Shown here: one piece after another, positions 1 through 36,420 of the stretch | Position numbering within the stretch: the first letter of the stretch is position 1 | Layout of the letters: every line of letters begins with the position of its first letter | IMG/VR virus record: IMGVR_UViG_3300032282_003516 | Span: 1-36,420 of that record | DNA: 36,420 nucleotides | Strand: one strand, 5' to 3' | Origin: a virus | The notes under the pieces: model-generated | Database searches by the model: none | The model's input: the letters and a program-made list of their open reading frames with translations, nothing else | What the model was told of the DNA's origin: nothing | Made by a program: the position numbers and the translations under genes

Positions 1-18
1 ACAACAGCACACTGCACG

Positions 19-2124
<2,106 letters not shown>

Positions 2125-2125
<1 letters not shown>

Positions 2126-2820
2126 TAGGGTCTGAAGTATCCTGCAATCATGGGCGACACATACGTGGGAGCATTCTCCACGTTCTGGCTGGCAGCCACC
2201 TGATAGGACTCATCCGCGATAGGCTTCCACAACGGAGCCTTCTCAGGCGTCCAGATGCGTGCCAAGCGATATGCCAACCCATCCGCGAAGGCTTCCAACC
2301 ACAGATACGGGATATCCAACGTCTGGGCATTGGACAGGTTGGCATCCTGAAGCTGCCGAACCCGGTAATACTTTAGGTATTGCGCGCTGGTGCCATCCGG
2401 CACAGGCCACAACGTGACCGTGGGGTTCAGAAGACGATCAAACCAAAACGTCGTGGTGAACCCCTGCTGGGTCTTGTTGGGGTAGGACGCATATTCCGTG
2501 CGACTGATCGGCATGATCAGTCGGTCGATTGGCTGCGAAGACCCCGTCGTCTGGGTCACATAGGCATCCAGGATCATGACCGTGGCAGGATCAACCGGGT
2601 AAGACGCCTGCCCTTGAACCAGGGTGTCAGTCACAAGATCCACAGCCCACAGGTTCACGCCCTGGTTCGACCAGCGCGACAGCATCATATTCGTCGCCAT
2701 TCGCGCGCTAGTCAGGTGTTCCTGAACAAGCGAGGTCGCCCGGATGCCGATCTGGTTGTAGGCGTAGATCGTCAGTTCGCCGAGCGAAGGGTCGAACGTA
2801 TATGTGCCGCTAGTGGTCAT
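2125..2820 (-). CDS. Head-tail adaptor candidate (gp4/tail-tubular-like)
   Basis: 231 residues. The N-terminal region is helical (about residues 10-55), with the pattern AYNQIGIRA...LTSARMATNMML. A mixed beta segment contains RLIMPISRTEYASYPNK, and the C-terminus is helical (WLEAFADGLAYRLAR). This layout matches the phage head-completion/adaptor proteins that sit below the portal in short-tailed phages. The resemblance was judged by eye. Its ATG overlaps the TGA of the 53-residue gene upstream (ATGA), and its TAA overlaps the ATG of the zinc-ribbon gene. It would act in the connector between portal and tail. An alternative is a tail-completion protein of another class. Confidence 0.72.
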
Positions 2821-2978
2821 TCGGCAGGCTCAAGGATTGTGTTCTCAGGGGGCGTGTAAGGCGTCACGCCATCCCAGAGGATCTCATTGATCGCCGCGCC
2901 CGCTGGGATCACGATCGGATTCCCATCATTGTCCACAGTGTGGATATCCACTGTGGTAATCACAAGCCAACGCTTCAT
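2817..2978 (-). CDS. Small conserved-looking tail-module protein, 53 residues
   Basis: A 53-codon frame starts with ATG at 2978-2976 and ends with TGA at 2819-2817. It fills the gap between the glycine-rich protein (stop at 2980) and the adaptor gene. The product begins MKRWLVITTVDIHTVDNDG and ends EPAE. It is acidic with a beta-like N-terminus. The stop overlaps the adaptor ATG by 4 bases (ATGA), and the start is one base after the previous stop. Without it a 160-base hole would break an otherwise gap-free operon. Function unknown; minor tail or head-completion protein is a guess from position. Confidence 0.7.
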   Translation of the reverse strand: MKRWLVITTVDIHTVDNDGNPIVIPAGAAINEILWDGVTPYTPPENTILEPAE

Positions 2979-2979
2979 G

Positions 2980-3936
2980 CTACCACTCCACCACGATTAC
3001 GATACCAGGAGCACCAGCGCCACCAACGCCGCCTACAAAGCCGCCCGTGGAACTACCCGAACCACCACCGCCACCGCCTGCGCCGTAGAGGCCTCCAGCG
3101 CCGCCAACAGCGCCGTTAGCAGAAGAACCAGCAGAACCACCACCGCCACCACCTGCTGAGGCAGAAGGCCAAATAACTGGATTACCTCCTTGACCAGCGC
3201 TACCAATCGCTGATATATACAAAGTGCCATTTATTAATACGGGGCCGCCATTATTTCCTAATTGCGCAACAGCAGAAGCATTAAAACCTCCACCGCTACC
3301 GCCTCCGGAAGGCCCTTGCATAACTGCGCCAGCAGAAAAACTAGTTCCTGTGGCGCCACAACCTCCACCACCTGACCCAACACCCAAAGGATTTCCACCA
3401 CCTACTCCAACTGCACCAAAACCACCAGCAGTACCAAATGCAGTACCGCTCCCTGCCGCAGAATTGGTACCAAAAGTAGCTTGAGAATTTTGCGGACTTC
3501 CGCCGCCACCTCCACCACTGGCGCTATTAACTACGCCTGGGGCACCACCGCCCCCACCAGCGCCATATGCTTTAGTGCTAAAAGAACTAATACCACCTCG
3601 CGCGCCTTGGCCAGCAATAGTGCCGCCAGTAGGCGTAACGCCGCTTTGCCCTCCAGACCCGCCAGCGCCAACAGCAATAGTTTCCGTGGCCCCTAGATCA
3701 CTAGCCTTAAATTGCCCGAAAAAATACCCCGCACCGCCACCTCCACCACCCCCCGAGCCACCAGTAGCCCCCGGAGCATAAGTCCCACCAAAACCCCCAC
3801 CACCACCGCCACCAACAACAAGAACCTGCACGATGGTGCTATTGGAAGACTTGGTCCAGGTGCCGGAAGCAGTGAACGTCGTGACCTTCCCTTGGGGAGC
3901 AAGGGAAAATCCGCCACCAAGAGAAAAACCGGTCAT
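2980..3936 (-). CDS. Glycine-rich tail/adhesin protein
   Basis: 318 residues. After a short N-terminus (SLGGGFSLAPQGKVTTFTASGTW), a typical glycine-rich fold begins. There are many runs of 5-8 glycines (for example VLVVGGGGGGG near residue 40) between short beta strands, and the C-terminus is GAGAPGIVIVVEW. This pattern is seen in phage tail-tip and adhesin glycine-rich domains, whose polyglycine loops form receptor-binding tips. It overlaps the 218-residue gene upstream by 4 bases. Base composition is more A-rich at third positions than the neighbouring genes, suggesting exchange. Together with the collagen-like fibre it probably contributes to host recognition; this is inference. Confidence 0.78.
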   Translation of the reverse strand: MTGFSLGGGFSLAPQGKVTTFTASGTWTKSSNSTIVQVLVVGGGGGGGFGGTYAPGATGGSGGGGGGGAGYFFGQFKASDLGATETIAVGAGGSGGQSGVTPTGGTIAGQGARGGISSFSTKAYGAGGGGGAPGVVNSASGGGGGGSPQNSQATFGTNSAAGSGTAFGTAGGFGAVGVGGGNPLGVGSGGGGCGATGTSFSAGAVMQGPSGGGSGGGFNASAVAQLGNNGGPVLINGTLYISAIGSAGQGGNPVIWPSASAGGGGGGSAGSSANGAVGGAGGLYGAGGGGGGSGSSTGGFVGGVGGAGAPGIVIVVEW

Positions 3937-4589
3937 AGATTAACCACTCCAGACTGAGCGAAGATCGCCGTCACAGAACCCGTGCCACTGTTCAACAGCA
4001 CACGAGCAAACTTCGGCGAAAAAATGTAATTGGACTGCTGGCTGGTCGTAGCACTGACAACAGCAGTATCATTGCTGTTGATCCAGTTGACGCTAGCCAA
4101 CGCAACAGGGAAATCCGGGTCATTCGGATCATTCAAAGTCTGCTGTATCGTGTAGTTCACAGTGCCCGTGACATTGGTCTGGATAGATATGAAGCTAGGC
4201 GCCCACATATCCAAGCAGACCCAAGGGCTGCCGGCAACGCCACTGGTGCCGATCGAGACCGTGCCAGCAGAAGCCCCGGAAGCCACGATACTGGTCACGG
4301 TGGCGTAATCCAGGACAGTGGTAGCCGTCGTAGAATTGGCGCCCGTCACGACCTCAGATGCCGAATTACCCGAGAACGTCGTGCCTGTCACCGTGAATGT
4401 GATGCCAGAGTCATTGCCCGAAGACGTGAACAGTATCCTGCGGGGCTTATCCAGCGTGGCAACGCCGCCAGAAACCAGCGCGCCATTGAGAGCCACGGTC
4501 CCCGCCACAGAAATGGATGCTGCCGTCCGTAGAGCAGTGGCACTTGCCGCAGCCAACGGGCCAACAGAAACTTGAATGGTTCTCATCAT
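3933..4589 (-). CDS. Structural protein of unknown role, Ser/Thr/Val-rich
   Basis: 218 residues, rich in Ser, Thr, Val, Ala and Gly with alternating beta-strand patterns (for example RRILFTSSGNDSGITFTVTG). No membrane segment and few charged residues, as in many phage head-decoration or tail-tube proteins. The frame opens with two ATG codons (4589 and 4586). A GAGGCGA stretch just upstream favours the second, giving MRTIQVSVG. It lies between the DUF6321-like gene and the glycine-rich protein, with a 4-base overlap to the latter. A virion role is likely from context, but I do not recognise the family. Confidence 0.68.
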   Translation of the reverse strand: MMRTIQVSVGPLAAASATALRTAASISVAGTVALNGALVSGGVATLDKPRRILFTSSGNDSGITFTVTGTTFSGNSASEVVTGANSTTATTVLDYATVTSIVASGASAGTVSIGTSGVAGSPWVCLDMWAPSFISIQTNVTGTVNYTIQQTLNDPNDPDFPVALASVNWINSNDTAVVSATTSQQSNYIFSPKFARVLLNSGTGSVTAIFAQSGVVNL

Positions 4590-4631
4590 TCGCCTCGTTA
4601 CTATACCCGGCTACGCCGATGGCCGATTATA

Positions 4632-4898
4632 TCAACCACAATCCCACTTACGAAGGGATTTATTGATACGACTATTAGGATCCGCAGCAGCCGCCGAGCC
4701 AGTCAACTTCTTCTTCATGCCGGTCATCCGGCTACAGAAGCTACGGCGCCGGGCGGCGTCCATTTCACTTTCCTGCGCCCGCTCACGGGACACAGGTGCC
4801 TTGATATTGTGCCCCTCCGCCTTCAGGGAGGCCCGCCCCCTGGCGTTCAACCCGCCTTCAGGGTTCTTGCCTTCCTTACGTGTCCAAGCCCCAGGCAT
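4632..4898 (-). CDS. DUF6321-like small basic protein
   Basis: About 88 residues from ATG at 4898. The series WTRKEGK..EGGLNARGRAS, then RRRSFCSRMTGMKK, then DPNSRINKSLRKWDC is the pattern I associate with DUF6321, a short basic domain found in many phages; its function is unknown. The open frame extends upstream to a GTG at 4928, but that codon lies inside a GC hairpin. GGAGG sits five bases before the ATG at 4898, which gives the usual MPGAW beginning. The protein is strongly basic and could bind nucleic acid inside the head; this is inference. It lies between the 82-residue basic protein and the 218-residue structural protein. Confidence 0.72.
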   Translation of the reverse strand: MPGAWTRKEGKNPEGGLNARGRASLKAEGHNIKAPVSRERAQESEMDAARRRSFCSRMTGMKKKLTGSAAAADPNSRINKSLRKWDCG

Positions 4899-4916
4899 CA
4901 TAGCCTCCATGGAAAG

Positions 4917-4937
4917 ACGGGGGCACACGGCCCCCGT
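4917..4937. other. GC-rich hairpin between genes
   Basis: Perfect 8-base arms, ACGGGGGC and GCCCCCGT, with a 5-base loop, in the 67-base gap between the 82-residue basic gene and the DUF6321-like gene. Neither side has a proper T-run (TTTA on the plus side, CTTTCC on the minus side). It is more likely an RNA structure for processing or decay than a strong terminator. Confidence 0.55.
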
Positions 4938-4965
4938 TTATCACACCCAACCCGGCATCACCGGC

Positions 4966-5214
4966 TTAGTAGTGTTCCGCAGCCTTGCGGGGCGACCCAT
5001 CGGCAGCAGAGGACATCAGGCGCCCGCCCGTAGCACGGGGCTTGCGACCGGCATTCTTCGCGGCAGCAGCGCCGTGAACCTTACCCATGTCCTTCTTGAT
5101 CTTGCCGCCACGCTTGAAGCCATCTTCCCCAGCGCGGGACTCCTTGGCAACATTGCTGTCACCGCCGGCATAAGCCTTCGTGACCGGCTTATCAGCAGCC
5201 TTCTTACCCTTCAT
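4966..5214 (-). CDS. Small basic Lys/Gly-rich protein (KRGGK type)
   Basis: 82 residues, about a quarter Lys or Arg. It contains FKRGGK near residue 34, KVHGAAAAKNAGRKPRATGG near 45-65 and a YAGGD segment. The same KRGGK and KVHGKAA elements occur in the two larger basic proteins further upstream (9754-11184 and 11208-11990), so it looks like a small paralogue of them. It starts 11 bases after the stop of the 151-residue gene. A DNA-contacting or internal virion role is plausible, but the sequence does not prove it. Confidence 0.65.
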   Translation of the reverse strand: MKGKKAADKPVTKAYAGGDSNVAKESRAGEDGFKRGGKIKKDMGKVHGAAAAKNAGRKPRATGGRLMSSAADGSPRKAAEHY

Positions 5215-5225
5215 GGTTCAGTTCC

Positions 5226-5681
5226 TTACTGCTGGACATAAAGCATGGTGACGACAACATAGCCAGCAGATGTCGCGCCACTCGGGGTCACGGTCACAAC
5301 AACCGGCGCAGTCGTCGGCGCGGCAACGCCAAGAACGGTCACGCCATCCATCGCGGCAAGCTGGGCAGCCGTGTAGGTCGGCGCAATGCGACCCGTGGCA
5401 GCCTTCACGTTCACGCCGCTCACATACTGAGTGCCACCAGCAGTGGTGCCAACAGACAGAGTAGCCGACGTGGCCGAATTGAACGCCGTCAGAACGTCAA
5501 CATTGAAGTCAATGATATCCGAACCAGCAGGGATGTAGAGCGTGGAAGATACAGCAGCCGTGCTATTCTGAGTGATCGACGTAGACTGGGAAAGAACCAC
5601 ATTGCCCTGGTTGGGGCCGTTGGTCTCACCCTGTTGCAGATCACCCGCGATAACCGGACCGCTGAAGTGGGTAGCACCCAT
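5226..5681 (-). CDS. Probable head/tail structural protein
   Basis: 151 residues with a beta-rich, low-charge composition. An LYIPAGSDIIDFNVDVLTAF segment is followed by ATLSVGTTAGG, and the last third is Thr/Val-rich and ends in VTMLYVQQ. It directly follows the major capsid gene, separated by a GC hairpin (5704-5726). Its start has GAAGGAGAG upstream. Genes in this place often encode decoration or head-stabilisation proteins, but no specific family was recognised. It could also be a minor tail protein. Confidence 0.68.
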   Translation of the reverse strand: MGATHFSGPVIAGDLQQGETNGPNQGNVVLSQSTSITQNSTAAVSSTLYIPAGSDIIDFNVDVLTAFNSATSATLSVGTTAGGTQYVSGVNVKAATGRIAPTYTAAQLAAMDGVTVLGVAAPTTAPVVVTVTPSGATSAGYVVVTMLYVQQ

Positions 5682-5703
5682 TTTACTCTCCTTCAGTTAG
5701 CAA

Positions 5704-5726
5704 CCCCTCTCCACAAGGGAGAGGGG
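5704..5726. other. Hairpin downstream of the capsid gene
   Basis: Arms CCCCTCTCC and GGAGAGGGG (9 base pairs) with a 5-base loop. It lies 12 bases after the stop of the major capsid gene on the minus strand. No T-run follows on that strand, so a barrier that stabilises capsid mRNA or partial attenuation is more likely than full termination. This would fit the high capsid-to-downstream ratio a phage needs, though that is inference. Confidence 0.55.
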
Positions 5727-5738
5727 CGCAGGGTCCAG

Positions 5739-6653
5739 TTACGACGTGGGGAAAGTGCCCCAGATCGCACGCCAGTTGAAATAGCCGAAGCTATACCGCT
5801 CGTAACCCTTAACCAGAAGGTTGTCGGTCACGAAGTCCACCTGCATGTCCGTCTCGAAAGCAATGCGCTCCATGTAGGAGAGGCCATCGATGTTGGTCAG
5901 CAGGAACCACGCAAACGCCGAGGTCAGATAGTCATTGACCATGTAGCCTTCCGGCAGGCCGCCGGCAGTAGACATGATGGCGTTGACATCGTTATCGGCA
6001 GTGCCGGGGCGCAGTTCCGTCTTCGTCAGGCGGATCGCAACCGGCTCAAGCTGCGGCGGCACAACGAGACGGCGGCCACGGGCGAAGATCTTCAGACCAG
6101 CCTGATCCTTGAAGTTCGTCCGGATGGCAATCATCGCGTTGAGCAGTGTGGCTTCGTTCAGGTCCACGTCGGTCGTCGGGCGATTGGCAACCGTGCCACC
6201 ATCAATCGGATGGTCAGTGGCGCAGAGGGCCTTGCCGTCACCACCAACCGCAGAATTGTAGGTAGAAGCGGTGTTGATGACGTTGGCGCCGTAAAGTTCC
6301 TTCGTCTGATGGAAGGACTCGATCAGGCCCAGGTTCGACGGCTGGAACTGCGTCCTGTACAGGTTGTCGTCAATCGCCTTGCGGGTGATAGCATACCCCA
6401 GGCCGATTTCGTTGTGTTCCTGGTTGTAGACGAAACGCTCACCGGCAGCATTGTCGAAGGAGGTCTGGCCACCTTCAGTCTTCAACTGCGCCAGACCCAG
6501 GAAGCGCATTTCAGCGGTGCGTTCCAGAGCCAGCTTGGAGTTGTGCTTGGTGAAGATCTTGTCGTACTGCGACGGGATCTGCTCATACTTGCCTTCGATA
6601 CCACGAAGGCCAGGAAGCAGCAGATCCTTGATGGCGGAAAGATTAACAGCCAT
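5739..6653 (-). CDS. Major capsid protein (Mu gpT-like)
   Basis: 304 residues, typical length for this family. The N-terminal segment FTKHNSKLALERTAEMRFLG, then RFVYNQEHNEIGLGYAITRKAI, then LCATDHPIDGG and a C-terminal GLSYMERIAFETDMQVDF segment are the order seen in Mu gpT-like/HK97-fold capsid proteins. It forms the icosahedral shell. AAGGAG lies 12 bases upstream of the ATG at 6653. Its neighbours are the 203-residue head protein on one side and the 151-residue protein on the other. The scaffold candidate and a GroES-like protein lie upstream across a terminator, which fits a head-assembly module. No protease domain is fused to it. Confidence 0.88.
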   Translation of the reverse strand: MAVNLSAIKDLLLPGLRGIEGKYEQIPSQYDKIFTKHNSKLALERTAEMRFLGLAQLKTEGGQTSFDNAAGERFVYNQEHNEIGLGYAITRKAIDDNLYRTQFQPSNLGLIESFHQTKELYGANVINTASTYNSAVGGDGKALCATDHPIDGGTVANRPTTDVDLNEATLLNAMIAIRTNFKDQAGLKIFARGRRLVVPPQLEPVAIRLTKTELRPGTADNDVNAIMSTAGGLPEGYMVNDYLTSAFAWFLLTNIDGLSYMERIAFETDMQVDFVTDNLLVKGYERYSFGYFNWRAIWGTFPTS

Positions 6654-6666
6654 GGGTGCTTACTCC

Positions 6667-7278
6667 TTACGCGCCAGCAAAGTTCTTGGTGGCCATGTAG
6701 TTAAACGCCACGATCGCCTGATCATACGCCTGACCATTAGCGAGCGTGCCATTCGCGCCCGGAGGGGCGTTTACAATGGCGACAACCTTGAACGGAGCGA
6801 ACACGTTATAGGTAGCCGTGTTCAGGGTGGTGCTATCGAGATAAGCAGCCGAAATACCAGTGTTGGTATTGCCGGAACCAATCACGAAACCGATCGTGGC
6901 GTTGACAGCGGAAGCCGCGAGGCCGGTGCCATCAGACTGGGCCACAAAACGCGCATTCGGGTCATTCACAATGTAACCCTCAATGGTCCCCGCCACCGGG
7001 TCAGTGCCGCCCGGATAGTAGTTGGACCACACCGTGCGCTTGGACACAGTGGAGAGATACTTGCAGCCGACAAAGATGCCCGCAATGCCCGGCGCGCCGG
7101 GGGTAGCACCAGTGGAGGACGACTGAGCCACAGACCCATCGGCCTGCGGGTCAACCGGGTCGCCATAGAAGATGTTGCTTGCACCAGCAGTAATAGCCAC
7201 GGCAACCTGTTCATAGGTCGGCGCGGAACCATTCCCAGAATACTGGCGGAAGCCGAAGGGCGCATTCGTATTCGCCAC
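6667..7278 (-). CDS. Head protein next to the capsid gene (decoration candidate)
   Basis: 203 residues. It begins MANTNAPFGFRQYSGNGSA, a start common to phage proteins encoded just before the capsid gene. The rest is a beta-rich, low-charge body (FYGDPVDPQADGSVAQ, VGCKYLSTVSKRTVWSN, YIVNDPNARFVAQ). The start is GTG at 7278 with GGAGA upstream. It ends 13 bases before the major capsid start. Decoration or cement protein is the most likely role from composition and place. It is the first gene after the terminator at 7392-7421. Confidence 0.75.
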   Translation of the reverse strand: MANTNAPFGFRQYSGNGSAPTYEQVAVAITAGASNIFYGDPVDPQADGSVAQSSSTGATPGAPGIAGIFVGCKYLSTVSKRTVWSNYYPGGTDPVAGTIEGYIVNDPNARFVAQSDGTGLAASAVNATIGFVIGSGNTNTGISAAYLDSTTLNTATYNVFAPFKVVAIVNAPPGANGTLANGQAYDQAIVAFNYMATKNFAGA

Positions 7279-7391
7279 GACAGTTCTCCGTGAGGAGTTT
7301 CGTCATCGCCGCCGGGGAGATTAGAAACACTTTTGGGATATAGCCTTCGCACCGGGGAAGGCCGCAACGAAACAATAAGCAGAAAACGTAG

Positions 7392-7421
7392 AAAAAGAAA
7401 AGGCTTATTTTGCAATAAGCC
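7392..7421 (-). terminator. Rho-independent terminator before the capsid block
   Basis: On the minus strand an 8-base stem (GGCTTATT with AATAAGCC, loop GCAA) is followed directly by TTTTCTTTTT. It lies 15 bases after the stop of the 215-residue gene. This is the clearest terminator in the structural operon. It implies either read-through or a separate promoter for the capsid genes in 7279-7391, where only a weak candidate (TTGCGG and TATATC, spaced 19) was seen. Confidence 0.88.
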
Positions 7422-7435
7422 CTTCCCATCGTTTT

Positions 7436-8083
7436 TTACTTATCGTCAGGCACAGGCATAGGCTCGTAACTTTTATTCAGACGCGGACGAACCTGCGGAT
7501 GATCCCGTTCAAACTGGCCCTGCGGCGCGTTGCGAAGCTGCTCTTCCTTCGCCTGGATAGCCCGGCGAGCCGCCCGCTTGTCGTTGTCACGGACCTCGTT
7601 CGTGATCTCCTTCGGGCGCTCCATCAGGACCATGCCCTTACGCTCGATCGTAGCCGCCGTCATGCCGCGCGGCATCATCTCAGGGTGACGATCCGCCGGC
7701 ACCGCTTCCCAGCCACGCCGGGCCACCGCCACGCTATATGCCGGGTCTTCCGCCCCGAAGACCGTCTTGCGCTTCCATTCATAGGACCAGCCATCCGGCA
7801 CGGAATCGGGGTCGATGTAGAACTCATCGGTGCCTTCATCCAGGTCGCCCAGGTGGCCACGAAGTTCCGCCGCACGACGGGCAGCACGAGCGCGCGGGTC
7901 TTCCTCGCGCATCGTAGGGCGCATTGCAGGCCGCTCAGGGGCCGCCACAGGCGCTTCCGGGACGGCGGGGGCGGTATTGACCTGGATATCCCCGAAGACA
8001 GCCTCTGCCTGGCTCTGTGGCGCGGCGGGCTTCACACGCACAGGGCGCCCACGGCGCGCCGGGCGAACAAGTGTCGGTTCCAT
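7436..8083 (-). CDS. Conserved phage protein of unknown function
   Basis: 215 residues. The N-terminus is Pro/Arg/Ala-rich and probably disordered (PTLVRPARRGRPVRV). The middle reads PDGWSYEWKRKTVFGAEDP, then VARRGWEAVPADRHPEMMP, then IERKGMVLMERPKEI, and the C-terminus is helical and charged. Proteins with this WSYEWKRKTVYG-type core are common between scaffold and capsid genes in podovirus-like genomes, but no function is known to me. The ATG overlaps the stop of the scaffold candidate by one base (TGATG), so translation is coupled. A head-assembly role is inferred. Confidence 0.75.
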   Translation of the reverse strand: MEPTLVRPARRGRPVRVKPAAPQSQAEAVFGDIQVNTAPAVPEAPVAAPERPAMRPTMREEDPRARAARRAAELRGHLGDLDEGTDEFYIDPDSVPDGWSYEWKRKTVFGAEDPAYSVAVARRGWEAVPADRHPEMMPRGMTAATIERKGMVLMERPKEITNEVRDNDKRAARRAIQAKEEQLRNAPQGQFERDHPQVRPRLNKSYEPMPVPDDK

Positions 8084-9006
8084 CAGTGCATTTTCCCTTC
8101 ACGCTTCAGTGCAGTCATGTTGCGGGCATATTCCTCATAGGACATGCCCATGTCAGCGGCGGCTTCCTTCTGGGCCTGGGACAGGCTGACCACGGTCACG
8201 CGGCCATTTGTGGTGCCCGTGCCATTGCCAGACCGGCTGACCGGCGCCGCTGCCGGGGCAGAACGCCGAGACACGACCTTGGCCGCACTGGACGTCGGGT
8301 CTTCCGCCGCCTCGGTGGACATGCTGGGTTGGGCCTGGATGCCCATGAGCCGCTCAACCCCCGTGAAGTAGTCGTCGGAGTCAACTTGGACCCCGTCCGC
8401 TGTCACCATGTTATGTGCAGCCAGCATCTTCTGCATCATACGCTGATCACGGACGCATTCCGGGTGGGCTCGCACCCAGGCTGCCGACCGTGGGCTCAGT
8501 TGGGACGCAAACTGCTCCACCGGGTCCATAACCGGGCGCGGAGGTTCCCGGCGAGGCTGGGATTCCAAGGACTGCTTGCCGGTATTGAGTTGTTCTAGGC
8601 GATAGCGGTTGGCCGCGATCTCCTCCTGGATCTCCGCGACGGCATCATAGTCCTGGCTGGCCATGGCCACCTTCAGATTGCCCTTCAGGATGTTCTGATT
8701 GGCATTCACAGTGGCAATGGCATTGTTGATCAGGTGGAGATTGTTGTCTTCAACCTCAGTTTCGGCCTGAAAAACCTTGGTGGCAGCTTCCTGAGCGGCT
8801 CGTTCAGCGAATTGTCGCTTGGATCGCTCCTCATCAAGCTGCCGTCGAAGGGTTGCAAGCGTATCCTCGACCGACGGGGCTTCTGTTTCGGTGCTTTCAT
8901 TGCCGCCTGACGCCTCTACAGCGTCCTGAACGACAATTTCGGGCTCTTTTTCAAGAACCACGTCGTCTTCAGGCGCCAAATCCTTGTGTTCAGTGCTTTC
9001 TGACAT
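8083..9006 (-). CDS. Scaffold-like protein
   Basis: 307 residues. The first 50 residues are very acidic (EDDVVLEKEPEIVV). A long helical, coiled-coil-like stretch follows (about residues 48-150, ATLRRQLDEERSKRQFAERA). A second charged helical part and a basic tail (LKREGKMH) close the protein. This acidic-helical-basic plan, next to the capsid gene, is what internal scaffolding proteins of tailed phages show; the basic tail usually contacts the coat protein. The start is ATG at 9006, 8 bases after the GroES-like stop. No catalytic motif is visible, so it is unlikely to be a protease. Confidence 0.75.
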   Translation of the reverse strand: MSESTEHKDLAPEDDVVLEKEPEIVVQDAVEASGGNESTETEAPSVEDTLATLRRQLDEERSKRQFAERAAQEAATKVFQAETEVEDNNLHLINNAIATVNANQNILKGNLKVAMASQDYDAVAEIQEEIAANRYRLEQLNTGKQSLESQPRREPPRPVMDPVEQFASQLSPRSAAWVRAHPECVRDQRMMQKMLAAHNMVTADGVQVDSDDYFTGVERLMGIQAQPSMSTEAAEDPTSSAAKVVSRRSAPAAAPVSRSGNGTGTTNGRVTVVSLSQAQKEAAADMGMSYEEYARNMTALKREGKMH

Positions 9007-9014
9007 GAATCACC

Positions 9015-9410
9015 TCACCAAACCGTATCCGGGGCGGGCACTTTGCCCTTCACATCAATGTCCTGCACGACGCGGCACAGCACTCCATTGACCGTAACGT
9101 GCCAACCATCCGACGGACGGAAGAAAATCCAGTTTCCAACGTCCATTTTGACGCCATTGAACCACTTCTGATCCGGGTCAACGAAGGCAGACGGCCCCAT
9201 CTTGACAATCATTCCCACCTTTCCCTGGAAACGATCCTCTGCCGTGGTGTTATCACTCAGATAAATGCCGCCCTTCGTCCGGTTGGGACGAATATAGACT
9301 GCAACAAGCACCTGATTGTTGAATATATCGATATCATCCAGCTTGCCGATCTCCTTCCAGATCTTTTTTGCTGGGTCTTCATCATGCTCCATCCGCATGA
9401 TACTGCTCAT
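9015..9410 (-). CDS. GroES-like co-chaperonin
   Basis: 131 residues. The segment NNQVLVAVYIRPNRTKGGIYLSD (about residues 31-53) matches the start of the Cpn10 fold. The tripeptide region after TKGG stands where the GroES mobile loop that contacts GroEL would be. GKVGMIVKMGPSAF and VGNWIFFRPSDG follow as in Cpn10 barrels. The first 28 residues are an extra acidic extension. Phage co-chaperonins such as T4 gp31 replace host GroES for capsid folding. The gene sits directly before the scaffold candidate, which supports that role. An alternative is a structural protein that has adopted the fold. Confidence 0.82.
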   Translation of the reverse strand: MSSIMRMEHDEDPAKKIWKEIGKLDDIDIFNNQVLVAVYIRPNRTKGGIYLSDNTTAEDRFQGKVGMIVKMGPSAFVDPDQKWFNGVKMDVGNWIFFRPSDGWHVTVNGVLCRVVQDIDVKGKVPAPDTVW

Positions 9411-9425
9411 TTTTCTTCCCTTCCA

Positions 9426-9638
9426 CTAAAGACCGCTCTCGCGCTTGCGGCAAATCTCGTTCGCTTCATCACAAAGGTCTGAAATCATATCCAGACCGGT
9501 AATCGCACCGACAATTTGCCGGTAAGAGGCGTAATCGTTCACACCCAATCCCGCCGCTAGTTGTTCTTTATATTCATTTACCTTGTTATTTACAAGTTTT
9601 CTTAATTCAATTTCAAACCGAGACTGATAAGTTTGCAT
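9426..9638 (-). CDS. Small helical protein of unknown function
   Basis: 70 residues, largely helical (RFEIELRKLVNNKVNEYKEQ), with a Cys-rich end (DLCDEANEICRK). GGAGGG lies upstream of the ATG at 9638. It is 15 bases from the GroES-like gene and downstream of a two-hairpin spacer. Small proteins of this look are frequent in phage head modules. No function can be assigned. Third positions are more AT-rich than in the neighbours. Confidence 0.72.
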   Translation of the reverse strand: MQTYQSRFEIELRKLVNNKVNEYKEQLAAGLGVNDYASYRQIVGAITGLDMISDLCDEANEICRKRESGL

Positions 9639-9673
9639 ATTTCCCTCCTTTGGAACCTTCCCTAATAGACTCT

Positions 9674-9743
9674 GGCGGCTAGCAGGGGGAAGGATACCTA
9701 CTAGCCGCCGGTCTCAGCCCCCAGTGGGTGGAGGAACCACTGG
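9674..9743. other. Two tandem hairpins in an intergenic spacer
   Basis: In the 115-base gap after the 476-residue gene two stems can be drawn. One has arms GGCGGCTAG (9674-9682) and CTAGCCGCC (9701-9709), extendable to 13 pairs with one mismatch. The other has CCAGTGG (9721-9727) and CCACTGG (9737-9743). Neither has a T-run on the minus strand. They may protect or attenuate the downstream mRNA. Confidence 0.5.
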
Positions 9744-9753
9744 AGGCGAGGTC

Positions 9754-11184
9754 TTAGCCGCGCTTGCTCTTGCGCGCGGCGATTTCAGTCTTTTCCAGGC
9801 GGCCCAGGCCGCTACCGGAACCCGCGTCCATGTCCTTGTAGGACCGGTAGACGCGCCCACCGGCCTTACGCCCCATCGGCGGAGCCCCAGCGCCCGGCCC
9901 AGGCTGCGGCATGGGCATAGGCATCGGCATGGGCATCGGCGCACCACCGCCCTGCGGACCACCAGCGCCCGGAGGCGGCGGGACCGGCACCGGCATAGCC
10001 CCCGGCCCACTCATGGGCGGCATACCCGGCTGCATGCCCTGCTGCTGCCCCTTGGGGCCGGCAGAGATGATGATGTTGATGTTGGTCTTGCCCTTAGCCC
10101 GGCCACCCGTGGCGCGGCCCATACGGCCACCAGCGCACATCTTGCATGTGCAGCCCTTATCGTGGGCAGCCTCACCCCCGTCCGCCTTGCCCATCCGCTT
10201 CAGCGTCTGAGCCAAACGGGCGCGCTTGGCCATGGTGGGGTTGTCGCTGTGGGCAGCCTTAGCCAGCTTCTTAGCCGGGATGGGCTCGCCTTCCTTGGCA
10301 TGCAGGGCCTTACGCAGCGCGCCGGGGTGCTTAATGGCGCCCTGGATCCACTTCTCGGCCTTGCCGCCACGGGCCTTGGCGCGGGCCTTTTCTCCACGGA
10401 AAGCGGCCACGCCTTCAACATCAGGCTCTTCCGGACCCTCACCCATAGACACGCCACGCATGTCACCAGACTTCTGGCGGTTAACCGCGCGTTCAGACGC
10501 ATTGTATTGCGCCTCATTCCGCCAGTCTTCGGGATTAAAGCCACCCGCATCACGATGCGCCCGCCCGCCCTTCTTCAGCCCCTTCATGGACTGCTGGGCA
10601 TCGTGCTTCTCGTCCAGCTTGGACTTTTCCCACTTGGCCATGGACATGCCATGCTTCTTGGCCAGCTTCTTGTCTTGGGAGAGGTCTTTCTTGGAGTGTT
10701 CCCACTCCATGTGGCCAACCTTGCCGCCCTTCTTGAGAGGGGCGCCAGAGCCTGCGGTCGTCTTTAGGAGACGATCGGGAACGATGCCCATGCGGCCATC
10801 CATAGCGCCGCCGCCCATCTTGCCAGCACGTCCACCACGCTTCAGACCGCCAACGTGTTTGATGCCCTCGCGGAGTTCATTGGCGTCCTTCACGTTCCGG
10901 TTGACCTTGGCCTCCGCGATGTCACGGGCAACCAGACGACCACCGTCCTTGCGGGCCTTGCGGTCGGCACGGGCCACGGCCTTGGCACCATCGGCCTTCA
11001 TGCCGATCTTGCCGCCCCGCTTGTAGGCGCGCTTGGACACGGGCCGCATACCCGTCGGGGCCTCGGCGTGCATGTCATCCGGGATGGTGTAGTCAGAGGC
11101 GTCCACCTTGCTGGCCTTCTCGCCAGCCATACGGCGTGCCTTTGCCTTCAGTGCGGCGCGGGCGGTTTTAGCTTGAGCGGACAT
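9754..11184 (-). CDS. Large basic KRGGK-repeat protein with Pro/Met-rich tail
   Basis: 476 residues. Residues 1-300 are rich in Lys, Arg, Ala and Gly, with repeated YKRGGK, RKDGGR, LKRGGR, LKKGGK and LKKGGR elements. A CTCKMC pair lies near residue 350. [15 protein letters not shown] then begins a second module of Met/Pro-rich repeats (PMPMPMPMP) and ends in [17 protein letters not shown]. That last module resembles small stand-alone phage proteins, so the gene may be a fusion. The strongly basic character suggests contact with packaged DNA or another internal role; this is inference. Its N-terminus is similar to that of the next gene upstream. Confidence 0.72.
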
Positions 11185-11207
11185 GTTCTATCTCCTGTAT
11201 CGCTCGG

Positions 11208-11990
11208 TTACCGGCCCTTGGCCGTCTTCTTGGCGGACTTCTTCTTGGCAGCGCCGCCGCGCTTCATGGGGCCAGCGTCTTCGGGTCGGTTCCGCATTGC
11301 CGCCAACTGAGCCATCTCATTGCTCACCCGGCCACCACCGATGTTGTAGTAATCCATCAGTTCATCAGCAGTAGGTTTGCGCGTTGCAGGGGCCGCAGCG
11401 CGAGAACGTGCAACAGGGGTTGGCGCAGGTGCAGGGGCCGCAGAACGCGGCTCAGGACGGCTGGGCGTAAACGCTTCCGGCGTCATTGCAGGACGCATTG
11501 CTGAAGCAGCAATCCGATCGTTTGTCCCTTCACGGAACTGGCGCCGCTCGCCCTCAGTGGTGGAAACCGGCGCAGACGGCTGGTCATACGTCCGCATATC
11601 GGTCAACGGCTGGGCCATGCCATAGGCGCCAGGAACTGCGCCGCTACCACCTGCACTGATCTCAGGCGCCTCGTTCCGGCTACGCCACCAGCGGCCCAAT
11701 GCAGCGCCTACGGGTTCATTGGTAATACGCGAGCCACTGACGCTGCCAGCATCAGCCTTCTTTACCCGCTGCACCTTATCCGCGCGCTTGGGGGCTGCCT
11801 TCCCATGAACCTTGCCACCGTCCTTGCGCGCCGTGCGATATGCCTTCTGGGTCTTGGCCGTGGCGCCCTGCTGGGCTGCATCCATGGACCCCATATCAAT
11901 CTGGGTCTTTACCTTGGACGGCTTTCTAGCAAGGCGCTGCGCCTTGTCCTTCATTGCCGCACGGGCGGCCTTAGCGGTAGCAACGCTCAT
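11208..11990 (-). CDS. Basic Ala/Arg/Lys-rich protein, paralogue of the KRGGK protein
   Basis: 260 residues. Its first 18 residues (AKAARAAMKDKAQRLA) closely match those of the 476-residue neighbour ([16 protein letters not shown]). Both continue with an ARKDGGK/R element, so the pair probably arose by duplication. The middle is Ala/Pro/Arg-rich and likely disordered. The end is MKRGGAAKKKSAKKTAKGR. It starts 2 bases after the 1390-residue gene. Unknown function; an internal, DNA-contacting virion protein is one possibility. Confidence 0.7.
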   Translation of the reverse strand: MSVATAKAARAAMKDKAQRLARKPSKVKTQIDMGSMDAAQQGATAKTQKAYRTARKDGGKVHGKAAPKRADKVQRVKKADAGSVSGSRITNEPVGAALGRWWRSRNEAPEISAGGSGAVPGAYGMAQPLTDMRTYDQPSAPVSTTEGERRQFREGTNDRIAASAMRPAMTPEAFTPSRPEPRSAAPAPAPTPVARSRAAAPATRKPTADELMDYYNIGGGRVSNEMAQLAAMRNRPEDAGPMKRGGAAKKKSAKKTAKGR

Positions 11991-11992
11991 CG

Positions 11993-14900
11993 TCAGGTTC
12001 CTTTCGTGATGGAGCGTGAGAGGGCCAGCGCCCGGAGGATAGCGTCAGGCGTTTGGGTGGGTTTGCGGGCGGGCTTTGCCTGACGGATTGGTTGAGGATT
12101 AAACCCTACGTCGCCCCCATCAGCAAAATCAGAGCCATGGGCCTGCTGTATGCTTTCCAGCATACGTTCATTGATCGGCTGAACCGCCTGCCGCAGTTCA
12201 GTATTCCCGCTCCATGAATTACGGCCCGATGGATTTGGAGAATAGGGATGAATGATCAGTGGTTCTCCGGTCTTTTTGACCACCGCAGGATCCATTACGC
12301 TTCTTTCTACGTAGTCAGGCATAGCAACATGCCGTTCAACAAATGGAAGTTTCCCTATCAACTTTCCTTTGGTGGGATATCCGTAGGTCGAATGTTCAAA
12401 AAGTAGATTTTCCCTCTTATACGCGCTGGGGTCCAACTCAACCACATGGTGACCCATCATATTACCAGCAGTGCTGATCAACTCAGGATCAGTAATTGCT
12501 GCCCTAGTAATTCCCACAGACGGGAACCCAGCGTTTTGCCAGGGCGCGGCCTCCATATGTTTGACGATAGCCCCACGATGAGCGCCAGAAAGGGTGGTAG
12601 CAAAGTCTCGCGCCTTTTCTGCGTTCAAGATCCCAGGCCAATTTTGCATAATTTCTTTTATTTTTTCACGTTTGCGAATGCTGTCTTCGTCAGTTCCCTT
12701 GATGTGAGCGCCCGCTTTTAAGCTATCGTCAAAAGCTTTGGCATCTTTCTTAGAGATGCCGGAAGACGGCACCTGAGACATTAAAACATCAAACATATTA
12801 ACAGATGAATCTACAGATTTAGGACTCATCGGGGCAAAGGCACCATATACGGGTCCGTATTTGGCAGCTTCTTGAATGTTTTTACGCAGAGCTGATGCCG
12901 CTCCTTTTGCATTTGCCCATACAGCGCCAGGATTGGGCTCTGCCATATATTTGGTGCCGGCATGCAAATCCACAGGCCACGCAAGGGGCTTGCCATTGAT
13001 GTGAGTCAGGCGTCCCAGGTTGGATCGATCTCCGCCAAGAGTAAAAATTGTCCCGCCCTTGCCAATTTTGTAGAACGCATTCCACGAAAGCTGCTCTGCT
13101 TCCTTGGGAGTGACATTCCCCATTGGCGCTACAGTTGGCGATACCTTGTGCGCTGGCATAGGCAATACTCTGGCAGAGTATGCCCCACGCTCATGCGTCG
13201 GAACGCTCCATGCTTCACGGGCCTTAAGATATTGTTGAACCACTTCCGGGTCTTCATGTTCCGGATGCAGCAATAGTTTCATGCGCCGTTGCAGTTCAAC
13301 CTGCTCCGGAGAAGCTGATCTGCCGCCATTTTTGTATTTGTCAGCAACCCGCATGGCCTTCTGCACCATGGGATCAGATCCCGGATCACCCCCGTTCGCC
13401 ATCTTATGTTGATCAAGCCCTTCAATCCCAGCAGCGCGCATAGCATGCGCCACAATATGCTGGTGGATGGGAGGATCATTTATTTCGCCGCCAGATGCCG
13501 CATGGCGCATTGCGTTCATCAGGTCTTCGTGGGTCGTTACGGCATCGGCGGATTTATCCCATACCGTGTGGTGGACGAGGTGTTGGTAATGTGGCGTCAG
13601 TTCAGACGGCATCCCGATGTTTAACGCCCTCTGGCGAGCCGCCAGACGCAGAACGGAATCGACCTGAGCCTTGTCTATTAGCTTGTTACGTTCTTTACCT
13701 GGGGACGTTCCAGAGTGAACATTATACTGTCGCGTGTCGGCTGTTGGCTGGTCTCCACGGCCAAGCATAGAGGCAAGGAATCCAGACTTGGCGTATTTGA
13801 TGCCATGTAATTTTGTCGCCCAGTCGCGCCACTCCTGTGGGGCGCTATCCGAGTGAATGGCCCTGGCGACCATGTCGGATACGAGTTTTTCCTGTCCGGG
13901 TAGCATTTTGGCAGCGTAGGGGAGCGCCTGTGCCTCCCCTTTATTTGTCATGCCAAAGCTACTCATTGCCCGCACGGCATCTTGGACCGCGCCTTGATGT
14001 ACGTTTCCTTTGACGGCGGCGTCTAGATATTTTTGCCCCATTGGGGTCTGCAACCATTCGCCCATTGCTCCCTCGGGGCGAATAAGTCTGTCCTTTGGAC
14101 CGGGAAAATCAGGCCAGTTTTCCATTATCTTCTCTGGCGTAAGATCTCCACGTTGGATGCTTGCCCGTGTAATGAGATACGCCTTGATAAGATCACGCGG
14201 CGTCAGTCCAGTGGTTGCGGCTTTTTTGGCGGTCTCATTCATAAAATTCCCAAACGCGGCAACATGCGATGGAATTTCCGTGAACGACCCAAGAGATTTA
14301 TGCACCTCGGGAAGCGGCGTCCAATCCCAGCCAGCCATACGCTTGCTTTCAGGATCTTGATATTCCTCCAATGAGCGTTCTGGCCCCCCACCACTCCGCA
14401 TCACCTGCCGCCCCACATTGGGCATGTAGTGCGTGGGATACTTGTCCTGGATAAGGCGACCGCCGCGAGCGTATTTGTGCCCCTTGTATGCGTGTTCAAT
14501 TTTAAGAATGTCCTCGGGAGACATAAAATCTTCAGCGCCTTCATGGGCGGTCCATGGGGCCATCACGCCAATTTTTTGATCCGCAAAAACCGTATCTTCT
14601 GTTCGGGCTTTTTTGTTATGTTCACCATGAGGCCCAAAGTTTAGCCAGCTATTTTGCCCCCTGGTTTCACTCGTCATAGCTAGACGAGCAAGCGGGCTAT
14701 ACATGGAAGCATGAGAGCGCCACGCATTCTCTTCGCCATCATGCCTAAAGCCAACACCTTCCTTGGCATGCCCGTAATAGTCGTGAACAGCCCTAAAGAC
14801 ATCATTTACAGTTACAGGGTAACCGTTCCACCGCTCTCCACTGTCCGCAAGAAGAGGATTTTTTGCGCGCTCTTCTTCTGGGATTTCTTTTGATCCGTAA

Positions 14901-16165
14901 CCAAAGTATGTGGGGAACACATACATATGATTGTTTTTATTAACGTCTTCTATAGCAAGACGAGGAGACGCTTCGTATGGGTCTCTTTCTTTTTCTGGAT
15001 CCCAAAACTCAGCAACAAACCCATGCTTTTTGGCCACTTGGTATTGCGCCATTGTTTCATTGATCATCGCCTCATATGAGGCTTTGACCAATGGATGGGC
15101 AGGATCATCAGCCATACGTTCATATTCATGAGCAATTCTTTGCGCGCGCGCCGGGTCTACCTTCGCGTATTTCTTGGGAGGGCTATATTCAAGCCCCATG
15201 TCGCGCATGTATTTTTCAGCGACAGCACGAATGTGGTGATTCGGCCCCGCCTCAACAAATTCCCCAGTGAGAGGAATTTTTACCCTTTGGGGAAGACCTT
15301 CAAGAGGTGCTTGATGCGATGGATGAAGTGATCCTTGGCTTCCTGGAACGCCTCCTCCGATGGGTAGTCCTCCCGCTTGGGAGCCAATTTGGCTATGTGA
15401 GGCGGCATTTTCACCGGCATATGACTCTCCTGAGTAAGTTTGGCTTCCTTCAGGTATAGAAGAATGCCCGATTGGTGCAAAGTCACGAGAATACATCCCA
15501 CCACCATCAGCATAACCATCGCTAACGTGGCCTCCGGAGGCGAACCCGGTAGCATCACCGCTATCGCCGGGGCCATCAGACTCCGATGTTGTCCCGGATC
15601 CCTCGATAGGCTCGTAGACGTTTTTAGCCGCAGCGTCCGCCGCAGTGGTCGCGCTAGGCGCAAACGGGTTCGTCGTGGGCTCAATCAGCTTCGGCACCGC
15701 AGCGGCTGGCGCGTAGTTGAACGTGGCCTGGGCGAGGGAGGGATTAAAGCCACCAGAAGCCCCTACAGACGGCGTGGGGGCGCCCAGGTTGGGGGCGCCC
15801 GTCACCCCGCTAAACGGCGCTGTGAGGCTTGCCTGGGCAGGCACGAGGCTGCCAAAGCCCGACGGGCCAGCCATGAAGCCCGGCACATTGGGCAGGCCCC
15901 CACCAGGGGCGGATGCGGGCGTGATCATCCCCATGCCGGGCGGCATCAAGTTCTGGTAGTTCACCGTCGTGGCAGGCAACGGTTCCTGAAGAGGCAGTTT
16001 GTCTGCCGGCTTGGCTACGGTGGATTGGCCGCTCTTTCCTGACTTACCCCCGAAGAACCCACTGAAGGCGCTATCGCCGGGGGCCACTGTCGTGGTGGCC
16101 GTATCGCCGCCATCAGCAAACATCCTGCGGGCAACGAGCAACGCCCGGCGAACATCCTTCGTCAT
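11993..16165 (-). CDS. Very large polyvalent protein, probably injected
   Basis: 1390 residues. Residues 1-300 are low-complexity, Gly/Pro/Ser-rich. Three globular parts follow. Part A (about 300-560) carries VHDYYGHAKEGVGFRHDG and ENAWRSHASMYSPLARLAM, with conserved-looking His residues. Part B (about 580-915) includes WRDWATKLHGIKYAKSGFLA. Part C (about 950-1330) includes GKGGTIFTLGGDRSN. [FYM]-x-x-Gly-Gly motifs (FADGG, YADGG, YARGG, MANGG, YKNGG) sit at residues 16, 208, 218, 565, 922, 944 and 1347, close to the boundaries. Large multidomain phage proteins of this kind are thought to enter the cell with the DNA. The inner part (about 12200-15300) is clearly AT-richer than its flanks, which suggests acquisition. 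TAATG overlap with the portal gene. Confidence 0.75.
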   Translation of the reverse strand: MTKDVRRALLVARRMFADGGDTATTTVAPGDSAFSGFFGGKSGKSGQSTVAKPADKLPLQEPLPATTVNYQNLMPPGMGMITPASAPGGGLPNVPGFMAGPSGFGSLVPAQASLTAPFSGVTGAPNLGAPTPSVGASGGFNPSLAQATFNYAPAAAVPKLIEPTTNPFAPSATTAADAAAKNVYEPIEGSGTTSESDGPGDSGDATGFASGGHVSDGYADGGGMYSRDFAPIGHSSIPEGSQTYSGESYAGENAASHSQIGSQAGGLPIGGGVPGSQGSLHPSHQAPLEGLPQRVKIPLTGEFVEAGPNHHIRAVAEKYMRDMGLEYSPPKKYAKVDPARAQRIAHEYERMADDPAHPLVKASYEAMINETMAQYQVAKKHGFVAEFWDPEKERDPYEASPRLAIEDVNKNNHMYVFPTYFGYGSKEIPEEERAKNPLLADSGERWNGYPVTVNDVFRAVHDYYGHAKEGVGFRHDGEENAWRSHASMYSPLARLAMTSETRGQNSWLNFGPHGEHNKKARTEDTVFADQKIGVMAPWTAHEGAEDFMSPEDILKIEHAYKGHKYARGGRLIQDKYPTHYMPNVGRQVMRSGGGPERSLEEYQDPESKRMAGWDWTPLPEVHKSLGSFTEIPSHVAAFGNFMNETAKKAATTGLTPRDLIKAYLITRASIQRGDLTPEKIMENWPDFPGPKDRLIRPEGAMGEWLQTPMGQKYLDAAVKGNVHQGAVQDAVRAMSSFGMTNKGEAQALPYAAKMLPGQEKLVSDMVARAIHSDSAPQEWRDWATKLHGIKYAKSGFLASMLGRGDQPTADTRQYNVHSGTSPGKERNKLIDKAQVDSVLRLAARQRALNIGMPSELTPHYQHLVHHTVWDKSADAVTTHEDLMNAMRHAASGGEINDPPIHQHIVAHAMRAAGIEGLDQHKMANGGDPGSDPMVQKAMRVADKYKNGGRSASPEQVELQRRMKLLLHPEHEDPEVVQQYLKAREAWSVPTHERGAYSARVLPMPAHKVSPTVAPMGNVTPKEAEQLSWNAFYKIGKGGTIFTLGGDRSNLGRLTHINGKPLAWPVDLHAGTKYMAEPNPGAVWANAKGAASALRKNIQEAAKYGPVYGAFAPMSPKSVDSSVNMFDVLMSQVPSSGISKKDAKAFDDSLKAGAHIKGTDEDSIRKREKIKEIMQNWPGILNAEKARDFATTLSGAHRGAIVKHMEAAPWQNAGFPSVGITRAAITDPELISTAGNMMGHHVVELDPSAYKRENLLFEHSTYGYPTKGKLIGKLPFVERHVAMPDYVERSVMDPAVVKKTGEPLIIHPYSPNPSGRNSWSGNTELRQAVQPINERMLESIQQAHGSDFADGGDVGFNPQPIRQAKPARKPTQTPDAILRALALSRSITKGT

Positions 16166-18477
16166 TACTGAATGCCCTCACGATTCAACAGCGGCTGGAT
16201 AAGAGGCGCCGCTTCCGGATGAAGAAGAATGTCCTTGGCCATCTGTAGGACCGCCATGCGCTCCCGGCTCTCCCGGTCACGATCGCGGCTCTCATCGTTC
16301 ACCGCAGCCTGGGCGGCGCGGATGGACACCTCGCGCTGCTTGTTCTGGGCAGCCAGCATCTTGGCGTGGGCGTCCATCATGTCAGCCTGGGATTCCTGAC
16401 CCTGCTGGCTTTCACCCATAGCCTTTTGCATCAGGATGTCGGTCTGGGTCTTTTCGTTCATAACCTTAGCTTGCGTTTCCGCAGCCTTGATCTGAACCAT
16501 CTTGGCCTTCGTATCCGCGTCCTGCTTCTTGATCTGCATCTCCGCGATTTGCTTCTGCAACTCAGGCGGAATCTGACCTTGCGCCTGGGGCGGCGCCATG
16601 AACTGCTCGGGATTGTTCCACCCGATCGTCTGCAAGGCCGCCCGATCGATGGCAATCGGGTCATACAGCGTGGGGTTGCCCTGCTGTAGCTGCTTCAGAG
16701 CCATGATCTTCATCACGCGCTGCGTGTGGCTTGCCGTATTTGGGTCCGCCTGGGGAACCAGATCAGCATCGTTCAGCGCCATCAGGAATGTCTGCTCATC
16801 CCACTGGTATGCCGGGCGGCGAATGCGCTTCCAGAAGGACTCCGGGTTTTCCTGGAAGCACCGGGCCAGAAGCTGGAACTCCCGCGCCTGGGCGGCGTGA
16901 AGCCGCTTGTGGACGGCGTTCAGCACCTTGGTCGCCTGATCGATCATAGCCAGCGTGGTGCCCACGGGCGCGTCCGCACGGCCCTCACCGACCTGCTGTT
17001 CGCTTGTGCCCCCAATCCGCATGCCGGTCTCGGCCATGTTCCCCACCAGGGCCATCAGGGCTTGGGACGGCTCCTTGTAGGGCAGGGGCATGATGGCCTG
17101 ATTGATCGGCATGCCACCCGTCTTGACCGGCGCCCCACCGCCCGGCGGCACGCGGAAGATGTTGGTGTTCTGCCGCGCGCCAACGTCCGCGAACAGGAAG
17201 CCGGGGAAATTGGAATACATGCCGGCATCGAGAAGTTCACGCCACGCCGCCGTGATCGCGTTCGTGGTGTTGCCCAGAATGTGCAGCAGGCCGATATCGT
17301 AGAACCCCAGGCCGGGCGTAAAGGTATACTTTACAAACGTATCACGCGCCTCGGGCAGTTCCTTGGTGTCCTCGTCGTAGTTCCTGACGATCGAAAGGAT
17401 TTCACGCGAGGAAGCGTCAATGGTCACGCGATACGGAATCTCAAGCCCGGTCTCGCGCCCCTTGTTCTTATGTTCAAAGCCCTTGATGTCCAGTTCGCAG
17501 TAGCACTCGTAGATTTCCCGGTCCCGATCGTCTGGGTTCGCGGCGTTCATCGAGATGCCCTGCTGGGAGTTCTTCTCCCGCTTGACGGCGTCCGCATCCT
17601 CCGACTTGGGCGTGGATAAATCCATGTCCTTGTAGACACCCAGGATCTGGAGCCGCTTCACCGTGCTGGGCCGCATGTAGACGCGGTGCGTGATGCGCTT
17701 GGCGTTGCTCAGGTCAGTGGCCGCATTGTTTACAATGAGATCGTCGGCATCCACCGTCTCGGACACCGGGCGATTTCGTAGCGGACAATAATAGACCTTC
17801 TTGAACGCCGTGCCCCCGAAGCCCAGCATGAGCAGCATGCGGTCAGTGTCGGGGTAATACTCCGTCGCCACCGCCGTCAGATAGTGGTTCATATCTTTCT
17901 CAAGACAATCGGCCAGACGCTCTTGCTGGACTGTCTCGGTGTTGCTGTCGTTCCTGATCTTCACCGGCCCATCGGTGGGCAGGAGTTCCGACCGGGCGTT
18001 CGCCTGGAACCGAAGCACAGCCTCCAGAAGCAGCGGGTGCCGCACCTTGGACATCCCCTCCACCGGGGCGCCGTCCGCCGCGCCCTGGACCCCAGGCGCC
18101 TCCAGCTTCAGGCCCAACAGCTTCAGACCCGTGGCGCGGTCCTCGATCCACTCCTTGCGCGTCTCCAGGTCGTCCCGGATGCCACGCAGGAGTTCCTCGC
18201 TGATGCGGGACAGTTCCATCCCGTCGATCTCATCGACGAGGTTGTCGAACCACCCCGCGCTGGCCTTGCCGGCACGCTCCAGCGGATTGCCGTCGATGCT
18301 GACGGTAACGGACCCATCAGGATGGTTGATCCGGAGAATGTTCCCCGCGTCATCCATTTCCGGGGTGTCGGTGTCAGATACGCCCTCATCCACGACGACC
18401 TGAACGGGTTCGTCGTCCAGGCCTTCAGACGGCGCTGTCTGGTCTAGCCGGATGTTGTCCGGGTTCAGCCCTGCCAT
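16165..18477 (-). CDS. Portal protein (P22-like)
   Basis: 770 residues, the length of podovirus-type portals. The core order is LEAVLRFQANARSELLP, LLMLGFGGTAFKKVYY, DADDLIVNNAATDL and then PGLGFYDIGLLHILG. A long helical C-terminal barrel region follows (about residues 640-760, Gln/Ala/Lys-rich with KQIAEMQIKKQDADTKAKM). The portal forms the 12-fold ring through which DNA enters and leaves the head, and it docks the terminase. It lies two genes below TerL and directly above the polyvalent protein, whose ATG overlaps its TAA by one base. GGAG precedes the ATG at 18477. Confidence 0.9.
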   Translation of the reverse strand: MAGLNPDNIRLDQTAPSEGLDDEPVQVVVDEGVSDTDTPEMDDAGNILRINHPDGSVTVSIDGNPLERAGKASAGWFDNLVDEIDGMELSRISEELLRGIRDDLETRKEWIEDRATGLKLLGLKLEAPGVQGAADGAPVEGMSKVRHPLLLEAVLRFQANARSELLPTDGPVKIRNDSNTETVQQERLADCLEKDMNHYLTAVATEYYPDTDRMLLMLGFGGTAFKKVYYCPLRNRPVSETVDADDLIVNNAATDLSNAKRITHRVYMRPSTVKRLQILGVYKDMDLSTPKSEDADAVKREKNSQQGISMNAANPDDRDREIYECYCELDIKGFEHKNKGRETGLEIPYRVTIDASSREILSIVRNYDEDTKELPEARDTFVKYTFTPGLGFYDIGLLHILGNTTNAITAAWRELLDAGMYSNFPGFLFADVGARQNTNIFRVPPGGGAPVKTGGMPINQAIMPLPYKEPSQALMALVGNMAETGMRIGGTSEQQVGEGRADAPVGTTLAMIDQATKVLNAVHKRLHAAQAREFQLLARCFQENPESFWKRIRRPAYQWDEQTFLMALNDADLVPQADPNTASHTQRVMKIMALKQLQQGNPTLYDPIAIDRAALQTIGWNNPEQFMAPPQAQGQIPPELQKQIAEMQIKKQDADTKAKMVQIKAAETQAKVMNEKTQTDILMQKAMGESQQGQESQADMMDAHAKMLAAQNKQREVSIRAAQAAVNDESRDRDRESRERMAVLQMAKDILLHPEAAPLIQPLLNREGIQ

Positions 18478-18658
18478 TGTCTACTCCGGTGTATTCCGCC
18501 TCCATCCGGCGGATGCCTTCCATGGCGGCCATGGTATCAGTATCGGCTTCAATAACATATACTTTCGTGCGTTCCGCAACATCTATGTCCCAGACAGTCA
18601 CGGTCCAGTGCTGCGAACTGGTTTCATGCGGGTCAACGGTAGCGTTCAACTTCATCAT
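18425..18658 (-). CDS. Small protein overlapping the portal start
   Basis: 77 residues. It begins with two ATG codons (18658, 18655). The product has a beta-like first half (HWTVTVWDIDVAERTKVYVIEAD), then a helix (TMAAMEGIRRMEAEYTG), and a Pro/Arg tail encoded inside the portal gene. The 53-base overlap with the portal is larger than elsewhere in the operon, so the tail could be incidental. Its start lies 25 bases inside the 72-residue gene. Unknown function. Confidence 0.6.
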   Translation of the reverse strand: MMKLNATVDPHETSSQHWTVTVWDIDVAERTKVYVIEADTDTMAAMEGIRRMEAEYTGVDNGRAEPGQHPARPDSAV

Positions 18659-18851
18659 TCTTCTTTCTCCCGATAGTAATGTTTTCCTGCGCTTTTATCT
18701 CCGTGTTGCGCCACGACCAGCACTGACCATCTTGTTGAAAACAAACCCAAATTAGGTCCATCTCGGGACCGTAGTCTATCAAGATGTGCGCCATTGCCTT
18801 CCCGCGCGGCGTGGTTACGGGCAGCGGCGGATTCAGTTGCAGCATGCTCAT
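18633..18851 (-). CDS. Small conserved phage protein between TerL and portal
   Basis: 72 residues. The core LPVTTPRGKAMAHILIDYG, then DLIWVCFQQDGQCWSWRN, then EIKAQENITIGR is a pattern I have seen in short phage proteins encoded next to terminase or portal genes; their role is unknown. The start is ATG at 18851, which overlaps the TerL stop by 4 bases (ATGA). A second ATG is at 18845. Soluble, with no membrane segment. Confidence 0.72.
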   Translation of the reverse strand: MSMLQLNPPLPVTTPRGKAMAHILIDYGPEMDLIWVCFQQDGQCWSWRNTEIKAQENITIGRKKNDEVERYR

Positions 18852-20512
18852 ATTGGATACAATGCAGTCGGGGGCGAACCCGTGTGCCGCATGCCTTCCT
18901 CGATCTCAGCTTGCCGCTCTGGTGCCCGCGTCAGCATGCCCAGGTCGCGCATGTGGCGTATCGCCATCGACACGGTGTCCACAAGGTCATCGTTTTTCCC
19001 CTTGGGAAAGTTTTCGCATTGCGTGATCACCTTGTCAGCCCAGGATCGATCGGGGGCGTAGATCATCTCCTCGGCGAAAAGGTGAACGATGGAATGAACG
19101 CGGGCCACCTTGTCCTGGTTGCCGGGGTTCACAAGCTGCACCGCCCAACCCTCGTGCCCGAACAGGCGCCGTAGTTCCTGGGCCACACTATGCCCGGCGG
19201 CCTTGTCCTCGATGAGGAGCCTGTCCACCCGCATCTTGCGGCAGGTATTCGCCACCCGGACGACGAGGTCGTGTAGCTGTAGCCTCTCCGCCCAGGCATC
19301 CATCAGCATCAGGCGCGGCGCGGTCTCGGTGACCATCCGCTCTACCTGCCCGGCGATCCCATCCGCCCCGATGACCCGCGTGGCTTGGTGGACCGTGTCC
19401 CCGGTGAACACGCCCCAGACCGTCAGCGCAGAAAAATCATTCTCTTGCTTCGTGGTGTAGGCCGTGTCCAGGCTGGCCACGACGAAATCCATAGGAGGAT
19501 ATGCTCCGTCAGGCCAAAGCTGCCACCATTCCCGCTTCAGTATCTCGCCACCCTTTGGGGCTGGGCGCTGCTGTAGCTGTCCGGCGGCGGCGTATGGCCC
19601 GAGCGTTTTCTCCAGCAAAGATACTTCATTCTCGGGGAAGCGTTCCGGCCAGAGGAGTTCGCCTTCCTGGGTGCGCGGATCTTCCCATATGATCTCTTCC
19701 CCGTCCTCCGTGGCCCAGGCGGGCACGAGAACCGTATGGAACGATCGCTCTGGCTCGAAGCGCATGGGGAGGCATAGGTGCGTCCAGGCGCCCACCTGCT
19801 TTTCGAGGACGTGGCCACTGATGTCCCGGTCGGACAGGCGCTGGGCGATGACGATGCGGCAGCCGGTGACGGGATCGTTCAGGCGGTTATACCAAGCCGT
19901 GTCCCACCAGTTTATGGCGGCCTCGATCATGGCATCGCTGTTGGCCTCGGCGGCGTTGTTGAGATCGTCGGCGATGAGATAGTTGCCACCAAGACCGGTC
20001 GTCGTGCCGCCCACGGACACCGCGATGCGGGCGCCGTTCTTGTCGTTCTGAAACCGCGTCTTGGTGTTCATGTCGCCAACCAGAGCGAAGCGATCCCCCC
20101 ATCTCTTTTGATACCATTCGGACTGGATGAGCGTGCGACATTTCACGCTGTCCTGCACCGATAGGCTCATTGCATACGATGCGTGGAGGAACTGGGCGCC
20201 GGGGCCTGACAGAGACGTGCGCTGGCTCTGCGCCCAGACCCAGGCGGGGAACGCGGTCCCGCAGATCGTGGACTTGCTGAAGCGTGGCGGGATGTTGATC
20301 AAAAGGTTCCGTATGTGACCATCGCAGCACGCTTGCAGGTGTTCGCACACTGCCTGGATGGCGTAGCCGCCTTGGGCGAACTGGGCACTATCGATCGCCG
20401 GCCACGCGGCTTCCACAAAGGCGTAGAGGTCGTCTTCTAGGTCCGCTTTTTCTATTTCAAGCAATACGTTACGGGCATCGAGCCTCGTGCCACCGATCGT
20501 GATCAGGCTCAC
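18848..20512 (-). CDS. terL: Terminase large subunit
   Basis: 554 residues from a GTG at 20512. The ATPase part has the Walker A-like NIPPRFSKST and the Walker B YLIADD about 105 residues later. The nuclease part has three acidic sites: ASLDTAY, LLIEDKAAG and GKNDDLVD. It cuts and pumps DNA through the portal. The open frame reaches a TTG at 20536, but the GTG is preferred: GGGGGAGG lies just upstream, the GTG overlaps the methyltransferase stop (GTGA), and SLITIGG is a typical beginning. The segment between TTG and GTG falls in a short repeat shared with 23866-23927. TerS and portal flank it within the same operon. Confidence 0.92.
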   Translation of the reverse strand: MSLITIGGTRLDARNVLLEIEKADLEDDLYAFVEAAWPAIDSAQFAQGGYAIQAVCEHLQACCDGHIRNLLINIPPRFSKSTICGTAFPAWVWAQSQRTSLSGPGAQFLHASYAMSLSVQDSVKCRTLIQSEWYQKRWGDRFALVGDMNTKTRFQNDKNGARIAVSVGGTTTGLGGNYLIADDLNNAAEANSDAMIEAAINWWDTAWYNRLNDPVTGCRIVIAQRLSDRDISGHVLEKQVGAWTHLCLPMRFEPERSFHTVLVPAWATEDGEEIIWEDPRTQEGELLWPERFPENEVSLLEKTLGPYAAAGQLQQRPAPKGGEILKREWWQLWPDGAYPPMDFVVASLDTAYTTKQENDFSALTVWGVFTGDTVHQATRVIGADGIAGQVERMVTETAPRLMLMDAWAERLQLHDLVVRVANTCRKMRVDRLLIEDKAAGHSVAQELRRLFGHEGWAVQLVNPGNQDKVARVHSIVHLFAEEMIYAPDRSWADKVITQCENFPKGKNDDLVDTVSMAIRHMRDLGMLTRAPERQAEIEEGMRHTGSPPTALYPI

Positions 20513-21906
20513 GGGCCTGCCTCCCCCGGATGACAAAGCCCCCCTGGGCGTCCTGCGCGCCCGGCGAGACGTTCGCGCTCAATATCTGCCTGTTTGCGCT
20601 TCGTCGCACCGCTCTTACGGTCGCGTCGGCTGGGCATGGCCTCGACGCCGAAGTAGGCGGATGCGCCAGACAGGTCGAGAGACAAGAGCTCTTCATCGCC
20701 CAATGCGATTATTTGAGAAGGTCTCGTCGGCTTAACGCCCAACGCTAACATGACTTGACTGGCTATAGCGCGGGCGAGCGGCGGCGGAACCGCGTTGCCG
20801 ATCTGTCTGGCCCCGTGCCATTTTGTGACATTAAAGCGGAACCAATCCGGGAAGCCATGCAGACGTGCCATTTCGCGCACTGTAATGCACCGATCAAACC
20901 GATAGTGAATCGGTCGTGGGCTGGTGAATGCACCTCGTGCGCCGTCCGTTCCGGCGCGCAGCGTATTAGAAACGCCCGTTTCTGAGAGCTTGAGGAAACG
21001 GCTGATGGGTTCGACCGATCCTGGTTCGGTTTCGGAGAACCGGCGGCGCGTGATATCCGTGTGTTCCGTTCGGCTGCTCGACGTAAGAAATGAACGATCC
21101 CAGTCACGGACGTACCCGAAGTGCCACGCTTCGTTGGTCATGCATCGAAGCTCGGCAGCGTAAGCGGAAGGTTCACTGCTTGTCCAGAATTTTGGACACT
21201 CCCTGGTAGCGTACGTAGTTGTCTTGACACTATCACTGCTCAGCAAGGTCTGAAATCGATCTGCATTCGGGAGGTCCCCAAGGGCATCTGCACAAGTCGG
21301 CCCTTGCGGCAAACCGTCATAGACGGCTTTTCGCCCTGCAAGATTAGCGATGGGCGAGGGATAATCAGGAAGCGTCTCTCCCTTCCTGCACCCGAACAGA
21401 ATAAGGCGCTCTCGAAACTGCGGGGTCCCGAAGTTTCCGGAATTTAGAACCTTCCACGGTTGACGGACGTCGTATCCGGCCTCATCGAATGCGGCGACAA
21501 GTTCTTTGAGAAATTTTTGGTGTCTTCCGACTGTAAGACCTTTGACGTTCTCAAAAACGAATGTGCGGGCGTCGAGTTCTGAGACGATTCGAACGAAGTC
21601 CTGGACTAGCCTGTTACGTGGATCGTTCAGCGCGCGATGGCCAATAAGGGAAAAGCCTTGGCACGGTGCGCCCCCGAAAACGCAATCAACTTGTGCATTG
21701 CCGATGCCGGCGGCCTTGCGGATTTCCGTGCCGCTCAGGTCTTCAACGGACCGCGATACGATGCGCGAATTTGGGAAATTGAATTTGTGCGCGGCGCAGT
21801 GCACCGGATCGATTTCGACGGCGGCGGCAACGTCGAAGCCTGCCTGTTCGAACCCGAGGCTCATGCCCCCGGCCCCCGCGAAAAGATCGATTCCTATCGG
21901 CCTCAT
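20509..21906 (-). CDS. DNA cytosine-5 methyltransferase
   Basis: About 465 residues. Motif I is IGIDLFAGAGGMSLGFEQAG, motif IV is GGAPCQGFS with the catalytic Cys, motif VI is FENVKG, motif VIII is QFRERLILFG, and motifs IX-X are VREMARLHGFPDWF and RQIGNAVPPPLA. It transfers a methyl group from S-adenosylmethionine to C5 of cytosine. The target site is set by the variable region between motifs VIII and IX and cannot be read. ATG at 21906 (MRPIGIDL) follows AGGACAGGAC; an in-frame ATG at 21942 is less well placed. No restriction partner is nearby, so protection or regulation is likelier. It splits the usual TerS-TerL order and is slightly AT-richer than its neighbours, as expected for an inserted gene. 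Confidence 0.93.
   Translation of the reverse strand: MRPIGIDLFAGAGGMSLGFEQAGFDVAAAVEIDPVHCAAHKFNFPNSRIVSRSVEDLSGTEIRKAAGIGNAQVDCVFGGAPCQGFSLIGHRALNDPRNRLVQDFVRIVSELDARTFVFENVKGLTVGRHQKFLKELVAAFDEAGYDVRQPWKVLNSGNFGTPQFRERLILFGCRKGETLPDYPSPIANLAGRKAVYDGLPQGPTCADALGDLPNADRFQTLLSSDSVKTTTYATRECPKFWTSSEPSAYAAELRCMTNEAWHFGYVRDWDRSFLTSSSRTEHTDITRRRFSETEPGSVEPISRFLKLSETGVSNTLRAGTDGARGAFTSPRPIHYRFDRCITVREMARLHGFPDWFRFNVTKWHGARQIGNAVPPPLARAIASQVMLALGVKPTRPSQIIALGDEELLSLDLSGASAYFGVEAMPSRRDRKSGATKRKQADIERERLAGRAGRPGGLCHPGEAGP
20515..20576. repeat. Direct repeat copy A (methyltransferase-TerL junction)
   Basis: 62 bases matching 23866-23927 at about 54 positions in the same orientation. In the plus-strand frame both copies read LPPPDD..PLGVLRARRDVR. 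Most differences are silent in that frame. Here the sequence is antisense to the methyltransferase 3' end, which suggests a leftover piece of a plus-strand gene. Confidence 0.8.
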
Positions 21907-21984
21907 GTCCTGTCCTGCACTTGCCGGCCTTCGTTGAATCATACCACTAGCTTAGCCCAGTTAGTACAATATGTTGATCATTAT

Positions 21985-22470
21985 CTAGAATTTATCCACA
22001 AAATCTTGTAGTCGAATGGCTTCCAGCTTCGGCTTTTCGGGCAGCGGGCGATAAGCCAGCTTGTGGTGGCCGGCGCAATACGGTCTACCAGGGCGCCGCG
22101 CTTTTTGGCACTGGGTGTAGGGGCGATCGTCTCCGTCCAGCCACTGGCATGGATCCACAGACCGCAGGATGGTCACGATCTCCATCCTGGGCGGCCTGGG
22201 GAGCCTGATCACCACGGGCGGGGGCTCAGGCGGGGCTACAGTGGCCTGGGGGACGACGGCGGCCCTGGTCACCGGATTGACCCGCCCAGGCGCCCCCGTC
22301 CGTCTCAGGCGCCCTATCACGCTGTTTCGGGACCGACCCAGCTTCTGGCCGATCTGCGTGACAGTGTATTCCCACTGCCCGTCCTCCGTGGCCGCCATCC
22401 ACAGGGCGTGGAGATACTCGGTCTGGTCCTGGGTCCATGGCTCCTCGATACGTAGGTCCAGACGCGCCAC
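21985..22470 (-). CDS. GcrA-like transcriptional regulator
   Basis: 161 residues. The N-terminal part (about 10-60; EPWTQDQTEYLHALW, then VTQIGQKLGRSRNSVIGRLRR) matches the GcrA DNA-binding helix region. The C-terminal part (CQWLDGD..CQKARRPGRPYCAGH..AYRP) matches the GcrA core-binding end with its Cys/His pattern. In Caulobacter, GcrA binds sigma70-RNA polymerase and activates promoters whose DNA carries adenine-methylated GANTC. A phage copy could redirect host transcription. The start is GTG at 22470, overlapping the TerS TAG by one base (TAGTG). It lies inside the packaging operon, an unusual place. I saw no GANTC in the two divergent promoter regions of this phage. Confidence 0.85.
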   Translation of the reverse strand: MARLDLRIEEPWTQDQTEYLHALWMAATEDGQWEYTVTQIGQKLGRSRNSVIGRLRRTGAPGRVNPVTRAAVVPQATVAPPEPPPVVIRLPRPPRMEIVTILRSVDPCQWLDGDDRPYTQCQKARRPGRPYCAGHHKLAYRPLPEKPKLEAIRLQDFVDKF

Positions 22471-22940
22471 TAGCCCTCGCCCTCCCCCAGGGCGATCAGC
22501 AGCGTACGCTTCAGCGCCTCCCGCTCCTCGCGGGACAAGCGGGACACGTCCAGGGACTTGGTCTCCGTCTGGATCGGGCCACCATCCGGCCCACTCACTT
22601 CCTGCACCCGGCGCTCGGCGTATTCTTCTCTAAACCGGTTCGCGACGATGAATTTCCACACCTGGGCGTTGAACTTCTCAGCGAAAATACCTGCTTTTCC
22701 AGCATCTTCCCACCAAGACTGCGCCAAAGTCCTTGCATTTGTAAGTGCGGTCGAAAATTGTGGATACTGGTTCGCCCAGTCGAAGATGCTTGCCTTCGCC
22801 ACACCGAGCCGGGCGGCCATCTGGGCGATGGACAGGCCTTCCTTGCCCATCTCCACGACACGCTTGCAATACTCTGGCTGATAGCCCGACGGACGCCCTC
22901 GCTTCAGCAAATCCTCCGGCCTCTTTCGCGGCGTAGCCAT
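22470..22940 (-). CDS. terS: Terminase small subunit candidate
   Basis: 156 residues. The N-terminus is basic (PRKRPEDLLKRGRPSGY). A helix-turn-helix follows at about residues 28-62 (GLSIAQMAARLGVAKASIFDW), then a helical oligomerisation part (FAEKFNAQVWKFIVANRFRE) and an acidic tail. This is the plan of small terminases that bind the packaging start site and load TerL. It is the first gene of the structural operon. A promoter candidate lies at 22967-22995, and AGGGG precedes the ATG. A transcription factor is the alternative, but length, tail and place favour TerS. Confidence 0.82.
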   Translation of the reverse strand: MATPRKRPEDLLKRGRPSGYQPEYCKRVVEMGKEGLSIAQMAARLGVAKASIFDWANQYPQFSTALTNARTLAQSWWEDAGKAGIFAEKFNAQVWKFIVANRFREEYAERRVQEVSGPDGGPIQTETKSLDVSRLSREEREALKRTLLIALGEGEG

Positions 22941-22966
22941 GATCTAACCCCTTGCTTCCTCACCGC

Positions 22967-22995
22967 AATCTACGCACCCGCCCCCCCGACTTCAA
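22967..22995 (-). promoter_or_regulatory. Sigma70-like promoter for the structural operon
   Basis: On the minus strand TTGAAG (22995-22990) and TAGATT (22972-22967) are 17 bases apart. This would start transcription about 20 bases before the TerS ATG. Four of six bases match consensus in each box, so this is a moderate prediction. Confidence 0.5.
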
Positions 22996-23006
22996 CTTTT
23001 TCCACC

Positions 23007-23024
23007 ACACCCCGATTTGGGTGT
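23007..23024. promoter_or_regulatory. Inverted repeat between divergent promoters (operator candidate)
   Basis: ACACCC (23007-23012) and GGGTGT (23019-23024) are separated by 6 bases. They sit between the two opposed -35 boxes and share one base with the plus-strand TTGACA. A regulator bound here could block or activate both directions. The binding protein is unknown. Confidence 0.45.
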
Positions 23025-23053
23025 TGACATTGTTTGTGGGCGGCGGGTATTCT
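23024..23053 (+). promoter_or_regulatory. Sigma70-like promoter, plus strand
   Basis: Perfect TTGACA (23024-23029), an 18-base spacer and TATTCT (23048-23053). Transcription would start near 23060, about 22 bases before the ATG at 23082. GAGGA serves as the ribosome binding site. This is the strongest promoter match noticed in the window. Confidence 0.72.
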
Positions 23054-23081
23054 CCAGGGACTGTAAATGAGGAATGTGTAA

Positions 23082-23588
23082 ATGACCGACCTGACCGCTG
23101 CCCTTGCTGATCTCCGCCCTGCCCTGGCTGACCGCTACGCTGCCCAGGTCCGCGCCCTGTTCGCCGCTATGATCGAAGCGCACGGCCCGACCCTGAAGGG
23201 CATCCACAACAGCTACCAGTTTTCTCGGACTTTCAGCGCCCTGGTCTCCCGCGTCGTGCGCCGCGCCGGGGACCGTCTGAGCGACCCGGTCTACCTCGAC
23301 GAAGACCGCCTCACCCGCGCCGCTGCGGACTACGCTGACGCCGCTGTTGCCGCGTGGCAGGACAAGATCCAGGGCAAGCTGGGCGACCTCGTAGATATCT
23401 CCGTGACGCGGTTCACCGGCCTCGCCTACGCGATCACCGGCACCCGCGCGGGGAAGCGGGTCCGCATCGAACAGGATGTCATCGTGAAGCGCAGCACCAC
23501 GGGCCTGCTGTTCAACCAGTTTCCTGCCCGCATCTACGTGGACGGAAAATTCACACCGGAGGCCGCCTACAAGCGCAGCTTCGCCTGA
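23082..23588 (+). CDS. Unknown protein under the strong plus-strand promoter
   Basis: 168 residues. The N-terminal half is helical and Ala/Arg-rich (TAALADLRPALADRYAAQVRALFAAM); the C-terminal half is more mixed (VDISVTRFTGLAYAITGTRAGKRVRIEQDVIVKRS). GC at third positions is very high. It is the first gene after the promoter at 23024-23053, so it may be made early. No family was recognised and no membrane segment is present. A small GC hairpin and two further small genes follow before a terminator. Confidence 0.75.
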   Translation: MTDLTAALADLRPALADRYAAQVRALFAAMIEAHGPTLKGIHNSYQFSRTFSALVSRVVRRAGDRLSDPVYLDEDRLTRAAADYADAAVAAWQDKIQGKLGDLVDISVTRFTGLAYAITGTRAGKRVRIEQDVIVKRSTTGLLFNQFPARIYVDGKFTPEAAYKRSFA

Positions 23589-23597
23589 TCTCAACCG

Positions 23598-23613
23598 GGG
23601 GGCTCCGGCCCCC
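23598..23613 (+). other. Short GC hairpin between plus-strand genes
   Basis: GGGGGC and GCCCCC arms with a TCCG loop, 10 bases after the stop of the 168-residue gene and before the ribosome binding site GGAGG of the next. There is no T-run, so it is an RNA stability element or weak attenuator at most. Confidence 0.45.
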
Positions 23614-23634
23614 ACCCCCTGGAGGACCACCACC

Positions 23635-23844
23635 ATGACCCCCACCACCCTGACCCGCCACGTCTCCGCCACGCCCACGGGCGGCGTGGACCGCCCCCAC
23701 CTCGCGGCCATCGTGGCCGACGCCCTCACCCAGGCCCGTGTCTCCCGCATCTGCGTCAGCCGCGCCGGGGCCCGTGACTGGCTCCGCTATGCCCGCCTGT
23801 CCCGCCTGAGCAACGTGGCCGCGTTTCGCCCGAGGCTCCCGTGA
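23635..23844 (+). CDS. Small Arg/Ala-rich protein, unknown
   Basis: 69 residues. A Thr-rich start (TPTTLTRHVSATPTGG) is followed by a helical part (HLAAIVADALTQARVSRICVS) and WLRYARLSRLSN. CTGGAGGACC lies before the ATG. Its TGA overlaps the GTG of the next gene (GTGA), showing translational coupling. Strong GC bias at third positions supports coding. No function can be given. Confidence 0.62.
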   Translation: MTPTTLTRHVSATPTGGVDRPHLAAIVADALTQARVSRICVSRAGARDWLRYARLSRLSNVAAFRPRLP

Positions 23845-24041
23845 GCCTACCCGCCAAGCCGTGGCGCCTGCCTCCCCCGGACGACGCTGTCCCCCTGGGC
23901 GTCTTGCGCGCCCGGCGGGACGTGCGCCTTGCCATTGCCCGCCAGGACACCCGCCTGGGCGACACCCTCGCCGCGTGGCGGAATTTGCACGAGGCGGCCC
24001 GCTTGGACAGGCTCATCCATGAGCGAGAATCTAAGGGTTGA
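23841..24041 (+). CDS. Small charged protein carrying the PPPDD-PLGVLRARRDVR repeat
   Basis: 66 residues from a GTG that overlaps the previous stop. The N-terminal part contains LPPPDDAVPLGVLRARRDVR, and the rest is helical and charged (DTLAAWRNLHEAARLDRLIHER). The first part is the same peptide encoded, antisense, at 20515-20576. The mostly silent differences between the two copies argue that this is a real, selected coding sequence. It ends the small plus-strand operon, just ahead of a strong terminator. Function unknown. Confidence 0.65.
   Translation: MSLPAKPWRLPPPDDAVPLGVLRARRDVRLAIARQDTRLGDTLAAWRNLHEAARLDRLIHERESKG
23866..23927. repeat. Direct repeat copy B (within the 66-residue gene)
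   Basis: Partner of 20515-20576, 3351 bases away in direct orientation. About 54 of 62 bases are identical, including a 16-base perfect start and two 13-base perfect blocks. Confidence 0.8.
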
Positions 24042-24096
24042 ACCCTCCCCCGCCGGGGGCTACACTCCCCTGGCTTGACTGCATCCTCCAAAACTT

Positions 24097-24132
24097 GACC
24101 CCCCAGGCACCGAGGCCGGGGGGTCTTTTTTT
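24097..24132 (+). terminator. Rho-independent terminator of the small plus-strand operon
   Basis: Arms GACCCCCC (24097-24104) and GGGGGGTC (24118-24125), with inner GGC/GCC pairing, are followed by seven T (24126-24132). It ends transcription of 23082-24041 before the convergent GapR-like gene. Confidence 0.9.
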
Positions 24133-24222
24133 GTCCATCAGACCCCAACCCACGAGCTCCCGTAGAAGCCCACCAGAGGCGTTCTGAGTCTCTGGGCTAC
24201 CCGCGCATACCACCCCAACCCC

Positions 24223-24251
24223 AAAAACGCCCTGGCGGTGCCTCCCAGGCG
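24223..24251 (-). terminator. Probable terminator after the GapR-like gene
   Basis: On the minus strand CGCCTGG (24251-24245) pairs with CCAGGGCG (24235-24228) with one bulge. TTTTT follows at 24227-24223. It lies 3 bases beyond the gene stop and would end the minus early operon. The rest of 24042-24253 shows no gene. Confidence 0.62.
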
Positions 24252-24253
24252 CC

Positions 24254-24574
24254 CTACGAGGCCCGTCCCATGGCGGCCTGCTCCAGCGGGGTATCGGCCA
24301 GCATTCCCAGCGCCCACTTGTAGGTCTCCAGCAGCATCTGCTCCTCCGACACCTCCCCTGCCGCCCGACGGCGCTCCGCGATCAGGTTCCGCAACACCTT
24401 GGGGACGAACCCGGCGCTTTTCGCCTCGGTGTAGATGTCCTTGATGTCCTCGCCGATCGCCCGGCGCTCATCCTCCAGGCGCTCGATCCTCTCCACGATC
24501 GACCGGAGCCGGTCAGCAGCCACGCCAGTCGCCCCGTTCTCGCCGCCGCCCACGTTGTGTCCGATGTCAGCCAT
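24254..24574 (-). CDS. GapR-like nucleoid protein (DUF2312)
   Basis: 106 residues. RLRSIVERIERLEDERRAI, GEDIKDIYTEAKSAGFVPKVLR and YKWALGM follow the GapR/DUF2312 order: a coiled coil, then DNA-contacting helices. GapR of Caulobacter is a small tetramer that encircles over-twisted DNA and helps replication and transcription. A phage copy may manage supercoiling at replication forks or at highly transcribed phage genes; this is inference. The first 20 residues (GGGENGATG) are an extra flexible start. It is the last gene of the minus early operon and overlaps the 67-residue gene by 8 bases. Confidence 0.88.
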   Translation of the reverse strand: MADIGHNVGGGENGATGVAADRLRSIVERIERLEDERRAIGEDIKDIYTEAKSAGFVPKVLRNLIAERRRAAGEVSEEQMLLETYKWALGMLADTPLEQAAMGRAS

Positions 24575-24770
24575 TAGTCAGTCCTCCACTCAGCTTCCTG
24601 CGCGGGACCATCCCGCTCGGGTTCCAGATTTCCATCAGGTCATGCTCGGCCAGATGGTCCGCCAGGGCGTGCCCCTGTCGGCTAGCCGCCAGCCATTCCC
24701 GGATGACGCCCACGTCTCCCGCCCCGGCCACATCGGGCCAGGGCATTTCTCCTTCGAGCAAATCAACCAC
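24567..24770 (-). CDS. Small acidic protein, unknown
   Basis: 67 residues from a GTG start at 24770. DLLEGEMPWPDVAGAGDVG is followed by IREWLAASRQGHALADHL and a basic end (MVPRRKLSGGLTNG). It overlaps both neighbours by 8 bases, which supports translation as part of the operon. No family recognised. Confidence 0.62.
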   Translation of the reverse strand: MVDLLEGEMPWPDVAGAGDVGVIREWLAASRQGHALADHLAEHDLMEIWNPSGMVPRRKLSGGLTNG

Positions 24771-25215
24771 TGTTCCCCTCCGGGTATCTCTGCATTATTC
24801 CCAAAAATTCTTTGTGCAAATCTGGCCGGTTATCCTGCATCAGCACAAAGTCTTTCCCTTTCGCCGCCCTGTGGACCACAAAATTATAACTGACCCAATA
24901 GTTTGCTTTATGCACTGACGCTTGATTGGCCACCACCTTTACGCCGACCCATTCGGATTCAGGATTTTGTGGTCTGCAATACACGGTCCAATTTTCTCTA
25001 TTCCCGGTTTTGCAATCTCCGACAGGAAACCACCCATCTGCTTCACTAGGTGGATTACCCACAAACATCTGAGGCTTCCGCTTCGCCTCGCTCACGTGCT
25101 TCGCCACTTTAGAAACTGGCTTTGGCTTTACTTGCCCGTCTTCGTTGGCTTTTTTGATTTTAGCAAACACCCAGGCGGGCATTTTTTTTGATTGTGCCAC
25201 CCCTGTCGCTTTCAT
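24763..25215 (-). CDS. Unknown protein in the minus early operon
   Basis: 150 residues. The first third is Lys-rich (QSKKMPAWVFAKIKKANED, then KPKPVSKVAKHV). The remainder is a mixed alpha/beta domain with many aromatics (WFPVGDCKTGNRENWTVYC, VHKANYWVSYNFVVHRAAK). The composition suggests a small nucleic-acid-binding or modifying protein, but no motif allows a function. It overlaps the excisionase-like gene by 4 bases and the 67-residue gene by 8. Codon use is AT-richer than its neighbours. Confidence 0.68.
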   Translation of the reverse strand: MKATGVAQSKKMPAWVFAKIKKANEDGQVKPKPVSKVAKHVSEAKRKPQMFVGNPPSEADGWFPVGDCKTGNRENWTVYCRPQNPESEWVGVKVVANQASVHKANYWVSYNFVVHRAAKGKDFVLMQDNRPDLHKEFLGIMQRYPEGNSG

Positions 25216-25400
25216 GGCTTATCCCCGTTCACCAGAGCCTCCAAGCTGGCATAGACCACCATAGGCCGTCCGCCTTCGTGAAGCGTGATGGTCTTGATCT
25301 TCCCTGACTTAACCAATTCCCAAAACTTTGTGGTGCCGATGCCAATCATCTGGCGCGCCTTTGCCTGGGAAACCAGCAATGGCCTTTCGAGTGCCTGCAT
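25212..25400 (-). CDS. Excisionase/MerR-like HTH protein
   Basis: 62 residues. LLVSQAKARQMIGIGTTKFWELVKSGKIKT is a winged helix-turn-helix of the excisionase/MerR type (about residues 8-37), followed by a beta wing (GGRPMVVYASLEALV). Such small proteins act as DNA-bending excision factors or as regulators. No integrase is visible, so a regulatory role is likelier. It is 33 bases below RusA in the same operon and overlaps the next gene by 4 bases. Confidence 0.78.
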   Translation of the reverse strand: MQALERPLLVSQAKARQMIGIGTTKFWELVKSGKIKTITLHEGGRPMVVYASLEALVNGDKP

Positions 25401-25433
25401 ATCGCATAACCTCCTTGCGAATGATTGCGAAAA

Positions 25434-25820
25434 TTAATTGCCTTCGCTTTCTGTGTCAAGCACCGTCACTGTCACCCGGACGCGCCCGCCCTTCACCGGC
25501 TCCAAGCGCCGCAGGACGAGCCAGTCGATCTGGCTGTCGTCCAGCCACACCCCCGCCCTGGTGCAGGCGTCCCCTGCCGTTTTCCAGGCGTTGTCCAGAT
25601 CGCGCGCCCGTTTGTCCGGCGGAGATATCTCCACCTCCACCTTGAGCCGCCCGGTCAGGGCCACGTTCACGCCCTGCCTCATCAGGTCAAACCGGGTCAG
25701 CGCAAAATACGCATTGGCTTTCGGCGACAGCCAGTGACCCCCGGTCCCATGCCTCACGGACGTGTTACCAGTCGGGGGATACCCGAGTGTGAAAGTCAGG
25801 GTTTCAGGATCAAGTCCCAT
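25434..25820 (-). CDS. rusA: RusA-family Holliday junction resolvase
   Basis: 128 residues, the usual RusA length. The signature PPDKRARDLDNAWK (about residues 67-80) with its acidic pair, a following GDACTRAGVWLDDSQIDW and the closing VRVTVTV strand match the family. RusA dimers cut four-way junctions using clustered Asp residues; here D74, D76, D94 and D95 are present. It fits the recombination-based replication suggested by the plus-strand operon. It is the first gene below the GTGCCCC array, which may hold its promoter. TTGAGGAATAAG precedes the ATG. Confidence 0.87.
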   Translation of the reverse strand: MGLDPETLTFTLGYPPTGNTSVRHGTGGHWLSPKANAYFALTRFDLMRQGVNVALTGRLKVEVEISPPDKRARDLDNAWKTAGDACTRAGVWLDDSQIDWLVLRRLEPVKGGRVRVTVTVLDTESEGN

Positions 25821-25900
25821 TCTTATTCCTCAAAAATTAAAAACTTCTTTTCTTCTTCCCGCCCGCGCGCCCTGCCCGTTGAATACTATATCCCCCCACC

Positions 25901-26072
25901 GTGCCCCCCCTCTAAATAGGGGGGGCACTGGTGGTCGGGTATTCAAAGATATCGCTGGGGCACGTGCCCCACATTAACGGGGCACGAAAAGATTTTTGAA
26001 AATCAAAAACTTGAGCCAATTTCAGCTTGTTCGTGCCCCGGAATAGCCCCGTGCCCCGTATGGGTCGGGGCA
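25901..26072. repeat. GTGCCCC heptamer array with nested inverted repeats
   Basis: The 305-base gap 25821-26125 holds no convincing gene. It has seven GTGCCCC/GGGGCAC copies at 25901, 25922, 25957, 25964, 25979, 26033 and 26051. They form 10-base arms with an 8-base AT loop (25901-25928), a perfect 16-base palindrome TGGGGCACGTGCCCCA (25956-25971), 11-base arms CGGGGCACGAA/TTCGTGCCCCG 41 bases apart (25978-26040), and a 7-base pair TGCCCCG/CGGGGCA (26052-26072). An AT-rich hairpin (GATTTT, AAAATC; 25991-26004) lies inside the third. Candidates: iterons of a replication origin next to the primase-helicase gene, or operators for the RusA operon. Confidence 0.85.
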
Positions 26073-26125
26073 TGGAGTGATTGTTGACTACATCGAAACA
26101 ACTAAAATAAGAGCAAGAAATTCTC

Positions 26126-28201
26126 TCAACTCTCATTTTCTTGCTCCTCCATAGAAGATTTTTCTTTTGCCTTTTTCGCTTGTAGGATGCTCCACGCGAG
26201 GTCTTGTTGGAGCACTTGTATGCCTTCGGCGGTCACACAGCCGGGGAGTGTGACGTATCCTTTCCGCTCGGCTGGTTGGATAAACCCTCGCTTATGGAGT
26301 TCATCCAGTATTTTGCCGGCCTTTTGTTTTGAGCAATCTGCTGCTTCGGCGAGTTCCCGTTCGCTCATCCACTGGCTGTGTAGATGGCTGAGTGCCCACC
26401 TGATGGTGATACCGTGTCCTTTATTGTCTGTTGCCAGGACGGTGTGCAGGACATCTTGCTGCTGGGCTTGTTGGCTTGCGTCCACCAGCACGGCGCTAGT
26501 GATTGGTTCTCCGTCGTCGTCTACGACGCCCAGGTCTACTGAGAGCAATTCGAATGCTTTTGGTGGCGCGGGTTCTGCATCTTTCATTTTTGTAGTGCTA
26601 AAGGTCACGAGACCTTCTGCACTTTTGACGACTTCGTATTCGGCATCCACGGCTGCTTTCAGGCTGCTGGATCCGCGTGCGCGTTCTTGGTTATGTCCGC
26701 TGTGGTGAATTACCAGGACGGCGCACCCGAACCTTTGGCGGAACCAGTGATCCACGGCGGTCACGAAGGCCGTCATGTCTTTTGTGCTATTTTCGTCGCC
26801 GGGGCCGTAGTTCCGTGCGAGGGTATCGATGATCACTAGGATGGGTGGATCATTGCCGCATATGGCTGCGATACGGTCGGAGTGTGCCTGCACAGATTTA
26901 GGGTCCAAGGTCTGCATTGCCCCGGCGGATTTCCACATTGTCCCTTGCGCCATGGCGATGACGTTGTTGTGCATTTTCCAGGCCGCGAACCGCCTATGTA
27001 GGCCGTTGTGCCCTTCGCCGGCAATGTAGATGACTTTGCCTTGCCGCACGGGGTGTATGCCCCTCCAGGGCATCCCTGTCGCCACGGAAGACCCTAGGTC
27101 GATTGCCAGGAAGGACTTGCCTGATCCTGGGCCGCCGTAGATCAAAGCCAGGGCGTCGGCTTCCACGATGTCTTTTATGACCCACTTGATGGGCTTGATC
27201 TCGCCCAGGGCTTCCATGTCGAGGTAGAGATCGTCCGCGCCTTGCTCTACCTCCTCTACGGGCGCCTCGCCCAGGTGGTGCGGCGGCTTCCACCCCGGCG
27301 CTGCCTCTGCCGCCAAGTGGAACAACGTCCCCGCCCCGATCTGGGTGGGCGGCGAATTGAAGTAGTGATCCCATCGGGCGTTGGTTTCATCCGGATTGTA
27401 GGACGGGTTCTGGCCTGACCATGCGTGCCATACCTCTCGCCCACCTTCGGTGCCGCCAGTAGCTGCCCAGAGCGCCATGCCGACCCGGTTCCACCGTTCC
27501 CAGTCGCGGGGGCCTTCGTTCCTGATCTGGGCCATGGCATCTGCAGCGGAGAGGATCGAGGTTCGCTGCCCCATGCTGCTGGTATAGCCGCCCGCATCGC
27601 CCTGTCCGGATGTTGTACGTACATCCTCCGCCGCCCCGATGATCGGCGCCACGGCGGCCAGGAACTCGTCGATCTCGACTTCCGTAACCGGCGGCAACTG
27701 CGTGTCGGAAAAATCCCCTGGCCCGCCTTCGGGCCACTCTAGCGCGGCCCCGGAGGCGTGGGTGCCGAAGGCCACGAATTGTTGCCCCCGCCCCAGGATC
27801 TCCACTTTGCCGTGATCGCCCGCGATCGATCGCTTGCCGGGTTCCCCGCTGATGGCCCGGTAGAGCATCAGGATACGCGGGCTGTTTGCCCTGGTCCGCC
27901 GGGGAGCCTCGCCCAGGATGCGCTCGGCTTCCGCCTGGATACGCTCCACCAGGGCGGGGTCGTCCACGTCGATATCCACGGCGCGGAGCCCGTCGGCCAG
28001 GATGCCGGTGTTCAGCGCGTGGACAACCGGCGGCGCCGTCACACAGAACGGCGGGTCTCGCCGGGCATCCCCTATCCAGTCTTTGCCCAAGGGCCGCTTG
28101 CCGGGCGATGGGCCGTTGGTGTCATGCGACACGATCGGCACGGGCCGGAAGCCCGTATCCCAGACGCGCTGACGGATAGCTAAGACGTTGTCTGTATTCA
28201 C
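26126..28201 (-). CDS. Primase-polymerase/RepA-like helicase fusion
   Basis: 691 residues from a GTG with GAGGA upstream. Residues 1-190 are a bifunctional primase-polymerase domain with the acidic motif VDIDVDD (75-81). About 215-300 resemble a primase C-terminal linker (WERWNRVGMALWAATGG). About 335-560 are a RepA/RecA-like ATPase: Walker A GGPGSGKS (356-363), Walker B ILVIIDT (454-460) and VIHHSGH (497-503). A winged-helix segment ends the protein (about 600-650; ELAEAADCSKQKAGKILDEL). It should both prime and unwind DNA at the phage origin. The repeat array starts within 60 bases of its stop. It heads the minus early operon. Confidence 0.9.
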   Translation of the reverse strand: MNTDNVLAIRQRVWDTGFRPVPIVSHDTNGPSPGKRPLGKDWIGDARRDPPFCVTAPPVVHALNTGILADGLRAVDIDVDDPALVERIQAEAERILGEAPRRTRANSPRILMLYRAISGEPGKRSIAGDHGKVEILGRGQQFVAFGTHASGAALEWPEGGPGDFSDTQLPPVTEVEIDEFLAAVAPIIGAAEDVRTTSGQGDAGGYTSSMGQRTSILSAADAMAQIRNEGPRDWERWNRVGMALWAATGGTEGGREVWHAWSGQNPSYNPDETNARWDHYFNSPPTQIGAGTLFHLAAEAAPGWKPPHHLGEAPVEEVEQGADDLYLDMEALGEIKPIKWVIKDIVEADALALIYGGPGSGKSFLAIDLGSSVATGMPWRGIHPVRQGKVIYIAGEGHNGLHRRFAAWKMHNNVIAMAQGTMWKSAGAMQTLDPKSVQAHSDRIAAICGNDPPILVIIDTLARNYGPGDENSTKDMTAFVTAVDHWFRQRFGCAVLVIHHSGHNQERARGSSSLKAAVDAEYEVVKSAEGLVTFSTTKMKDAEPAPPKAFELLSVDLGVVDDDGEPITSAVLVDASQQAQQQDVLHTVLATDNKGHGITIRWALSHLHSQWMSERELAEAADCSKQKAGKILDELHKRGFIQPAERKGYVTLPGCVTAEGIQVLQQDLAWSILQAKKAKEKSSMEEQENES

Positions 28202-28371
28202 ATTTTTGTCCTCTGTCCTCGAGGGTTGGGCTGGCCGCCACGCGCCGAGGACACAAGCGCGACTTACTCCGGGGGATCAGTCCGGAACGGCGGCCAGTCC
28301 CCCACGCTAGCCGCGAGACCGCGCCCGAGGCAAGCCACGAAAAAAAATTTCGTCGCCCTGCATTTTCCCTG

Positions 28372-28400
28372 TTGCAATCCCCGTCGGCCCCGGTTACGTT
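28372..28400 (+). promoter_or_regulatory. Candidate promoter of the plus-strand replication operon
   Basis: TTGCAA (28372-28377), a 17-base spacer and TACGTT (28395-28400) precede the first gene of the operon by about 55 bases. The match is modest. The 255-base divergent gap also holds an AT hairpin (ACGAAA/TTTCGT, 28337-28353) and a small stem CGTTG/CAACG (28397-28413). Confidence 0.4.
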
Positions 28401-28425
28401 GTTTTCGTCAACGACGCCCCGGTTA
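28387..28425. repeat. Direct repeat GCCCCGGTTA pair (operator candidate)
   Basis: The decamer GCCCCGGTTA occurs at 28387-28396 and 28416-28425, with starts 29 bases apart. The pair brackets the expected start of transcription. Spacing close to three helical turns would put both copies on the same DNA face. The protein that binds is unknown. Confidence 0.5.
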
Positions 28426-28456
28426 ATGGATGACCGGGCCAGCAAGGAGCCTAATG

Positions 28457-28852
28457 ATGAGCAACTCCGACGCCGCCGCGATCGCCCTGGTAGACAAGCT
28501 GATCGCCGCGAAGGCCGCCGAGGCCGAAGCCAACAAGGCCCGCGTGGCCATTGAGCAGGAGATCATTGATCTCCTGGGTGCCAAGGAAGAAGGCGCCGAG
28601 ACCCACGACCTGTCCAACGGCTTCAAGGTCACCATCACCGGCAAGACCAGCTACTCCGTCTCCGCTGACGACATGGATGCCTTCATCGCCAAGTGCGAGA
28701 AGGCCGGGTTCGACGCGCTGATCAAGCGCACCGTTTCCCTTGACGAGACCAAGGCCAAGAAGATCCGCGCGACCGACCCCAAGGCGTGGCGCTGCGTGGG
28801 TTCCCTGATCACCACCAAGGCGGCCAAGACCGCCGTGAGCGTCAAGGTTTAA
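28457..28852 (+). CDS. First protein of the replication operon, unknown
   Basis: 131 residues from ATG at 28457; AAGGAG ends 7 bases upstream. The open frame runs further up (to 28430), but the upstream codons have no ribosome site. The N-terminal half is a helical, Ala/Glu-rich coiled coil (ALVDKLIAAKAAEAEANKAR). A beta part follows (GFKVTITGKTSYSVSADDM), and the end is a Lys/Val segment (TTKAAKTAVSVKV). It resembles small phage proteins of unknown role that stand near DNA-binding genes, possibly the DUF7173 group; this is a weak impression. It is likely expressed early. Confidence 0.75.
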   Translation: MSNSDAAAIALVDKLIAAKAAEAEANKARVAIEQEIIDLLGAKEEGAETHDLSNGFKVTITGKTSYSVSADDMDAFIAKCEKAGFDALIKRTVSLDETKAKKIRATDPKAWRCVGSLITTKAAKTAVSVKV

Positions 28853-28862
28853 GGAGGGTATC

Positions 28863-29108
28863 ATGCTGACCAGTAGCACACAGTTCCAGGCGTTCTGGGA
28901 GGAGGTGAACTACCTCCTCGACCGCCGCGCCGAGCCCACCGCCGAGTTCCTGGAGGCGCACGAGAACGCCGACCTTGATGACTCTGAACTCGCCGTGGAC
29001 ATGATCCTGATGGACCGCGCCCGCCGCGAGCGGGATGCCCGCGAGGCCATGGAGGACGCCAACGCCCTGGCCGCTGACTACGCGGCCTACACCCGGAGGA
29101 TTGGCTAA
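28863..29108 (+). CDS. Small acidic helical protein
   Basis: 81 residues, acidic and helical (FQAFWEEVNYLLDRRAEPT, then ELAVDMILMDRARRERDAR). AAGGAGG lies five bases before the ATG, a near-ideal ribosome site. Its TAA overlaps the next ATG by one base. No family recognised. Small acidic early phage proteins often inhibit host enzymes, but nothing here demonstrates that. Confidence 0.75.
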   Translation: MLTSSTQFQAFWEEVNYLLDRRAEPTAEFLEAHENADLDDSELAVDMILMDRARRERDAREAMEDANALAADYAAYTRRIG

Positions 29109-29332
29109 TGAGGATCGAAGCCAGCACCCACAGCAACGGCGATATCCGCTGCAAGGTGGACGTCCTGTCCCAGGGGGTGGCATACGCCACCCTGCGCGCC
29201 AAGGACGACCGAGGCCTGAGCCTGCTGAGCGGGTTCGTCATCTACCTGAAAACTCAGGCCGAGATCGATGCCTTCACCGCCCTGGCCGCCGCCCTGGCGG
29301 CCCAGGACAGCAAGGAAGGGGAGGAAGTCTAA
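29108..29332 (+). CDS. Small protein of unknown function
   Basis: 74 residues. The first part is beta-like (IEASTHSNGDIRCKVDVLSQGVAY), and the second is a helix with Ala runs (IDAFTALAAALAAQDSK). The start overlaps the preceding stop (TAATG), and its own stop overlaps the ATG of the repeat-rich frame, so translation would be coupled on both sides. A ribosome site GGAGG lies upstream. No function can be assigned. Confidence 0.72.
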   Translation: MRIEASTHSNGDIRCKVDVLSQGVAYATLRAKDDRGLSLLSGFVIYLKTQAEIDAFTALAAALAAQDSKEGEEV

Positions 29333-29790
29333 TGATCCAGGCGCAGCACATCAGCATTGGGCACGCCCGCCCTCGCGGGTGCTGCGCCAGTTCCTCGCAG
29401 GCAGCGCTCCGCGTCGCTCCGCCACGAGCCGCTGGGCCACGCACCGCACCGCAGGCACCGCACCGCTTCGCACCACGCCGAGCCGCAACGCGTCTTCACG
29501 CATCGCAGGCGCAGCTTCGCTGCGTGTCGCTTCGCATCGCTCCGCTCCGCACCGCAGGCTACGCAACGGGTCGCACCGCAACGCAGCGCACGGCAGGCAT
29601 CGCCACGATTCGCGTCGCATCACACCACTGCACACCGCAGGCAACGCACCGAGGCGCATCGCACCATGAGGCCGCGCAACGCCGCACGCCGTCGGGCTTC
29701 GCCACGCACCGCAGGCAATACAACGCCCCGCTCCGCAGCGCCGCACAACGCACCGCAGGCTTAGTCACAACAGAAAGGAAGGACTCGTGA
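29332..29790 (+). CDS. Possible Arg/Ala/His-rich protein over a DNA repeat tract
   Basis: A 152-codon frame starts with ATG on the stop of the 74-residue gene (TAATG; GGAAGGGGAGG upstream) and ends in TGA overlapping the next GTG. Both junctions suggest coupling. The product begins MIQAQHISIGHARPRG and then becomes Arg/Ala/Thr/His-rich, with RTAG and PQA elements. Caution: the tract has few T and A, so several frames on both strands are open across it, and codon third positions lose the usual bias after about 25 codons. The repeats fall in all three phases. It may be a gene invaded by a DNA-level repeat, or non-coding. Confidence 0.4.
   Translation: MIQAQHISIGHARPRGCCASSSQAALRVAPPRAAGPRTAPQAPHRFAPRRAATRLHASQAQLRCVSLRIAPLRTAGYATGRTATQRTAGIATIRVASHHCTPQATHRGASHHEAAQRRTPSGFATHRRQYNAPLRSAAQRTAGLVTTERKDS
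29445..29760. repeat. CGCACCGCAGGC-rich repeat tract
   Basis: Within a GCA/CGC-dominated stretch (about 29385-29760) the dodecamer CGCACCGCAGGC recurs at 29445, 29548, 29705 and 29749. One-mismatch copies are at 29587 and 29631. Spacings are 103, 39, 44, 74 and 44 bases, which are not all multiples of three, so the unit is repeated as DNA rather than as peptide. Many further CGCANCGCA elements lie between. The flanking genes show nothing similar. Confidence 0.82.
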
Positions 29791-30233
29791 CAACCACTAT
29801 AAAGCAGGAACTACTGGCTATTCATGCTGCCTCCGAAGATGGAAAACTGCATGCCCACGAGGTCGTGGCATGGGCCCAGAACAATCCGGGCTCTGCACTT
29901 CATGCGGCGATCGACTGGGACGACGAAAGCGCCGCCTATCAGCACCGTCTATGGCAGGTGCGAAAGCTGATTGAGATCCATGTGACGATCGCTGGCCCGA
30001 CGCATGAGCGGTTCATTTCCCTGTCCATCGACCGACCGGTTGGCGGGGGATACCGCAACATGGCGGATGTTCTCCAGGCCCAGGATTTGACGCAGATCAT
30101 GCTGCGTGACGCCCTGCGTGAACTGGAGCGTATGCAGGATAAGTATCGTCACATCAACGAACTTGCCGACGTTTGGGCTGCCGTGGACAAGATCAAATCC
30201 AGGCGCGTCAAGCGCACCGACAAGGCTGCTTAA
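29787..30233 (+). CDS. Conserved phage protein in the replication operon
   Basis: 148 residues from GTG at 29787; AAGGAAGGA lies 4 bases upstream. The N-terminus is KLHAHEVVAWAQNNPGSALH. A segment typical of this family follows (AIDWDDESAAYQHRLWQVRKLIEI), then FISLSIDRPVGGGYRNM and a helical C-terminus with ELERMQDKYRHINELADVW. Similar proteins occur in many phages and plasmids without an assigned function. It may be a nucleic-acid-associated helper of recombination, judged only from its neighbours. Confidence 0.78.
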   Translation: MTTTIKQELLAIHAASEDGKLHAHEVVAWAQNNPGSALHAAIDWDDESAAYQHRLWQVRKLIEIHVTIAGPTHERFISLSIDRPVGGGYRNMADVLQAQDLTQIMLRDALRELERMQDKYRHINELADVWAAVDKIKSRRVKRTDKAA

Positions 30234-30266
30234 AACCACTCAACAAGACAACGGAAGGATGTAACT

Positions 30267-30908
30267 ATGCCCGAAGGTATCAACCAGATCAGCACGGCCA
30301 AGAATGTCGTGATTGCCCCACCGAAGATCGAGAGCGCCAAGATCACGATCCGGGGGATCAGCCCAATGGTCCAGTGCAAGTTTAGCATGAAAGCGCAGGA
30401 CCAAATCCGTGCCACGCAGGAGGCCGGTCAGACCAGCCGGAAGAACAAGAAGAAGGAGGCCAAGGATTTCGATGCCGTCTTCCAGGGCGGGCGGCACCGC
30501 TCCACGGAGGGGTGGGACGGCATTCCGGCTACCGCGTTTCGGTCGGCCATGATCAGCGCCTGCCGCACTGTTGGGTTCAAGATGACCCTGGCCAAACTGT
30601 CCATCTTCTGTGTCGCCGATGGCTATGACGAAGAAGGCACGGGTTTGGTCAAGATCACTCACGGCGAACCCACAATGGATGTGCGCCCAGGGCGCAACGC
30701 CAATGGGTCTGTAGACCTTCGTGCGCGCCCGATGTGGGCTCCGGGCTGGCAGGCGACTGTTACTCTCCAGTGGGATGCGGACCAATTCTCTGCCTCTGAC
30801 GTGATGAACTTGCTCGCCCGTGCCGGGTGGCAGGTTGGTATTGGCGAAGGCCGCCCCGATAGCCGTATGTCCGCCGGCATGGGCTGGGGCCAGTTTGAAA
30901 TAGCCTGA
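30267..30908 (+). CDS. Conserved protein of unknown function before the ATPase
   Basis: 213 residues. IESAKITIRGISPMVQCKFS opens a mixed alpha/beta body. A Lys-rich segment follows (RKNKKKEAKDFD), then WDGIPATAFRSAMISACRTVGFKMT and a Gly-rich C-terminus (WQVGIGEGRPDSRMSAGMG). Small phage proteins of this form sit next to Sak4-like ATPases and DUF669 proteins, so a role in single-strand DNA handling is possible. No catalytic motif was identified. GGAAGGATG lies upstream of the start. The Gly-rich end loosely recalls RAMP-like folds, but this is too weak to use. Confidence 0.78.
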   Translation: MPEGINQISTAKNVVIAPPKIESAKITIRGISPMVQCKFSMKAQDQIRATQEAGQTSRKNKKKEAKDFDAVFQGGRHRSTEGWDGIPATAFRSAMISACRTVGFKMTLAKLSIFCVADGYDEEGTGLVKITHGEPTMDVRPGRNANGSVDLRARPMWAPGWQATVTLQWDADQFSASDVMNLLARAGWQVGIGEGRPDSRMSAGMGWGQFEIA

Positions 30909-30917
30909 TGGAAAAGA

Positions 30918-31169
30918 ATGATGCGCCACGAAGCTGAACTCCTGCGCGAGGAGGCCAACCAACTGGCGCTCATTCGCATCATCCTGGTCAATTTTGAGGT
31001 CAGTGCCCGAAACGGAGGATATCGGGCATTGGCCAGCCAGTGTGATTTGCTAGAGGGCGCACTGGCCAAGATCGAGGACGGCATCAATGCCGTTGCCGAT
31101 CGTCTGGCACCGCCCCCGGAGCGGATGACTGGCGCCCAGATGATCATGCGGTGGAAGGAGACATACTAA
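30918..31169 (+). CDS. Small helical protein
   Basis: 83 residues starting at two adjacent ATG codons (30918, 30921). It is helical (EAELLREEANQLALIRIILV, then LLEGALAKIEDGINAVADRL) with a short basic end (MIMRWKETY). The ribosome site is weak (GGAAAAG). Its TAA overlaps the next ATG. Unknown function, possibly a coiled-coil partner of the neighbouring proteins. Confidence 0.68.
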   Translation: MMRHEAELLREEANQLALIRIILVNFEVSARNGGYRALASQCDLLEGALAKIEDGINAVADRLAPPPERMTGAQMIMRWKETY

Positions 31170-31363
31170 TGGACGACGACCTGAATATAGCTCGGCACAT
31201 GGAGAACGTGACGCCGACGCTGCGGACGGTCCTGGGACCGCAGAGGTCGCCCACGCTGGGTGAAATGGTGGCCGGCTCTGGCCGGTGGACCCGAAACGGG
31301 AAGCATCTGCTGGGCATGATCAAACGGACGACAACGATGGAGGACATCACGAATGGCGTTTAA
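31169..31363 (+). CDS. Small protein overlapping the ATPase start
   Basis: 64 residues from ATG at 31169, on the previous stop (TAATG), with GGAGA upstream. The frame can be extended to 31151, but only inside the previous gene. It reads MDDDLNIARHMENVTPTLRT, then GEMVAGSGRWTRNGKHLLGM. It overlaps the Sak4-like gene by 11 bases. No family recognised. Confidence 0.66.
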   Translation: MDDDLNIARHMENVTPTLRTVLGPQRSPTLGEMVAGSGRWTRNGKHLLGMIKRTTTMEDITNGV

Positions 31364-32099
31364 CTTAGCTTCGGTACAGCGGAACCATGCGGTCCGCGCG
31401 CCGAGGGTGATGATTTACGGGCCGCATGGCATGGGCAAGACGACTTTTGGCGCCCATGCCCCGTCCCCGATCTTCATCCAGACGGAGGATGGCCTGGGCC
31501 TTCTGGATGTGCCGCATTTCCCCTTGGCGTCGTCTTACGCGGACGTTGTCCAGGCGATCGGCTCCCTGGTGGAGGAGGACCACGAATACCAGACCGTGGT
31601 CCTGGATAGCGTGGACTGGCTGGAGAACCTGATCTCCGCGCACGTCAACGCGAACTACGAGGCCAAGGAACTGGCATTCGGCAAGGGCGCGATCTATGCC
31701 GCTGACTGCTTCCGGGAGATCCTGGACGGCCTGACGGCCCTGCGGAACGAAAAGGGGATGGCTGTGGTCCTGATTGCCCACAGCGAAATCAGACGGTTTG
31801 ATAGCCCGGAGACGGAACCGTATGACAGATATCAGCCGAAACTACAGGCGCGGGCGAGCGCGCTTGTCCAAGAGTGGTGTGACGCGGTGTTCTTTTGCAA
31901 TTTCCGTGTGGTCACAAAAGAAACGGAAGTGGGTTTCAACAGTAGCGCACGTCGTGGAATTACGACGGGTGACCGGTTGATCTACACGACCGAGAAGCCT
32001 GCCTATCTCGCCAAGAACCGCTACGGTCTACCGGATAGCATTCCGCTGTCCTGGGACGCCTTCCAGAACGCTTTGGCTCCGAAGCCGAAAGCCGCTTAA
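31353..32099 (+). CDS. Sak4-like RecA-fold ATPase
   Basis: 248 residues. Walker A is YGPHGMGKTT (about residues 22-31). Walker B is TVVLDSVDWL (about 81-90). A third motif is VVLIAHSEI, and the late region PAYLAKNRYGLPDSIPL is typical of the phage nucleotide-binding (AAA_24) group. Sak4 proteins are short RecA-like annealing/strand-exchange proteins that help phage recombination, usually with a single-strand DNA-binding partner; the DUF669 protein next door fits that. GGAGG precedes the ATG. RecA-type recombinase versus annealing helper cannot be told apart by eye. Confidence 0.87.
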   Translation: MAFNLASVQRNHAVRAPRVMIYGPHGMGKTTFGAHAPSPIFIQTEDGLGLLDVPHFPLASSYADVVQAIGSLVEEDHEYQTVVLDSVDWLENLISAHVNANYEAKELAFGKGAIYAADCFREILDGLTALRNEKGMAVVLIAHSEIRRFDSPETEPYDRYQPKLQARASALVQEWCDAVFFCNFRVVTKETEVGFNSSARRGITTGDRLIYTTEKPAYLAKNRYGLPDSIPLSWDAFQNALAPKPKAA

Positions 32100-32123
32100 T
32101 CTTAAACACAAGGAACGAAACAA

Positions 32124-32627
32124 ATGGCCACAATCAACTTCGACATCGATTCCGTTGAACCGTCTGTTAACACCTACGAACTGCTCCCGCGCGGGCGTTA
32201 CATGGTGATGATCATTGGCAGTCAGGTGAAGGACACCAAGGCCGGTGACGGCCAGTTCATCGAGTGGACATTCGAGGTCATGGACGGTCCCTTCAAGGGA
32301 CGCCGCCTGTGGGAGCGGATGAATATCATCAACAAGAACAAGAAGACCGAGGACATCGCGCGGTCGAACCTGAGTGCCTTGGGTAAGGCCTGCGGCAAGC
32401 GGGGCATGGTTGCTGAGACTGACGAACTGCACAACATCCCGCTGTTTGTGGATGTGCAGATCAAGCCCGAGGACAAGGGCTATGCCGCGAGCAACGAGAT
32501 CAAGGGCTACTCGTCCTCTCAGACGACCGGCGTGGCCGGTCAGGTGAACACCGCGCCGGCACAGACGGCCCAGGTGACGCCGATGCCGCAGGGTGAGCGG
32601 AAGGCGCCTGTCTGGAAGCGTGGTTAA
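32124..32627 (+). CDS. DUF669 protein, probable ssDNA-binding partner
   Basis: 167 residues. It has an OB-like body: LLPRGRYMVMIIGSQVKDT, then FIEWTFEVMDGPFKGRRLWERMNI and ARSNLSALGKACGK. A flexible tail rich in Thr, Gln and Ala ends in KAPVWKRG. DUF669 proteins sit beside Sak4-type ATPases in many phages and are thought to bind single-stranded DNA, with a tail that contacts partners. It follows the ATPase by 24 bases and is itself followed by a terminator-like hairpin. Confidence 0.86.
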   Translation: MATINFDIDSVEPSVNTYELLPRGRYMVMIIGSQVKDTKAGDGQFIEWTFEVMDGPFKGRRLWERMNIINKNKKTEDIARSNLSALGKACGKRGMVAETDELHNIPLFVDVQIKPEDKGYAASNEIKGYSSSQTTGVAGQVNTAPAQTAQVTPMPQGERKAPVWKRG

Positions 32628-32636
32628 TCAGTAAAG

Positions 32637-32660
32637 AGCGGGGCTTCGGCCCCGCTTTCT
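32637..32660 (+). terminator. Terminator-like hairpin inside the replication operon
   Basis: AGCGGGGC and GCCCCGCT with a TTCG tetraloop (32637-32656), followed by TTCTCT. The very stable UUCG-type loop and short T-rich tail suggest partial termination, lowering expression of the nuclease and helicase relative to the ATPase and DUF669 genes. Confidence 0.75.
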
Positions 32661-32673
32661 CTGGGAGGTATAC

Positions 32674-32865
32674 ATGGATTGGGAATACGTTGCAAAAGAC
32701 AATATGTATTACCCGGAACTGATCAAGCGGCAGAAAGAGCGGCATGTCGCCAAGGTCAGGAAATGCCTGAAGTGCGGCAAGCCATTGGAAAGCGGATGGG
32801 CGGGCGAACGGCTGCATAGAAGCTGCCGCGAGAGTAACAGCTATATATCGGATCTCGAAGTATGA
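32674..32865 (+). CDS. Small zinc-finger-like protein
   Basis: 63 residues. KCLKCGKPL (about residues 30-38) gives a CxxC pair, and HRSC near residues 48-51 could complete a metal site. The rest is charged and helical. GGGAGG lies 5 bases before the ATG. It overlaps the nuclease gene by 4 bases (ATGA). Small CxxC proteins in phages often bind nucleic acid or host polymerase; which applies here is unknown. Confidence 0.7.
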   Translation: MDWEYVAKDNMYYPELIKRQKERHVAKVRKCLKCGKPLESGWAGERLHRSCRESNSYISDLEV

Positions 32866-33959
32866 CGGCAGTTCCTAAGAGAAGCCACACGACCGCCAAC
32901 GCCATTCTGGAATGGTATGAGGCGAAGACTGACGAGCCACGCTTGCACCTGGGCTGTTCTGAGATTGGCGGCCCCTGCGACCGGCAGCTTTGGTATAATT
33001 TCCGCTGGGCCAGCACCCCGGAAATCAAGGGGCGTATCCGGCGCCTGTTCCAGACGGGTCACTTGGCCGAGGACCGGTTCCTGGCTGACCTGCGGGCCAT
33101 TGGCGTAGAGGTTCTGGAGCGTGACCCAGACACGGGGAAGCAGTTCTATTTCTCTACGCTGGGCAACCATTTCGGCGGATCTTGCGATGGCATCGGACGT
33201 GGCTTTCCGGAAGCCCCGAAAGCCTGGGCTATTACGGAGTTCAAGACGCATTCTTCCAAGTCGTTTAATTCTCTGATGAAGGACGGTGTGCTTGTCTCCA
33301 AGCCGCAGCACTGGGCGCAGATGCAGTGCTACATGCTGTTCGCCGAACTGGACCGCGCCCTGTATCTCGCCGTGAACAAGGACAACGACGATCTGTATAG
33401 CGAGTGGGTCCACTTCGATGAGGAAGCCGCCACCACGTATGTCAGCCGGGCGGAACGGGTGATCAACGCCCAGGCCCCCTTGGAGCCGGTCAGCACAGAT
33501 TTCACTTGGTATCAGTGCAAGATGTGCAACCATTATGGCGTCTGCCATAGCAATCAGGTAGCACAGAAGAACTGCCGCACCTGCGTGCATGCTACGCCTG
33601 ATTTGGCAGGCCAGGGCTGGATATGTGAGAAGTTTAGCAAGGTTCTATCCTTCAAGGATCAGAAGGATGCCTGCGGGTCTCATTTGTTCATCCCTCAGTT
33701 GGTGCCATACGCTGATGTAGTGGACGGGTCCGATGACTGGGTTGGATACAAGCACAAGACCAACGGGACGATGTTCGCCAACATCACGAAGGACTGCACC
33801 AGGGAGATGGTTCCGGAGGATTTCACGGCGGGCTACCTGAGCGAGGAACTGGCCATTTGCACGGCATCTACCGTGGCGGACCAGCTTGTGGAGAACATCA
33901 AGAGCCTGTGGTGGGGCGCCAAGGTGATCCCGTATGAGGTAAAAGATGATCCTGCGTGA
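32862..33959 (+). CDS. PD-(D/E)XK nuclease (RecB/Cas4-like)
   Basis: 365 residues. The core has GGSCDGIG (Asp109), AITEFKTH (Glu126, Lys128) and a Gln-containing helix with KPQHWAQMQCYM, the order of the PD-(D/E)XK exonuclease fold. Six cysteines at about 219, 222, 228, 238, 241 and 255 may bind a metal or an iron-sulphur cluster, as in Cas4/AddB-type enzymes. It probably degrades DNA ends to make single strands for the Sak4/DUF669 pair. There is no Cas1 or CRISPR array, so it is not a CRISPR gene. It overlaps the helicase gene by 14 bases. Confidence 0.86.
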   Translation: MTAVPKRSHTTANAILEWYEAKTDEPRLHLGCSEIGGPCDRQLWYNFRWASTPEIKGRIRRLFQTGHLAEDRFLADLRAIGVEVLERDPDTGKQFYFSTLGNHFGGSCDGIGRGFPEAPKAWAITEFKTHSSKSFNSLMKDGVLVSKPQHWAQMQCYMLFAELDRALYLAVNKDNDDLYSEWVHFDEEAATTYVSRAERVINAQAPLEPVSTDFTWYQCKMCNHYGVCHSNQVAQKNCRTCVHATPDLAGQGWICEKFSKVLSFKDQKDACGSHLFIPQLVPYADVVDGSDDWVGYKHKTNGTMFANITKDCTREMVPEDFTAGYLSEELAICTASTVADQLVENIKSLWWGAKVIPYEVKDDPA

Positions 33960-35532
33960 TTATCAGACCGAAGCGGTCAACTCGGTCTATGACTACTTCG
34001 CAACCGGGGGCGTGGCGCCGTTGATCGTCACGCCTACCGGGTCTGGGAAGTCTGTCATCCTGGCCGAGATCATCTACCAATTCTGCCGGGACAATCCCGG
34101 CGGAAAGGTGCTGGTCATCACCCACGTCAAGGAACTAGTGGAACAGGACGCCGCCAAGATCCAGGAGGTATGGTATGCGCGGAATTTCTCATCCGCGCCG
34201 ATGGGCATCTACTCCGCCGGCATGAAGCGCCGGGAGATCGACCAGATCACCGTGGCCAGTATCCAGTCGATCTATCGGAAAGAGGCGTTCTACGGTGCCT
34301 TCGACCTTATCATCGTGGACGAGGCCCACCTCATCCCGCGCAATGACACGGGGATGTATTCGTCGTTCCTGATGAAGTCTGCCCAGGCCAACCCGAACGT
34401 GAAGCTGATCGGCCTGACGGCAACACCCTATCGCCTCCAGAGCGGGATGCTGCACGAGGGCGACGAGGCCATGTTCGACGGCATCAGCTACGAGGCCAAT
34501 CTGGCCGACCTGATCAACCGGGGCTACCTAAGCCGCTTGACCTGCAAGCACGGCGCCACGGTGGACCTACGGGGCGTGAAGCGGACGGCGGGCGAGTTTA
34601 ACCTGTCCGACCTGGGCCAGATCATGTCCGCCATGGAACTTGTGGAACATCACTGCGATGCCATTGTGGAGCGGTGCCAGGGGCGGAGGGCCATCCTGGT
34701 GTTTGCAGTGACGGTGGAGCATGCCAGGGCCATCAGCACCGCCCTGAAGGGGCGTGGAGTGGCTTCCAGCGTGGTGAGCGGGGATATGAGCGCTCCGCAC
34801 CGTGACGCCGTCATAGGCGCCTTCAAGGCTGGCAGGATACGCGCCCTGGTAAACTGTCAGGTGCTGACCACGGGCTTTGATTATCCGGGCATCGACGCCG
34901 TGGTGATGCTGCGTCCGACCTTGTCGCCGGGGCTGTATGTCCAGATGGCTGGACGAGGACTGCGCCTTGCCCCCGGCAAGGAGGACTGCCTCATTGTGGA
35001 CTTCGGTGGGAACGTCATCCGCCACGGATTCATCGACGCTGTTATGCCGCCCAGGAAGAAGGGCGGGGTGGCCGCGATGGCGCCCATCAAGCGGTGCCCG
35101 CAATGCAATGGGCTGATCCCGCTGGGGGCGAAAGTGTGCCCGCAGTGCGAGTATGTCTTCCCGGTCCCGGAGGCGGAAAGGAAGTCCACTAACGTGGCCT
35201 ATGACGGCCCGATGATGTCTACTGAGACGCCGTCCATGCTGATGAAGGTGAAGAACGTCAGCTACAGCCGGTATGTGACCAAGTCGGGCATCCCGGCGAT
35301 GCGCGTGTCTTACTACGTCGGCATCCGTCGCGTGGATGAGTATATCTGCCTGGAACATCCGGGCTTTGCGCGCACGAAGGCCGATCACTGGTGGCGCAGG
35401 CGGAACCCTGACGATGTCCCGCCAGGGAGCGTGGAGGCTGCCCTGGAGCGGACGGATAGCCTGAAGGTGCCCCACTACATCACGGTGAACTACACCAAGA
35501 AATTTCCGGAGATTGTGAAGTATGAGTTCTGA
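33946..35532 (+). CDS. DEAH-type superfamily 2 helicase with zinc ribbon
   Basis: 528 residues. Motif I is TPTGSGKS (29-36), motif II is DEAH (125-128), motif III is LTATPYR (157-163), and motif VI is QMAGRGLRL (333-341). A zinc ribbon CPQC...CPQC follows (Cys 384, 387, 398, 401). The C-terminal 120 residues contain VSYYVGIRRVDEYICLEHP and WWRRRNPDD. It is related to the RecG/UvsW-like and type-III-restriction-like helicases and probably remodels forks or branched DNA. No nuclease or methylase partner of a restriction system accompanies it, so replication is the likelier role. The gene overlaps both neighbours. Confidence 0.9.
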   Translation: MILRDYQTEAVNSVYDYFATGGVAPLIVTPTGSGKSVILAEIIYQFCRDNPGGKVLVITHVKELVEQDAAKIQEVWYARNFSSAPMGIYSAGMKRREIDQITVASIQSIYRKEAFYGAFDLIIVDEAHLIPRNDTGMYSSFLMKSAQANPNVKLIGLTATPYRLQSGMLHEGDEAMFDGISYEANLADLINRGYLSRLTCKHGATVDLRGVKRTAGEFNLSDLGQIMSAMELVEHHCDAIVERCQGRRAILVFAVTVEHARAISTALKGRGVASSVVSGDMSAPHRDAVIGAFKAGRIRALVNCQVLTTGFDYPGIDAVVMLRPTLSPGLYVQMAGRGLRLAPGKEDCLIVDFGGNVIRHGFIDAVMPPRKKGGVAAMAPIKRCPQCNGLIPLGAKVCPQCEYVFPVPEAERKSTNVAYDGPMMSTETPSMLMKVKNVSYSRYVTKSGIPAMRVSYYVGIRRVDEYICLEHPGFARTKADHWWRRRNPDDVPPGSVEAALERTDSLKVPHYITVNYTKKFPEIVKYEF

Positions 35533-35842
35533 TCACTACGAAGCCGCCAAGGCGGCATGGGAGACTGCCGGCAGCCTAGTTCAAGGCGATCGGCGGGAGA
35601 CGCATGGAGACTTCAAAGAGAACTTTGAGGCTATTGCCGGGCTGTGGGATGCTTATATAGCGGCCAAAAATTATGGCACTAGCCAATTTCGTGTGTCTTT
35701 GATCGACGCCGAAGACGTCGCCCAGATGATGGTGCTGATGAAGATCGCCCGGACGATGAATGGTCGCCTGAACCCGGACGACTACGTGGATGCCATTGGC
35801 TACGCCACGATCGCCGCCGGGCTGGCTACTTCTTCTGGCTAG
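35522..35842 (+). CDS. DUF6378-like protein
   Basis: 106 residues. TETHGDFKENFEAIAGLW-type sequence (here ETHGDFKENFEAIAGLWDAY) with VAQMMVLMKIARTMNGRLNP and DDYVDAIGYATIA is the pattern of DUF6378. This is a helical domain in many phages, perhaps related in fold to MazG-type pyrophosphohydrolases; that relation is only a suggestion. It overlaps the helicase stop by 11 bases and is the last plus-strand gene. A terminator lies 30 bases beyond. Confidence 0.82.
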   Translation: MSSDHYEAAKAAWETAGSLVQGDRRETHGDFKENFEAIAGLWDAYIAAKNYGTSQFRVSLIDAEDVAQMMVLMKIARTMNGRLNPDDYVDAIGYATIAAGLATSSG

Positions 35843-36011
35843 CCCTACAGGGCGCCGTCCAGGACTGATAGCCGCTCCACGAAACCATCGCGGGGCGGTT
35901 TTTCTGGTGTCGGTCTATGGCGTCCAGAGCAATCTTCCGGGCCTGTTCCACTGTCTTGGCGGTAGCCACGGCCAAGATGGCGTTGAACAAGATATCGTCT
36001 GAAAGGGCCAT
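35826..36011 (-). CDS. Small helical protein, unknown
   Basis: 61 residues. SDDILFNAILAVATAKTVEQARKIALDAI is a plausible amphipathic helical stretch, followed by a Trp-containing tail (VSWSGYQSWTAP). The start is ATG at 36011, 2 bases after the next gene. Its last 17 bases overlap the convergent DUF6378 gene, and the plus-strand terminator lies inside its coding region, so the 3' end is doubly used. Function unknown. Confidence 0.6.
   Translation of the reverse strand: MALSDDILFNAILAVATAKTVEQARKIALDAIDRHQKNRPAMVSWSGYQSWTAPCRASQKK
35872..35903 (+). terminator. Terminator of the plus-strand replication operon
   Basis: CCGCTCC (35872-35878) pairs with GGGGCGG (35892-35898) with one wobble. Five T follow (35899-35903). 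It is placed to end the long plus-strand operon after the DUF6378-like gene. Confidence 0.75.
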
Positions 36012-36013
36012 GA

Positions 36014-36223
36014 TTATCTCTTGGCTAGTTTGACCAGAAGTGTGAACTGCCCCTCATCACGGCGCGTAGCCATGATGGCGTATCCCTTTTCTACAAGATC
36101 CATAACCCACACAGGTTCAAACCCCTCATGCCAATACCAATGCTCACCGCGATGGTAACGGTAAGCCACGGGCATGAACTTGTAGGTTAGGCCGTAGTTG
36201 TCAGCGGGATCACGATTGATCAT
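36014..36223 (-). CDS. Small aromatic-rich protein, unknown
   Basis: 69 residues from ATG at 36223 (MINRDPADNYG). An upstream extension to 36286 runs through the preceding gene and is not favoured. Many aromatics: YKFMPVAYRYHRGEHWYWHEG, then VWVMDLVEKGYAIMATRRD and a beta end FTLLVKLAKR. It overlaps the winged-helix gene by 14 bases. No family recognised. Confidence 0.65.
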   Translation of the reverse strand: MINRDPADNYGLTYKFMPVAYRYHRGEHWYWHEGFEPVWVMDLVEKGYAIMATRRDEGQFTLLVKLAKR

Positions 36224-36420
36224 TGAGATACCCCACAAGGGTGACGACCCCACCCTGATTGGTGATCTGGGCGCCGTATTCTGCACGAACCCGGCCTATG
36301 TTCACAACGATAACCGTGCGCCAGTTTGCTGGCAGCCGTCCGATTGGCCAGAAGGCGTCCCGGATCGTGTCGATGGCAACGCCATTTGGATGGGACTTCT
36401 CCAGAATATCCAGAAGTATC
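36210..36420 (-). CDS. Winged-helix protein, running off the window edge
   Basis: 69 codons are visible, ending in TGA at 36212-36210; the start is outside the right edge. ILLDILEKSHPNGVAIDTIRD, then NWRTVIVVNIGRVRAEYG and GGVVTLVGY resemble the OmpR-type winged helix that ends in a beta wing, so it probably binds DNA. If the window ends are joined, the frame continues in phase through bases 2-1 to a GTG at 17-15. There GGAGG stands 6 bases upstream, and the GTG follows the tail-fibre stop by one base. The complete protein would then have 75 residues. Confidence 0.7.
   Translation of the reverse strand, partial: ILLDILEKSHPNGVAIDTIRDAFWPIGRLPANWRTVIVVNIGRVRAEYGAQITNQGGVVTLVGYLNDQS

Follow-up and report, generated by a model that had tools for sequence, protein, structure and literature searches.

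The Rep protein of SaPIs and Cch2 of SCCmec bind iterons located directly downstream of their own genes, and do so through a C-terminal domain (PMC7581432). The oriV of RSF1010 contains iterons together with ssi stem-loops that are used by a primase, pRN1 depends on a stem-loop that immediately follows its Prim-Pol/helicase gene, and a predicted stem-loop has been noted 3' of the related gene of phage BIP-1, with parallels to P4 and RSF1010 also described (PMC4234260). A search of openly licensed literature turned up no paper that describes the present layout for phage helicases of the RepA type, and the replication origins of most phages are unknown.

The window analyzed here is an entire virus record of 36,420 bases (IMGVR_UViG_3300032282_003516), in which a gap of 305 bases separates a leftward gene coding for a 691-residue helicase from a leftward RusA gene. 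The gap contains an array extending from 25901 to 26073, with eight heptamers in both orientations around a hairpin. The features of the region are as follows.

25434-25820, minus strand: RusA Holliday junction resolvase gene (Pfam RusA 8e-13), the next gene, in the same direction as the helicase
25901-25907, plus strand: heptamer 1, GTGCCCC, exact; one arm of the dyad hairpin
25901-25928, no strand assigned: dyad hairpin, GTGCCCCCCCT-ATTTAG-AGGGGGGGCAC on the minus strand; an imperfect version of the palindrome with CT-W(n)-AG centre that occurs in the arrays of relatives
25922-25928, minus strand: heptamer 2 (GGGGCAC on the plus strand), exact; arm of the dyad hairpin
25957-25963, minus strand: heptamer 3 (GGGGCAC on the plus strand), exact; pairs with heptamer 4 in a 16-base palindrome
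25964-25970, plus strand: heptamer 4, GTGCCCC, exact
25979-25985, minus strand: heptamer 5 (GGGGCAC on the plus strand), exact
25986-26032, no strand assigned: AT-rich spacer of 47 bases, 70% AT, containing the hairpin GATTTT-TG-AAAATC; candidate melting region
26033-26039, plus strand: heptamer 6, GTGCCCC, exact
26051-26057, plus strand: heptamer 7, GTGCCCC, exact
26067-26073, minus strand: heptamer 8, a one-mismatch variant (GGGGCAT on the plus strand)
26126-28201, minus strand: initiator candidate of 691 residues with a GTG start; Prim-Pol, PriCT_2, RepA-type (AAA_25) helicase and a probable C-terminal winged helix
26249-26416, minus strand: predicted winged helix, about residues 596-651, likely reader of the heptamer (Pfam PF25213 and AF2)

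Exact matching recovers all seven copies of GTGCCCC or its complement that the initial annotation had reported between 25901 and 26057, and its estimate that fewer than one copy should occur by chance also holds, the expectation from dinucleotide shuffles being ~0.046 (about 0.05) in 157 bases. The Poisson probability of at least seven copies in 157 bases is 8e-14, or ~3e-9 after multiplying by all positions. The eighth heptamer had been overlooked. The whole window has 17 copies of GTGCCCC/GGGGCAC against 10.7 +/- 3.3 in shuffles, and a check of heptamer density elsewhere shows the array to be the window's only cluster of at least five mixed-orientation heptamers within 300 bases. Its sites are 7-9 bases long, lie in two orientations and are irregularly spaced. 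The start of RusA is 80 bases away, as first described, and the helicase stop codon is 69 bases from the exact copies and 52 bases from the variant. Open reading frames of 71-74 residues span the gap, none of which matches a Pfam family, and GC skew has no switch at the array, with its cumulative minimum near 29-31 kb. Neither megablast of most of the window nor distant blastn of the gap against phages gave a match; the 100% identical contig L001 ends within the helicase and L120, whose RusA is 85% identical, starts within RusA, so the gap is covered by neither. Elsewhere in the window (1091-1364) same-strand 7-mers (CCTGTAG, CCAGTAG) recur within a tail-fibre gene with collagen-like matches; these are coding repeats, unlike the heptamer array.

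The inverted repeats described initially are present, including the 16-base palindrome TGGGGCACGTGCCCCA (25956-25971), a repeat with 10-base arms (25977-25986/26050-26059), a repeat with 11-base arms 41 bases apart (25978-25988/26030-26040), and the AT hairpin in the spacer, which is visible directly in the sequence; the small hairpin at 25963-25986 also exists, with arms of 8 rather than 7 bases. The strongest hairpin, with 11-base arms (25901-25911/25918-25928) and a 6-base loop, had escaped notice. Folded as single-stranded DNA, the array region is 10 standard deviations below shuffles (z -10), and the composition of the AT-rich spacer is matched by 0.35% of the window's 47-mers. Very strong hairpins just 3' of a gene could act as a transcription terminator or in mRNA processing at the end of the primase gene, but we find this scarcely credible given that the sole terminator-like match is on the plus strand, opposite to the genes, with none on the minus strand, and that this single match in the region compares with a shuffle average of 1.5. 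Moreover, one and the same word recurs on both strands, no T-run accompanies the dyad, and an Rfam search of the region matched no family.

The adjoining protein contains a fused primase and hexameric helicase, of the AEP and RepA types respectively, with Pfam matches to AAA_25 (3e-41), PriCT_2 (6e-16) and Prim-Pol (2e-8). The helicase core is modelled with pLDDT >90 in most blocks, and its best solved structural match by Foldseek is RSF1010 RepA, with which the model aligns at Z 22.4 (rmsd 2.6, 226 residues). The C-terminal match to the wHTH family PF25213 is weak (E 4.6e-5, under the curated cut-off), and AF2 predicts helices at residues 596-607, 614-620 and 625-637 together with a wing strand, at pLDDT of about 52-83; the winged-helix model is of medium confidence with the family alignment, and modelling of the C-terminus alone as a single sequence was unusable. 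No close relatives of this domain were found in viral contigs. The helicase's own predicted C-terminal winged helix is the likely binder of the heptamers, rather than GcrA or GapR. Genes for a GapR-like DNA-binding protein (24254-24574, minus strand) and a GcrA-like cell-cycle regulator (21985-22470, minus strand) are located in the same leftward gene block, which suggests an alphaproteobacterial host and an influence of the phage on the host cell cycle. The window also codes for a C-5 cytosine DNA methylase (20509-21942, minus strand; Pfam 4e-64).

The GTGCCCC cluster is absent from 52 viral relatives of the helicase. The relatives' loci were then scanned for any over-represented 7-mer, and in most of them an array lies directly after the helicase stop codon. 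In a rigorous set of 45 non-redundant loci (C-termini <80% identical), using as criterion a 7-mer at shuffle p <= 0.005 within -60 to +340 of the stop codon, 35 have a significant array immediately 3' of the stop, usually in mixed orientation; control windows elsewhere in the same 45 loci seldom match its copy count. The array words include TTGGACA, CGGGACA, CCGGACA, TCGGACA, CGTTACA, GTGACAA, CGGTACA, GGGGACA, TGGTTCA, GCGGAGA, CTCATCC, TCCTCAC and others, the arrays reach up to 14 sites, and the genes following them differ. Rhizobium phage RHph_N65 has a 12-copy array, and arrays are also present in Roseobacter phage CRP-406, Salicola phage CGphi29, Alteromonas phage XX1924 and Idiomarinaceae phage 1N2-2; Caulobacter phage GB2A has none. 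The initial annotation had proposed that relatives without the motif at this locus, but with both genes, would count against its reading. The exact heptamer is indeed lacking, but an array of another word occupies the same place, and different-word arrays at the same position support an origin. As judged from these sequences, the layout is shared by most of the relatives and not unique to the window, and the heptamer word is lineage-specific. Since dozens of distant relatives share the layout with different words, the array is most likely a docking site for the start of replication.

The position of the arrays also bears on the second possibility raised initially, a multi-site operator, in which a repressor, either the initiator or a different HTH protein of the phage, would bind the heptamers and control the leftward operon's transcription. 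Palindromic GGGGCAC-GTGCCCC pairs do resemble dimer operators, the array is upstream of RusA, and many Rep proteins also autoregulate. However, in most relatives the array follows the initiator gene whichever gene comes next, and is thus on the wrong side for autoregulating that gene; a search of the region for a sigma-70-like promoter found none, and up to 14 sites with a conserved dyad exceed the needs of an operator. We therefore favor the origin, and regard the operator as unlikely.

Most of the relatives' arrays hold a GC-rich palindrome whose centre consists of CT, one to four A/T and AG (e.g. ACACCCTTTAGGGTGT and ATATGCCTATAGGCATAT). A palindrome with this CT-W(n)-AG centre and a stem of at least 6 occurs in 27 of the 45 loci versus 0.3 expected from shuffles, and the same strict rule is satisfied by 3 of 2574 control windows. 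When palindrome and sites were scored jointly in the 35 arrays, under a slightly looser palindrome rule, 30 had the palindrome inside the array, and the nearest flanking repeats were inverted in 30/30, a test that covers inverted versus same only, because the flank direction label is set by the palindrome. The window's dyad does not pass the strict rule (stem of at least 6); it is an imperfect member, GTGCCCC-CCCTATTTAGAGGG-GGGGCAC, whose two repeats are each 7 bases from the centre. Loci L109, L114 and L186 have neither array nor palindrome, L035 has neither significantly, and BPP-1 has a stem-loop and no array. The conservation of the dyad poses the question of whether it is an opening site or a primase start site.

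P4 served as a positive control, for which the blind scan returns GTGAACA in seven copies immediately 3' of gene alpha; these match the annotated ori type-1/crr repeats, and the annotation describes crr as a cis requirement of replication. Six circular plasmid-typed records, most with phage genes, were also scanned and four have arrays: Caenibius p1 (12 copies), the 35 kb Methylobacterium currus record (8), pMRAD08 (6) and a 17-kb Klebsiella record (6), with none in Photobacterium p2_510 and pMt-1. The first three are complete circular phage-plasmids with both array and palindrome, and no other replication initiator is annotated on them, plasmid annotation being incomplete. The initial term iteron-type origin fits, since an array occupies the same position relative to the helicase gene not only in 35 of the 45 relatives but also in P4 and in circular phage-plasmids. 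The repeats, however, are not the direct ones of a classic iteron origin; they are inverted or mixed and include a dyad hairpin. Short sites are likewise arrayed at parS and in attachment arms, as in the P4 att arm repeats, and the heptamers might instead belong to a partition site or centromere, a recombination site (cos/pac/att) or some other protein-binding array unrelated to initiation. This seems very improbable, in that the terminase genes are about 3-7 kb from the array, and the array tracks the helicase gene across hosts and contexts, and not ParA, integrase or terminase.

GTGCCCC arrays were also sought from the motif alone, with all viral contigs being scanned for three GTGCCCC sites in the arrangement > > <, protein information unused. 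Among the 58 three-site loci recovered are seven in which the array is found where an AAA_25-type gene ends (L191, L200, L209, L213, L218, L230 and L236, with L213 and L236 carrying the same array), compared with 0/48 of the comparison loci picked for a single GGGGCACGTGCCCC palindrome. Helicases were recognised with a broad HMM set, since one built on proteobacteria overlooked those of actinophage type; the broad set included five motif-first genes already assigned to AAA_25 by Pfam, so that the 7/58 count is not blind to these and rests on HMM and Pfam together. In an eighth locus (L199) the order is that of the window: a winged-helix-like C-terminal fragment comes first, then a GTGCCCC array that includes a short palindrome, then a RusA gene. 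The initial annotation knew of no described example with this motif, a statement superseded by these eight further arrays, each lying 3' of either a RepA-type helicase gene or a C-terminal fragment that resembles a helicase. In L240 it is a D5-type Prim-Pol helicase gene whose end carries an array, and a near-identical array, reversed, is present in L219. The C-termini of L191, L213, L218, L199 and L230 are mutually closer than about 97-100% of different-word pairs, and the window's C-terminus is outside this similarity group. GTGCCCC clusters in L203, L221, L225, L232, L242 and L246 follow no recognised helicase gene, and clustering of the heptamer by itself is thus not diagnostic. The arrays in L221 (1765-1918) and L225 (1840-2017) are composed of inverted pairs (in L225, GTGCCCC-GGAATCC-GGGGCAC), and that in L225 follows a gene matching C-5 cytosine methylases, not a helicase. 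A search for the palindrome-plus-third-site pattern returned none; the low-GC contig L057 (655-825) has two GGGGGGCACGTGCCCCCC-like palindromes with a third variant, GGGGGGCATGTGCCCCCC, further along, and no helicase match at the locus.

The words also bear on whether the heptamers are single-strand start sites for the Prim-Pol domain, in the manner of GTG (pRN1, NrS-1) or TTTGGTTA (NrS-1). GTGCCCC starts with GTG, a recognised start for related Prim-Pols (PMC4234260; PMC8718748), and the hairpins could expose start sites. We nevertheless consider this quite improbable: the relatives' words are often without GTG on either strand (TTGGACA, CCGGACA), the M. currus array follows a separate AAA gene that adjoins a Toprim primase gene, the L230 gene has AAA_25 only, and GTG mutants of pRN1 remain replicating (PMC4234260).

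Reading by the winged helix is suggested by co-variation across the family. Motif similarity is correlated with C-terminal similarity (Mantel rho 0.23, p 0.0005), including when the helicase core is removed (partial Mantel rho 0.19, p 0.0005); an association of motif with core persists with the C-terminus removed, but is weaker (0.15, p 0.02), and all of these p values are indicative because the set includes related groups such as the TTGGACA loci. Contigs L005, L006 and L007 have helicase-core blocks that are 92-100% identical and last blocks that are 31-36% identical (gaps included), and use the words TCCTCAC, TTGCTCA and TCCTCCG respectively; they appear to form a natural specificity-switch series, with a second variable block between primase and helicase (65-68%). 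Separate dense repeats are present at the starts of these three contigs. As no close relative of the window's winged helix was found, the co-variation is a finding on the family rather than on the window's own protein.

We consider it quite likely that the array is the phage's cis-acting replication origin, of a P4/SaPI-like kind, or a crr-like initiator-loading part of it, read by the winged helix of the adjoining helicase. In the mechanism that we propose by analogy, the product of the adjoining gene would bind GTGCCCC as double-stranded DNA via its C-terminal winged helix, and the inverted sites would make initiator complexes face each other across the CT-ATTTAG-AG dyad and the AT-rich spacer. 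These complexes would melt the duplex and bring about loading of the hexameric ring of the RepA-type helicase, and the fused Prim-Pol domain would lay primers on the exposed strands or the hairpin. The heptamer would be lineage-specific because winged helix and repeats change together. On balance we lean towards a still broader reading, in which the RepA-type initiators of phages, prophages and phage-plasmids constitute a widespread class of portable replicons, each carrying its own origin just where its gene ends and all on one plan, in which heptamers in inverted orientation surround a CT-W(n)-AG dyad and the heptamer is rewritten along with the winged helix. Such a class would amount to a natural protein-DNA specificity code, and its origins could be read from raw phage sequence. 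In phages and phage-plasmids that have a RepA-type initiator, inspection would then be enough to find the origin, which could be cloned to give a minimal replicon, and the dozens of initiator-heptamer pairs already matched in nature would be available for studying how winged-helix specificity changes.

The window array is distinct from a classic iteron plasmid origin, which has tandem direct repeats of about 17-22 bases. It shares with SaPI Rep and Cch2 the location of repeats directly downstream of the initiator gene, but those proteins belong to the D5-related helicase group and not to RepA/AAA_25, and reading by the C-terminus is here suggested by co-variation across the family; this comparison is with the published description of SaPI. 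RSF1010 (IncQ) has the closest solved helicase, also RepA-type, but uses separate RepA, RepB' and RepC proteins and direct 20-base iterons, whereas the window has a fused primase, helicase and predicted reader with short inverted repeats. pRN1 and BIP-1 resemble the window in combining an AEP primase, a helicase and a wHTH, the last being predicted in the window, with a stem-loop that immediately follows the gene and is essential in pRN1 and predicted in BIP-1 (PMC4234260), but have an SF3 helicase and one large stem-loop with no repeat array, in place of an AAA_25/RepA helicase with an array. P4 differs in its Toprim-type primase (PMC4234260), in having a separate ori and crr about 4.5 kb apart, and in that its crr has no CT-W(n)-AG dyad by eye. 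Its alpha protein, however, shares with the window a primase-helicase with a C-terminal winged helix (PMC4234260), which in the window is predicted, and P4 crr has, as does the window, short repeats of mixed orientation directly 3' of the initiator gene.
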